64,000 nucleotides of DNA from NCBI GenBank assembly GCA_902597175.1, contig CACJWN010000002.1, positions 1-64,000 on the forward strand, given 5' to 3'. This DNA is from an uncultured Pelagibacteraceae bacterium. GTDB taxonomy: Bacteria > Pseudomonadota > Alphaproteobacteria > Pelagibacterales > Pelagibacteraceae. Numbering within the stretch: position 1 is the first letter of the stretch; each line of letters starts with the position of its first letter. Positions 1 to 64,000 of the stretch are shown here, in pieces. The notes beneath the pieces were generated by a model. That model saw nothing but the letters and a program-made list of their open reading frames with translations, was not told where the DNA came from and did not search any database. A program made the translations under genes and the position numbers.

Positions 1-975
1 TATTATTTCTTTTTTTCAAAACATTTAATTTTTACATTTCTAGCATTAGCAATTATGATTTTAATTTCAACTATAAGTACCAATATTTTGAAAAAAACGA
101 TTATACCTTTTTTTATTTTCTCGTTCATTTTTTTAGCATTAGTTCCATTGATAGGTGTCGAGGTAAAAGGTGCAAAAAGATGGTTAGACTTTTATTTTTT
201 TAGACTACAACCTATTGAAATCTTAAAACCATTTTTTATTTTAGTCACAGTAAAAATTTTGACTTCGGAAAAATTTCAAAATTCGCAAATAAAATATTTT
301 TTTAGTTTTTTGTTATTATCATCAGTTATAATTCTTCTAATTGATCAGCCAGATCTTGGTCAATCTATTTTGTTAGTTGGAAGTTGGATAGCGACTGTAT
401 TTATATCTGGTGTGAGTTTAATTTATATTTTGAGTTTTTTTTCACTTTTTCTAATATCTTTAAGTTTAATCTTAATTTTGCTGCCAGATAAATTTGGATA
501 TGTTTTAGACCGGTTGATATCTTTTATTGATCCAACTAAAGGTGATAAATTTCAATCCTCTTCGGCGCTGGATGCTATAAAGCTCGGTGGATTAACTGGG
601 CAAGGAATGGGAGAAGGAATTTTGAAAGAGAGAGTGCCTGAAGCACATACTGATTATATCATAGCAATTATTTCTGAAGAATATGGATCTATAATTTCAA
701 TTATGATTATTTTAATATTTTTATTTATCTCGTTTAGAATAATTAAAAATTGTATAAATGAATCAGATCAACTAGTAAAAATTTCTCTTTGCGGTTTAGC
801 AACTCTGTTAATATTTCAAACTTTTATACACGTTGGGGTAAATACTAATTTAATACCCACAACTGGAATGACACTTCCCTTCTTGAGCTACGGCGGCTCA
901 TCTTTAGTTGGGAGTGCAATACTTGCGGGTGTAATTTTAAATTATACAAAAAATAAAATTAATCTTTATGAATAA
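1..975 (+). CDS. ftsW: FtsW cell-division lipid II polymerase/flippase (5' truncated by window edge)
   Basis: Frame open from base 1 (YYFFFSKHLIFTFLALAIM...); SEDS motifs GAKRWL, QPDLGQS, PFLSYGGSS; directly before murG. Confidence 0.9.
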   Translation, partial: YYFFFSKHLIFTFLALAIMILISTISTNILKKTIIPFFIFSFIFLALVPLIGVEVKGAKRWLDFYFFRLQPIEILKPFFILVTVKILTSEKFQNSQIKYFFSFLLLSSVIILLIDQPDLGQSILLVGSWIATVFISGVSLIYILSFFSLFLISLSLILILLPDKFGYVLDRLISFIDPTKGDKFQSSSALDAIKLGGLTGQGMGEGILKERVPEAHTDYIIAIISEEYGSIISIMIILIFLFISFRIIKNCINESDQLVKISLCGLATLLIFQTFIHVGVNTNLIPTTGMTLPFLSYGGSSLVGSAILAGVILNYTKNKINLYE

Positions 976-2059
976 AAAAATTAAAGCTTTGATAGCTGTT
1001 GGCGGAACTGGAGGACATGTATTTCCTGGTATAAACTTAGCATCTGCTTTAATTGAAAAAAATTACAGTGTCAAAATCTTAACAGATAAAAGGGGATATA
1101 AATTTTTTAAAGAGACAGATAAAAAAAACACTTTAGTTTTTCCCTCTTCACCACTGATAAAAAAAAATATAGTTTTATCAATATATTCTTTATCGTTGAT
1201 TTTATATTCAATTTTAAGATCATTGTTTTTCTTGTCATACAATCGGCCAAACATAATTTTTGGAATGGGTGGTTATGCATCTTTTCCGATTTGTATCGCA
1301 GCAGCAATATTAAGGATTAAATTTGTTATTTATGAAAATAATTTAATTATTGGAAGAGCAAATAAAAAATTACTTCCTTTTGCTAAAAGGATTTTAGTCT
1401 CTAATAAAAAACTTGAAGGGATTAGCTCAAAATATAATTATAAAATCATTGAAATTGGAAATATTATTAAAAAAGAAATCATAAATTTTTCGTTAGATTT
1501 TAGAATTAAAAAAAAAGAACTTAAAATTCTTGTGCTTGGAGGGAGTCAAGCTGCTCAAATATTTGCAGAAATTTTACCAAAAATTTTTAAAAAATGTTAT
1601 GATATAGGAATATCAATTAAGATAATTCAACATTGTCTACCTCATCAAAATCGAGAACTAAGCTCTTTTTATAAAGAGTCAAATATCGAACATGAATTAT
1701 TTAATTTTAGTGATAATCTAATTGAATTCTTTTCAAAAGTAAATTTAGCAATAACTAGATCTGGTTCATCCATGTTAGCTGAGTTAACAAACGCAAATAT
1801 TCCTTTTATATCAATTCCGCTTCCATCTTCAGCAGATGATCATCAATTAAAAAATGCTACTTTTTATAAAAATAAAAATTTTTCATTTCTGGTGGAAGAA
1901 AAAGATTTAAACGATAAGCTTTTAAATCTTTTAAAAGAAATATACGAAAATATGTCAAAATTGGATGAAATTAGCGCTAATCAAAGACAATATTCTGACA
2001 AACATGTCTATGAGAATATCGATAAGGTATTGGATAAAATTTTAAATGAAAAAAATTAA
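968..2059 (+). CDS. murG: UDP-GlcNAc transferase MurG
   Basis: N-term GGTGGHVFPG, GGSQAA motif, dcw synteny. Confidence 0.95.
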   Translation: MNKKIKALIAVGGTGGHVFPGINLASALIEKNYSVKILTDKRGYKFFKETDKKNTLVFPSSPLIKKNIVLSIYSLSLILYSILRSLFFLSYNRPNIIFGMGGYASFPICIAAAILRIKFVIYENNLIIGRANKKLLPFAKRILVSNKKLEGISSKYNYKIIEIGNIIKKEIINFSLDFRIKKKELKILVLGGSQAAQIFAEILPKIFKKCYDIGISIKIIQHCLPHQNRELSSFYKESNIEHELFNFSDNLIEFFSKVNLAITRSGSSMLAELTNANIPFISIPLPSSADDHQLKNATFYKNKNFSFLVEEKDLNDKLLNLLKEIYENMSKLDEISANQRQYSDKHVYENIDKVLDKILNEKN

Positions 2060-3443
2060 TCTTGGACAAAAAGAACTAATCCATTTTGTGGGTATTGGAG
2101 GTATAGGCATGAGTGGTTTAGCCATTATAATGAAAAATATGGGTTTTAGAATTCAGGGAAGTGATCAAAATAAAAATAAAAATACAAATGCTTGCGCAAA
2201 ATCGGGGATAAAAGTTTACATAGGTCATTCAAAAAAAAATATTCAAAATTCTACGATTCTAGTTAAATCTTCAGCAATAAAAAATAATAATAAGGAAGTT
2301 AAACATGCTAAAAGTAAAAAAATACCGATTTATTCGAGGGCTGATATTTTAGCTGATGTAGTTTCTCTTAAAAAAAATATTATTATTACAGGATCTCATG
2401 GGAAAACAACTACAACGTCATTAGTTTCAAAAATTTTAATGGATCAAAAATTAGATCCAACTATTATCAATGGAGGCGTTATAAATTCATTTAATAGTAA
2501 TGCAAAGTTGGGAAAAGGAGATTGGGCTATACTTGAAGCTGATGAGTCCGATGGTAGTTTTCTTAAACTACCTATAAATTATTCAGTAGTAACAAATATT
2601 GATCATGAACATTTAGATTATTACAAAAATTTTAAAAATTTAGAGAATTCATTCATTAGATTTATAGAAAAAACACCTCCTACAGGAAAAGCAATAGTTT
2701 GTGTAGATGATAAAAATGTAAAAAAAATTCTTAGCAGGATTAAAAATAAAAATATTCTTACTTATGGTATTAGCGAATATGCAGATTATCGAATTTCTAA
2801 TATTAGATATAAAATAGGTTACTCCATTTTCGATTTGAGCTATAAAAGTTTAGAAAAAAAAAATAAGAAAATCAAAAATATTCACTTGAAATTATTAGGA
2901 AAACATAATGTCCAAAATGCAGCTGCAGCTATATCCGTATGTCTTAATTTAGGTGTAAATAAAAACGTTATAAAAAGATCTTTAAAAAAATTTAGTGGCG
3001 TGCAAAGAAGAATGACCAAAATATTTTCAAAAAATCAAAATGAATTTTTTGATGACTATGCTCATCATCCAACAGAAATAAGATCTATTTTAGAAGGAGT
3101 TAAAAATGTTCATAAAAATAAAAAGATAGTCTCGGTTTTTGAGCCTCACCGATATTCAAGAGTGCTTTCGTTAAAAAAGGAATTTGCCAAATCATTTAAA
3201 GACTCTGACATAGTGCTTCTTTGTCCTTTGTATGAAGCCGGAGAGAGAAAAAATCAAAAGTACAATCAATATGTTTTTGCTAGATCTATTTCAAAATTTT
3301 CAAAGACACAAGTTGTTATAATTAAAAGTCAAAATGATCTAAATAGATTTTTGAAAAAGAATTCAAAACATAATGAGATTTTCATTGGAATGGGAGCTGG
3401 ATCAATTTCAAAATGGATGAAGGAGCTTAAAAATATTATATGA
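2046..3443 (+). CDS. murC: UDP-N-acetylmuramate--L-alanine ligase MurC
   Basis: GIGGIGMSGLA, ATP motif GSHGKTTTT, DDYAHHPTEI. Confidence 0.95.
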   Translation: MKKINLGQKELIHFVGIGGIGMSGLAIIMKNMGFRIQGSDQNKNKNTNACAKSGIKVYIGHSKKNIQNSTILVKSSAIKNNNKEVKHAKSKKIPIYSRADILADVVSLKKNIIITGSHGKTTTTSLVSKILMDQKLDPTIINGGVINSFNSNAKLGKGDWAILEADESDGSFLKLPINYSVVTNIDHEHLDYYKNFKNLENSFIRFIEKTPPTGKAIVCVDDKNVKKILSRIKNKNILTYGISEYADYRISNIRYKIGYSIFDLSYKSLEKKNKKIKNIHLKLLGKHNVQNAAAAISVCLNLGVNKNVIKRSLKKFSGVQRRMTKIFSKNQNEFFDDYAHHPTEIRSILEGVKNVHKNKKIVSVFEPHRYSRVLSLKKEFAKSFKDSDIVLLCPLYEAGERKNQKYNQYVFARSISKFSKTQVVIIKSQNDLNRFLKKNSKHNEIFIGMGAGSISKWMKELKNII

Positions 3444-4345
3444 TATCAAATCAAGAATTAATTAAAAAATTTAGTGAAAATATCTCTAACAACACAAATC
3501 TTTCTAATTACAGTTGGTTTAATTTAGGAGGCCCAGCAGAATACTTTTTTAAACCCAAAAATAAAGAACAACTAATTGAATTTTTAGAAGAAAACCGGCA
3601 AAACAAATTAAAATTAACAATTCTTGGTGCAGGTTCTAACTTACTTATAAGAGACAAAGGAATAAGAGGAGTTGTTATTAAACTTGGATTACCTTTTTCT
3701 GAAATAAAATTAATTGATCAAGACATTATAGAAGCTGGTGCCGCAGCCCTTGACCGAAAAGTTGCTAATTTTGCAAAAGATAATGGTATCGGGAATCTTG
3801 AATTTCTCTCGTGTATACCTGGTTCTTTAGGAGGGGCAATTATTATGAATAGTGGATGTTACGGAAATGATATTTCTAAAGTGTTAGTATCAATGCAAGT
3901 TATTGATCTGAAAAGTTGTAAAGAAAAAGTAATTAAAAGAGATGAAGTTAAGTTTTTTTACAGAGGATCAAATTTACCAAATGAATTAATTATTACTTCT
4001 GTAAGGTTAAAAGGGAAAAAACAATTAACAGAAATAGTTGAAAAAAAACAGAACGATCTTATTCAGAAAAAAAAACTTACTCAACCTAGTCAAGTTAAAA
4101 CATGTGGAAGCACATTCAAAAATTTTAACAATAATCAAAAAGCTTGGCAGCTCATAAAACAATCTGGATGTGATAGTTTTAAAGAAGGTGATGCAGAAGT
4201 TTCTAAAAAGCACTGTAATTTTTTTGTAAATAATGGAAAGGCAAATGCAGCTGATATTGAAAAATTAATTAAAAAAGTTAGAGAAACTGTAAGCAAAAAA
4301 ACAGGAATTGATCTGGAGTTAGAGATCAAAATAATTGGTGATTAA
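3440..4345 (+). CDS. murB: UDP-N-acetylenolpyruvoylglucosamine reductase MurB
   Basis: FAD-binding GAGSNLLIRD, GCYGNDIS, CGSTFKNF; synteny. Confidence 0.95.
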   Translation: MISNQELIKKFSENISNNTNLSNYSWFNLGGPAEYFFKPKNKEQLIEFLEENRQNKLKLTILGAGSNLLIRDKGIRGVVIKLGLPFSEIKLIDQDIIEAGAAALDRKVANFAKDNGIGNLEFLSCIPGSLGGAIIMNSGCYGNDISKVLVSMQVIDLKSCKEKVIKRDEVKFFYRGSNLPNELIITSVRLKGKKQLTEIVEKKQNDLIQKKKLTQPSQVKTCGSTFKNFNNNQKAWQLIKQSGCDSFKEGDAEVSKKHCNFFVNNGKANAADIEKLIKKVRETVSKKTGIDLELEIKIIGD

Positions 4346-5276
4346 AAGAAAATTTAAAAACATTTTAGTCGTAGTTGGTGGCAAATCGGGTGAGAGAAAA
4401 ATAAGTTTGGCTAGCGGCAAGGAGTGTATTAAAGCACTTAAAAAAAAAAAGTACAATGTTTCAGTATTTGACCCAAAGTTTAAAAACCTAAATTTAATAA
4501 ATAAATTAAAAACAGATGCAATCTTCAATGCGTTACATGGTAAAGGTGGAGAAGATGGTATTGCTCAAAGCTATTTCGAATACTTGAAGATACCTTATAC
4601 CCACTCTGGTGTAATAAGTTCATACAATGCTATGAATAAAATTATCTCAAAAGATCTTTTCATTAAAAATAAAATTTTAACACCAAAATATTTTTCTTTA
4701 ACCAAACAAGATCACAATAAAAAAAAATTGAAACAATTAATTAAAAAAAAAAAAATAAACTTTCCTCTGGTTATAAAACCAATTAATGAAGGCTCAAGTT
4801 TAGGTGTTAAGATTATCAAAGATTTCAAAAGTTTGTATATATCCTCAAAATTTCTATTTAAAAAGTATAATCAATTAATGTTTGAAAAATATATTGGAGG
4901 ACAAGAAATACAAGTTGCAGTAATCAATAATAATGTACTAGGTGCAATCGAACTTGTTCCAAAAAGATCATTTTATGATTATAAGGCAAAGTATACTAAA
5001 GCTGCAAAAACGAAACATATCATGCCAGCAAGACTTGATCAAAAAAATTACTCTAGAGTTTTAAAATTAGCAAAAAAAGCACATCAAGCCCTAGGCTGTA
5101 GAGGTGTAACACGAACTGATTTTAAATTTTATAAAAATAAATTTTATATATTGGAACTTAACACACAACCAGGAATGACAAGTCTATCTTTAGTCCCGGA
5201 GATTGCGAGTCACTCTGGAATAATTTTTGAGGATTTAGTGGAAAAGATTTTATTAGATGCAAGTATCAATCGATGA
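4335..5276 (+). CDS. ddl: D-alanine--D-alanine ligase (TTG/GTG start)
   Basis: ALHGKGGEDG, EGSSLGV, LELNTQPGMT motifs. Confidence 0.93.
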   Translation: MVIKRKFKNILVVVGGKSGERKISLASGKECIKALKKKKYNVSVFDPKFKNLNLINKLKTDAIFNALHGKGGEDGIAQSYFEYLKIPYTHSGVISSYNAMNKIISKDLFIKNKILTPKYFSLTKQDHNKKKLKQLIKKKKINFPLVIKPINEGSSLGVKIIKDFKSLYISSKFLFKKYNQLMFEKYIGGQEIQVAVINNNVLGAIELVPKRSFYDYKAKYTKAAKTKHIMPARLDQKNYSRVLKLAKKAHQALGCRGVTRTDFKFYKNKFYILELNTQPGMTSLSLVPEIASHSGIIFEDLVEKILLDASINR

Positions 5277-5932
5277 AAAAAAGAATTTTATTTGCTTCAG
5301 TTCTTTTATTATTATTAAGCACTTATAATATTCAAAAGAGTACAAATTTAAATTTTGGATTAAATATAGAGAAAATTTATATTGAAAATAATAAATTTAT
5401 AGATGAGAAAAATATAAAAAAAAAACTCTCATTCTTATACGAAACTAATCTTTTTTTACTTAACAAAAAAAATATTAAATTAAAATTAGATGAAGTAGAT
5501 TTAATTGATAGCTTTGAAGTAAAAAAAATTTTTCCAAATAAAATAAAGATAAAGATTTACGAAAATATTCCTATTGCGATTATTCAAAATAAAGCAGAAA
5601 AAAAATTTTATACTAAAAATGACAAAGCCATTAAATTTTTTGAAATAGATGAATTAAGTAATTTACCTATAGTATTTGGTGACCATAAAAGTTTTTCAGA
5701 TTTTTATAAAATATTGAAAAAGGTAAATTTTCCATTAAGTGAAATTAAAAAATTTTATTTATTTGAGTCTAAAAGATGGGATATTGTTACAAAAAACAAT
5801 CAAACAATAAAACTACCAATTAAAAATTCTGAGATAAGTTTGCAGAATTTCATTGATTTAAAAGATCAGATAAATTTTGGAAAATATAAAATTTTTGATT
5901 ATAGAATAAACAATCAAATTATTTTAAAATGA
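5273..5932 (+). CDS. ftsQ: FtsQ-like cell division protein (POTRA)
   Basis: Single N-terminal TM, POTRA-like region, position between ddl and ftsA. Confidence 0.75.
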   Translation: MKKRILFASVLLLLLSTYNIQKSTNLNFGLNIEKIYIENNKFIDEKNIKKKLSFLYETNLFLLNKKNIKLKLDEVDLIDSFEVKKIFPNKIKIKIYENIPIAIIQNKAEKKFYTKNDKAIKFFEIDELSNLPIVFGDHKSFSDFYKILKKVNFPLSEIKKFYLFESKRWDIVTKNNQTIKLPIKNSEISLQNFIDLKDQINFGKYKIFDYRINNQIILK

Positions 5933-5935
5933 TTT

Positions 5936-7129
5936 ATGAAAACTAAATCTCTCAATCTTTTTATAGAAATAAATAGCTTTGATTTTATATTTGTCGTAGT
6001 TGAAAGGATCGATGACAATTATTCAAAAATTATTTTTAAAGAAAATATTCCTATCCAAGGAATTGAAGATAATCTAATCATCGATCATAATTTGATTTTA
6101 AAAATTTTTAAAGAAAAAATTTATTCATTAGAACAGAATTTAGATTTTATTTTTAAGGAAGCTATAATAATTATTGATAATTTTAATTACTCTTTGATAA
6201 GTTTTTCTGGATTTAAAAAATTAAATGGATCTCAATTATTAAAAGAAAATATTACTTATATTTTGAACTTTTTGAAATCTCAAATAAACGAAATTGAAAA
6301 TAGAAAAACTATACTGCATATTTTTAATACTAAATTTACTCTTGATGATAAGGAAATGGTGAATTTGCCAATTGGTTTATTTGGAAACTTTTATTGTCAT
6401 GAATTATCATTTTTTCTTCTAGACAATAACGATTATCACAATCTTAAAAAAGTTTTAAGAGATTGTAATTTAAAAATTAAAAAAATTATCTCCAAAAACT
6501 TTGTTGAGGGTGTTACTCTCATAAAGTCTGATTCAAAGTTAAATAACTTATTCAAAATTGAAATAAGCGAAGATTATTCAAAAGTTATTTTTATCGAAAA
6601 TTCATCATTAAAATATATTCAAGACTTTAAATTTGGCTCGAATTTGATCATAAATGATATCTCAAAAGTAACAGGATTAAATATTGATCTTATTAAAAAC
6701 ATTTTAATAAATTCAGATTTTTCAGAAAAAAATTTAGAGGAATTAGTTGAAAAAAATTTCTTTAAAAATAATAATTATCGCAAAATAAGTAAAAAACTAA
6801 TAATAGATGTTGCAAAAGCGAGAATTGAAGAACTATCTGAAATAATATTATTTAAGAATATCAATACAAAATTTTTCTTGGAGAAAAAGATACCGATTTT
6901 TTTAAAGTTAAACGACTCATTAATTCTTCAAAAATTCATTAATCCTTTTAAGCTATTTTTCTCGTATAAAGATGATTACTCTTTAAATGTTATTGATAAT
7001 GATGAAATAGAAAATTTTTATAACAATGCAAACGATATTGTTCAATTTGGGTGGAAAAAAGAGGCCGTTCCAATTATCCTCGAAAAAAGATCAATATTGG
7101 CAAGATTATTCAGTTTTTTGTTTGATTAG
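5936..7129 (+). CDS. ftsA: Highly divergent FtsA-like protein
   Basis: Position after ftsQ; C-terminal amphipathic KRSILARLFSFLFD resembles the FtsA membrane-targeting helix; actin-fold nucleotide motifs not recognisable. Confidence 0.6.
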   Translation: MKTKSLNLFIEINSFDFIFVVVERIDDNYSKIIFKENIPIQGIEDNLIIDHNLILKIFKEKIYSLEQNLDFIFKEAIIIIDNFNYSLISFSGFKKLNGSQLLKENITYILNFLKSQINEIENRKTILHIFNTKFTLDDKEMVNLPIGLFGNFYCHELSFFLLDNNDYHNLKKVLRDCNLKIKKIISKNFVEGVTLIKSDSKLNNLFKIEISEDYSKVIFIENSSLKYIQDFKFGSNLIINDISKVTGLNIDLIKNILINSDFSEKNLEELVEKNFFKNNNYRKISKKLIIDVAKARIEELSEIILFKNINTKFFLEKKIPIFLKLNDSLILQKFINPFKLFFSYKDDYSLNVIDNDEIENFYNNANDIVQFGWKKEAVPIILEKRSILARLFSFLFD

Positions 7130-7177
7130 TCTCTGTTTTTTTCAGAAACATTAGTTGTTTTAAGGTAAATAAATTAG

Positions 7178-8122
7178 TTGGGTATAACATCTCAAATGTT
7201 AAACATTTACCAACAAACAATTACAAAACCACTTACATTTTGTGGCATAGGCCTTCACTCTGGACAAAAATCTAAAATGACTATTTATCCGGGAGAAGAA
7301 GACCAGGGTATAATTTTTAAGAGAGTAGATTTAACAAAAAATAATATAATTTTAGCAGATTACAAAAGCGTTTCATCAGCTAGATTATGCACCACTTTAG
7401 AAAATAAATTTGGAATAAAAGTGTCTACCGTCGAACACTTACTCGCAGCTCTATATGTTTCAGAAATAGATAATGTTATTATAGAGATAAATAATCAGGA
7501 AGTACCAATAATGGACGGGTCAGCAAAAAATTTTTTAGAAATTTTGAAAAAAACTAAACTTAAAACTTTAAATAAAAAAAGAAAGTATCTTAAAATTTTA
7601 GATAAGATTTCTTTAATTGAAGGTGAAAAAAATATTTCTATAGAACCTAACAATCAGTCATTCGAAGTAAATTTTGAGTTGAATTATGAAAATAAAATTA
7701 TAGGAAATCAAAGCAACAACGTCAATTTTCAAATTGACGATTTAAAAGATGTTTGTGAGTCAAGAACTTTTTGTTTATTCGACGATATACAAAAAATTAA
7801 AAAAATGGGTTTAGCGAAAGGCGGTTCGTTGGATAATGCAATCGTGGTAGATAATGATAAAGTTCTTAATGATGAAGGCTTAAGAAACGAGAAGGAATTT
7901 GTTAATCATAAAATTTTAGACTTAGCTGGAGATTTTCTTTTATCAGGCTTCAGAGTTCTTGGAAAAGTTAATTGTTATCAGGGTGGTCACGCTCTGACAA
8001 ATACGTTTTTAAAAAAACTTTTGGACTCAAAATCATCTATTAAAGTTTATGAACTTAAAGATGATGTCATTTCAAAAAAAATTAACAATTCACAGTCAAT
8101 AAAATTAGCTGTAAGCGCATAA
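7178..8122 (+). CDS. lpxC: UDP-3-O-acyl-N-acetylglucosamine deacetylase LpxC (ATG at 7196 is a likely alternative start)
   Basis: GIGLHSG, STVEHLLAAL, MDGSA, NHKILDLAGD motifs. Confidence 0.95.
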   Translation: MGITSQMLNIYQQTITKPLTFCGIGLHSGQKSKMTIYPGEEDQGIIFKRVDLTKNNIILADYKSVSSARLCTTLENKFGIKVSTVEHLLAALYVSEIDNVIIEINNQEVPIMDGSAKNFLEILKKTKLKTLNKKRKYLKILDKISLIEGEKNISIEPNNQSFEVNFELNYENKIIGNQSNNVNFQIDDLKDVCESRTFCLFDDIQKIKKMGLAKGGSLDNAIVVDNDKVLNDEGLRNEKEFVNHKILDLAGDFLLSGFRVLGKVNCYQGGHALTNTFLKKLLDSKSSIKVYELKDDVISKKINNSQSIKLAVSA

Positions 8123-8165
8123 GTTAAATTTTTAACATATTATTTTAATTTTAATCTGTTATTAA

Positions 8166-8999
8166 TTGCATATGTTTAAAAAAGTTCCTATCATCATATT
8201 ATTTTTAATTGCACTAAGCTCTTGCTCAAAAAAACAAGAGGAAATTATTTATCAGCCATTGGAAAAAACGAGTCCATATGAGTTGTACAAAGAGGGTCTC
8301 GCCGCATTTGAAAGAAATGATTTTTTTTTCGCTAATAAAAAATTCTCAGAGGCGGAATTAAATTTTGAACAAGCCGAGTTCGCAGCTAAATCTGCAATAA
8401 TGTCTATTTTTTCACTTTATGGATTAAATTTTTACGAGGAAGCTAATGAAAATTTAGATAGATATTTTAAAACATATCCAGCAGACAAAAACATAATATA
8501 TGCTCATTTTCTTCAGGCAGTAATTTATTTTGAACAAATAAGTGATGAAAAAAAAGATCTTAAACCTTTATTGCAGGCAAATAAAAAAATTGATTTCTTT
8601 CTTAAAAACTTTCCAGATACGGAGTATGCAATAGATTTAAAATTTAAAAAAGACTTAATTCAAAATCAAATCGCAGCAAAAGAACTATTTGTAGCTAAAT
8701 ATTATATTTCAATTAAGAAATGGGTTCCTGCTATTCAAAGGTTAAAAATTATTGTTAAAAAATATGATAAAACCGTTTTTATTGAGGAAGCACTTCATCG
8801 CTTAGTAGAAATTCACTACCACCTTGGTTTAGAAAATGAGGCAAAAAAATATGCTAATATTTTAGGATATAATTACAACTCTAGTGAATGGTTTGAACAA
8901 TCATATAAAATTTTAAATAAAAATTACGAATTTACTAATAATAAAGTTATTAAAAAAGATGATAGTTGGTATAAAAAAATTATAAAAAAAATTAAATAA
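8166..8999 (+). CDS. bamD: Outer membrane assembly lipoprotein BamD
   Basis: Lipobox LSSCS, TPR-like YfiO pattern (SPYELYKEGL..., YFKTYP), lpxC-bamD-ligA synteny. Confidence 0.85.
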   Translation: MHMFKKVPIIILFLIALSSCSKKQEEIIYQPLEKTSPYELYKEGLAAFERNDFFFANKKFSEAELNFEQAEFAAKSAIMSIFSLYGLNFYEEANENLDRYFKTYPADKNIIYAHFLQAVIYFEQISDEKKDLKPLLQANKKIDFFLKNFPDTEYAIDLKFKKDLIQNQIAAKELFVAKYYISIKKWVPAIQRLKIIVKKYDKTVFIEEALHRLVEIHYHLGLENEAKKYANILGYNYNSSEWFEQSYKILNKNYEFTNNKVIKKDDSWYKKIIKKIK

Positions 9000-9004
9000 A
9001 TTGA

Positions 9005-12732
<3,728 letters not shown>

Positions 12733-12745
<13 letters not shown>

Positions 12746-14778
12746 TTTAGCATTTTATTTTTTTTATACCTGTCCCATCCAGGGCTTCTGTAGCTTTCAT
12801 CAAAGTCTATGAAATTATCTTGGTTAAATTCAAATTCATCTTTCTCAATCTCACTCATTTCATTTTTTTCAACGCTTTCATCAGGTATTTCATTAACAAA
12901 TCTTGATGGCAATGATTCCATCCAATCTCCATGATATGCTCTTTTCATTGCAAAAGACAAATAAGCTTCTTTTTTAGCTCTTGTAATACCGACGTAAGCA
13001 AGTCTTCTCTCCTCCTCTAGTGCAAAGTCTCCTTTTTCTTCTAAAGATTTTTGATGAGGAAATAGCCCTTCTTCCCAACCTGGAAGAAATACAACATCGA
13101 ACTCCAAACCTTTAGCCGCATGCATTGTCATTAAATTGATCTTAGCTCCTTCCCATTCTTGATCTATTGAGGTAGCCAAAGCAACATGTTCTAAGAAATT
13201 TTGTAAGTTGTCGTAATCTTGCATAGCTCGTAATAACTCTTTTAAATTTTCTAATCTATTTTCATTTTCTAAATCTTTTTTATTTTTGAGCATTGATGAA
13301 TATCCTGACTCATCTAATATTAATTTGAGTAAATCAGGATGCTTCATATTAAGCGAGTCTTTACGCCATTTTTGAATCATCTTGATAAGTTGATTAAGTG
13401 TAGTTTTAATCTTTGGCTTAAACTCTCCTTTTTCAATAATTTTAATTATAGAGTCCTCTAAACATAATTTATTTTTTTTTCCAAAATTGTAGATTAGATT
13501 GAGTGTGCTTTCCCCAATCCCCTTTTTTGGAGAGCCAATAACTCTTTCCAAAGCCAAATCATCAAATTTTTGATTAACGATTCTTAAATATGAAACTGCA
13601 TCTTTAATTTCTGCCCTTTCATAAAATTTTATACCTCCTAAAACTCGATAGCCAATACCGACTTGAAGAAATCTTTCCTCAAATTCCCTGGTTTGATAGA
13701 TTGCTCTGACTAAAATCGCTGTATCGTTTAATGAATATTTATTTTTAATTTTTTTTTCAATTATATCGCTTATACCTTGCGCTTCGTCTTTTCCTGTTCT
13801 ATAGCAATTCAGTTTAACTAGCTCACCCTGAATTGCTGATGACCATAATTTTTTACCGACCCTATTTGAATTGTTTGATATTAAATTCGAAGCAGTTTCC
13901 AATATATTTTTTGTAGACCTATAATTTTGTTCTAATTTAAAAACTTTACAGTTTTTATAAATCTTATCAAAAGTGAGAAAATTTTTAATTTCAGCGCCCC
14001 TCCAGCTGTAAATTGACTGGTCATCATCTCCTACACAGCAAATATTTTCTTTTTCGTTGACCAATAAATTTAACCATTTATTTTGAATAAAGTTAGTATC
14101 TTGAAATTCGTCAACTAATATATATTTAAAGTTATTATTATAAATTTCTTTAATATCCTTATGATCTTCAAAAAGTTTTACACAATATAAAATTAAATCT
14201 CCAAAATCAAAAGCGTTTAAATCTTTTGTTTTATTTTGATATATTTCATAAACTTTTAATATTGATTTTAAAATTGAGCTTGATCTTTCAAGTTTTACAT
14301 CTTTAGGCAATAAACCTTTATTTTTCCATTGATCTATATGATATAAGATTAATTGGGGAGAAAATTTCTTAGCATCCAAATCCTCGGCTTTAACTATATT
14401 CCTTAAAAGCTTTTTTTGATCGTCAGTATCTAAAATAGTAAAATTACTTTTATAACCAAGAGCCTCAGCATGTCTTCTTAAAATTTTTACACTTATTGAA
14501 TGAAATGTTCCAAGCCAAGGTATAGAGCTTGAACTTCCCTTTATATGCTGCATCACTCGGTTTTGCATTTCCTTTGCAGCTTTATTAGTAAATGTTACAC
14601 ATAGTATTTGATTAGGAAATGCTTTTTTCTTATCGATAATGTGCATTAATCTGGTTGTTAAAACTCTTGTCTTACCTGAGCCAGCACCTGCAACAATTAA
14701 ATTAGGCCCTTCAGTGCTAAGCACTGCATCTTTTTGCTCTTTGTTTAATTTTTCTATTAATTTTACTATGCTATTCAT
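12733..14778 (-). CDS. uvrD: UvrD/PcrA-type SF1 DNA helicase
   Basis: Walker A AGAGSGKTRVLTTR, DEFQDTN, QNYRST, VAYVGITRAKKE-type C-terminal motif. Confidence 0.93.
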
Positions 14779-14822
14779 AATTTGAAATTTTCATTTATAT
14801 ACTAGTTACAAAAATAAAAAAA

Positions 14823-16223
14823 ATGATAAATAAAATCTACAAAAGAATTCACAACAGATTTTCAATATTTTTTAAATTTGTTTTTTTTATAAGATATCTT
14901 TTTGTAGTTTTCTTTGTCGCAACATTCTTTTTCCTAATTATACCCCTTTTTTTTGACTATAAAAAAAAAGAGATAATTATAAGCGATCAATTGTTTCAGT
15001 CTTATGGTTTAAAAATTAACGAAATTGAAACCATTAAATATCAACCTTTTCCAACTCCTCATTTACAACTGATAAATTCTTCAGGAAATTTGTTTTTTAA
15101 TGACATTGATGTCAAAATTAATAATTTAACATTATACCCTAGTCTTCCGAGTGTTTATAATTTTAATAACTATCAAATTAATAAAATTAAATTAAATAAA
15201 AGTAGAGTAGAAATAGATGCTAATCAAATAAGTGGACTAATCAAAAACCTTTTAAGCTTAGATAATAAAATATCTTTAAAAGATTCAGTTTTAAAAGTTC
15301 AAAATGACAAAATCAATCTTGTAAATTTAAAAAGCATCAATTTCAAAAATTATGGTTTTAAAAGAAATATTATAGATGGTGAGATATTCGATAGGGGATT
15401 TGAGATAAAATTTTCAGATAAATATCAAAATTTAAAATTTAAACTGTTAAATACAGGCGTCTTCGCCGAAATAGATTTTGAGAATATCGAAGAGGGTTCC
15501 GATAAAAAAGGTAAGTTAAAAAGTAAGTTATTAAATTCAAAATTAAAACTAAATTTTATTTATGACGATAATTCTTTAAAAATTAACGATCTTTTTTTTA
15601 GAGATAAAAGATTATCTTTTGATGGCAGCGGCAAATTAAAAATTAATCCTTTTTTTGAAATAATTCTTAATTCAAATATCAGAAATTTTAGATCAGAGAT
15701 ATTTTCATATTTAGATTTATCAAAGTTTTTTAGTATGAAAGATTTAATTAAAAAACTAAACAGTCAAATAAATATAAACTATAAGGCAAGAAAATTTAGT
15801 AATAACTTAATAAATGATATTTCTTTAAAAACTAAATTAGAAGTTGGAAGATTGAGTGTTTCAAAAATTTTTACAGTTATAAATAGTAACGCGATTTGTA
15901 AAGGAGAAGTAAATTTATTAGAAGATTTTCCTGTTCTTGATTTTGATTGTTCTTTTGTTTCACCGGATAAAAGAAAATTTTTAAAGAAGTTCAGTATAAA
16001 TTATAAAAAGAAAAACGAGCCTTTTAATTTAAGCTTAAGAGGCAAACTCAATATTTTAAAGAATAAAGTAAATTTTGATTATATAAAAATGAATAATTAC
16101 GAAGCTTCAGCTGAAGACTTAAAATATTACAAAAACACCTTTGAAAATAGCTTTTTGGAAAAGAATTCTTTAATGAATTTTAATAAAGAAAATATTAAAA
16201 AATTTATTTTAGAAATTTCGTAA
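14823..16223 (+). CDS. AsmA-like / translocation-assembly-type inner membrane protein
   Basis: N-terminal TM followed by long beta-rich repetitive region typical of AsmA/DUF3971-type proteins. Confidence 0.5.
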   Translation: MINKIYKRIHNRFSIFFKFVFFIRYLFVVFFVATFFFLIIPLFFDYKKKEIIISDQLFQSYGLKINEIETIKYQPFPTPHLQLINSSGNLFFNDIDVKINNLTLYPSLPSVYNFNNYQINKIKLNKSRVEIDANQISGLIKNLLSLDNKISLKDSVLKVQNDKINLVNLKSINFKNYGFKRNIIDGEIFDRGFEIKFSDKYQNLKFKLLNTGVFAEIDFENIEEGSDKKGKLKSKLLNSKLKLNFIYDDNSLKINDLFFRDKRLSFDGSGKLKINPFFEIILNSNIRNFRSEIFSYLDLSKFFSMKDLIKKLNSQININYKARKFSNNLINDISLKTKLEVGRLSVSKIFTVINSNAICKGEVNLLEDFPVLDFDCSFVSPDKRKFLKKFSINYKKKNEPFNLSLRGKLNILKNKVNFDYIKMNNYEASAEDLKYYKNTFENSFLEKNSLMNFNKENIKKFILEIS

Positions 16224-17612
16224 TTATTTAGGCTTTGTCATTTTGAGGGGGTTCATTATTCGATCGTATTCTTTTTCTTTTATAAGACCAGATTTTATTA
16301 CTTCGTGTTTTAAAGTGGTACCATTTTTATGAGCCGTCTTTGCAATTTTGGCAGCTTTATCATAACCAATCTTTGGAGCCAAAGCTGTAACTAGCATCAA
16401 AGAATTTTCTAAAAGATTTTTTATTCTTTTTTTATCAGCTTTAATACCTTTTACGCAGTAAAGAGCAAAAGTTTTTGAAGAGTCACTCATTATCTCTATA
16501 GATTGTAAAATATTATGAATAATCAGCGGTTTAAAAACATTTAGCTCAAAATGTCCGTGTGAGCCAGCCATTGTGATACCATTATGATTTCCAATTACTT
16601 TAACACAAACCATTGTAACCGCCTCAGATTGAGTAGGATTTACTTTACCAGGCATGATGGAAGATCCAGGTTCATTCGATGGTAATATTAATTCACCATA
16701 TCCAGCTCTAGGTCCAGAACCTAGAAATCTTATATCATTAGCAATTTTCATTAAACACACCGCAGTGGTATTTAGCGTACCTGAAAAATTTACTATTTCA
16801 TCATGAGCAGCTAAAGATGCAAATTTGTTTGTAGATGGTTTAAAAGGTAGTTTAGTTATTTTGCATATTTCTCTAATTATTTTTTTGTCAAAATTTTTTC
16901 TTGTATTTAGCCCAGTACCCACTGCTGTTCCACCTTGCGCTAAATAGTAAATTTCTTTTAAAGCTTCCTCAATTCTGATTATACATTTTTTTAGCTGAGT
17001 GTGATATCCAGAAAATTCTTGTCCCAATGTTAAGGGTGTTGCATCTTGCAAGTGTGTTCTTCCAACTTTGACAATATTTTTAAATTCATTAGATTTTTTC
17101 GCCAACTCTTTCTCTAAAAGTTTTAAAGACGGCAAAAGTTTTTCTTTAGACTTTAAAGCTATAGCTAGGTGCATAGCTGTTGGAAATACATCATTAGTAG
17201 ATTGAGATTTATTCACGTGATCATTAGGATGAATAGGTTTTTTCGTACCCATTTTACCCCCCATCATTTGTATAGCCCTATTAGCAATAACCTCGTTTAC
17301 GTTCATATTAGTTTGAGTTCCTGAACCGGTTTGCCATACTTTCAAAGGAAAATGTTTATCGTGTTTGCCTTTAATTACTTCCTCTGCCGCTTTGATAATA
17401 TATTTACTTAGTCTGGAGTCTAAATCTTTGTTTCTTGTATTAACAATAGCTGCAGCTTTTTTAATTATAGCTATTGATCTAATAACTTGAGGTCTGACTA
17501 AAAAGTCACCAATATTAAAATATTTATTTGATCTTTCGGTCGATGCACCCCAATACTTATCACCAGGTACCTTTATTTTGCCAATACTATCGAATTCTGT
17601 TCTGTATTTCAT
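16224..17612 (-). CDS. fumC: Class II fumarate hydratase (true start probably MKYRTEFDSIG, inside the 498-aa ORF that begins at 17720)
   Basis: GSGTQTNMNVNEV, SQSTNDVFPTAMH, GSSIMPGKVNPTQ signature. Confidence 0.95.
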   Translation of the reverse strand: MKYRTEFDSIGKIKVPGDKYWGASTERSNKYFNIGDFLVRPQVIRSIAIIKKAAAIVNTRNKDLDSRLSKYIIKAAEEVIKGKHDKHFPLKVWQTGSGTQTNMNVNEVIANRAIQMMGGKMGTKKPIHPNDHVNKSQSTNDVFPTAMHLAIALKSKEKLLPSLKLLEKELAKKSNEFKNIVKVGRTHLQDATPLTLGQEFSGYHTQLKKCIIRIEEALKEIYYLAQGGTAVGTGLNTRKNFDKKIIREICKITKLPFKPSTNKFASLAAHDEIVNFSGTLNTTAVCLMKIANDIRFLGSGPRAGYGELILPSNEPGSSIMPGKVNPTQSEAVTMVCVKVIGNHNGITMAGSHGHFELNVFKPLIIHNILQSIEIMSDSSKTFALYCVKGIKADKKRIKNLLENSLMLVTALAPKIGYDKAAKIAKTAHKNGTTLKHEVIKSGLIKEKEYDRIMNPLKMTKPK

Positions 17613-17672
17613 GTTTGATTCTTTGATATAATACACCTTTATTAGATAATTATAAAATATAAAGGAAAAGAA

Positions 17673-18044
17673 ATGAGCAATTTTGAAAAAGTGAAAATAT
17701 TTATGAAAGCATTTGGCCAAGAAGTGAAAGAAAAGGCTGAATTTCCAGGTGATAAAATAACTTCTTTAAGATGTGATTTAATTAATGAGGAATTACAAGA
17801 ACTTCAAGATGCTATTAGAAGAAAAGATATTAAAGAAGTAGCCGATGCTTTAACAGATATATTATATGTGACTTATGGCGCAGGACACGCTTTTGGAATT
17901 GATTTAGATAAATGTTTTCTTGAGGTGCAAAAATCAAATATGAGTAAATTAGGCGAAGATGGCAAACCGATTTACAATGATAAGGGCAAAGTAATGAAAG
18001 GACCAAATTATTTTAAGCCAAACTTAAATAAATTTGTAGCATGA
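17673..18044 (+). CDS. MazG-like / HisE-like nucleotide pyrophosphohydrolase
   Basis: LINEELQELQDAI...KEVADALTDILYVTYG (EExxE...D all-alpha NTP-PPase pattern). Confidence 0.75.
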   Translation: MSNFEKVKIFMKAFGQEVKEKAEFPGDKITSLRCDLINEELQELQDAIRRKDIKEVADALTDILYVTYGAGHAFGIDLDKCFLEVQKSNMSKLGEDGKPIYNDKGKVMKGPNYFKPNLNKFVA

Positions 18045-18124
18045 TGAAAAAAAACTATCACTGGATTCTCTTAGGTATAGCGGCTGGCATAGTTATCTAC
18101 ATGATAGACAAATATATTTTCTAA
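18041..18124 (+). CDS. 27-aa predicted single-TM peptide MMKKNYHWILLGIAAGIVIYMIDKYIF
   Basis: ATG overlaps the mazG-like stop (gcATGAtg); one hydrophobic helix; below ORF-track length cutoff. Confidence 0.5.
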   Translation: MMKKNYHWILLGIAAGIVIYMIDKYIF

Positions 18125-18131
18125 AAATTAA

Positions 18132-18371
18132 ATGAAAAAATTAAAACCAAAACCTCACCAATTTTGGGCTTGGTGCTCAACTTTAACAATTTTAGCAGGT
18201 GCTGTAACTGCAGCTCTAGGTTTTTATCCATTGTATTGTTATATTTTTCTTATAGGAAACAGCGGATTAGCAATAGTTTCCTGGTTATGGAATGAAAAAT
18301 CTTTAGTAGCTTTGAATACAGGGCTAGCCTCTATTTACTTAATTGGCTTGATAAATCTTTATACAAATTAA
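18132..18371 (+). CDS. Small membrane protein, unknown function
   Basis: 79-aa ORF with two to three hydrophobic segments directly downstream. Confidence 0.6.
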   Translation: MKKLKPKPHQFWAWCSTLTILAGAVTAALGFYPLYCYIFLIGNSGLAIVSWLWNEKSLVALNTGLASIYLIGLINLYTN

Positions 18372-18410
18372 CAAAGCATAGGGATATATAGAATACCAAA
18401 TATTAAATAA

Positions 18411-19199
18411 TTAATTTTTCACAATAAGCTGGTTAGATGCTGAAATGATTCTTAAATGTTTATTTTTTTTCAAAACAGGTAAAATACCACCAATCGGATT
18501 ATCGCAAATATTTTCATAATGATCCCAAGTAAAATCATCTAAAATTATTAACCCACCGTCTTCCAATATTTTTAAACTATTTATAAAATCTTCTTCTACA
18601 TCTTCTGATTTATGAGATCCATCTATATATATTATATTAAATTTTTTTTGATTATTTTGAAAAAATTTTTTCGATGTTGTTCTATAAATTTCAACTCTTT
18701 CTTCAAAATTCTTTAAATTTTTTTTTAATGTATTGTATGTGTGATCCATATTCTGTTTTTTGATAAACTTATCGATCTCTTTATATTCTATATATGGATC
18801 AACTACCGTTATTTGGAAATTTTTAAATTTTTCACAAATATGAACAACAGACCTTCCCTCCCAACTTCCGATTTCTAAATATTTAGTTTTTTTTTCATGA
18901 TCTACTTCTTTATTTAAAATAACCTCCCAAACTGGGATGTTATGTGAAAACCAATCCCCATCTTGAAAAAAATACTTCTCTTGATAAAATTTTCTTTTTT
19001 TATTAATAAGAGTAATATTTTTTTTTACTATAATCTCTGAAATCCAAAATTTAAAAAAAAAAGGAAAAATTTTTATATTTGTTCTAGAAATTTTTTTATA
19101 TTTAATTACATATAAAAACTTTGAAATAAAGTTTTTCATAACGCTTTTCCTAAAAGCATAAAAAAGATTTTTTAAAAAAAACATTGACGTATTATACAT
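18411..19199 (-). CDS. Class I SAM-dependent methyltransferase (Methyltransf_24-like)
   Basis: YLEIGSWEGRSVVHI, VVDPYIEY, IIYIDGSHKSEDVEED, GGLIILDDF motifs. Confidence 0.8.
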   Translation of the reverse strand: MYNTSMFFLKNLFYAFRKSVMKNFISKFLYVIKYKKISRTNIKIFPFFFKFWISEIIVKKNITLINKKRKFYQEKYFFQDGDWFSHNIPVWEVILNKEVDHEKKTKYLEIGSWEGRSVVHICEKFKNFQITVVDPYIEYKEIDKFIKKQNMDHTYNTLKKNLKNFEERVEIYRTTSKKFFQNNQKKFNIIYIDGSHKSEDVEEDFINSLKILEDGGLIILDDFTWDHYENICDNPIGGILPVLKKNKHLRIISASNQLIVKN

Positions 19200-19245
19200 A
19201 TAAAAACAAAGATTAAGTCAATCGTAGATTTAATGTGATTAAGAA

Positions 19246-19270
19246 GGGGTGTTCTGTTGCTAAGTATCAT
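19246..19270 (+). repeat. Diverged copy of tmRNA 3' end (GGGGTGTTCTGTTGCTAAGTATCAT)
   Basis: 18/25 identical by eye to 22324-22348, same orientation; lies 3 nt past the FkbM stop. Confidence 0.65.
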
Positions 19271-19273
19271 GAG

Positions 19274-19969
19274 CTACGAAATTACTTGATCTTTTATAAA
19301 TAATAAGTCTTCAGAAATTGAACTACTTAATACCCCAACTGATGGAATTTTTTTTTCTTTTATCAGCCTGAAATTATGTTTTTTAAGAAAAATTAATATT
19401 TTATTTTTTTCAAGTAAAAATTTGTTTTTTCTTTGTAAAACTTCCAATTGAATAATACTTACTGAATTTAACAATTTTTTGGCACCCCTCAAAACATCTA
19501 ATTCAGAACCCTCAACGTCAATTTTTAATAAATCAACTCTTTTAATCTTCTTTATTTTACAAAAATTATCTAAAGTATTAGTTTTAACTTTGATTATTGT
19601 AAATTGTTGATTAAATTTCATGGTAATTAACTTTCTTGAAAAATTCCATAATTTGTCATCTTTGATAGTTTTTTTTAAGGACGAGCCAGAGGATGGAAAA
19701 AAAGTATTTAAATTAAACTTTCTATAACTTATCTTATTACTAAATACTTCATTAAAATACTTAAAATCTTTTATTTTTAAATCTGGGTTTGCATCAAAAA
19801 GATAGAAATTTACCTTTTTTAATTTCAAATCTTTGATCAATTTTCTTGAAAAATTACCATTAAAACATCCTACGTCAAAAATAATTGGGTTTTTATGATT
19901 TAATCGATTTTTAATTTCAGAATTAAAATCATTCATTAAAAACTTGTCTATAAAATTATATAAAATCAT
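19274..19969 (-). CDS. FkbM-family methyltransferase
   Basis: IFDVGCFNGNFSRKL, VDLLKIDVEGSELDVLRGAKKLL signature. Confidence 0.88.
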   Translation of the reverse strand: MILYNFIDKFLMNDFNSEIKNRLNHKNPIIFDVGCFNGNFSRKLIKDLKLKKVNFYLFDANPDLKIKDFKYFNEVFSNKISYRKFNLNTFFPSSGSSLKKTIKDDKLWNFSRKLITMKFNQQFTIIKVKTNTLDNFCKIKKIKRVDLLKIDVEGSELDVLRGAKKLLNSVSIIQLEVLQRKNKFLLEKNKILIFLKKHNFRLIKEKKIPSVGVLSSSISEDLLFIKDQVIS

Positions 19970-19975
19970 TTTATT

Positions 19976-20194
19976 TCAAACAGTAGATTTAACCACAAAG
20001 TGGTTAGATGTTAGCATACTTTTAAAGCGTTCTGTTGTCAGGTGTCTTAACCTTTTAACTTTATACAACAATTCAAGATCATAAAAAATGGCTATTTCTT
20101 TGATGGGTGGGTCCGTATTGAGCCTACCAGTTAGTCCAGATATGATATTTTCATGCCGAGAATAAATGTGATCGATCTCACTATTATATCTATT
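19976..20194 (-). pseudogene. Open-frame gene remnant without start codon, possibly a methyltransferase C-terminus
   Basis: Minus frame open for 72 codons: NRYNSEIDHIYSRHENIISGLTGRLNTDPPIKEIAIFYDLELLYKVKRLRHLTTERFKSMLTSNHFVVKSTV*; no ATG near its 5' end. Confidence 0.4.
20024..20048 (+). repeat. Diverged copy of tmRNA 3' end (AAAGCGTTCTGTTGTCAGGTGTCTT)
   Basis: 18/25 identical to 22324-22348, including GCGTTCTGTTG-N-CAGGTG; same orientation. Confidence 0.65.
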
Positions 20195-20258
20195 TTATTT
20201 TTTTTTAACAAAAAAATTGTTTCTCGACTTCTTTATAAATATTGATTATCTTTAATAA

Positions 20259-20405
20259 ATGAAATTAAATAGAAGGAACCTTTTAAAATCATTTTTATTT
20301 TCTTTACCTACGATTTTTTTAATGAACCCTTTTTTTTTATACAAAAAAAAGAAAAAAATTAAAAAAAGTAACAATTTTGTCTGGCATTTGAGCGCCAATG
20401 ACTAA
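20259..20405 (+). CDS. 48-aa Tat-signal-like small protein paired with GMC oxidoreductase
   Basis: MKLNRRNLLKSFLFSLPTIFLMNPFFLYKKKKKIKKSNNFVWHLSAND*; twin arginine plus hydrophobic stretch; stop overlaps the GMC start (taATG). Confidence 0.65.
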   Translation: MKLNRRNLLKSFLFSLPTIFLMNPFFLYKKKKKIKKSNNFVWHLSAND

Positions 20406-21835
20406 TGATTTCAAACAATTTAGATAGTCTTCAATTAGATAAATTTCCGGTTATTATATTTGGTAGCGGCCCAGCTGGAATTTCAACGGCTTTAGAATTA
20501 GAAAAAAAAAATATCAACTCAATAATAATTGAAGCAGGAAATGAAAATTATAGCGAAATATCTCAAGATTTTTATAAAGGAAAAATTATAGGAGATCAGA
20601 TCATGCCTTTATCAGAAAGCAGATTAAGGCAATTTGGAGGAACCTCTGGGCTTTGGGGAGGCACATGCAAACCACTTGAAGATTACACGTTTGATTTATG
20701 GCCAATTAATAATAATGATTTAAAACCTTATTTAGAGAGAGCTTGTGAAATATTAGATATTAAAAATCAGTTTAGAAAAACTTTTATAAATAAATCCTTT
20801 AGCCAAATTGAGTTTCAAACTTCAAGAGTTAATTTTGCTGAAAAGTACAAAAACCATTTAAGGGGCTCTGATAAAATAGCCTTAGTTTTAAATACTCAGC
20901 TCTCTTATCTTGTTGGAGAAAATAACAATATAAATTATGCTATATGCCATTCCGATGCTCAAGAAAAAAAAATAAAAGGTAAATATTTTATCTTATCATG
21001 CGGTGGTATCGAGAACTCTAGACTTTTACTATGGACAAAAAATAAAACTCCAGGTTTATTAAATGAAAAATTACCCATAGGAAAATATTGGATGAACCAT
21101 CCTCATGTTCTAGGAGGTAGAGGCATATTGAGTCGAAAAAAATTTGAAAATAAAATGAGAGAAAATTTTTTAGGTTTTACTGATTTGACATTTATTGCAA
21201 CAACTAAAAAATTTGTTAATGAACAAAAAATTTTAAGTGCATATATGTATATGTTAACACAGGATGTTTTTAGAAATGAGAAGGTTATAGATAAAGAAGT
21301 TGTGAAGGACATTATGTGTGTGGCGCCTAAATATGGTGAAAAATTAATTCAAACTTTTCACAAAGAAAGTTTTAGATGTGTAAATATTAATTTACTATTA
21401 GAACAAGAACCATCCGAAGATAATAAAATTGTATTAAATCAAAATAAAAAAGATAAATATGGAATACCAAAAGTAAAATTATTTTATAAAAGGTCACCAA
21501 AACCTCTTAAGACAGCTAAAGTTTTTTTAGAAGAGTTTGCGAATTTCTGTATAGAAAATGATTTAGGTAGAATAGCTATAGAAGAAAATATTTTTAATTT
21601 AGAATATTTAAAGCTAGTTGGGGATGGAGGTCATCATATGGGTGGAACTAGAATGGGGAATGATAAAAAAAATTCAGTTGTTAACTCTGAATTAAGAGTA
21701 CATGATGTTAATAATCTTTATGTTAATGGAAGTTCGAATTTTGTTACAGGTGGCTATACCAATCCAACTTTTGCAATTGTGCAACTGGCCATTAGACTTG
21801 CCAACACAATATCTAATTCAATAAAAAAAACGTGA
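20405..21835 (+). CDS. GMC-type FAD oxidoreductase
   Basis: FAD Rossmann IIFGSGPAGISTALELEKK, LSCGGIENSRLLL, GGHHMGGTRMG...NLYVNGSSNFVTGGYTNPT. Confidence 0.88.
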   Translation: MISNNLDSLQLDKFPVIIFGSGPAGISTALELEKKNINSIIIEAGNENYSEISQDFYKGKIIGDQIMPLSESRLRQFGGTSGLWGGTCKPLEDYTFDLWPINNNDLKPYLERACEILDIKNQFRKTFINKSFSQIEFQTSRVNFAEKYKNHLRGSDKIALVLNTQLSYLVGENNNINYAICHSDAQEKKIKGKYFILSCGGIENSRLLLWTKNKTPGLLNEKLPIGKYWMNHPHVLGGRGILSRKKFENKMRENFLGFTDLTFIATTKKFVNEQKILSAYMYMLTQDVFRNEKVIDKEVVKDIMCVAPKYGEKLIQTFHKESFRCVNINLLLEQEPSEDNKIVLNQNKKDKYGIPKVKLFYKRSPKPLKTAKVFLEEFANFCIENDLGRIAIEENIFNLEYLKLVGDGGHHMGGTRMGNDKKNSVVNSELRVHDVNNLYVNGSSNFVTGGYTNPTFAIVQLAIRLANTISNSIKKT

Positions 21836-21914
21836 TTACAAGCTAATTAATAGCTGTTCCAAGCGAATAAATATAAAATTATCATTATCAATGTAGAAAT
21901 TTGCAAAAATAAAA

Positions 21915-21938
21915 GGGGCGTTCTGTTGCCAGGTGCCC
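21915..21938 (+). repeat. Near-perfect copy of tmRNA 3' end (GGGGCGTTCTGTTGCCAGGTGCCC)
   Basis: 24 nt identical to 22324-22347; 26 nt counting the preceding AA. Confidence 0.9.
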
Positions 21939-21960
21939 ATAATTTTAGTTAATATATTAA

Positions 21961-22323
21961 ATGTATGAATTATTTGCTAATCTTACATTAATTACACATT
22001 TAATCTTTATCTTATTTGTTATTTTTGGTGGATTGCTCTTCTTTATTTTTTCAAAAGTAGTCTATATCCATCTTCCTGCATTATTATGGGGAATTTATAT
22101 AGAACTAAATAATTCTGTTTGCCCATTAACATATTTAGAAAATTGGTTTTTAATTAAAGCTGAGTTGGCAACTTATTCTAATGGTTTTATCAACAACTAT
22201 CTTTATCCAATAATTTATCCCGAGGGCTTAACTAATAACATTCAGATATATCTTGGCATAACATTGATAGTCATTAATATTTTAATATACGGATTTATTT
22301 TTAAAAATTTTAAAAGATTTTAA
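21961..22323 (+). CDS. DUF2784-like small membrane protein
   Basis: LITHLIFILFVIFGG...ELNNSVCPLTYLENWF pattern; TAA directly abuts the tmRNA 3' end. Confidence 0.7.
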   Translation: MYELFANLTLITHLIFILFVIFGGLLFFIFSKVVYIHLPALLWGIYIELNNSVCPLTYLENWFLIKAELATYSNGFINNYLYPIIYPEGLTNNIQIYLGITLIVINILIYGFIFKNFKRF

Positions 22324-22348
22324 GGGGCGTTCTGTTGCCAGGTGCCCC
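22324..22348 (+). repeat. tmRNA 3'-terminal segment; intact reference copy of the direct repeat
   Basis: GGGGCGTTCTGTTGCCAGGTGCCCC; same element at 21915, 20024 and 19246. Confidence 0.85.
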
Positions 22349-22582
22349 AAGACCCCGTAACTTAATTAACTAAGTTAATTAAGCTGCAAGTGCAAATTTT
22401 TGATTTGCATTTGTAAATTAGCCCGTTACGTCGGAACCATCTCGTACGAAAGAACAGCCTTTAGACACCCGTCGATCCTAATTCACCCCCGTAAGTTGTA
22501 AATGGTGGAGGTGGTGGGTACTGCCCCCACGTCCGTGATGTTTATTACGAAATTCGTTTATCGTCATAGTTGGAAAACCAAC
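22324..22582 (-). ncRNA. ssrA: Circularly permuted (two-piece) tmRNA
   Basis: Minus strand: T-arm GTGGGGGCAGTACCCAC, acceptor CACCTCC plus encoded CCA (22503-22505), 12-nt spacer, then GGGGGTGAATTAGGATCGACGGGTG; CACCTCC pairs with GGGGGTG; tag GCAAATCAAAAATTTGCACTTGCAGCTTAA = ANQKFALAA*; 3' GGGGC...GCCCC element. 5' end approximate. Confidence 0.93.
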
Positions 22583-22588
22583 ACTAAT

Positions 22589-22616
22589 AATATAAAACTC
22601 TTTTGAAGAGATTCAA
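22589..22616 (-). promoter_or_regulatory. Putative sigma70 promoter for tmRNA
   Basis: Minus strand TTGAAT-16 nt-TATATT just upstream of the acceptor piece. Confidence 0.55.
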
Positions 22617-22629
22617 TAATTAATTCATA

Positions 22630-23577
22630 ATGAAACTTACAAATGAACAAAAGCAAGAAATTGCGGACCAACAAGCTCAAAAAAATACTACTAAAAGAGT
22701 TACCTCACCCGAATTAGAAAAAATTCTTTACGAGGCTTTACCTGTTTTAGACCATGGTTTTGTTAGAGTGGTAGATTATATGGGCGATGACACCTCGATA
22801 GTTCAATCAGCAAGAGTTTCATATGGAAAAGGAACAAAAAAAGTTTCAACAGATGAGGGCTTAATTAAATATTTAATGAGACATTGGCATTCGACGCCTT
22901 TCGAAATGTGTGAAATAAAATATCATGTAAAATTACCTATATTCATAGCAAGGCAATGGATTAGACATAGAACAGCGAACGTAAATGAATATTCTGCAAG
23001 ATATTCAATTTTGGATAAAGAGTTTTACATTCCCGCAAAAGATCAGCTCTCAGCTCAATCAACTTCAAATCGCCAAGGTAGAGGGGATTTGATAACCGGA
23101 GATCAAGCAGATGAAGTTTTAAAAATTTTGAAAGATGATGCAACAAGAACTTACGATAATTATGAAAAGATGCTTAACGAAAGATATGATGGGACAACTA
23201 TAGATGAAAATAAGTCTGGCTTAGCGAGAGAACTTGCAAGAATGAATTTAACCTTAAATTCTTACACTCAATGGTACTGGAAGACAGATTTGTTAAATCT
23301 TTTGAACTTTTTATTTTTAAGAGCTGATAGTCATGCGCAGTATGAAATAAGAGTTTATGCTGAAGCAATGCTAGATACAGTGAAAAAATGGGTTCCAATC
23401 ACTCATGCAGCATTTTTAGATTATAGAGTAGGAGCTGTGCATGTCTCTGCTAAGGGAAAGAAAGTTATTCAGCTAATGGCAAAAGGTGAAAAAGTATCTC
23501 ATGAAAGCTCAGGTCTTTCAAAAAGAGAATGGAATGAATTGATGATGTCTTTTGGTTTTACAGAAAAGATTGTTTAA
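22630..23577 (+). CDS. thyX: FAD-dependent thymidylate synthase ThyX
   Basis: ThyX motif [15 protein letters not shown]. Confidence 0.95.
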
Positions 23578-24352
23578 TTTTTTTAGCTATGCTTAAAAAT
23601 ATTTTAGAAATTTTGTGATCAGGTTTTGAATAAGTCAAAGGTTCTCCATTATCAGCCGAAGTTCTTAAGTCTTCATTTAAAGGTAAAAAACCTAAGAATT
23701 CTTTATCAAATTCTTTAGCAGTTTTTTCAACACCTCCTTCTCCAAAAATTTTATATTTTTTTCCATCATCACCTTCAAAAAAACTCATGTTATCTATAAG
23801 TCCTAAAATTTTTACTCCAGTTTTTTCAAACATTTGAATTCCCCTTTTTACATCTAATAAAGCAAGATCTTGAGGTGTAGAAACTATTATTGCCCCATCT
23901 ATTTTTACCTCTTGAACAAAAGTTAATTGAGTATCACCTGTCCCAGGCGGCATATCAATTACTATTACATCTCTATCTTTCCACAAAACCTTTTGGGTCA
24001 TTGTTTTAATTGCGCTAATAACCATTGGACCTCTCCACATCATCGGCGTTTGCTCATCAATCAGTAAGCCCATAGACATACATTGAACTTCAAATTTTTC
24101 TAAAGGTGTAATTGTTTTATTATCCTCACTCTTAGGTTTTTCGTTTAAATTCAAAAGTTTAGGCAAAGATGGTCCATAAACATCTGCATCAAGTATTCCA
24201 ATTTTTAATCCTAAATGTTGCAAGGCAAAAGCAAGATTTATTGCTACCGTGGATTTACCAACCCCACCTTTTGCACTTGAAACCATTATAGCGAACTTCG
24301 TGCCTTTAATTGGCGATTTAACAAATTGTTTTGGGGGAGGTTTTTGGCTCAT
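23558..24352 (-). CDS. mrp: Mrp/ApbC/NBP35-family Fe-S carrier ATPase
   Basis: [17 protein letters not shown] deviant Walker [14 protein letters not shown]. Confidence 0.93.
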
Positions 24353-24435
24353 GTTTCAGTTTTATCAAATGTTTTAGACATTATAGCGCTCCTTCTTAAC
24401 TTGTTTTTAGGATAAAAGTCACTATATAAAGTGAC

Positions 24436-25551
24436 ATGAGTTTTAAAGATAAGATTTTAAACAACCAATCACCATGGGGAGCACCTCCAGGTGGAGACGG
24501 AGGAAGAGGTTCGCCTGGTGGAAATGGATCAGGATCTAGACAAGACCCGCCTAGCCTTGACGATGTTATAAAAAACTTTCAAAAAACCATTAATAAGTTT
24601 TCTGGTGGAAAATCAGGTGGATCTCGACCAATAATTATAGGTTTAATTATTATAGCATTACTTTATGTTGCAAGTGGTCTTTACAGAGTTTTACCAGATG
24701 AACAAGGTGTAGTTTTAAGATTTGGTAAATATGTAAATACTACTCAACCAGGATTACATTATCATTTCCCAACACCTTTTGAGAGAGTATTAACTCCTAA
24801 AGTAACTAAAGTTAACAGAGTGGATGTTGGTTTCAGGCCAGCAAGTGATACAGGCAGATCATCCGGAGTTGGAAACGTCCCAGAGGAAAGTTTAATGTTA
24901 ACGGGTGACGAAAATATAGTGGATATTAACTACTCAGTTTTTTGGGTAATCAAAGACGCACAAAAATTTTTATTTAACATTCAAAGTCCAGTTGAAACAG
25001 TTAAAGCTGCCTCAGAGACTGCAATGAGAGAAGTAATCGCAAAAAATAATATTCAAAATATTTTAACCGAAGGAAGATCTAAAATAGAAGTTGAGGTTCA
25101 AGAAATAGCTCAACTAATTTTAGATGAGTATGGTTCAGGTATACAATTAACTCAGGTACAAACACAACAGGCGGACCCACCTGAACAAGTTATAGATGCA
25201 TTTAGGGATGTACAAGCCGCTAGAGCAGACAGAGAAAGATCAAAGAACGAAGCCGAGGCGTACGCTAACGATGTTATACCAAGAGCTCGAGGTGAAGCTG
25301 AGCAAGTTTTACAACAAGCAGAAGCATATAAGAAAGAGGTTGTTGCGAAAGCTGAGGGTGAGGCTAGCAGATTTTTAGCTATATATAATGAATATAAAGA
25401 TGCAAAAGAAGTTACTCAAGAGAGAATGTATTTAGAAACAATGGAAAAAGTTTTAGCAGATATCGATAAAGTAATTATAGATAAAGAATCTGGTTCAGGA
25501 GTTGTTCCTTATCTACCACTACCAGAATTAAAAAAAGGGAGTAATAATTAA
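24436..25551 (+). CDS. hflK: FtsH modulator HflK
   Basis: Gly-rich N-terminus, TM, SPFH domain; next to hflC. Confidence 0.93.
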   Translation: MSFKDKILNNQSPWGAPPGGDGGRGSPGGNGSGSRQDPPSLDDVIKNFQKTINKFSGGKSGGSRPIIIGLIIIALLYVASGLYRVLPDEQGVVLRFGKYVNTTQPGLHYHFPTPFERVLTPKVTKVNRVDVGFRPASDTGRSSGVGNVPEESLMLTGDENIVDINYSVFWVIKDAQKFLFNIQSPVETVKAASETAMREVIAKNNIQNILTEGRSKIEVEVQEIAQLILDEYGSGIQLTQVQTQQADPPEQVIDAFRDVQAARADRERSKNEAEAYANDVIPRARGEAEQVLQQAEAYKKEVVAKAEGEASRFLAIYNEYKDAKEVTQERMYLETMEKVLADIDKVIIDKESGSGVVPYLPLPELKKGSNN

Positions 25552-26426
25552 TGAGAGGCGTTAAATTTATAGTTCCTACAATAATTTTAATTGGTGTAGT
25601 GATTTTCCAGTCTTTATTTATTGTACAAGAAATTAGCCAAGCAATTGTTCTTCAATTTGGTGATCCTAAAAAAATTGTTACTAAAGCTGGTTTAAATTTT
25701 AAATTACCTTTCATTCAAAACGTTGTCTATTTAGATAAAAGAATTTTAAATCTAGACAATGATCCCGAAGAAGTTATTGCTGCAGATCAAAAAAGATTAA
25801 TTGTTGACGCTTTTGCAAGATTTAAAATTGTAGACCCTTTAAAATTTTACATTTCAGTTGGAAACGAAAGAGTAGCAAGATCTAGGTTATCTACAATTAT
25901 AAATTCTAGAATCAGAGGTGTATTAGGAACACAAGAATTGGCTACATTATTATCTACAGATAGAGCAAGACAAATGCAGATAATCCAATCTCAAGTAAAT
26001 GAGGAGGCACAGAATTTTGGAATTAATATAGTTGACGTGCGAATAAAAAGAGCTGATTTACCTCCAGCAAATAGTGAAGCGATTTATAAAAGAATGCAAA
26101 CTGAAAGAGAGAGGGAAGCTAAAGAATTTAGAGCACAAGGTGCAGAGATAGCTCAAAAAATTAGATCAACAGCAGATAAAGACGTAACCGTAATCTTAGC
26201 TCAAGCGAATAAAAAATCAGAAATTATGAAAGGTGAAGGTGATGGCCTAAGAAATAAAATTTTTGCCGATGCGTTCGGAAGAGATCCACAGTTTTTTGCT
26301 TTTTACAGAGCAATGCAAGCATATGAAAAGGCTTTAATTGGAGGCGAGACATCACTCGTTTTATCACCTGATAGTGAATTTTTTAAGTTTTTTGGTAAGT
26401 CTGTGAAGCCTGCTATAAAAAGGTAA
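25551..26426 (+). CDS. hflC: FtsH modulator HflC
   Basis: SPFH/band-7 protein, VDVRIKRADLP motif, hflK-hflC overlap. Confidence 0.93.
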   Translation: MRGVKFIVPTIILIGVVIFQSLFIVQEISQAIVLQFGDPKKIVTKAGLNFKLPFIQNVVYLDKRILNLDNDPEEVIAADQKRLIVDAFARFKIVDPLKFYISVGNERVARSRLSTIINSRIRGVLGTQELATLLSTDRARQMQIIQSQVNEEAQNFGINIVDVRIKRADLPPANSEAIYKRMQTEREREAKEFRAQGAEIAQKIRSTADKDVTVILAQANKKSEIMKGEGDGLRNKIFADAFGRDPQFFAFYRAMQAYEKALIGGETSLVLSPDSEFFKFFGKSVKPAIKR

Positions 26427-26441
26427 GAATTTAAAATATTT

Positions 26442-26627
26442 GTGAGTGAGTTTATTATCGCAATTGGATTAATTTTTTTTGTGGAAGGTCTGTTTTTAGC
26501 CATTTTCCCGTCAAGAATTAAAAGCATATTAGAATTAATTAAAAATACGCCTGAGAATAAATTAAGAATTTTAGGAATTTTTTTTTTGATTACCGGTTTT
26601 TTAATAATTTGGTATATAAAAAGTTAG
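26442..26627 (+). CDS. DUF2065 small membrane protein (GTG start)
   Basis: 61 aa, two TM segments, between hflC and degP as in other alphaproteobacteria. Confidence 0.75.
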   Translation: MSEFIIAIGLIFFVEGLFLAIFPSRIKSILELIKNTPENKLRILGIFFLITGFLIIWYIKS

Positions 26628-28031
26628 ATGAAATTAATAAGTAAAACATTATTTTTTTTAATTGTAATTAATTTTTCTTTTGTACATTCAAAACCTGTTC
26701 CAGATTCATTTGCGGATTTAGCAGATAAACTAATGCCATCCGTTGTGAATATTTCTACAACTCAAACAGTTAGAACAACTACAAATCAATTTCCTTTCCA
26801 ATTCCCTCCAGGATCACCATTTGGTGAAATGTTTAAAGATTTTGAAAGACCTACAGAGAGAAAAGCTTCTTCGCTAGGTTCAGGATTTATTATTGATACA
26901 AAAGGAACAGTTGTAACTAATAATCATGTAATCTCTGGAGCTGATGATATTTTAGTTAGGGTAGGAGATAAAGAATACAAAGCCAACGTAGTTGGCGCAG
27001 ATCCTTATATGGATATTGCAGTTTTAAAAATGGAAACTAGAGATCAATTTAAGCCAGTAAGCTTTGGTGACTCTGATAAAGCAAGGGTTGGAGATTGGGC
27101 TGTTGCGATTGGAAATCCTTTTGGTTTAGGAGGATCGGTAACAGCTGGAATCATATCTGCAAGAAACAGAGATATTAATCTTACAAGATATGACGATTTC
27201 ATTCAAACTGATGCTTCTATAAATCAAGGTAACTCAGGTGGACCTTTGTTTAATCTTAAAGGAGAAGTAATTGGGATCAACACTGCAATTATTGCTCCGG
27301 GCCAATCTGGCTCAATTGGAATAGGATTTGCTATACCAGCTAATGCAGCGTCAAACGTAATTAACCAACTAATAAAATTTGGAGAAACTAAAAGAGGTTG
27401 GTTAGGAGTTCGAATTCAAGAGGTTACAAAAGAAATAGCCGAGGTTGAAAAACTCAAAAAACCTCAAGGTGCTTTGGTTGCTAGCGTGGGTGAAAATAGT
27501 CCCGCAGATAAAGCAGGAATAAAAGCAGGCGATATAATTTTAAATTTTGATGGAAAAAAAATTGATACGATGAGAACTCTACCAAAAGTCGTTGCCTCTA
27601 CAGAGGTTGGAAAAAGTGTAGAGCTAAAAATTTGGAGAAACAAAAGGCTTATATCTAAAAGATTAGTTCTTGGACGACTTGAATCTTCTGAAGAATTTAA
27701 AGATAAGAAAACAAAAACAGTAAAAAAAGTTGTAGATATTGATAAATTAAAAATAGCTGTAAGAGATATAAATAGCGAGGACATTACCTCTAGGAATTTA
27801 AATAAAAAAACTTCTGGTGTAGTAATTACAGAAATTTCTAACAGAAGCCCGCTAAAAAATCTTTTGAGCGTAAATGATATAATAATTGAAGTTCAAAAGT
27901 CTCCAATAAAATCGACCTCAGATTTAAAAAAGTTAGTTGATAGTTTTTTTACAAAAGGTGAGAAAACATTACTATTAACAGTCATAAATAAAAACAATCA
28001 AAGACGTTACCTAGGCGTTAAAATAAATTAG
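26628..28031 (+). CDS. DegP/HtrA-family periplasmic serine protease with PDZ domains
   Basis: Signal peptide, TNNHVISGAD, DASINQGNSGGPLFN catalytic motif, PDZ repeats. Confidence 0.93.
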   Translation: MKLISKTLFFLIVINFSFVHSKPVPDSFADLADKLMPSVVNISTTQTVRTTTNQFPFQFPPGSPFGEMFKDFERPTERKASSLGSGFIIDTKGTVVTNNHVISGADDILVRVGDKEYKANVVGADPYMDIAVLKMETRDQFKPVSFGDSDKARVGDWAVAIGNPFGLGGSVTAGIISARNRDINLTRYDDFIQTDASINQGNSGGPLFNLKGEVIGINTAIIAPGQSGSIGIGFAIPANAASNVINQLIKFGETKRGWLGVRIQEVTKEIAEVEKLKKPQGALVASVGENSPADKAGIKAGDIILNFDGKKIDTMRTLPKVVASTEVGKSVELKIWRNKRLISKRLVLGRLESSEEFKDKKTKTVKKVVDIDKLKIAVRDINSEDITSRNLNKKTSGVVITEISNRSPLKNLLSVNDIIIEVQKSPIKSTSDLKKLVDSFFTKGEKTLLLTVINKNNQRRYLGVKIN

Positions 28032-28033
28032 TT

Positions 28034-28951
28034 TTGCTCAAAAAGTTAATACTCTTAGCAGGACCAACAGCTTCAGGAAAATCAAATTTAGCAATTAAAT
28101 TAGCGGAAAAAATAAATGGTGAAATTATAAATGCAGATAGTATGCAAGTTTTTAAAGAATTTTCTATTTTATCTTCAAGACCAACTTTAGCTCAAACTAG
28201 AAAAATTCAACACCATCTTTATGGAATTATTTCAGTTAAAAAACATTTTTCAGCTGGCGATTGGTTAAAAGAAGTAAAAAAAAAGATTAATATTTGTAAA
28301 AAAAAAAAGAAAGTGCCAATAATTGTTGGAGGTACTGGGCTTTACTTTAATATAATTACAAAGGGCATAAGTAAAATACCTGACATCGATACCAAAACCA
28401 GAAATAAAGTAAGAAACTTATTTAGAAAACTTGGTTATAAAAAATTTTATCATCAACTGCTCAAACTTGATCCAAAAATTAAAGGAAGAATACTTCGAAC
28501 AGACTCTCAAAGACTACAAAGAGCGTATGAAGTAAAACTTAAGACAAAAAAATCATTATATGATTGGTTTGTAAATACAAAATCTGATTTTTCGGATTTT
28601 GAAATAAAAAAAATTTTTATCGATATGCCTAGAGAGATATTACTGAAAAAAATCTCTCTAAGAACAGAAGAAATGTTTAAGAAAAAATGTATTAATGAAG
28701 TCAAAAGATTTAATGCTTTAAAAATAAACAAAACTTTATCATCAAATAAACTCATAGGCGTAAAGGAAATTAATGATTTTTTGAGCAATTCTATCTCTTT
28801 AGAGCAGTGCAAAGAACTTATAAATATAAAGACCAGACAATACGCAAAAAGACAAAATACTTGGGCCAGAGGTCATATGAAGAATTGGAATAAGCTATAT
28901 TCGAAAAATTTCTCAAATCTTTTAAAAAAATCATTAAAAGTTGTAAGCTAA
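28034..28951 (+). CDS. miaA: tRNA dimethylallyltransferase MiaA (TTG start)
   Basis: LAGPTASGKSNLAIKLAE, NADSMQVF, GGTGLYFN. Confidence 0.93.
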   Translation: MLKKLILLAGPTASGKSNLAIKLAEKINGEIINADSMQVFKEFSILSSRPTLAQTRKIQHHLYGIISVKKHFSAGDWLKEVKKKINICKKKKKVPIIVGGTGLYFNIITKGISKIPDIDTKTRNKVRNLFRKLGYKKFYHQLLKLDPKIKGRILRTDSQRLQRAYEVKLKTKKSLYDWFVNTKSDFSDFEIKKIFIDMPREILLKKISLRTEEMFKKKCINEVKRFNALKINKTLSSNKLIGVKEINDFLSNSISLEQCKELINIKTRQYAKRQNTWARGHMKNWNKLYSKNFSNLLKKSLKVVS

Positions 28952-28988
28952 AACTTGACGCAACTCATTTCTAGGCTAGATTGTATAT

Positions 28989-30754
28989 ATGCCAAAATTA
29001 TTGAGTGGAGCAGAAATTGTATTTAAAGTACTGGAGGATCAAAAGGTAGAATATATTTTTGGTTATCCTGGTGGTGCGGTGTTACCAATTTATGATGAAC
29101 TAAAAAATCATAAATCAATAAAACATATTTTAGCCAGGCACGAGCAAGGCGCAGGACATTCAGCAGAGGGATACGCAAGGTCAAGTGGAAAGCCAGGAGT
29201 TTTATTAGTTACATCAGGACCTGGTGCTACAAATGCAGTAACAGCTCTTACAGATGCTTACATGGACTCAATTCCACTCGTTTGTATTTCTGGACAAGTA
29301 CCAACACACTTGATTGGTACTGATGCATTTCAAGAGTGTGATACAACTGGAATTACAAGACCATGTACAAAACATAATTGGTTAGTAAAAGATGTAAACG
29401 ATCTTTCTAAAATTTTACACTTAGCTTTCGAAGTTGCTACTACTGGTAGACCTGGTCCAGTCTTAGTTGATATTCCAAAAGATATACAATTTAAAAAAGG
29501 TAAATATAAATTTTTTAAAAATACTTTAAGAAAAAAACTTAATGGAAAAGCAACTCACAAATTATCTAATTCAGATTTAGATAAATTTATAGATCTGATT
29601 AAAAAGTCTTCTAAGCCTATTTTTTATACAGGAGGTGGAGTTATTAATTCTGGACCGGAAGCCAGTAAATATTTAAGAGAACTAGTTTCATTAACTGGTT
29701 TCCCAATTACTTCTACATTGCAAGGACTTGGAGCATATCCTGGAGACGATCCACAATTTCTAGGCATGCTTGGTATGCACGGAACTTATGAAGCAAACAA
29801 TGCAATGCATGATTGTGACTTAATGATAAATATTGGAGCAAGGTTTGATGATAGAATTACAGGTAAAGTGGATGAATTTTCACCAGGCTCGAAAAAAATT
29901 CACGTCGATATTGATCCATCCTCAATAGGAAAAAATATAAAAGTTGATCTTGCAATCATCAGTGATGTCACCGAACTATTAAAATCTTTAATTAAGAGAT
30001 TTAAAGAGAAAAATAAGAACTTTTTGAACTCTAATAAACAAAAAACGTCAAAATGGTGGGAACAAATTGGGAAGTGGAGAGAAAAAAAATCTTTAAACTT
30101 CATTAATAGTGATAAGATTATCAAACCTCAACATGCTGTACAGAGATTATATGAATTAACAAAAAATCAAGATACCTTTATTACTACTGAGGTAGGCCAG
30201 CATCAAATGTGGGCAGCCCAACATTATAAGTTTAATAAGCCTAATAGATGGATGACATCTGGAGGTTTAGGGACAATGGGGTATGGGCTTCCAGCTGCAA
30301 TCGGTGTTCAAATTGCAAATCCTGGAAAGCTAGTTGTTGACATCGCAGGAGAAGCATCCGTTTTGATGACAATGCAAGAAATGTCTACTGCTGTGCAATA
30401 CAGATTACCAATTAAAATATTTATTTTAAATAATGAATACATGGGAATGGTTAGACAATGGCAAGAGCTTTTACATGAAAAGAATTATTCTGAAAGCTAT
30501 ACAGCCGCTTTACCAGACTTTGTTAAACTTGCAGAGTCTTATGGTTGTGTTGGTATTAGAGCGAAAACACCAAGTGAGTTAGATGAAAAGATTAAAGAAA
30601 TGATTAGTATTGATAGGCCGGTGATATTTGACTGTGTGGTTGATAAAGCAGAAAATTGTTTCCCGATGATACCTTCAGGTAAACCACATAATCAGATGAT
30701 TTTAGGACCTGAAGAAGAAGAAGAAATTTCTGATGAAGGGAAAGTTTTAGTTTA

Positions 30755-30755
<1 letters not shown>
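28989..30755 (+). CDS. ilvB: Acetolactate synthase large subunit
   Basis: TPP enzyme; FGYPGGAVLPIYD, ARHEQGAGHSAEGYAR, NNEYMGMVRQWQ. Confidence 0.95.
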
Positions 30756-32325
<1,570 letters not shown>

Positions 32326-32422
32326 CCCAAACTGAGTCTAAAACACTAACTTGAACTACTTAATTATTTGCAAATTCTAGCTTTGATTGTAATATGAGTA
32401 GCTTTAAATTTTTTACAAAGAT

Positions 32423-35030
<2,608 letters not shown>

Positions 35031-35049
35031 TTTATCTACAGATGAATAG

Positions 35050-35895
35050 ATGTCAGTTAGTAGAGATGATTTTAGTATAGCTTTTCGCTCCGCCCTTCTT
35101 CAAAGAGGAGGTGCACAAAAATTTTCTGTTCTATCGCTGATATTTTTAGCATTAATTATTTTTTTTCTAGATGTTTATGGAGCAAAGTTTACAAAACCTG
35201 TAAGAGGTTTTTTAAACGATGTAGTTTATCGAATAACTTTTTTAGCTTCTGCACCAACTAGATTCTTTCCTCAAGCAAGTAAAGATCTTACTAGTTATTT
35301 TAATGTCAAAACAGAAAATGAAAGATTAAAAGCAGAGATAGAAAAATATAAATCACTTGAACTTAATGTGGAATTTTTATCAGATGAAAATAAAAACTTA
35401 CAAAAAATTTTGGAAACAGAGTACTTTAATAAAAATCTCAGTAATATTGTATTGGCCAAAGTTTTAGTAGATAAAAATAGTCCTTTTTTAAAATCAATTA
35501 TAATTAATAAAGGCACCAGAACAGGTATTCTGAAGGGTATGCCGGTAACTCATAATAACTACCTAGTAGGAAGAATAGTTGAAACAAATTATCTATCTTC
35601 AAGAGTTTTGTTATTGAATGATTTAAATAGTCGAATTCCTGTTACACTTGATCAAGGTGCACAAGCAATACTTTCAGGTAGTGGGAAAAATAATCCAATA
35701 TTAGAATATTTACCAGAAGATTATAAAATTATTGATGAGATAAATGTATTTGCCTCAGGTAAAGATGGAATATTTTCACCAGGCACTCCAATCGGAATGA
35801 CTAATTTAGATGGTGAAGTTGAATTGTTTGTTGATCCAAATCAACTTTCTTTTGTAACAGTTAATTTGAGTGTTCAAAATGCAGGTAAATTATAA
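35050..35895 (+). CDS. mreC: Rod shape-determining protein MreC
   Basis: TM, coiled coil, beta domain (INKGTRTGILKGMPV); follows mreB. Confidence 0.9.
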   Translation: MSVSRDDFSIAFRSALLQRGGAQKFSVLSLIFLALIIFFLDVYGAKFTKPVRGFLNDVVYRITFLASAPTRFFPQASKDLTSYFNVKTENERLKAEIEKYKSLELNVEFLSDENKNLQKILETEYFNKNLSNIVLAKVLVDKNSPFLKSIIINKGTRTGILKGMPVTHNNYLVGRIVETNYLSSRVLLLNDLNSRIPVTLDQGAQAILSGSGKNNPILEYLPEDYKIIDEINVFASGKDGIFSPGTPIGMTNLDGEVELFVDPNQLSFVTVNLSVQNAGKL

Positions 35896-36407
35896 TGGCA
35901 AAACACTCTCTATTTTATAAAATTTACAATGCTGGACCAATATTACTTTTGTATTATCTTTGTATTAGTGAAGTAGACACAAATCTTGAAAAAGTATTTG
36001 AAATTTTTACTCTTAATTTTCAAATTATTCTAATTTATTTTTGGGTTTTAAAAAGACCAGAGATAATGGCTAATGGGCATATCTTTTTGGCAGGTTTAAT
36101 AAATGATGTGGTTATGGGTTATCCTTTAGGTATAAGCTCATTATCTTATTTAATTATCATTTTTGTAGGGACCTATGTGAGAAATAAAAGCGTGAATACA
36201 ACCATAGCATCAGATTGGTTTACTTTTTTAATGGCGATGATATTTTCAAATCTGTTATTTTTTTCTCTTTTAAATAATTTTTCAGATTTAGAATTTAGTT
36301 ACTCAAAAATTGGCTATAACATGTTTTTTACTCTTTTTATGTTTCCAATATTTTGGTTATTGTTCAACATTTATCAGATGTCACTAATAGGAAGCCGTGA
36401 TGCTTAA
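35895..36407 (+). CDS. mreD: Rod shape-determining protein MreD
   Basis: Multi-TM protein between mreC and mrdA; GLINDVVMGYPLG. Confidence 0.8.
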   Translation: MAKHSLFYKIYNAGPILLLYYLCISEVDTNLEKVFEIFTLNFQIILIYFWVLKRPEIMANGHIFLAGLINDVVMGYPLGISSLSYLIIIFVGTYVRNKSVNTTIASDWFTFLMAMIFSNLLFFSLLNNFSDLEFSYSKIGYNMFFTLFMFPIFWLLFNIYQMSLIGSRDA

Positions 36408-38334
36408 TCAAAGTTCAGGTAATACAGTAATTAAATCAAAGTTAATTGGTCGTAGAATGTTTTTGCTTACCGCAGCTAAAGCAGTGGTAATGGTAGGCAT
36501 TATTGGTAGATTAGTTTCTTTACAGATTAACGAAAGATCAAAATATAAAACTTTATCTGATAAAAACAGGTTCAGAGAGTGGAAACTGGCACCTGAAAGA
36601 GGAGTAATAAAAGACTTTTTCGATAAAGAAATAGCATCAAATGAGCAAGTTTACCAGGTACACCTTATACCTGAAAATTCTAAAGATATAGAAAAACTTT
36701 TTGTAAGATTAAAAACAATTCTAAATTTAACAGATAAAAGATTGTTTTATTTAAAAAGAGTTATAGCCAAACAGAAACCGTGGGAGCCTATAATTGTTTC
36801 AGATAATATAACCTGGTCAGAATTTTCAAGATTAAATTTATTTTTACACGAATTAGAGGGAGTTAAGCCAGTTGTATCGGTTGCTAGAATGTATCCAGAT
36901 AACTCTTCAGCTCATATTTTAGGTTATGTTTCACAAGTAAGCGCAAAAGATCTTGAAACGAAAAAATACTTAAAAGATTTACATGTGCCTGGTATGAGTG
37001 TTGGAAAAACTGGACTAGAAAGAAAACTCGATGAAAAGATTATCGGTAAAATAGGATTTCAAAGATATGAAGTAAATGCTTTTGGAAAAAGAGTAAAACA
37101 AATTCAAATTAACGAAGGCCAAGCAGGAGCAAGTTATAAAACTACATTGGATTTTGAAGTTCAAAAATACACAAGCGAACTTTTAAAAGATAAGGCAGCA
37201 GCAGTATGTGTCATGGATGTGTTTAATGGAGATATAGTATCCATGGTATCTTCTCCTACTTTTGAGCCAAATGAATTTGTTCATGGCTTAGAAAAAAAGT
37301 ATTGGAATAGTCTTATTAAAAATGAATTAAGACCTTTAACAAACAAAACAATTTCAGGGTTATATCCGCCAGGTTCAACTATCAAAACTTTGGTTGCACT
37401 TAGCGCTTTAGAGAACGGAGTTATTAAACCTTTAGATACATTTAGATGCAAAGGTAAAATTGAACTTTATGGAGAAAAATTTCACTGTTGGGAAAAAGAA
37501 GGTCATGGAATAGTAAATTTGAGAAAAGGAATAAAAAGATCATGTGATGTTTATTTTTATGAAGTCGCCAGAAAATTGGGAGTTGATCGTCTATCTGAAA
37601 CAGCGAAAAATTTCGGATTGGGAAAAAAAGTACTTGATGGCTTCATAGAGGAAAGAGCAGGAGTTGTTCCTAATACTAAATGGAAGAAGAAGTTTATTGG
37701 ACAAAATTGGTATCTCGGAGAGACACTCCATTCTGGAATTGGTCAGGGTTATTTTCAAAGTACACCTTTACAATTATGTTTGATGACAGCCCAAATAGCT
37801 AATGGAGGATTTGAAATTAAACCAAGAATAATTTTTGACGAAAAAAATAATAGATTGAGAGATTATATTAAATATAAAAATGAAAATCCAAATGATCCAT
37901 TGCCCACAGATCTTTTGCTATCAAATTTTGAATTAAAACCTTTATTTAAAAATCAAGAGCATATAAATTTAATTAAAGATGCAATGTTTTCATCTTCAAA
38001 TGAACCTGGAGGAACTTCTTATAGACATCGGTGGGAAAACAAAAAATTTACGTTTGCAGGCAAGACAGGATCATCTCAAATAAAAAGATTTACAGAAGCG
38101 CAGCGAGAAGCGGAGGTTAAACAAGAAAGTCTTCCTTATAAAGATAGAGACCATGCTTTATTTGTAGCTTTTGCTCCTTACAATAATCCTCAGTACGCAA
38201 TAAGTGTTTTAGTAGAACATGGAGGATCAGGAGGTAAAGCTGCAGCTCCAATTGCAAAAAAAGTTATTAAAAAAGTATTAGAAAGACACGAATTAAGAAA
38301 AAAAATTAATAGTCTAATAGGAGAGTCTGTCTAA
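36397..38334 (+). CDS. mrdA: Penicillin-binding protein 2
   Basis: Transpeptidase SxxK region YPPGSTIKTL, KTGSSQ, mreBCD-mrdA-rodA synteny. Confidence 0.94.
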   Translation: MMLNQSSGNTVIKSKLIGRRMFLLTAAKAVVMVGIIGRLVSLQINERSKYKTLSDKNRFREWKLAPERGVIKDFFDKEIASNEQVYQVHLIPENSKDIEKLFVRLKTILNLTDKRLFYLKRVIAKQKPWEPIIVSDNITWSEFSRLNLFLHELEGVKPVVSVARMYPDNSSAHILGYVSQVSAKDLETKKYLKDLHVPGMSVGKTGLERKLDEKIIGKIGFQRYEVNAFGKRVKQIQINEGQAGASYKTTLDFEVQKYTSELLKDKAAAVCVMDVFNGDIVSMVSSPTFEPNEFVHGLEKKYWNSLIKNELRPLTNKTISGLYPPGSTIKTLVALSALENGVIKPLDTFRCKGKIELYGEKFHCWEKEGHGIVNLRKGIKRSCDVYFYEVARKLGVDRLSETAKNFGLGKKVLDGFIEERAGVVPNTKWKKKFIGQNWYLGETLHSGIGQGYFQSTPLQLCLMTAQIANGGFEIKPRIIFDEKNNRLRDYIKYKNENPNDPLPTDLLLSNFELKPLFKNQEHINLIKDAMFSSSNEPGGTSYRHRWENKKFTFAGKTGSSQIKRFTEAQREAEVKQESLPYKDRDHALFVAFAPYNNPQYAISVLVEHGGSGGKAAAPIAKKVIKKVLERHELRKKINSLIGESV

Positions 38335-39458
38335 TGTTTAGATCAAGATCAATTCAATCTTCTCTTAGTTTAAAAGATAAAATTCTTTCTATAGATTACA
38401 TTTTAGTATTCTCAATTTTTATACTTGGGCTTGTGAGCATTTTAGCTATGTATTCTACTGACGGAGGAGAATTTAAATATCATACCAATAGTCACATTCT
38501 AAGATTCTTTGTTTTTTTTGGAATGTTTTTTGTTGCTTCATTTATACAAATTAGATTTTGGCACAGCCAAAGCTATCTAATTTATATTTTATTTTTTATT
38601 TTATTACTTGGAGTAAAATACTTTGGTTTGACTTCGTCAGGTTCAAAACGATGGCTTGATTTGTACTTTATGAATCTTCAACCTTCTGAATTAATGAAAA
38701 TTGGACTAATTTTATTTTTAGCTAAATACTATCACAGAATTTCAATTGAAAATATTAACCAGGTTAGGTATTTATTTCTACCTGTTGTAGTACTTATTTC
38801 TCCAATAATTTTGGTTGCAACACAACCTGATCTAGGAACATCTTTATTAATCGCTGCTGGTGGAATAACGGTAGCTTGGTTAGCTGGGGTAAGGGTAAAA
38901 TTTTTTGCGATCTCTGGTTTTGCTTTTCTTGCTTTATTACCAATAGCTATTTCATTTTTAAAACCATATCAAAAGTCAAGAATATTAACTTTTTTAAATC
39001 CTGAAAGAGATCCGCTTGGTGCTGGATATCAAATCATTCAATCTAAAATTGCTATTGGTTCAGGCGGTTTGTTTGGAAAAGGTTTCTTACAAGGTTCACA
39101 AAGTTATTTAGATTATTTGCCAGAAAAACATACCGATTTTATATTTACCTTATTTTCTGAAGAATTTGGATTTTTTGGATCACTTTTCATTCTATTGCTT
39201 TATGCTCTGATAGTTTGGAGAATAGTTAAAATTGGAAACGTGACACGAAGTAACTTTGGTAAATTATATTGTTATAGCTTTGCAACGGCATTTTTCATTT
39301 ATGTTGTTGTAAATATGATGATGGTGCTAGGTTTACTTCCAATAGTTGGATCTCCATTGCCTATTATGTCTTATGGAGGATCCTCAATGATGGCTATAAT
39401 GTTAGGTTTAGGAATAGCAATGTCCTGTAAAATTTACAAAGATACCCCTGTAAATTAA
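38334..39458 (+). CDS. rodA: SEDS glycosyltransferase RodA
   Basis: SGSKRWLDL, TQPDLGTSLL, PIMSYGGSSMM. Confidence 0.94.
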   Translation: MFRSRSIQSSLSLKDKILSIDYILVFSIFILGLVSILAMYSTDGGEFKYHTNSHILRFFVFFGMFFVASFIQIRFWHSQSYLIYILFFILLLGVKYFGLTSSGSKRWLDLYFMNLQPSELMKIGLILFLAKYYHRISIENINQVRYLFLPVVVLISPIILVATQPDLGTSLLIAAGGITVAWLAGVRVKFFAISGFAFLALLPIAISFLKPYQKSRILTFLNPERDPLGAGYQIIQSKIAIGSGGLFGKGFLQGSQSYLDYLPEKHTDFIFTLFSEEFGFFGSLFILLLYALIVWRIVKIGNVTRSNFGKLYCYSFATAFFIYVVVNMMMVLGLLPIVGSPLPIMSYGGSSMMAIMLGLGIAMSCKIYKDTPVN

Positions 39459-39522
39459 ACCTATTTTGGTCAAATTTGATTTTATTATCATCTTGTATAA
39501 TATGTTGTTTGGTGGTTAATTT

Positions 39523-39990
39523 ATGAAAAATATTATGTTTGGTGATAAGAAAAAAAAACTTACAGACTCAGAAAGATCTTTAATTAGTGAAACAGTAAGC
39601 ATAGAGGGCACTATTAATAGCTCAGGTGCTATAGATGTGGCTGGATTAATAAAAGGTCCGGTGTATTCCAAAGAGATTATAATAAGAGAAACTGGATCTA
39701 TCACTGGCACAATAGAGGGCGATCACGTTGAAATTCATGGACATCTTGATGGAAAAGTTTCAGGCCAGGATGTAGTAATTGGTTCAACGGGAACGGTTAA
39801 AGGCGATATTGAATTTGGAAACAATTTAAAAACAGAGAACGGTGCAGATATAGATGGCTATATCAAAAAAACAAATAAATCTAAATCTACACTAACAGGT
39901 GACTTCTTATTCAAGAAGAAAGACAAAAAAGATTCTACAGAAAATTCAGAGGAACGACCAGAAGTTGTTAATAAAGAGGCCTTAGCCTAA
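39523..39990 (+). CDS. Bactofilin (CcmA-like) polymer-forming protein
   Basis: SVEGTINSSGAIDVAGLIKGPVYSKEI... repetitive beta-helix pattern, DUF583/bactofilin. Confidence 0.85.
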   Translation: MKNIMFGDKKKKLTDSERSLISETVSIEGTINSSGAIDVAGLIKGPVYSKEIIIRETGSITGTIEGDHVEIHGHLDGKVSGQDVVIGSTGTVKGDIEFGNNLKTENGADIDGYIKKTNKSKSTLTGDFLFKKKDKKDSTENSEERPEVVNKEALA

Positions 39991-40017
39991 TCTACCGCAC
40001 TACTATTTTTTTGAACA

Positions 40018-41295
40018 TTGAAATATAATTTCCTAATGGAAAATTATAAATGTAAATCAGTTGGAATAATAGGTTCTGGAATTCAAGGTGTTTGCACAGG
40101 TTTACAACTTATAAAAAAAGGAATCCCTGTCACAATTTTCGATCGTCAAGATCCTTTATCTCAAGATTTTAAACCAGCCTCATATGGAAACGCTGGGCAT
40201 TTTTCACCTTACGCTGTTTTACAACTCAATCGTCCCGATATTTTATTTGATGTTCCCAAGATGCTCTTCAGTTCTTATGGACCTTTAGCCTTAAAATGGA
40301 ATTACGTCCCTAAAATGTTAAATTGGTTTTTTTACTATTTAAAAAACTGCAATAAAAAATCTATGATACATACTGCTAAAAATATGCATCAAATTCTAAG
40401 TCTATCAAATGATGCCTATGAGGAAATTTTCCAAGAAATAGATACGAATGGATTAGTTGAAAAAAAAGGCATAATTTATGTTTGGACAAATAAAAATCTA
40501 AAAAGTAGAAATTTAGAAATAAAAGTTCGCGATGAACTTGGAATTAAGCAAAAACTATTATCACAAAAAGAAGTTTTAGAATTAGAGCCTAATTTAAACC
40601 CAGTTTTTGATGCTGGTGTTATCTTTGAGTATGCTATGCACGCTAGAGATCCACATGGAATACTAAAACAAATTTTTAAATTGTTTTTAAAAAGAGGTGG
40701 AAAATTTATTCAAACGAATATTAAAAGTATTGAGCAGTCTAAAAATGATGAAACTATAATTAGATCAGAAAATGAGGAATATAAATTTGAAAAATCTGTT
40801 GTAGCCTCAGGAGCTTTCTCTAAAAAATTTACAGATCAGCTAGGAGAAAAAATCCCATTAGATACCGAAAGAGGTTATCATGTGCATTTTAAAGGACAAG
40901 AAAAATTGATATCAAGACCAGTAATTTTCTTAGACAGAGGCTTTGGAATGACACCTATGAATCAAGGACTTAGAGCAGTAGGCACTGTAGAACTAGGCGG
41001 GACTGAAAATCCTTTATCAAAAAAACGAATTGATTATATAATCAAATGCGCGAAAGAACTTCTTCCACAACTAGGAGTCCACGAAGATGAGTGGTTAGGA
41101 TTTAGGCCTACTCTACCAGATTTTTTACCAATACTTGGACCATCCTTAAAAAATAAAAACATTATCTATGCTTTTGGGCATCAACATTTAGGCTGGACTT
41201 TAGGAGCTATTACAGGCAAAATTGTATCAGGTATTGTTGCTGGAGAAAAAACAAATTTAGATTTATCTCCATACAGTTCAAAAAGATTTAATTAG
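40018..41295 (+). CDS. DadA-like FAD-dependent D-amino acid dehydrogenase/oxidase
   Basis: VGIIGSGIQGVCTGLQLIKKG; WLGFRPTLPDFLPILGPS; GHQHLGWTLG. Confidence 0.8.
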   Translation: MKYNFLMENYKCKSVGIIGSGIQGVCTGLQLIKKGIPVTIFDRQDPLSQDFKPASYGNAGHFSPYAVLQLNRPDILFDVPKMLFSSYGPLALKWNYVPKMLNWFFYYLKNCNKKSMIHTAKNMHQILSLSNDAYEEIFQEIDTNGLVEKKGIIYVWTNKNLKSRNLEIKVRDELGIKQKLLSQKEVLELEPNLNPVFDAGVIFEYAMHARDPHGILKQIFKLFLKRGGKFIQTNIKSIEQSKNDETIIRSENEEYKFEKSVVASGAFSKKFTDQLGEKIPLDTERGYHVHFKGQEKLISRPVIFLDRGFGMTPMNQGLRAVGTVELGGTENPLSKKRIDYIIKCAKELLPQLGVHEDEWLGFRPTLPDFLPILGPSLKNKNIIYAFGHQHLGWTLGAITGKIVSGIVAGEKTNLDLSPYSSKRFN

Positions 41296-41301
41296 AAAAT
41301 T

Positions 41302-42192
41302 TTGTCAAAAAATTATTTAGCTTATACTTTTCTTACATTAGCGGCTTTATTCTGGTCAGGAAACTTCATTATTGGAAAATTTGCTACTTTATTTGAGGTG
41401 CCACCTCTTACTTTAAATTTTCTAAGATGGGTCATGGTATGGTTTATTTTAATTCCTTTCACAATAAAAGAAATTTTAGCAAAGAAAAACTATATTAAAG
41501 AAAATTTTTTTGCCATTGGTATCATGGGAATATTATCAATCAGTACTTTTAATTCTGTAGTGTATTTTGCCTTAAATTTTACTCAAGTTATAAATGCAGT
41601 TTTAATGTTGGCTGCTATTCCACCCATGATAATAATTTTTTCTACACTTATGAAAATTGAAAAAACAAATATGTTTCAATTATCTGGATTGTTACTATCA
41701 ATATTTGGAGTTGCAACAATTATATCAAATGCAGATATTCAAAAAATAATTTCTTTAAATTTTAATAAAGGAGATATATGGATGCTAGTTTGTGTTTTGA
41801 GCTGGTCATTATATTCAACTTTACTCAAAAAAAATAAATTTAAATTATCTCAATTTTCTTTAATCCAAATTATGGTAACTGTGGGATTAATATTTTTAGT
41901 TCCACAATTTTTATATGAGCAATCAATCGGATTAGACGTAAAAATAAATAAAGCTTCTATATTAATTTTAATTTATGTAGTTATCTTTCCTGCGATCGCA
42001 GCTTACTATTGTTGGCAAAAAGCTATAGAATTAATAGGGCCTAACAGATCATCGATGTTTATTCAGTTAATGCCACTTTTCAGTGCATTAATGGCAATTA
42101 TAATTTTCAAAGAAAAATTTCAATTATTCCATTTTATTGGAGCATCCTTTATTATATCTGGTATTTATTTATCAAATAGGAAAACTCAATGA
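41302..42192 (+). CDS. EamA/DMT-family transporter (TTG start)
   Basis: 10-TM pattern with duplicated EamA-like repeats (LFWSGNFIIGKF...). Confidence 0.85.
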   Translation: MSKNYLAYTFLTLAALFWSGNFIIGKFATLFEVPPLTLNFLRWVMVWFILIPFTIKEILAKKNYIKENFFAIGIMGILSISTFNSVVYFALNFTQVINAVLMLAAIPPMIIIFSTLMKIEKTNMFQLSGLLLSIFGVATIISNADIQKIISLNFNKGDIWMLVCVLSWSLYSTLLKKNKFKLSQFSLIQIMVTVGLIFLVPQFLYEQSIGLDVKINKASILILIYVVIFPAIAAYYCWQKAIELIGPNRSSMFIQLMPLFSALMAIIIFKEKFQLFHFIGASFIISGIYLSNRKTQ

Positions 42193-43139
42193 TTAAAGTT
42201 GCAGTACTGGACGATTATCAAAGTGTCTTTGAAGAGATTATTGATATAGAAAAATTTAAGAATAAATTTGACTTTAAAATTTTTAATGAGGCCTTCAACG
42301 ATGAAAATGAAGCTATTGAAGCCTTGGAGGAATTTGAAGTATTATTCATTATGCGAGAAAGAACACCCATCACAAAAAGTTTATTAGAAAATTTACCAAA
42401 TCTTAAATACATAATGACTTCAGGTATGCGTAATAATTCAATTAGTTTAGATGTAACGAAAAAAAAAGGTATTTTGGTGTGTGGAACTGAAATAAATCCA
42501 AATCCAGCAGCTGAGATTACATGGACTTTGATATTAGGTCTTTTAAGAAACGTTAAGCAAGAAATTGATAATATGTTTCAAGGATATTGGCAGACTACTA
42601 TTGGTTCAGAATTAAAAGGTAAAATGTTGGGAGTAATAGGCCTGGGAAAAATTGGAACGCAAGTCGCAAAGGTAGGCAAAGCTTTTGGAATGGAAGTTTG
42701 CGCTTGGAGTGAAAATCTAAATTTATCTCACGCTAATGAACTTGGTGTATTACCTATGAGTAAAGAAGATTTACTTAAAAATTCAGATATAATTTCTATT
42801 CATTTAGTTTTAGGTGAAAGATATAAAAACTTAATTACAAAAAAAGAGATTGAAATGATGAAAAAAACTAGTTTTCTAATCAATACTTCAAGAGGCCCAA
42901 TCATTAATGAAAACGATTTAGTAGAAGCTTTAAAAGATGAAAAAATAGCTGGTGTTGGTTTAGACGTTTATAATAAAGAACCTCTTCCGCAAGATCATAA
43001 ACTTCGATTTTTTCCAAATGCTTTATTATTACCTCATATCGGTTACGTGACTGCTGAAAATTACTCAAAATTTTATTCGCAAATGATTGAAAATTTAGAA
43101 AGTTGTCTAGAAAACAAGCCTATAAGGGTAATCTCATAA
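42189..43139 (+). CDS. D-isomer-specific 2-hydroxyacid dehydrogenase
   Basis: GVIGLGKIGTQVAKVGKAFGMEV, LINTSRGPIINENDLVEAL, LDVYNKEPLP. Confidence 0.9.
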   Translation: MIKVAVLDDYQSVFEEIIDIEKFKNKFDFKIFNEAFNDENEAIEALEEFEVLFIMRERTPITKSLLENLPNLKYIMTSGMRNNSISLDVTKKKGILVCGTEINPNPAAEITWTLILGLLRNVKQEIDNMFQGYWQTTIGSELKGKMLGVIGLGKIGTQVAKVGKAFGMEVCAWSENLNLSHANELGVLPMSKEDLLKNSDIISIHLVLGERYKNLITKKEIEMMKKTSFLINTSRGPIINENDLVEALKDEKIAGVGLDVYNKEPLPQDHKLRFFPNALLLPHIGYVTAENYSKFYSQMIENLESCLENKPIRVIS

Positions 43140-43246
43140 AAAAGCACTTCCATCACAGGTTGTATTATATAAACTCATTTTGAGTGATTCGTTTGTTTTA
43201 TAACGAACAAATCTCTGCTTAAATTAGGGAAATTATAAGAGGGAGA

Positions 43247-43651
43247 ATGAAAAAAATTTTAGGTTGTTTGCTCGGACTCACTTTACTAACTGGTTGCGCA
43301 GAGTCACTAGCTCTATTAGGACCTACCTCTACCGCAGTAACCGGTGGAAAAATTACACAATCAGCTTTTTCTACAGCAGTAAATTATGGAGTAAAAAAAC
43401 AAACTGGAAAAAGTGCGATGGAACATGTGATGACATACGCTGAAGAAATGAGTCCACAGAAAAAAAAGAAAGAGCCCTGCCTATCATTTGCTGAGAAAAC
43501 TAACTCAGAAATTTGTGCTATTGTGAAAACGCAATTAAAAATAACTAAATCGAAGATCTTAGAAATATCAAAAGAAAAATCTTTAAAAGATCTTACATCA
43601 TCACTTCAGTCCAAAATAAATAAAAAATCTAAAATTAAGTACATAGATTAA
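43247..43651 (+). CDS. Small predicted lipoprotein, unknown function (tandem copy 1)
   Basis: Lipobox LTGCAESLALLG; GVKKQTGKSAMEHVMTYAEE. Confidence 0.75.
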   Translation: MKKILGCLLGLTLLTGCAESLALLGPTSTAVTGGKITQSAFSTAVNYGVKKQTGKSAMEHVMTYAEEMSPQKKKKEPCLSFAEKTNSEICAIVKTQLKITKSKILEISKEKSLKDLTSSLQSKINKKSKIKYID

Positions 43652-43689
43652 CAAATCTTAAACGAAATCAGTCTAGCCAATTTAAGGTC

Positions 43690-43718
43690 TTGACAACCAT
43701 GGGTTGTGTTAATAAAAC
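43690..43718 (+). promoter_or_regulatory. Putative sigma70 promoter of second lipoprotein gene
   Basis: TTGACA-17 nt-TAAAAC in the intergenic gap. Confidence 0.4.
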
Positions 43719-43760
43719 TAATGCGCTCACAATTAACTTTTAATTAACGATGAAGCAGAT

Positions 43761-44195
43761 ATGAACCAAGTAAAACAAATTTCAAACATGAAAAAAATAT
43801 TGATTTTATTATCAACGATTTTCTTACTTAATGGGTGTGCTGAATCTTTAGCGTTGCTCGGTACTGGCACGTCTAACGGAAAAATATTGCAGTCTTCTCT
43901 TAATTCAGCAGTAAGTTATGGAGTTAAAAAACAAACAGGAAAAACTCCTTTGGAACACGTTATTGCTTACGCAGAAGAAAAAAATCCTCAGAAAAAAAAA
44001 GAAACCTGCATTTCTTCATTTGAAATAACAAGATCTGAATTTTGCACGATTATTAAAAAACAAATTAAGTCTAAAAGCACTGATATGATGGAAAAGACTA
44101 CAGAAATTGCTAAAGAATATCCAAAAAATATAATTAAAGAAATATCTAAGATTGAAAAGATAGCCAAAAAATCAGTTATTTATAATAGAAGGTAA
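43761..44195 (+). CDS. Small predicted lipoprotein, unknown function (tandem copy 2; likely start MKKILILL)
   Basis: Lipobox LNGCAESLALLG; GVKKQTGKTPLEHVIAYAEEKNPQKKK; paralogue of 43247-43651. Confidence 0.75.
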   Translation: MNQVKQISNMKKILILLSTIFLLNGCAESLALLGTGTSNGKILQSSLNSAVSYGVKKQTGKTPLEHVIAYAEEKNPQKKKETCISSFEITRSEFCTIIKKQIKSKSTDMMEKTTEIAKEYPKNIIKEISKIEKIAKKSVIYNRR

Positions 44196-44216
44196 AATTA
44201 ATTTTTTCTTAAAAGA

Positions 44217-44243
44217 TGGCCCCAATACAAATAATTGGGACCA
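44217..44243 (-). terminator. Putative intrinsic terminator after metY (may act on both strands)
   Basis: 10-bp stem TGGTCCCAAT-tatttgt-ATTGGGGCCA (one G-U) followed by TCTTTT. Confidence 0.5.
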
Positions 44244-44256
44244 CCTTGATTATTTT

Positions 44257-45549
44257 TTATGCAGCCAAAGCTTGTTTGATATCTGCGACAATGTCATCTG
44301 GATGTTCTATACCAATTGATAATCGAACATAACCTGGCGTAACACCTGCAGCTAACATTTCTTGCTCAGTTAATTGACTGTGAGTTGTTGTAGCTGGATG
44401 AATTGCTAAGCTTCTAGCATCACCAATATTTGCCACGTGGTAAAGCATTTTTAAGTTATCAATAAACTTAGCTCCTGCTTCTTTTGTGCCTAGATCCATA
44501 CCTATCAAAGATCCATAACCACCTTGCATATATTTTTTAGCTCTATCTCTAATTTCACCTTGGTAATTAGTTGGATAGATTACTTTTTTAACTTTTTTGT
44601 GCCCATCTAAGAAATTAACAACTTTTTCAGCATTGCTACAATGTTGTTTCATTCTTAAAGCTACAGTTTCCAAACCTTGAATGATTTGAAAAGCGTTGAA
44701 TGGACTTAATGGAGCACCCAAGTCTCTCAATAAAACCACTCTAGCTCTAATAACAAATGGAATATTAGCACCAGTTAATTGTGGTACTGCATCTGCCCAA
44801 ACTGCACCGTGATAACTTTGATCTGGCTCATTTAATAGAGGTTGTCTTTTTCTATCTTTAATCCAATCAAAGTTTCCACCATCTACTATTATTCCTCCAA
44901 TTGAAGTACCATGACCACCAATATATTTTGTCAAAGAGTGCATTACGATTGCAGCTCCATGAGCTAAAGGTTTACATATAACTGGTGAAGCTGTGTTATC
45001 GATAATTAAAGGTATACCTTTTTTTCTACCGATATCTGAAACTTCTTTAATTGGAAAAACACGAAGATATGGATTTGGAAGAGTCTCACCGTAGTAAGCT
45101 CTTGTTTTATCATCAGTCACTTTTTCAAAGTTTTTTGGATCTGCAGGATCTGCAAATCTAACTTCAATACCTTGTTGTCTTAAAGTATTTTTAAATAAGT
45201 TTACTGTGCCTCCATATAAGTCAGTCGAAGCAACGATGTTATCTCCAGCTTGTGCTAAGTTTTGTATACACATTGCTGAAGCAGCTTGACCTGATCCAAC
45301 CGCGCATGCCGCCACACCGCCTTCAAGCGCTGCAACTCTTTTTTCTAGCACATCAACAGTTGGGTTCATTATACGTGTGTAAATGTTACCAAACTCTTTT
45401 AGACCAAATAAATTTGCAGCATGTTCTGCATTTTTAAATTGGTAAGAAGTTGTTTGATAAATCGGAACTGCCACAGCTGTTGTAGTAGGATCAGCTCTAT
45501 AATCACTACCATGTAAGCCAATAGTTTCCGGATGTTTAAAATCAGCCAT
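44257..45549 (-). CDS. metY: O-acetylhomoserine aminocarboxypropyltransferase / sulfhydrylase
   Basis: PLP Cys/Met metabolism fold; GLHGSDYRADPTTTAVAVPIYQTTSY, HSLTKYIGGHGTSIGG. Confidence 0.93.
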   Translation of the reverse strand: MADFKHPETIGLHGSDYRADPTTTAVAVPIYQTTSYQFKNAEHAANLFGLKEFGNIYTRIMNPTVDVLEKRVAALEGGVAACAVGSGQAASAMCIQNLAQAGDNIVASTDLYGGTVNLFKNTLRQQGIEVRFADPADPKNFEKVTDDKTRAYYGETLPNPYLRVFPIKEVSDIGRKKGIPLIIDNTASPVICKPLAHGAAIVMHSLTKYIGGHGTSIGGIIVDGGNFDWIKDRKRQPLLNEPDQSYHGAVWADAVPQLTGANIPFVIRARVVLLRDLGAPLSPFNAFQIIQGLETVALRMKQHCSNAEKVVNFLDGHKKVKKVIYPTNYQGEIRDRAKKYMQGGYGSLIGMDLGTKEAGAKFIDNLKMLYHVANIGDARSLAIHPATTTHSQLTEQEMLAAGVTPGYVRLSIGIEHPDDIVADIKQALAA

Positions 45550-45592
45550 TGATTTTCCCCCTTATTGTTTCTCTTGTCGTTTCTTTTTTCAT
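45542..45592 (-). CDS. Possible 16-aa mini-ORF overlapping the metY start
   Basis: MKKETTRETIRGKING*; GGAGG ten nt upstream; TGA lies inside metY ATGGCTGA. Confidence 0.25.
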   Translation of the reverse strand: MKKETTRETIRGKING

Positions 45593-45607
45593 ATTATTAT
45601 AGCCTCC

Positions 45608-46666
45608 TTACGCTACTTTTCCATACTCTTTCATGTGCTTAGGTATACGTTTATTATTACCGTACATGAAATGGTTGGACATATTTTCCCTAAATCTGCT
45701 TGCCGGAACTCTTAATCCAATAGCTTCAGCTACCTCTCTGATATGTATTGGACTTGCTCCACAGCAAACACCTATGTACTTGACGCCTAAATCAAATACC
45801 TCTTTTGCAAAATTTCCAATCTCATATCTATTGCATTGCAATGGATCCAAAGCAGTAGGGAAAGTTCTGCCATGAGGAGATGGACAACTACATCCATTAT
45901 TATCTGGAAGATTAAAAAATGTTGGATGCTTTTCAGTTGTTCTGTAAGGAACAGGTAAAGCAGCAACATGACATTTTAATTCTTTTCTTATTTTTTTAAT
46001 ATAAGGAAGCATTGTAGCCGGACCTCTAAAACAATTCAAACCAACAACATCAGCTCCAAGTTCCTCTAACTTTTTGCACGTTTCAAGAATCGTATAACCA
46101 TCTCTCATTTTATTTTCACCCATTGGGGAAATCGTAATGACTGATGGAAGACCAGATTTTTTTATTTCTTCAAGTGCCGCAAATGCCTCTTCAGCATAGT
46201 AAAAAGTTTCACCAATTATAAAATCAGCTTTCTCTTCTTTTGCCCAAGTTACCATTTCAGCAAACATATTTTTTACTTGAGTTTGAATTTTAGGGTTATT
46301 TGCTTCCCAAATATTACTGTTAGAAATGTTACCGGCCATCAAACTTACACCTAAACCCTTAGGTGGATTATCAGCACATTTTCTTGCAATTCTTAAAGCA
46401 GCTCTATTCAAAGGCTCAAGCAAATGCTCCTTATCGATCACTCTCATTTTTTCTCTATGACCATTATATGTAAATGCTTGAACGATGTTAGAACCTGCGT
46501 GTTGAAATTCTTTATGAAGATTTTCCAATACTTCAGGATGTTCGAGTGCTACTTCAGGAACAAATTCACCAGAAGTTAAATAACCTCTTCGTTCCATTTC
46601 AAATAAATAACCTTCAGCACAAATTAAAGGTTTTTTCTTTAATGTTTCTAATAAAATATTACTCAT
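45608..46666 (-). CDS. bhmT: Betaine-homocysteine S-methyltransferase
   Basis: Homocysteine methyltransferase domain; VGLNCFRGP, GVCCGASPIHIREVAEAIG. Confidence 0.9.
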   Translation of the reverse strand: MSNILLETLKKKPLICAEGYLFEMERRGYLTSGEFVPEVALEHPEVLENLHKEFQHAGSNIVQAFTYNGHREKMRVIDKEHLLEPLNRAALRIARKCADNPPKGLGVSLMAGNISNSNIWEANNPKIQTQVKNMFAEMVTWAKEEKADFIIGETFYYAEEAFAALEEIKKSGLPSVITISPMGENKMRDGYTILETCKKLEELGADVVGLNCFRGPATMLPYIKKIRKELKCHVAALPVPYRTTEKHPTFFNLPDNNGCSCPSPHGRTFPTALDPLQCNRYEIGNFAKEVFDLGVKYIGVCCGASPIHIREVAEAIGLRVPASRFRENMSNHFMYGNNKRIPKHMKEYGKVA

Positions 46667-46724
46667 GTTCTCTCCAATTAACCGGAGAGAGATGAAATCT
46701 GTAGAGGGAGTTTATTGATTTCAT
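46659..46724 (-). CDS. 21-aa leader ORF MKSINSLYRFHLSPVNWREHE overlapping the bhmT start
   Basis: AAAAAGGAG SD six nt upstream of ATG; TAA inside bhmT ATGAGTAAT. Confidence 0.55.
   Translation of the reverse strand: MKSINSLYRFHLSPVNWREHE
46669..46690 (-). promoter_or_regulatory. Hairpin sequestering the bhmT Shine-Dalgarno
   Basis: TCTCTCC-GGTTAATT-GGAGAGA perfect 7-bp stem; GGAGAGA is the bhmT SD. Confidence 0.55.
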
Positions 46725-46729
46725 CTACT

Positions 46730-46785
46730 ACTCCTTTTTAGTACTTCGGCATATGCCAGGTGTACAATATGGTTCAAATACCCGG
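46730..46785 (-). promoter_or_regulatory. SAM-V (SAM-II/SAM-V-like) riboswitch overlapping a Shine-Dalgarno
   Basis: CCGGGTATTTGAACCATATTGTACACC...AGTACTAAAAAGGAG matches the SAM-II/V core (TTTxAACC.TATTG ... xxTAAAAAGG). Confidence 0.75.
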
Positions 46786-46804
46786 TTTAATTTTAGATTG
46801 TTCC

Positions 46805-46833
46805 AAAAAAAAACCACCGGCTAAAGCGGTGGT
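46805..46833 (-). terminator. Intrinsic terminator between the two SAM aptamers
   Basis: ACCACCG-CTTTAGC-CGGTGGT followed by T8. Confidence 0.88.
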
Positions 46834-46845
46834 CTGAAGACTTGT

Positions 46846-46898
46846 GCGCTTTAGCTGGATTTATAAAGCGCCCGCAAGTTGCCTTAACTCGGCGCTGA
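46846..46898 (-). promoter_or_regulatory. SAM-II riboswitch
   Basis: AGCGCCGAGTTAAGGCAACTTGCGGGCGCTTTATAAATCCAGCTAAAGCGC; P1 AGCGCC/GGCGCT and conserved ATAAAT..AGCTAAA. Confidence 0.9.
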
Positions 46899-46902
46899 CA
46901 GG

Positions 46903-46932
46903 TATATAGCAAAAATTTTATATCTCTGTCAA
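46903..46932 (-). promoter_or_regulatory. Sigma70-like promoter of the bhmT leader
   Basis: TTGACA-18 nt-TATATA just upstream of SAM-II. Confidence 0.7.
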
Positions 46933-46939
46933 CATGTAA

Positions 46940-47857
46940 TTAAATATTATTCCAGAACACCTTTGCAAGGTTTATTCCAGACAAATCTTTATATGCAGCC
47001 AGTCCAGTAGGGCTAGTTACATTAATATCACCTATTAATTTTTCTTGAATAAAATCAATTCCAGCAAAATATATCTTATTATTAACCAGTAATTTACCAA
47101 TTACTTTACTTGCTTTAACCTCTTTTTTTGTAAGTTTAGTTAATTTAGCCTGTGCTCCCTTGCTCATGTTCGATAAAATACTACCTTTTTTTGGCACTCT
47201 AGATATTGCGCCTACAATCTTTCCTTTAATAATAAATACTCTTTTATCTCCTTTAGAAACCCCAGGTAAAAACTTTTGAAAAAATACATGATTATGCTTT
47301 TTTATTAATTTTTTTATTATACTAGCATTAAAAGATTTTAATAAAATAACGCTATTTCCACTAAAACCATTAATAGGTTTAGCTACAACAGCTTTATATC
47401 TTTTAAAAAAATTCCTTATCTCATTAAGATTTTCACTGATTAGAGTAGGAGGCATATACCTCATAAAATTAATAGAAAAAAGCTTTTCAGAAACATTTCT
47501 TACTGCTGATGGATTATTGATTATCTTTACTTTTTTGGAAATATGGTTAAGCAAAAACGTTGTATATAAATAACGATTATCAAAAGGAGGATCATTTCTA
47601 ATTAGAATGACCTTTGATTTTTCAAGTTTAAAATTGATCGTTTTTAATAATGTGTAAAATTTCTTTTTGCTATTAAGAATCTTAATATGCTTACATAAAG
47701 CTACGACTTTTCCATTTAAAAAACTTAAATTTTCTGGTTCAAAATAAAATATTTTGTAACCTCTTTTTTGCGCCTCTGCAGCCAGGAGTATGGTCGTATC
47801 TGTTTTAAGATTTACTCTTTTAAGATCAGAACCCTGAATAGCTAAAATTTTCGTCAT
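46940..47857 (-). CDS. gshB: Glutathione synthetase
   Basis: RNDPPFD, NNPSAVRNVSEKL, KPINGFSGNSVILL, INVTSPTGL motifs. Confidence 0.9.
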   Translation of the reverse strand: MTKILAIQGSDLKRVNLKTDTTILLAAEAQKRGYKIFYFEPENLSFLNGKVVALCKHIKILNSKKKFYTLLKTINFKLEKSKVILIRNDPPFDNRYLYTTFLLNHISKKVKIINNPSAVRNVSEKLFSINFMRYMPPTLISENLNEIRNFFKRYKAVVAKPINGFSGNSVILLKSFNASIIKKLIKKHNHVFFQKFLPGVSKGDKRVFIIKGKIVGAISRVPKKGSILSNMSKGAQAKLTKLTKKEVKASKVIGKLLVNNKIYFAGIDFIQEKLIGDINVTSPTGLAAYKDLSGINLAKVFWNNI

Positions 47858-49169
47858 GATTTACTAAAAAGTTTAAGTTGTTTGTTTTGTTATATTGTTC
47901 AATCAATATTTCTGCTCTAGTTTTTTTATTCTTAATAATTTCCTCTATATGTTTTAAGTAGATTGTCTCATTTTTTCCACTTTTATTAAGCTCATTTCTT
48001 TTATCTAAGCCTTTTTTAGAAATATCTAAAAATATTTTTGCCCAATCAATTAATTTTTTATTTTTTAGCAAAGTGTTTAATCCTTGTTTGGGCGCGTTTA
48101 AATATGCATCCATTACTTCTTCTTTTTTCCAGTTTTTAATTATTTCATAAGTCTCATCTAAAGATCCATAAATTAATCCAGTAAAAAACGAGGGGCCGTT
48201 ACAAATACAGCCAAAATTACATGTATCTAAAGATCTAAATTCTATAACTTGCTTTAATCTTATCTCAGTAAAAATAGTGCCTAGGTGATTTTCAAAATCT
48301 TCTAAAGAGGGCTTTTCTCCTTTAAGAAAATTTAAACTACCATCTAAAAAGTCTTTAAAAGTTTGACCATTGGGTGAGAAATATTTTCCTTTTTTTTTAA
48401 GAAATAAAATTGGGTAATTGATTGCATAATCAATATATTTTTCAAAATTTAGTTTTTCAAAAGTAATTGGCATTATTCCGCCTCTATTAGTTTCTTGCCA
48501 AACTTTTCCTCTATAAGATAAAAAACCTGAAAGCTTGTTTTCATTAAAAGGAGAGTTTGCAAAAAGAGCAATAGTTAAGGGAGCTAAATAGTTTCCAATT
48601 TTAAATTTTTTTTCAAAATCTTCTTCAGAAGTGTAATCATAATTAATCTGAATACCGGCAGTTTTGTACATCATATCTAAACTTAATCTCCCGCCTTTTG
48701 GCATTTCTGATGTCATAATTTTGTAACGCTCTTTAGGGCTTTTAGGGATTTCAATTAATTTATTAAAAGGATCGTATGCAATAGATGAAGTTGTGATAGA
48801 GGCAGAGCTAAAAACTTCTTTCAATTCATTGAAATGAGAACTATTTTCTGAACAAACTAAATGTATATTTTTAAAAGGTGCACCTGATAATTCATATTGA
48901 AACCCTGGCTCAGTAGTAATCTTTTGATTTTCCCTTTTTAAACCAATTATTTTATCTTTTTCATATTGAAGCTCCCAACCATTATTTTGTAGGAGTTTAA
49001 ATATTTTTTTTATCTCTTCATAATCAATTCTTTTGAGATCTTTTTTATTAAAAAGAAATTTTTCATGCTCAACACCTATTCTAAGTTGATTATCCTCTTT
49101 TATTCCGTCGGTGAAATATTTAATTAATTGGCTTTTATTTTCTATGAGTGTAGGTGAATTTTTAATCAA
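47826..49169 (-). CDS. gshA: Glutamate--cysteine ligase (plant/alphaproteobacterial type)
   Basis: RIGVEHEKFLF, YELSGAPFKNIH, MMYKTAGIQINYDY, RGGIMP. Confidence 0.9.
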   Translation of the reverse strand: MIKNSPTLIENKSQLIKYFTDGIKEDNQLRIGVEHEKFLFNKKDLKRIDYEEIKKIFKLLQNNGWELQYEKDKIIGLKRENQKITTEPGFQYELSGAPFKNIHLVCSENSSHFNELKEVFSSASITTSSIAYDPFNKLIEIPKSPKERYKIMTSEMPKGGRLSLDMMYKTAGIQINYDYTSEEDFEKKFKIGNYLAPLTIALFANSPFNENKLSGFLSYRGKVWQETNRGGIMPITFEKLNFEKYIDYAINYPILFLKKKGKYFSPNGQTFKDFLDGSLNFLKGEKPSLEDFENHLGTIFTEIRLKQVIEFRSLDTCNFGCICNGPSFFTGLIYGSLDETYEIIKNWKKEEVMDAYLNAPKQGLNTLLKNKKLIDWAKIFLDISKKGLDKRNELNKSGKNETIYLKHIEEIIKNKKTRAEILIEQYNKTNNLNFLVNHDENFSYSGF

Positions 49170-49554
49170 ACGTCTTCAACTCTAATACATTTCCATTTGG
49201 ATCTTCAATAAAAAATGTATTCTGTTCAAACTCAGTTCCCTCAAACCTTGTGTAGGGCTTATCAATATAATTTATTTTATTGGCTTCAATATTAGATTTG
49301 ATTCTATTAAAAACTTCTTTTTTTAAATGTACGCCAAAGTGCGGGACTGGAACTTGCCCCATATCTACATCATGTCTCTCTCTAGGCAGTTTCATAGATG
49401 TTTGGTGTAAAGTAAGTTCGTTACCCCAAAAATCTATATCAACCCATTTGCCATCTTCACGATTACCAGTTTTGCACCCTAAAATATCAGTGTAAAAAGC
49501 CTCCGCTTTTTTTAAATCTCCCGCAGGGATAGCTAAATGAAATGAATTACTCAT
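49162..49554 (-). CDS. VOC/glyoxalase-like protein
   Basis: [23 protein letters not shown] ... [16 protein letters not shown]. Confidence 0.85.
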
Positions 49555-49609
49555 GCAGACTTATATATATTCTTCTTTAAATTTTTCAAGTAGTCATTAT
49601 ATACATATT

Positions 49610-50185
49610 ATGATCGAGTATTTAGAGTCTATTAAAAAAAGAGATCCTGCGGCAAAATCCATACTGAGTATCATTCTTACTTACCCAGGGGTTAAGGCAG
49701 TTTTCTTTCACCAAATTTCTAACTTCTTTTACAAGGCTGGCTTTGATCTTGTCGCTAGGATAATTTCACAAACAGTAAGATTTTTTACTGGCATAGAAAT
49801 ACATCCGGGAGCAAAGCTTGGAAAAAATTTATTTATTGATCATGGAATGGGTGTAGTGATTGGTGAAACTTCTGAAGTAGGAGATAATGTAACTATTTAT
49901 CACGCAGTTACTCTTGGAGGAAGTTCTCCTAGTATAGATAGTGAAAAACAACGTCACGAGAAAAGACATCCTACTATTGGTCACGATGTTGTAATCGGTT
50001 CTGGTGCTCAAATTATTGGTCCAGTAAAAGTTGGAAATAATTCTAGAATAGCAGCTAACGCGGTTGTTGTGAAAGATGTTCCAGAAAATGCAACAATGGT
50101 TGGAATCCCTGCTAAAGCAGTCAAGTTAGACAATAAAGGTAACTTTAGACCTTACGGTGTTGATGATAAAGTAAAAGATGAATAA
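49610..50185 (+). CDS. cysE: Serine O-acetyltransferase (start likely MIEYLES, inside the 210-aa ORF)
   Basis: Left-handed beta helix; [44 protein letters not shown]. Confidence 0.93.
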
Positions 50186-50555
50186 GGATTGGGATCCAAA
50201 TTTAACTCCAGAACAAAATTATGTTTTGAAACAAGAGGGCACCGAGTCACCTGGCAGCAGTCCATTGAACCAGGAAAAAAGAGAAGGTTCTTATCATTGC
50301 GTTGGATGTGGAACAAAATTATTTGAATCTTCTACTAAATACGAAAGCGGTTCTGGTTGGCCTTCCTTTTTCGAATCTATTCCTGGTGTATTTGAGGAAA
50401 AAAAAGATATGCACATAGGTTATCCGAGGACCGAATATCATTGCAAAAAATGTGGAGGTCATCACGGTCATGTATTTGATGACGGTCCAAAACCTACTGG
50501 AAAACGGTATTGTAACAACGGTATCTGTTTAGTCTTTAAACCAAAAGGCGAGTAG
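50178..50555 (+). CDS. msrB: Peptide-methionine (R)-S-oxide reductase MsrB
   Basis: [43 protein letters not shown]. Confidence 0.94.
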
Positions 50556-50670
50556 TTATTCACAAACCAATTAAGTGTTTTAATACAACTTATCAAAAAA
50601 TTATAATCATCCTTGTCATGTCCTCTAGACCAAGGCGACACAAGTTTGTAAGATTATCATTTCATCCACC

Positions 50671-51228
50671 ATGAAGAAGCAAATTATTTCCCTATTTATA
50701 ATTATATTTTCGTTAATTTCATTTAATAATCACGCATCAGAACAAAATTGGAAACCAGCTCAGGATGGAGATAAAATTATTTTAATCAGACATGCTAAAG
50801 CACCTGGAGGGGGTGACCCAGAGGGATTTAAGATTAAAGACTGTAAAACTCAAAGGAATTTGGATGAAGTTGGTATAAATCAATCAAAAAAAATTGGTAA
50901 ACTCTTCAAAGAAAAAAAAATTAAGATTGATCAAGTATTATCAAGTCAATGGTGCAGATGTAAGGATACTGCAAAATATGCTTTTGGAAATTTTAAAGAA
51001 TTTTCCGCTTTAAACTCTACTTATACTCCGCCATATGACCAAAATGAAAAACAACAGATTAAAGACTTAAAGAGCTATGTAAATAAATGGAAAGGAAAAG
51101 GAGGAAATTTAGTTTTAGTTACTCATTATGTTATTATATTAGCAATAACTGGAGAAACAGCAAGATCTGGTGAATTAGTTATTACAGATAAGAATTTTAA
51201 AGTTTTATCTAAAATTGATACTTTTTAA
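50671..51228 (+). CDS. Histidine phosphatase (phosphoglycerate mutase/SixA-like) with signal peptide
   Basis: ILIRHAKAPG, LSSQWCRCKDTA, LVTHYV motifs. Confidence 0.82.
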   Translation: MKKQIISLFIIIFSLISFNNHASEQNWKPAQDGDKIILIRHAKAPGGGDPEGFKIKDCKTQRNLDEVGINQSKKIGKLFKEKKIKIDQVLSSQWCRCKDTAKYAFGNFKEFSALNSTYTPPYDQNEKQQIKDLKSYVNKWKGKGGNLVLVTHYVIILAITGETARSGELVITDKNFKVLSKIDTF

Positions 51229-51569
51229 AAAAATATAAAATATCCAACGGTTATTAAAATTAAATACTCAATAAATGTTTTAATTTTTAAAAGGGTGTTT
51301 TTATCTTGAAATTTGTTATTGATAAATAAAGTTAATCGAGCAAAAGCCAAGTGGACTAAAACAATACTAAGAGCTATTCCAAGGAAAGCATGGTAAAAAC
51401 TAAAATTTTTAAGCCCATAAAAGCAAGCAGCTATAAACGTAAACCAGGAAATATTTGTTACAAATAATGTAATCAAAATACCTGATCCTTTTTTAAAAAT
51501 ACTTTGGGATTTTATGAAAGTGTAAGACCACAAAAGGGTGAATAAAAAACCTACATATTTAATTATCAT
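51225..51569 (-). CDS. Four-TM membrane protein, unknown function
   Basis: 114-aa hydrophobic ORF, no recognised motif. Confidence 0.5.
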   Translation of the reverse strand: MIIKYVGFLFTLLWSYTFIKSQSIFKKGSGILITLFVTNISWFTFIAACFYGLKNFSFYHAFLGIALSIVLVHLAFARLTLFINNKFQDKNTLLKIKTFIEYLILITVGYFIFF

Positions 51570-51619
51570 GAGCCAATATTGTAATTGCGGTCAAGTTCAA
51601 AGGCAAATATAAAGTTCAT

Positions 51620-52336
51620 ATGATCATCAAACTTGCTTTAGCTTTTGGAGCCGGATTTATAAGTTTTCTTACACCTTGTGTACTTCCAATTATCCCTGGT
51701 TATATTTCTTATATTACTGGAAAAGATTTAGGAGAAATAGATAAAAACAAATCAATAGTTCTGACTAAAACTATTCTTTTTTCATTAGGTTTCTCATTTG
51801 TTTTTATAACACTTGGAGCGGCCGCCTCTGCAATAGGGAACGTGCTTCTTTTCTTTTCTAATGAATTACGGATTGTTGCAGGATTAATAATTATTATTTT
51901 CTCATTACAAATGTTAGGTTTTTTAAATTTTTCTTTTTTAAACACTGAAAAAAGAATTGAAACTAATTCAAATTATAAAGATAATTATGCATTTCCTTTT
52001 ATAGTTGGCGCGGCTTTTGCTTTTGGTTGGACACCTTGCATTGGTCCGGTTTTAGGATCTATAATTGCTTTATCTGCAACCGAGGCTACGATTAGTAAAG
52101 GAATTTTATTATTATCATTTTACTCCTTAGGATTAGCTATTCCATTTATATTATCAGGATACTATATGAGTAGATTTTTAAATTCTAAAAAAGGTTTTGG
52201 AAAATATTATAGAACTATTACAAAATCTGGCGGAGCCATTCTATTAATTACTGGCATCTTGATTACTACAAATTATATTCAAGTAATAAGTTATTATATT
52301 TTGACGACCTTCCCAATTCTCGCTAAAGTTGGTTAA
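51620..52336 (+). CDS. ccdA: CcdA-type cytochrome c biogenesis / thiol-reducing membrane protein
   Basis: FLTPCVLPIIPGYISYITG and GWTPCIGPVLG paired cysteine motifs. Confidence 0.9.
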   Translation: MIIKLALAFGAGFISFLTPCVLPIIPGYISYITGKDLGEIDKNKSIVLTKTILFSLGFSFVFITLGAAASAIGNVLLFFSNELRIVAGLIIIIFSLQMLGFLNFSFLNTEKRIETNSNYKDNYAFPFIVGAAFAFGWTPCIGPVLGSIIALSATEATISKGILLLSFYSLGLAIPFILSGYYMSRFLNSKKGFGKYYRTITKSGGAILLITGILITTNYIQVISYYILTTFPILAKVG

Positions 52337-53238
52337 TGAGTGAAATAACAGTCCTAGGTATTTTTGTTGCTGACATAAGTTTTTCTGGACCTAAAATCCC
52401 ATCAATAGGCGAAACTATTTTAGGCAAAAAATATAATGTAGGCCCAGGAGGAAAAGGCTGCAATCAAGCTATAGCGATTGCAAGACTTGGTGGAAAGACA
52501 AATTTTATAAGTAAAATTGGTAAAGACGCTTACGGAGAGTTAGCTCTCAAAACTCTTGAAAAAAATAAAATTTCTACAGAAAATATAATTCAAGATATTA
52601 ATCAACAGACTGGTGTAGCTGGAATTTTAGTTGATCAAAATACAGGTAAAAATGCAATTAATGTAATTGTAGGTGCCCCAAGTTCTTTGCAAATAAGTGA
52701 AATTGAAAAACAAATTAATTTAATAAAAAGATCAAAAATTTTTTTAACTCAATTAGAGGTTCCAAAAGATGTTACATTACATTGTTTGAAAACTGCTAAA
52801 GAAAATGGATGCATTACTATTTTGAATCCTGCACCAGCATCTGAAATTTCAAAAGAGTTTTTTAATAATATCGATTTTTTTACACCTAATGAAACCGAGG
52901 CCGAATTTTATACTGGAATAAAGATTACTAGCGAAAAAGAGGCAAAGCAGGCAGCAGATAAACTTTTAAATTTAGGAATAAAAAAAATAATAATCACGCT
53001 AGGAGAAAAAGGGCTCTTTTATTCTGATGGAAAAGAAGAAACTTATTTAAAAGCCAATGCAGTAAAAGCTATTGATACTACTGGCGCAGGCGATGCTTTT
53101 AATGGGGGCTTAGCTTTCGGGTTATCTAAAGAAAAACCAATAAAAGAGTGTTTAGAATTAGCAAATAAAGTTGCTGGAATTTCTACAACAAAACTTGGCG
53201 CTGGTGATGCTATGCCTTTTTTAAAAGATATTAATTAG
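52336..53238 (+). CDS. rbsK: Ribokinase/PfkB-family sugar kinase
   Basis: GPGGKGCNQAIAIARLGG, DTTGAGDAFNGGLAFGL. Confidence 0.88.
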   Translation: MSEITVLGIFVADISFSGPKIPSIGETILGKKYNVGPGGKGCNQAIAIARLGGKTNFISKIGKDAYGELALKTLEKNKISTENIIQDINQQTGVAGILVDQNTGKNAINVIVGAPSSLQISEIEKQINLIKRSKIFLTQLEVPKDVTLHCLKTAKENGCITILNPAPASEISKEFFNNIDFFTPNETEAEFYTGIKITSEKEAKQAADKLLNLGIKKIIITLGEKGLFYSDGKEETYLKANAVKAIDTTGAGDAFNGGLAFGLSKEKPIKECLELANKVAGISTTKLGAGDAMPFLKDIN

Positions 53239-53489
53239 GTTAAAAGTTTATCTAATTCTCCACTTCGATTAGCTTCTTGAAGTTTATCATTTCCACCAAT
53301 GTAATGATCACCTATAAAAATTTGAGGAATAGTTCTTACGCCATTGGTTCTTTGTAACATTTCTTTAGCGTTAGCTGGATCAGCCCAAATATCAATTTCC
53401 TCTATCTCAACATTTTTTGTTTTTAATAAAGCTTTTGCTGCCGCGCAAAATGAGCAAGGATTGCCAGTATACATTGTGACTTTTTTCAT
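53235..53489 (-). CDS. grxC: Glutaredoxin 3
   Basis: YTGNPCSFCAAAKALL, RTIPQIFIGDHYIGGNDKL. Confidence 0.92.
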   Translation of the reverse strand: MKKVTMYTGNPCSFCAAAKALLKTKNVEIEEIDIWADPANAKEMLQRTNGVRTIPQIFIGDHYIGGNDKLQEANRSGELDKLLT

Positions 53490-53491
53490 AA

Positions 53492-53788
53492 TTAATATAT
53501 ATCAGTTATTTTTATTTTTTCTCTAAGTTTTTTTCTACCTAACTGAAACTTTTTTCTATGCTTGATGCTAGTATTATGTACTCTTTTTCTCCATAGCCTA
53601 AAAGAACCTGGTTTTAAATTTTTTCTCATTATTTTAATAACTTGTGACTCGTTTTTTCCAGTTTTCTCTTTAATCTCTTCAAAAGTAATCCTATCGGCCC
53701 ATGCTGCCCAAATAATCCAATTATCATCCTTCTCTTTAGGCTCAGGGTTTTTAACTCTTGTTTGAGGGATAAAACTTTTTTTCTTCAT
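53492..53788 (-). CDS. DUF2805 / TIGR03643-family protein
   Basis: IIWAAWADRITFEEIKEKTG...RKNLKPGSFRLWRKRV. Confidence 0.75.
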   Translation of the reverse strand: MKKKSFIPQTRVKNPEPKEKDDNWIIWAAWADRITFEEIKEKTGKNESQVIKIMRKNLKPGSFRLWRKRVHNTSIKHRKKFQLGRKKLREKIKITDIY

Positions 53789-53801
53789 AAATTTATATAT
53801 A

Positions 53802-54428
53802 GTGACTAATCAAATGTTTCCAACAGACTATATAATATTTTTACAAATCATTTTATTTTTATTTATTTCTCCAGGTCCGCCCAGAGTTGTAATTGTTTCA
53901 CACACGTTAAATTATGGATTAAATAGATCTGTTTGGACTGCTTTGGGAGATATATCTGCAAATACTATCCAAGCAATTTTAGTAGTTTTTTTAATTGGAT
54001 CATTTTTAAGCGATAACCCTCAAGTGCTTTATTATTTAAAATGGGCAGGTATATTTTATATTGTATATTTAGCTTATGACACTTTTACTTCGAAAATAAA
54101 AAGTTTTAATTCTAAAGATCAAAATTTAAAATCACCATTTTCTTTTTATAAAGATGGTTTATTAGTTGCAGGTTTAAGTCCAAAAGCGATTTTATTCTTT
54201 GGAACTATTTTTCCAAGTTTTATAAATTTCAGTTCAAATATTCTTTCACAGTTTTTAATCTTATTAATTACCTATGTTGTTTTAGATTTTTTAACTTTAA
54301 TGATTTATGGATTAGCAGCTGAGAAAATTTCAGTATGGTTAAGAAGCAAACCAAAGCTATTAAATACAATTTCTGCGTGTGTTCTTCTAATTTTAGCAGT
54401 TTACATTGCTGCGACACAGAATTTTTAA
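53802..54428 (+). CDS. LysE/RhtB-family amino acid exporter
   Basis: ISPGPPRVVIVSHTLNYGLNRS; six-TM pattern. Confidence 0.85.
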   Translation: MTNQMFPTDYIIFLQIILFLFISPGPPRVVIVSHTLNYGLNRSVWTALGDISANTIQAILVVFLIGSFLSDNPQVLYYLKWAGIFYIVYLAYDTFTSKIKSFNSKDQNLKSPFSFYKDGLLVAGLSPKAILFFGTIFPSFINFSSNILSQFLILLITYVVLDFLTLMIYGLAAEKISVWLRSKPKLLNTISACVLLILAVYIAATQNF

Positions 54429-54512
54429 TTAATACTAACTGTTGTCAAAAACTTTATTTCTTGTTTTAATTATTCAATTTTAATTAATTAATTAATAACA
54501 AGAAGGGAAATA

Positions 54513-55754
54513 ATGAATAAAATAGCAAAACTATTTGTTACATTTTTTTCAGCAATAACTTTAGCACTTGTATCGTTTTCTTCTTCTTTTGCAAAAGTAG
54601 AAGGTGAATACATTGTGTTAGGTTCTGCAATATCTCTTACAGGTAAATACTCTTCAAATGGAGTTCATACTCAAAATGGTTACAACATGGCCGTTGATAG
54701 AATTAACAAAATGGGTGGAGTAGAAGTACAAGGTAAGAAATATAAGTTTGAGATCATTTACTATGATGATGAGTCAAACCCAAAAAGAGCCGCTCAGTTA
54801 GCTGAAAGACTAATTAAACAAGATGGCGTTCATTACATGCTTGGACCATACAGTTCAGGTTTAACGAAAGCCATTGCACCAGTAACCGAGAAATATAAAA
54901 TTCCTATGGTTGAAGCGAATGGTGCATCTAGATCTTTATTTACAAAAGGATACAAATATTTGTTCGCGGTGTTATCACCAGCTAACCAATACCTTGAAGT
55001 AGCTATTGATTTAGCGGTAGAAAAAAACGGTGGTAAAGGAGTAAAAATTGCTCAAGCATTTGAACAAGATGCTTTCTCACAAGACGTGAGACTTGGTATT
55101 TTAGATGCAGCAAAAAGAACTGGATCTGAGATCATCATCGATGACAAACTACCAAAAGAACTTAACGATATGGCAGCTACATTGGCTAAAGTAAAAGCTG
55201 TTAAGCCAGATGTGCTTGTTGTATCAGGTCACACAAAAGGTGCGTTAACTGCAATCAGACAAATATCTGAAATGAAAGTTGATGTTCCTATGTTAGCGAT
55301 GACACACTGTGATGCTGCTAAACTTTCTAAACAACACGGAAAGAAATCAGAATACGCGCTGTGTGCTTCTCAGTGGCACAAAAATTTATCTTACAAAGAT
55401 AAATTCTTTGGCTCTGGTAAGAAATACGCTAAAGACTTCCAAAAAGAATTTGGATATGACCCGCCATATCAATCAGCAGAATCTTCTGCAGCATTGTTAG
55501 TGTTTAAAGATGCGTTCGAGAGAGCAAATTCTTTTGACAGAGATGCAGTAAGAGATGCGCTTGTAGATACTGAAATGCAAACTTTCTATGGAAACATTAA
55601 ATTTGGACCTGGTGGCCAAAACGTTGCTAAGCCAATGATCTTGTTCCAAGTAAGATGTAAAGGCGATGATTGTGAGAATAGAGTAGTAGCTCCAACAAAA
55701 TGGGCTTCTGATAAATTCTATCATCCAATCCCGAAATGGTCTGAAAGAAGCTAA
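54513..55754 (+). CDS. Branched-chain/amino-acid ABC transporter substrate-binding protein
   Basis: Signal peptide; AISLTGKYSSNG, YYDDESNPKRAAQLAERLI; followed by livHMGF-like genes. Confidence 0.9.
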   Translation: MNKIAKLFVTFFSAITLALVSFSSSFAKVEGEYIVLGSAISLTGKYSSNGVHTQNGYNMAVDRINKMGGVEVQGKKYKFEIIYYDDESNPKRAAQLAERLIKQDGVHYMLGPYSSGLTKAIAPVTEKYKIPMVEANGASRSLFTKGYKYLFAVLSPANQYLEVAIDLAVEKNGGKGVKIAQAFEQDAFSQDVRLGILDAAKRTGSEIIIDDKLPKELNDMAATLAKVKAVKPDVLVVSGHTKGALTAIRQISEMKVDVPMLAMTHCDAAKLSKQHGKKSEYALCASQWHKNLSYKDKFFGSGKKYAKDFQKEFGYDPPYQSAESSAALLVFKDAFERANSFDRDAVRDALVDTEMQTFYGNIKFGPGGQNVAKPMILFQVRCKGDDCENRVVAPTKWASDKFYHPIPKWSERS

Positions 55755-55772
55755 TAACTTCTGAATAATTTG

Positions 55773-55805
55773 AAAAGCCCCTAGTTTTCTAGGGGCTTTT
55801 CTTTT
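55773..55805 (+). terminator. Intrinsic terminator/attenuator between SBP and permease genes
   Basis: AAAAGCCCCTAG-TTTT-CTAGGGGCTTTTCTTTT. Confidence 0.9.
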
Positions 55806-55822
55806 ATAAGTTTTGAAATTTT

Positions 55823-56716
55823 ATGGACTTTCTTATTTTTAAAGCTCCAATGTTAATGGTCCAGGCATCACTGGACGGAATTCTTTTAGGTATATTATTT
55901 GCACTGATCGCTTACGGAATGGCTCTCCAGTGGGGAGTGATGAATATAATTAATATTGCACAAGGTGATTTAGTAATTCTTGGAGGTTATATTGCATACA
56001 CTATCTATCTTTGGGGAATTCATCCTGCTTGGGGAGTTATTATTTCTCCGATTATAATGTTTTTTGTTGGATGGGGACTTTATAAACTTGTCATTAATAA
56101 AGTTGTAGACCGAGACTTATTTATTTCAATTTTAGCAACTTTTGGAATAGCTATTGTTTTCCAACAATTAATGAATTTTATTTTTGGTGCAGACGTAGTT
56201 GTTGCACAGTCTGAATACGGAACAACAATGTTATTTGATAATTCAGTAACCTTACCAAATTCAAAAATATTCTCAGCTTTTATAAGTGTTTTATATGCAG
56301 TAGCTTTGGTTATTTATATGAAAAAATCCAGACTTGGACGAGCTATAAGAGCTACAGCACAAAATGCTAGAGCTGCAAAAATTTTAGGTGTAGATACAGA
56401 AAAAGTTTACGCGGCAACTTTTGGAATTAACGCTGCGCTATGTGGAATTGCAGGAGCATTAATTTCAATAACTCTTACACTTCACCCTTATGTAGGACTT
56501 CCTTATACAGTAAGATCTTTCATGATAGTTATTGTTGCTGGTCTTGGAAACTTACCTGCAGTTGCGGTTTCAGGTATGGGGCTAGGTCTTTTTGAGGAAT
56601 TTGCTGATTACATTTTAGGAACAGAATTTAGAATTGGAGCAGTATTTTTACTACTAGTCTTAATTTTAGTTTATAGAAGATTTAAACTCTCAAAAAAAAG
56701 AGAATATTTAAAATAG
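55823..56716 (+). CDS. livH: LivH-type ABC permease
   Basis: LDGILLGILFALIAYGMALQWGVMNIINIAQGDLVILGGY. Confidence 0.9.
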   Translation: MDFLIFKAPMLMVQASLDGILLGILFALIAYGMALQWGVMNIINIAQGDLVILGGYIAYTIYLWGIHPAWGVIISPIIMFFVGWGLYKLVINKVVDRDLFISILATFGIAIVFQQLMNFIFGADVVVAQSEYGTTMLFDNSVTLPNSKIFSAFISVLYAVALVIYMKKSRLGRAIRATAQNARAAKILGVDTEKVYAATFGINAALCGIAGALISITLTLHPYVGLPYTVRSFMIVIVAGLGNLPAVAVSGMGLGLFEEFADYILGTEFRIGAVFLLLVLILVYRRFKLSKKREYLK

Positions 56717-57781
56717 ATGGAAAAAGTAAAACAAAAAGATTTAATACTATACTCTGGTTTAATCATTTTAGGATTAGCCGCTCCTTACTTATTCTCTGCT
56801 TTTAAAGTTCAGCTTACATATCTTTGTGTATTAATCGTTCTAGCAATGACATGGAATTTACAAGGTGGAGAGATGGGCTATAACACTTTTGGAAATATTC
56901 TTTTCTATGGTCTTGGAATGTACTTAACCGCCTCAGTTCAGGTTGGCATGTTTTTTCCATTAGCAGAATGGACTGAAAGTGGTGGAGAAAAAACATTTGT
57001 CCATACCACAACGCAATATTTTCAAGGAATAGGTGTCGGATTATTGGTTGCAGCTATTATTCCAACTATTATAGCAGGTGCGATAGGTTACGCTATATTA
57101 GGTTTGAGAGGCCACTACTTTGCTATTTGCACATTAGGTTTAGGAATCGCTGCAGGTGAAATTGCTGGAGGAATAGAAATTATTGGAGCTGGTCAAGGTT
57201 TTACCACACCACCTTTTCCTGCTGAAATTGTTGACGCTGAAGCTAGAGGAAAGTTTTTCTACTTTTTAAGTTTTGCATTATTAGTCGGAACATTTGTTTT
57301 TGTTAAATATATTTATGGTTCTAGATTTAGATTAATTTTAAATGCAATAAGAGATAATGAAGATAAAGCAGAGGCAATGGGTATTCAAACTATGAAATAT
57401 AAAATTGTAGGTTGGATGTGTTCTGCATTCTTCTGTGGTCTTGCTGGTGGAATTATGGGTGGACTCATTGGATATATAGACTCTACTGACGTTGCATTTG
57501 ACGGAAGAGAGATGGGAGTATTTATGGTTCTTATGGCAATTCTTGGCGGTAAAGGAACTTTGTGGGGCCCAGTAATTGGAGCAACTTTATTCCATTTCTT
57601 TAAAGAAGGTCTTTGGACTTTAATATTAGGTTGGCAGTATGTGGCGTTAGGAGTTTTAATCGTAGTAATCGTAGTTTATTTCCCAGAGGGATTAATGGGT
57701 TGGTTGAGAGAAAAATACCCTGAAAGATTTGGTGAAGTGATAGATGAAAAAGATCGTAAAGCACAGGTGGAATTAAAATGA
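56717..57781 (+). CDS. livM: LivM-type ABC permease
   Basis: ILRDNEDKAEAMG-type EAA loop (AIRDNEDKAEAMGIQTMKYKIVGW). Confidence 0.9.
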   Translation: MEKVKQKDLILYSGLIILGLAAPYLFSAFKVQLTYLCVLIVLAMTWNLQGGEMGYNTFGNILFYGLGMYLTASVQVGMFFPLAEWTESGGEKTFVHTTTQYFQGIGVGLLVAAIIPTIIAGAIGYAILGLRGHYFAICTLGLGIAAGEIAGGIEIIGAGQGFTTPPFPAEIVDAEARGKFFYFLSFALLVGTFVFVKYIYGSRFRLILNAIRDNEDKAEAMGIQTMKYKIVGWMCSAFFCGLAGGIMGGLIGYIDSTDVAFDGREMGVFMVLMAILGGKGTLWGPVIGATLFHFFKEGLWTLILGWQYVALGVLIVVIVVYFPEGLMGWLREKYPERFGEVIDEKDRKAQVELK

Positions 57782-58512
57782 GTATATTACAAGTTAAAAA
57801 TGTAAGTAAATCTTTCGGCGGCGTTCAAGCTAACGTAGATATTTCTGTTTCGGTAGAACAGGGATCTATCGTTGGTTTAATTGGACCTAATGGTTCAGGT
57901 AAAACTACTTTATTTAATTCTATTGTTGGAACTCATCCGATTGATAAAGGATCAATTGTTTTTGATAATACAGAAGTTTCTGAAATGCCTGTACCAGCAG
58001 TCGCTAAACTTGGTTTGTTAAGAACCTTTCAACAAACAAGAATTTATTCAAAACTTAATTGTGTAGAGAATATGCTAATAAGTCACAAAGCTAGTGACTC
58101 AGGATTTATTTTCGCAAAAGTACCTGTTGAACTAACTGAGAAAGCAGAGAATATTTTAAACTTTGTTGGTCTTTATCAAAAAAGAAATTTGAGAGCAGGG
58201 GATCTATCATTTGGGCAGCAAAAATTACTTGAATTAGCAATGGCTTTGATGAATGAGCCTAAAATGCTCTTATTAGACGAGCCTACAGCTGGAATAAATC
58301 CAACTTTAATTAACGGTATTATAGATAGACTGATTAAAATAAATAAAGATTATGGAATTACTTTATTAGTCATAGAGCACAATATGAAAGTAATTATGAG
58401 TTTAGCACAAAAAATTTTCTGTTTAGCGCACGGTAAAATGCTAGCAGAGGGTTCACCAGATCAAATTAAAAATGATAAGCGGGTTGTTGACGCTTATTTA
58501 GGAGCTCAATAA
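57778..58512 (+). CDS. livG: LivG-type ABC ATPase
   Basis: GPNGSGKTTLFN, LSFGQQKLLELAMAL, LLLDEPTAGINP. Confidence 0.92.
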   Translation: MSILQVKNVSKSFGGVQANVDISVSVEQGSIVGLIGPNGSGKTTLFNSIVGTHPIDKGSIVFDNTEVSEMPVPAVAKLGLLRTFQQTRIYSKLNCVENMLISHKASDSGFIFAKVPVELTEKAENILNFVGLYQKRNLRAGDLSFGQQKLLELAMALMNEPKMLLLDEPTAGINPTLINGIIDRLIKINKDYGITLLVIEHNMKVIMSLAQKIFCLAHGKMLAEGSPDQIKNDKRVVDAYLGAQ

Positions 58513-59297
58513 TGGCAAATCAATACGATGTTTTAGGTAAAGCACCTGGGTTAGAAGACTTAAATAAATTGTCTCCTAACGACGTTCATCTAACCATAAG
58601 AGGTTTAAATGCTGGCTACGGAAAAATGGAGATCCTACATAATTTTGATTTAACAGTAAGTAAAGCTCAATCTTTGTGTTTAATAGGTCCTAACGGAGCA
58701 GGAAAATCTACAATACTTCACTCCATTTATGGGTTTACAAATATTTTTGATGGGAAAATTGAATTAGAAGGAAATGAAATTACGACATTAACTCCTGCAC
58801 AGAAGCTTAGTAAAGTGGGTATAGCTTATATCTTACAGGATAACTCAGTATTTCCTGATATGACAGTGGAGGAAAATCTTTTAATGGGTGGATACATTAA
58901 AGATAAACAAGACGAGGCTTATGAAGAAGCTGAAAGAATTTTTCAAAAATATGAGAGATTAAGAAATAGAAGAAATCAACCTGCAAAAGTTTTATCAGGT
59001 GGTGAGAGAAGATTATTAGAAATTTCAAGAGCGTTAGTTATGAAGCCATCAGTTTTACTAGTAGATGAACCATCAATTGGTTTGGAACCAAAATATATAA
59101 ATATGGTTTTTGAAATTTTAGAAGATCTTCAAAAAGCAGAGAAGAAAACAATAATACTTGTAGAGCAAAACGCAAAAAAAGGATTAGAGTTTGCAGATAT
59201 AGGTTACGTTTTAGTGTCCGGCCAAACAGCTATTGCGGGCAAAGGGGATGATCTTTTAAAAAATCCAGACGTAGGAAGATTATTCCTAGGTGGATGA
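58512..59297 (+). CDS. livF: LivF-type ABC ATPase
   Basis: GPNGAGKSTILHSI, LSGGERRLLEISRAL, LLVDEPSIGLEP. Confidence 0.92.
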   Translation: MANQYDVLGKAPGLEDLNKLSPNDVHLTIRGLNAGYGKMEILHNFDLTVSKAQSLCLIGPNGAGKSTILHSIYGFTNIFDGKIELEGNEITTLTPAQKLSKVGIAYILQDNSVFPDMTVEENLLMGGYIKDKQDEAYEEAERIFQKYERLRNRRNQPAKVLSGGERRLLEISRALVMKPSVLLVDEPSIGLEPKYINMVFEILEDLQKAEKKTIILVEQNAKKGLEFADIGYVLVSGQTAIAGKGDDLLKNPDVGRLFLGG

Positions 59298-59998
59298 TTA
59301 ATTCACAAGCTTTCTTAACAGGTTTAAAATCTTTAAAAGGTGCCAGAAGTCCAGCTTTGCCCTTAGCTGCTTGCTTTGTTGCTCTAGGAGCTTTGTTTAA
59401 AGATGCAGGCTTTAACATTCAACAAAGTGCTGCCTCCAGTTTATTTACTTACGCACTACCCGGTCAATTAGTGATGGCGGAGTCATTATTATTAGGCGCA
59501 TCTGTAATAAATATTTTTTTAGCAGTTTGGCTAGTAAATTTTAGACTTTATCCAATGACAGTTTCTTTGTTTCCTTTACTTGAACATAAATCGCAACCAA
59601 AGTGGAAATATTATTTATCCTGTCACTTCCTTGCAGTTTCTTCTTGGTTAATCGCTAAAGAGTCTTATAAAAAGATAAATGCAAAATATCGAATAGATTT
59701 TTGGATGGGCATAGGTACCGGTACTTGGCTTACCGCAATTCTTATGACAGTTATTGGATATTTAGTTGCTGATTTATTAAATAAAGAAATGTTGATCGGC
59801 TTAGCTATCGTAAATCCAATTTATTTTTTTTGTATGATGATTGGTGCTATGAAAAACCTAGCTGTATCCATCTCGGTAATTCTAGGAACAATATTAGGCC
59901 CAGTTATTTATATATTTTCCTCTGAGTGGTCATTGTTATTTGCAGGATTGATTGCTGGATCAGTAGCTTTTTTATTCGGAGAAAAAAATGGACAGTAG
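59294..59998 (+). CDS. azlC: AzlC-family branched-chain amino acid exporter subunit
   Basis: LPLAACFVALGALFKDAGF, LVNFRLYPMTVSLFP; followed by azlD. Confidence 0.85.
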   Translation: MINSQAFLTGLKSLKGARSPALPLAACFVALGALFKDAGFNIQQSAASSLFTYALPGQLVMAESLLLGASVINIFLAVWLVNFRLYPMTVSLFPLLEHKSQPKWKYYLSCHFLAVSSWLIAKESYKKINAKYRIDFWMGIGTGTWLTAILMTVIGYLVADLLNKEMLIGLAIVNPIYFFCMMIGAMKNLAVSISVILGTILGPVIYIFSSEWSLLFAGLIAGSVAFLFGEKNGQ

Positions 59999-60314
59999 TC
60001 AAATTATAATTTTAGCTATTATAGCAACTTCAATTGCAACATATATCTCAAGATTTATGGGAGCTTTAACATCTGAAAAAGTGAGCGTAAAATCAAAAAT
60101 TTTTAAATGGTTTAATTGTGTTGCTTACTCAACTTTGGCAGCTTTGTTAGGAAGAATGATTATTTTTCCTGCCGGAGTCTTAGCGGACTCTGAATTAATA
60201 ATGAGACTAATAGTATTCTTTACCTGCATTTCAATATTTATATTATCAAAAAAAAATTTAGTAATTCCTACAATTGCTTCAGCATTTTTGCTAAGTTTTT
60301 TGACTAACATCTAA
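59988..60314 (+). CDS. azlD: AzlD-family branched-chain amino acid exporter subunit
   Basis: 108-aa, four-TM AzlD-like protein overlapping azlC. Confidence 0.8.
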   Translation: MDSSQIIILAIIATSIATYISRFMGALTSEKVSVKSKIFKWFNCVAYSTLAALLGRMIIFPAGVLADSELIMRLIVFFTCISIFILSKKNLVIPTIASAFLLSFLTNI

Positions 60315-60332
60315 TTTGTGGTAAAATTAATA

Positions 60333-60389
60333 ATGGAACCAATATTAGCAATTTTTATTGTTTTGTGGATCATGGGCACTATTAATTAA
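60333..60389 (+). CDS. Possible 18-aa TM peptide MEPILAIFIVLWIMGTIN
   Basis: TAA directly abuts the csiD ATG; no strong SD. Confidence 0.3.
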   Translation: MEPILAIFIVLWIMGTIN

Positions 60390-61286
60390 ATGAGTTTTTC
60401 GATTTCAGATCATTACAACTCTAAGAGAGTTCGAGTAATTAAGTTAAATGAAAGTGACTTAGATAGATTGATTTTTCCTTTTAAAAAACATTCAATATTG
60501 TCTTTAGAATACAAACCATTTTCGAGATTTAGCCTTGCCAAAAGCTTAGATGAAGTATTTCAAAATACACTTAGTAAAACTTTAAGTGAAATTCTTAATG
60601 ATCGTAGCACAGGCACGGTGATCGTAGAACCTGATATTAATAATAAAAAATTTGATAAAGATTTTCTGGTCAAGCTTTCGACAGGTCTTGCCTATTTAGT
60701 CGGTAATCCGAATTTTGATTCTATGACAGGTAAATATTATGCCAGGTTTTATGTCAAACACCAAGATAGTAGCGACTCTTATCTTAGAAAAGCCTATACA
60801 AATTTAGATCTTCATACTGATGGAACATATGTAAAAGAGAAAACAGATTGGTTAATAATGACAAAAATGGAAGAGCAAAATGTTAGTGGTGGAGAAAGTG
60901 TAATTTTACATTTAGACGACTGGGAGCATTTAGAGGATCTTAGCAGTGATCCTGTAGGCCAAGAAGATTTCATTTGGGGATCACCAAAAAGTAAAAATGT
61001 AGATTATAAAGTTGAGCACCCAGTTTTTTCAAAGGATAAAAATGGTAAACCTATAATTTCCTACATTGATCAATTTCCAGAACCAAAAAATATGAAACAA
61101 GGTTTATTTTTACAAAAACTTTCTGATGCCTTAGAGCAAAGTAAAAATAAAATAAGCTTCCCTTTACCCGTAGGATCTACAATTTTTTCAAATAATTATT
61201 TTTGGCTTCATGGAAGAAAAGCTTTCAAAGAGCATTCTGGGTTATCTAGAGAATTACTAAGGATTAGAGGAACTTTCTTTCATTAA
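60390..61286 (+). CDS. csiD: CsiD/GlaH-family Fe(II)/2-oxoglutarate dioxygenase (glutarate 2-hydroxylase)
   Basis: YARFYVKHQDSSDSYLRKAYTNLDLHTDGTYVKEKTDWLIMTKMEEQNVSGGES; GSPKSKNVDYKVEHPVF; SYIDQF. Confidence 0.88.
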   Translation: MSFSISDHYNSKRVRVIKLNESDLDRLIFPFKKHSILSLEYKPFSRFSLAKSLDEVFQNTLSKTLSEILNDRSTGTVIVEPDINNKKFDKDFLVKLSTGLAYLVGNPNFDSMTGKYYARFYVKHQDSSDSYLRKAYTNLDLHTDGTYVKEKTDWLIMTKMEEQNVSGGESVILHLDDWEHLEDLSSDPVGQEDFIWGSPKSKNVDYKVEHPVFSKDKNGKPIISYIDQFPEPKNMKQGLFLQKLSDALEQSKNKISFPLPVGSTIFSNNYFWLHGRKAFKEHSGLSRELLRIRGTFFH

Positions 61287-61375
61287 TTGGAATCATTCTA
61301 AAAAAATGCTTATTGACTCTCTTTAATAATTTGATTTTAATAATCTACTTTTATTAATTAACAGAGGGAAATAAT

Positions 61376-62356
61376 ATGTTTAATAATTTGAAAAAATTAA
61401 TTAGCTTAGTTTTCGCAACTGTTCTTTTAACTTCAATCTCATCAACTAGTTTTGCAGTCGATAAATTACACTTCATTATCGGTGGTGGTGCTGGTGGTGG
61501 TTGGGATGGAACTGCTAGAGGAACTGGTGAGGCTTTAACTAAAGCTGGTTTTCTAAAAAGTGCTTCGTATGAAAATATGTCAGGTGGTGGCGGAGGAAAA
61601 GCTCTATCTTACATAATTAATTCAAAGCCTGAGGGAACTGTACTAGTTCAATCAACACCTTTAGTTTTAAGATCAATCACTAGACACAAAGGGTATGTTA
61701 AAGGATCTGGGGTTTTATCTTACAAAGATGTTAAGCCAATCGCTGGTGTAATCGGTGACTACGGTGCAATAGCAGTCGCTAAAAATTCACCATACAAAAA
61801 CTTTAAAGACGTAGTTGATGCTTACAAAAAAAATCCTAAGTCAGTTAAAATGGCTGGTGGATCTGTAAGAGGAAGCATGGACCATCTAATTGGTGCACTT
61901 GCATTCCAAGAAGCTGGCGCAAACCCTAACGATGTAGTTTACGTACCTTACGATGCTGGTGGAAAAGCTTTAGCAGGTCTTTTATCAGGAGAAACTCAAA
62001 TTCTTTCAACTGGTTTGGGAGAAGTAATGGGTGCTAGAGACCAAGTAAGAATTATTGGTATCACAGCTCCTAAAAGAGTAGGTGATGCTCCAGAAGTCCC
62101 AACTTTGAAAGAACAAGGATATGATGTTCAGTTTGTTAACTGGAGAGGTTTCTTTGCTCCTAAGAGTATGCCAAGTTCAGATGTTAAGAAGATCGAAAAA
62201 ATGTTAGGCGATGTTCAAAAAACTCCTGAATGGGAAGCAGTAAGAAAAAGAAATGCTTGGGTGAATATCTATAACCCAGGACGTAAGTTTGACAGTTTCT
62301 TAAAAGGTCAAACAAAAGAGATGACAGCGTTAATGAAAAAACTAGGCGTAATCTAG
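61376..62356 (+). CDS. Tripartite tricarboxylate transporter substrate-binding protein (TctC family)
   Basis: Signal peptide; IIGGGAGGGWDGTARGTGEALTKAG; VKMAGGSVRGSMDHL; followed by TctB and TctA. Confidence 0.92.
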   Translation: MFNNLKKLISLVFATVLLTSISSTSFAVDKLHFIIGGGAGGGWDGTARGTGEALTKAGFLKSASYENMSGGGGGKALSYIINSKPEGTVLVQSTPLVLRSITRHKGYVKGSGVLSYKDVKPIAGVIGDYGAIAVAKNSPYKNFKDVVDAYKKNPKSVKMAGGSVRGSMDHLIGALAFQEAGANPNDVVYVPYDAGGKALAGLLSGETQILSTGLGEVMGARDQVRIIGITAPKRVGDAPEVPTLKEQGYDVQFVNWRGFFAPKSMPSSDVKKIEKMLGDVQKTPEWEAVRKRNAWVNIYNPGRKFDSFLKGQTKEMTALMKKLGVI

Positions 62357-62378
62357 TTGTTAACTTGAAGTAAGAGCA

Positions 62379-62849
62379 GTGAAAATTAGTCCATCAAAAT
62401 TAATTTCACTGCTCTTCTTTATCTTTTCAGGTTATTATTTATATACAGCCTATCAAATTCAAGTCTTTGCTTTTGATGAAAATGCACCATTTAATGCTAA
62501 GACATTTCCAATTTATTTAGGTTTTGCTGGATTAGTTTTTTCTGCACTATACGTTATTTTACCGGAGACAAATCCTACTGACGTCGATTTAAAAGTTTTA
62601 GATTATAAAAAAACTATAGGGTTAGTTATTTTAATGATCTTATATGGCTTAACTATTTTGAGAGCCGGATATTTTCTTTCAACTTCAATTTTTTTAGTCG
62701 CCTCCTACATAATTTTAGGAGAACGAAAATGGATTTGGATATTTATTCTATCTTTTCCTTTTGTAGCAATATTTATGTACCTTCTTCACGGACTACTAAA
62801 TATTTATTTACGTGATCCTTTTTTAAAATACTTAGGAATAATGGGATGA
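62379..62849 (+). CDS. TctB-family small permease subunit
   Basis: 156 aa, four TM, between TctC and TctA. Confidence 0.85.
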   Translation: MKISPSKLISLLFFIFSGYYLYTAYQIQVFAFDENAPFNAKTFPIYLGFAGLVFSALYVILPETNPTDVDLKVLDYKKTIGLVILMILYGLTILRAGYFLSTSIFLVASYIILGERKWIWIFILSFPFVAIFMYLLHGLLNIYLRDPFLKYLGIMG

Positions 62850-64000
62850 TTGAAGGAATACTAATAGGATTACAAACTGCTTTATCACTCAAAAATTTAA
62901 TGATGGTGATGATTGGTTGTTTTGCCGGAACAATTATTGGAATGCTTCCAGGCTTAGGACCTATGACAGCTATAGCATTAATGATACCGATTACTTATGG
63001 TTTTGATCCATCAACAGGATTAATTTTAATGGCCGGGGTTTATTACGGTGCAGTCTTTGGTGGATCAACTTCTTCAATTTTAATTAATGCACCTGGTGTT
63101 CCAGGAACTGTAGCTACTTCTTTTGACGGTTATCCAATGGCACAACAAGGTAAAGCTGGTAAAGCTTTAGCAATAGCTGCTTATAGTTCATTTGCAGGAG
63201 GAACAATCTCTGCAATCTTTTTACTTATTGCGGCACCTAGTTTATCTTTAGTAAGTTTATCTTTTAGATCTCCAGATTATTTTGGTTTAATGATCCTTGG
63301 TTTGACTGCTGTAGCAGCATTTTCATCAAAAGGTAATTTTTTAAAAGCTATGATGATGGTAGTTTTAGGATTAATGTTAGCTAGTGTCGGTCAAGATACT
63401 CTTTCAGATATTCCAAGATTTACTTTTAATAACATGAATTTATCAGATGGAATTAGTTTCGTTTTAGTTGTTATGGCTACTTTTGCTATGACTGAAGCAT
63501 TGACATTAATTTTTAAAGCTAAAGATCCAACTAAAGCTGCAAAACAAATCTCTCTTTCACAACTAGGTTCTATTAAACTCGATAAAACTGAGACAAAAAA
63601 AATGGTCACAACAATTCCTAGGTCATCTGTTTTAGGATTTATAGTTGGAGTTTTGCCAGGTGCAGGTGCAACAATCGCATCTTTCTTAGCTTATGGTATG
63701 GAAAGAAATTTTGTCAATGATGAGGAAAAACAAAAATTTGGTAAAGGAAGTGTAAATGGTATAGCTGCTCCAGAAACTGCTAACAACGCAGCATGCTCTG
63801 GTTCGTTTGTTCCTCTTCTCACATTAGGAATACCTGGAAGCGGAACCACGGCTGTTATGTTGGGAGCTTTGTTAGGTTTTGGTATCCAACCAGGTCCAAG
63901 ATTATATCAAACAAATCCTGAGATTTTTTGGTCTGTGATTATGTCAATGTACATTGGAATGGTTGTTCTCTTAATACTTAACCTTCCTTTAATTCCGTAT
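62846..64000 (+). CDS. TctA-family large permease subunit (3' truncated by window edge; absent from ORF track)
   Basis: ATG overlaps tctB stop (ATGA); MIEGILIGLQTALSLKNLMMVMIGCFAGTIIGMLPGLGPMTAIALMIPIT, TctA signature; open to window end. Confidence 0.93.
   Translation, partial: MIEGILIGLQTALSLKNLMMVMIGCFAGTIIGMLPGLGPMTAIALMIPITYGFDPSTGLILMAGVYYGAVFGGSTSSILINAPGVPGTVATSFDGYPMAQQGKAGKALAIAAYSSFAGGTISAIFLLIAAPSLSLVSLSFRSPDYFGLMILGLTAVAAFSSKGNFLKAMMMVVLGLMLASVGQDTLSDIPRFTFNNMNLSDGISFVLVVMATFAMTEALTLIFKAKDPTKAAKQISLSQLGSIKLDKTETKKMVTTIPRSSVLGFIVGVLPGAGATIASFLAYGMERNFVNDEEKQKFGKGSVNGIAAPETANNAACSGSFVPLLTLGIPGSGTTAVMLGALLGFGIQPGPRLYQTNPEIFWSVIMSMYIGMVVLLILNLPLIPY

Follow-up and report, generated by a model that had tools for sequence, protein, structure and literature searches.

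Background

The published account of SAM-V riboswitches is one of direct occlusion of the SD (PMC6061858, PMC9481103, PMC2704228). The GGAG of SAM-V is typically the SD of the regulated gene and lies within about 10 nt of its start (PMC2704228). SAM binding has been demonstrated for the SAM-V aptamers of metY and bhmT, where a helix (P2a) covers part of the SD (PMC6061858). The SAM-II/SAM-V tandem of bhmT, found in Candidatus Pelagibacter ubique (SAM-V: RF01826), is a standard example of two-level riboswitch control, and in its usual description, too, it is SAM-V itself that covers the ribosome site. In translational platforms of the TPP thiM type, the ligand frees an anti-SD strand, which then hides the SD of the gene. 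For the SAM-II metA leader of Sinorhizobium meliloti a standby mechanism has been proposed by the authors of that study (PMC9373788); we also looked at SAM-II loci and at four metA leaders, one of them with a terminator. Our literature search, whose scope did not include the original SAM-V paper (Poiata et al. 2009), returned no report of an anti-SD together with SAM-V.

Architecture of the bhmT leader

The window analysed here is a stretch of 64,000 nt of SAR11 DNA, with Pelagibacteraceae as its best relatives, which carries on its minus strand a SAM-V aptamer, a GGAG, a 21-codon ORF, two inverted repeats and bhmT, in this order. It shares with the tandem of Candidatus Pelagibacter ubique the aptamer, the gene and the expected polarity (SAM = OFF), and probably also the order of the two riboswitches. 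The minus-strand leader reads AAAAAGGAG, with the GGAG (hereafter GGAG-1) at 46734-46731. The relevant features, all on the minus strand, are:

46830..46905, minus: SAM-II-like aptamer, candidate upstream half of the tandem (RF00521; its placement agrees with the published SAM-II/SAM-V tandem)
46804..46832, minus: intrinsic terminator between SAM-II and SAM-V (CCACCG, loop, CGGTGG, T run), as read from the sequence
46728..46792, minus: SAM-V aptamer including GGAG (RF01826)
46771..46772, minus: CC of UUUGAACC, which with SAM bound would form P2a with the GG in GGAG-1 (P2a model of PMC6061858)
46731..46734, minus: GGAG-1, SD-like end of SAM-V and here the anti-anti-SD strand, pairing with CTCC 46687-46684 as the base of helix 1
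46717..46725, minus: inner 5' arm of helix 1, GATGAAATC, perfect complement of 46699-46691
46691..46699, minus: inner 3' arm of helix 1, GATTTCATC, perfect complement of 46717-46725
46684..46690, minus: anti-SD TCTCTCC, shared switch strand, pairing with GGAG-1 (helix 1 base) or with SD-2 (helix 2)
46669..46675, minus: SD-2 GGAGAGA, the SD of bhmT, with 5 nt between GGAG and ATG; covaries with the anti-SD
46659..46724, minus: 21-codon leader ORF MKSINSLYRFHLSPVNWREHE followed by a stop, probably incidental
45608..46666, minus: bhmT, betaine-homocysteine methyltransferase (ORF; relatives at 68-97% identity)
45542..45592, minus: 16-codon mini-ORF MKKETTRETIRGKING followed by a stop, between bhmT and metY and overlapping the metY start, with its own SD AAGGAGG
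44257..45549, minus: metY, the following gene in the operon (ORF; O-acetylhomoserine sulfhydrylase family)

The SAM-V aptamer scores 72.2 bits with the RF01826 covariance model, above the gathering score of 41, and this copy is a predicted SAM binder. The SAM-II-like aptamer stays under its gathering score (22.0 bits and E 0.008 with RF00521, against 36). The product name of bhmT is taken from the published SAR11 tandem locus, and that of metY from similarity to the genes behind SAM-V in SAR11. GGAG-1 lies 64 nt from the bhmT ATG (46666-46664), rather than within the approximately 10 nt typical of SAM-V; this spacing is a matter of the expression platform and leaves the assignment of the aptamer to SAM-V unchanged.

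The preliminary description of this locus, made from the sequence, had reported two perfect inverted repeats behind the aptamer, and both are confirmed. The first (GATGAAATC/GATTTCATC) has 9 bp, or 10 bp with one more pair. In the second, TCTCTCC (46690-46684) pairs perfectly with GGAGAGA (46675-46669), which is the own SD of bhmT, so that the hairpin said to hide this SD is indeed present and supports the suggested control layer beyond the aptamer. What had been missed is that TCTCTCC is complementary to the GGAG of the aptamer as well. Consequently, the two hairpins share one strand, and their pairings are mutually exclusive: helix 1 joins GGAG-1 and the anti-SD around the inner repeat (16 bp in the window, 15-24 bp in relatives, all hairpins listed), and helix 2 joins the anti-SD and SD-2. 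A single strand complementary both to the SD of the gene and to an upstream strand governed by the aptamer marks an SD/anti-SD/anti-anti-SD translational platform, and TCTCTCC is such a strand.

In 1000 mononucleotide shuffles of the leader the longest perfect arm reaches at least 9 bp in 9 cases and at least 7 bp in 90, which makes the repeats of the window unusual, yet alone not decisive. The strict pattern TCTCC-N4-12-GGAGA-N2-8-ATG has a single site in the 988-kb genome (the other match is the same site on the opposite strand).

Some further observations concern the same leader and the remainder of the window. The apical loop of helix 1 contains a C-rich motif (CCCTC or similar) in 44 of 55 relay leaders (see below), in the window at about 46708-46702 on the minus strand. 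Pairing of this loop with GGGU in P1 of the aptamer was considered and dropped by eye, as the loop does not change along with P1 in leaders where P1 has another sequence; no other partner was found. Mini-ORFs related to MKKETTRETIRGKING precede metY in the bhmT-bearing members of the genus that were examined, and where bhmT is missing they come immediately after the relay; here translational coupling seems to be genuine, with metY as the coupled gene. In the tmRNA region 22321-22620 (minus strand), the alphaproteobacterial tmRNA model and the permuted one both give a match. At 43247-44195 (plus strand), a pair of neighbouring small ORFs that resemble each other, start like lipoproteins and share the motif GCAESLALLG is apparently a tandem duplication.

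Relay and direct leaders among relatives

Our sample comprises 110 loci of bhmT relatives together with SAM-V matches across the order and across the genus, giving 207 distinct leaders that were sorted by the distance between GGAG and gene. The gene is far from the aptamer in 110 leaders (46 bhmT, 62 metY, 2 unassigned), and GGAG-1, anti-SD and SD-2 occur in the same order in every one of these; we refer to them as relay leaders. The other 97 (96 metY, 1 bhmT) are direct: the gene starts right behind the GGAG, without a relay, at a GGAG-ATG spacing of 4-8 nt in the order-wide subset. Seven mmuM leaders are also direct and were left out of the counts. In the 55 relay leaders parsed in detail, helix 2 has 5-9 bp and a loop of 5-11 nt, SD-2 is 4-7 nt from the ATG, and GGAG-1 pairs with the anti-SD over at least 4 contiguous bp in all 55.

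The two classes also differ inside the aptamer, which reads UUGAACC in 109/110 relay leaders and UUGAACU in 97/97 direct leaders, counts that come from related leaders, do not amount to an independent-sample test and may reflect only a few evolutionary events. The differing base is at the aptamer position that is paired with the SD as P2a in PMC6061858.

A relay also precedes bhmT at locus L141 (G066), where the SAM-V coordinates match the intergenic regions printed in PMC2704228 for the laboratory strain P. ubique HTCC1062; by these coordinates, HTCC1062 has the same relay as the window. Genus members without bhmT have the relay in front of metY instead. Within one genus, metY is found either with a direct SAM-V and GAACU (L172, L173, L174, L189) or with relay, mini-ORF and GAACC (L185, L188, L190-L196), as though the relay had once preceded a bhmT that is now lost. 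The sole bhmT found with a clear direct SAM-V (L050 and L175, same contig) has GAACU and no relay, and thus forms a natural control. At L148 (plus strand, about 578-720) SAM-V and an intact helix 1 are present with no SD-2, start codon or bhmT behind them, and this leader is possibly decaying.

Predicted switching

We propose, with good confidence, that the 60-nt stretch between SAM-V and bhmT would work as a translational relay, that is an expression platform of SD, anti-SD and anti-anti-SD. With SAM absent, GGAG-1 would pair with CTCC of the anti-SD, extended by the inner hairpin of GATGAAATC (helix 1), leaving SD-2 open and bhmT translated. With SAM present, the aptamer would pull the GG of GGAG-1 into P2a with the CC of UUUGAACC; the freed anti-SD would then pair with SD-2 and shut bhmT. 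Because helix 1 is transcribed before SD-2, ON would be the default unless SAM is bound first.

SAM binding was imitated in ViennaRNA by blocking two bases, the GG of GGAG-1, with the SAM-V pseudoknot not represented. Under this constraint the mean openness of SD-2 drops from 0.40 to 0.04 in 51 leaders, and from 0.38 to 0.005 in 64 distinct platforms of the genus (similar at 18 C). Before SD-2 is transcribed, helix 1 has a probability above 0.9 in 51/51 leaders, and 0.999 in the window. At equilibrium, helix 2 is favoured by 1.8 kcal/mol in the window leader, so its switch would depend on folding during transcription.

What the analysis shows is the sequences and how far they are conserved, two pairings that exclude each other in silico, and an aptamer base that correlates with the type of leader. 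We infer that SAM would flip the relay inside the cell, in which case SAM = OFF probably acts indirectly, via the relay. In SAR11, both the mRNA and the protein of bhmT go up when sulfur is limiting (PMC5069961), which fits this polarity.

We read the relay as a modified form of the direct mechanism published for SAM-V, from which it differs in that GGAG-1 is 64 nt from the start and serves as one strand of a switch. With the thiM type it would share the ligand-freed anti-SD strand that hides the SD of the gene. In contrast to thiM, the anti-anti-SD strand is itself SD-like and is used directly as ribosome site in sister leaders, hence a single class of aptamer occurs in a direct and in a relay form side by side.

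Alternative explanations

In the preliminary description the control was assigned to the leader ORF: SAM-V would govern the leader ATG, and the translating ribosome would melt helix 2 and hand over to bhmT, possibly with the peptide stalling as a sensor. The ORF, its SD and its overlap with the bhmT start are present as described, except that the ATG is at 46724 (six nt past GGAG) instead of 46725; the TAA (46661-46659) falls inside codons 2-3 of bhmT. In favour of such coupling, this well-spaced ORF is open from the same start and reaches the bhmT start in 14/15 distinct platforms of the window's clade, and the base of helix 1 is weak in most of this clade. However, ATGAGTAA alone creates a stop in both other frames, and the leader ATG sits inside helix 1. 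Outside this small clade start codon and frame are not conserved as attenuation or coupling would demand: 20/28 distinct bhmT platforms from other SAR11 genera have no ATG, GTG or TTG at the distance of the ORF start, and among the 62 metY-linked relay leaders of the window's genus the ORF ends near the next start in 41, runs on past it in 15, stops within 4 codons in 5 and lacks an ATG in 1, whereas each of the 62, the 21 with a broken ORF included, keeps helix 2 and the base of helix 1. Relatives with a disrupted frame and both hairpins and the gene start intact, which the preliminary description had named as refuting its reading, were found, the ORF either stopping after 2-4 codons (L195, L241, L244, L267, L339) or being frameshifted (L196, L275, L280, L293, L297, L328). 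The bhmT-linked copies and the metY-linked ones encode unrelated peptides, most of the variation in codons 1-8 alters the amino acid (at minimum 9 replacement against 4 silent changes), and the codons for RFHLSP fall in RNA that is paired anyway. This reading-frame evidence rules out the peptide as a conserved sensor and speaks against leader translation as the opener of SD-2, so we regard the coupling explanation as improbable. The leader ORF is probably incidental, although it may have a minor coupling role within the window's own clade; most likely the bhmT SD is unlocked by RNA pairing and not by a peptide.

It might also be argued that helix 2 is a plain SD-hiding hairpin, which only lowers or thermally tunes bhmT translation, and that the complementarity to GGAG-1 is a by-product. 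Helix 2 is indeed the part that is clearly conserved and covarying by itself (the SD-2/anti-SD score is reached by 0/500 shuffles) and the one that the window prefers at equilibrium; for the helix 1 base, in a register-forced alignment, covariation is modest (12/500 shuffles reach the score and 208/500 the two-sided pair count). Likewise, RNAalifold on the raw alignment of 28 leaders, the register of which drifts between clades, misses helix 1 altogether and recovers only 5 pairs of helix 2, probably due to the varying helix lengths and the mutual exclusion of the helices. Since GGAG-1 and SD-2 are nearly identical, an anti-SD complementary to both is partly automatic, and therefore it is the inner helix and the CC/CU correlation that carry the argument for the relay. 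Helix 1 extends past the SD-like part in its 15-24 bp, and its inner portion is particular to the individual leader: once the outer 6 bp are taken away, the native mean is -8.62 kcal/mol, while permuting the 3' arms across relatives gives -4.52 (sd 0.41), with -5.86 as the best of 1000 permutations, none of which (0/1000) reaches the native value. Shuffling only the stretch between the SD-like copies abolishes helix 1, lowering the probability of its base from 0.47 to 0.03 (p=3e-9). Inner stability, shuffle test and CC/CU split say that helix 1 is more than a by-product of two similar SDs, and a plain hairpin would moreover leave bhmT uncoupled from a conserved SAM-V aptamer; we give this explanation little chance. 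Still less credible is a standby site, at which 30S would load on GGAG-1 without SAM and move to the distant bhmT start. There is a precedent in S. meliloti metA, where the riboswitch SD is required though translation starts far downstream (74 nt), with no relay described there (PMC9373788). Against it, every leader examined allows GGAG-1 to pair into helix 1, bhmT is preceded by a well-spaced SD of its own, and loading on GGAG-1 would free the anti-SD and thereby close SD-2.

Conclusions

The relay therefore remains our preferred reading of this leader. A broader scenario, which we hold to be rather doubtful, is that two interchangeable SAM-V output modes evolved in SAR11, direct occlusion (GAACU) and anti-anti-SD relay (GAACC), with the base change in P2a tuning the aptamer to its platform and with a short translated leader as a second opener of the bhmT SD in the window's genus.

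SAR11 bacteria rank with the ocean's most abundant cells. Should the relay hold true, the real output device of their bhmT tandem would be the part that is cut off in aptamer-only constructs, and measurements on the aptamer alone would miss the step that sets translation. With 97 direct and 110 relay leaders, this one class of aptamer offers a natural comparison for how the output of a riboswitch can change without a change of sensor.
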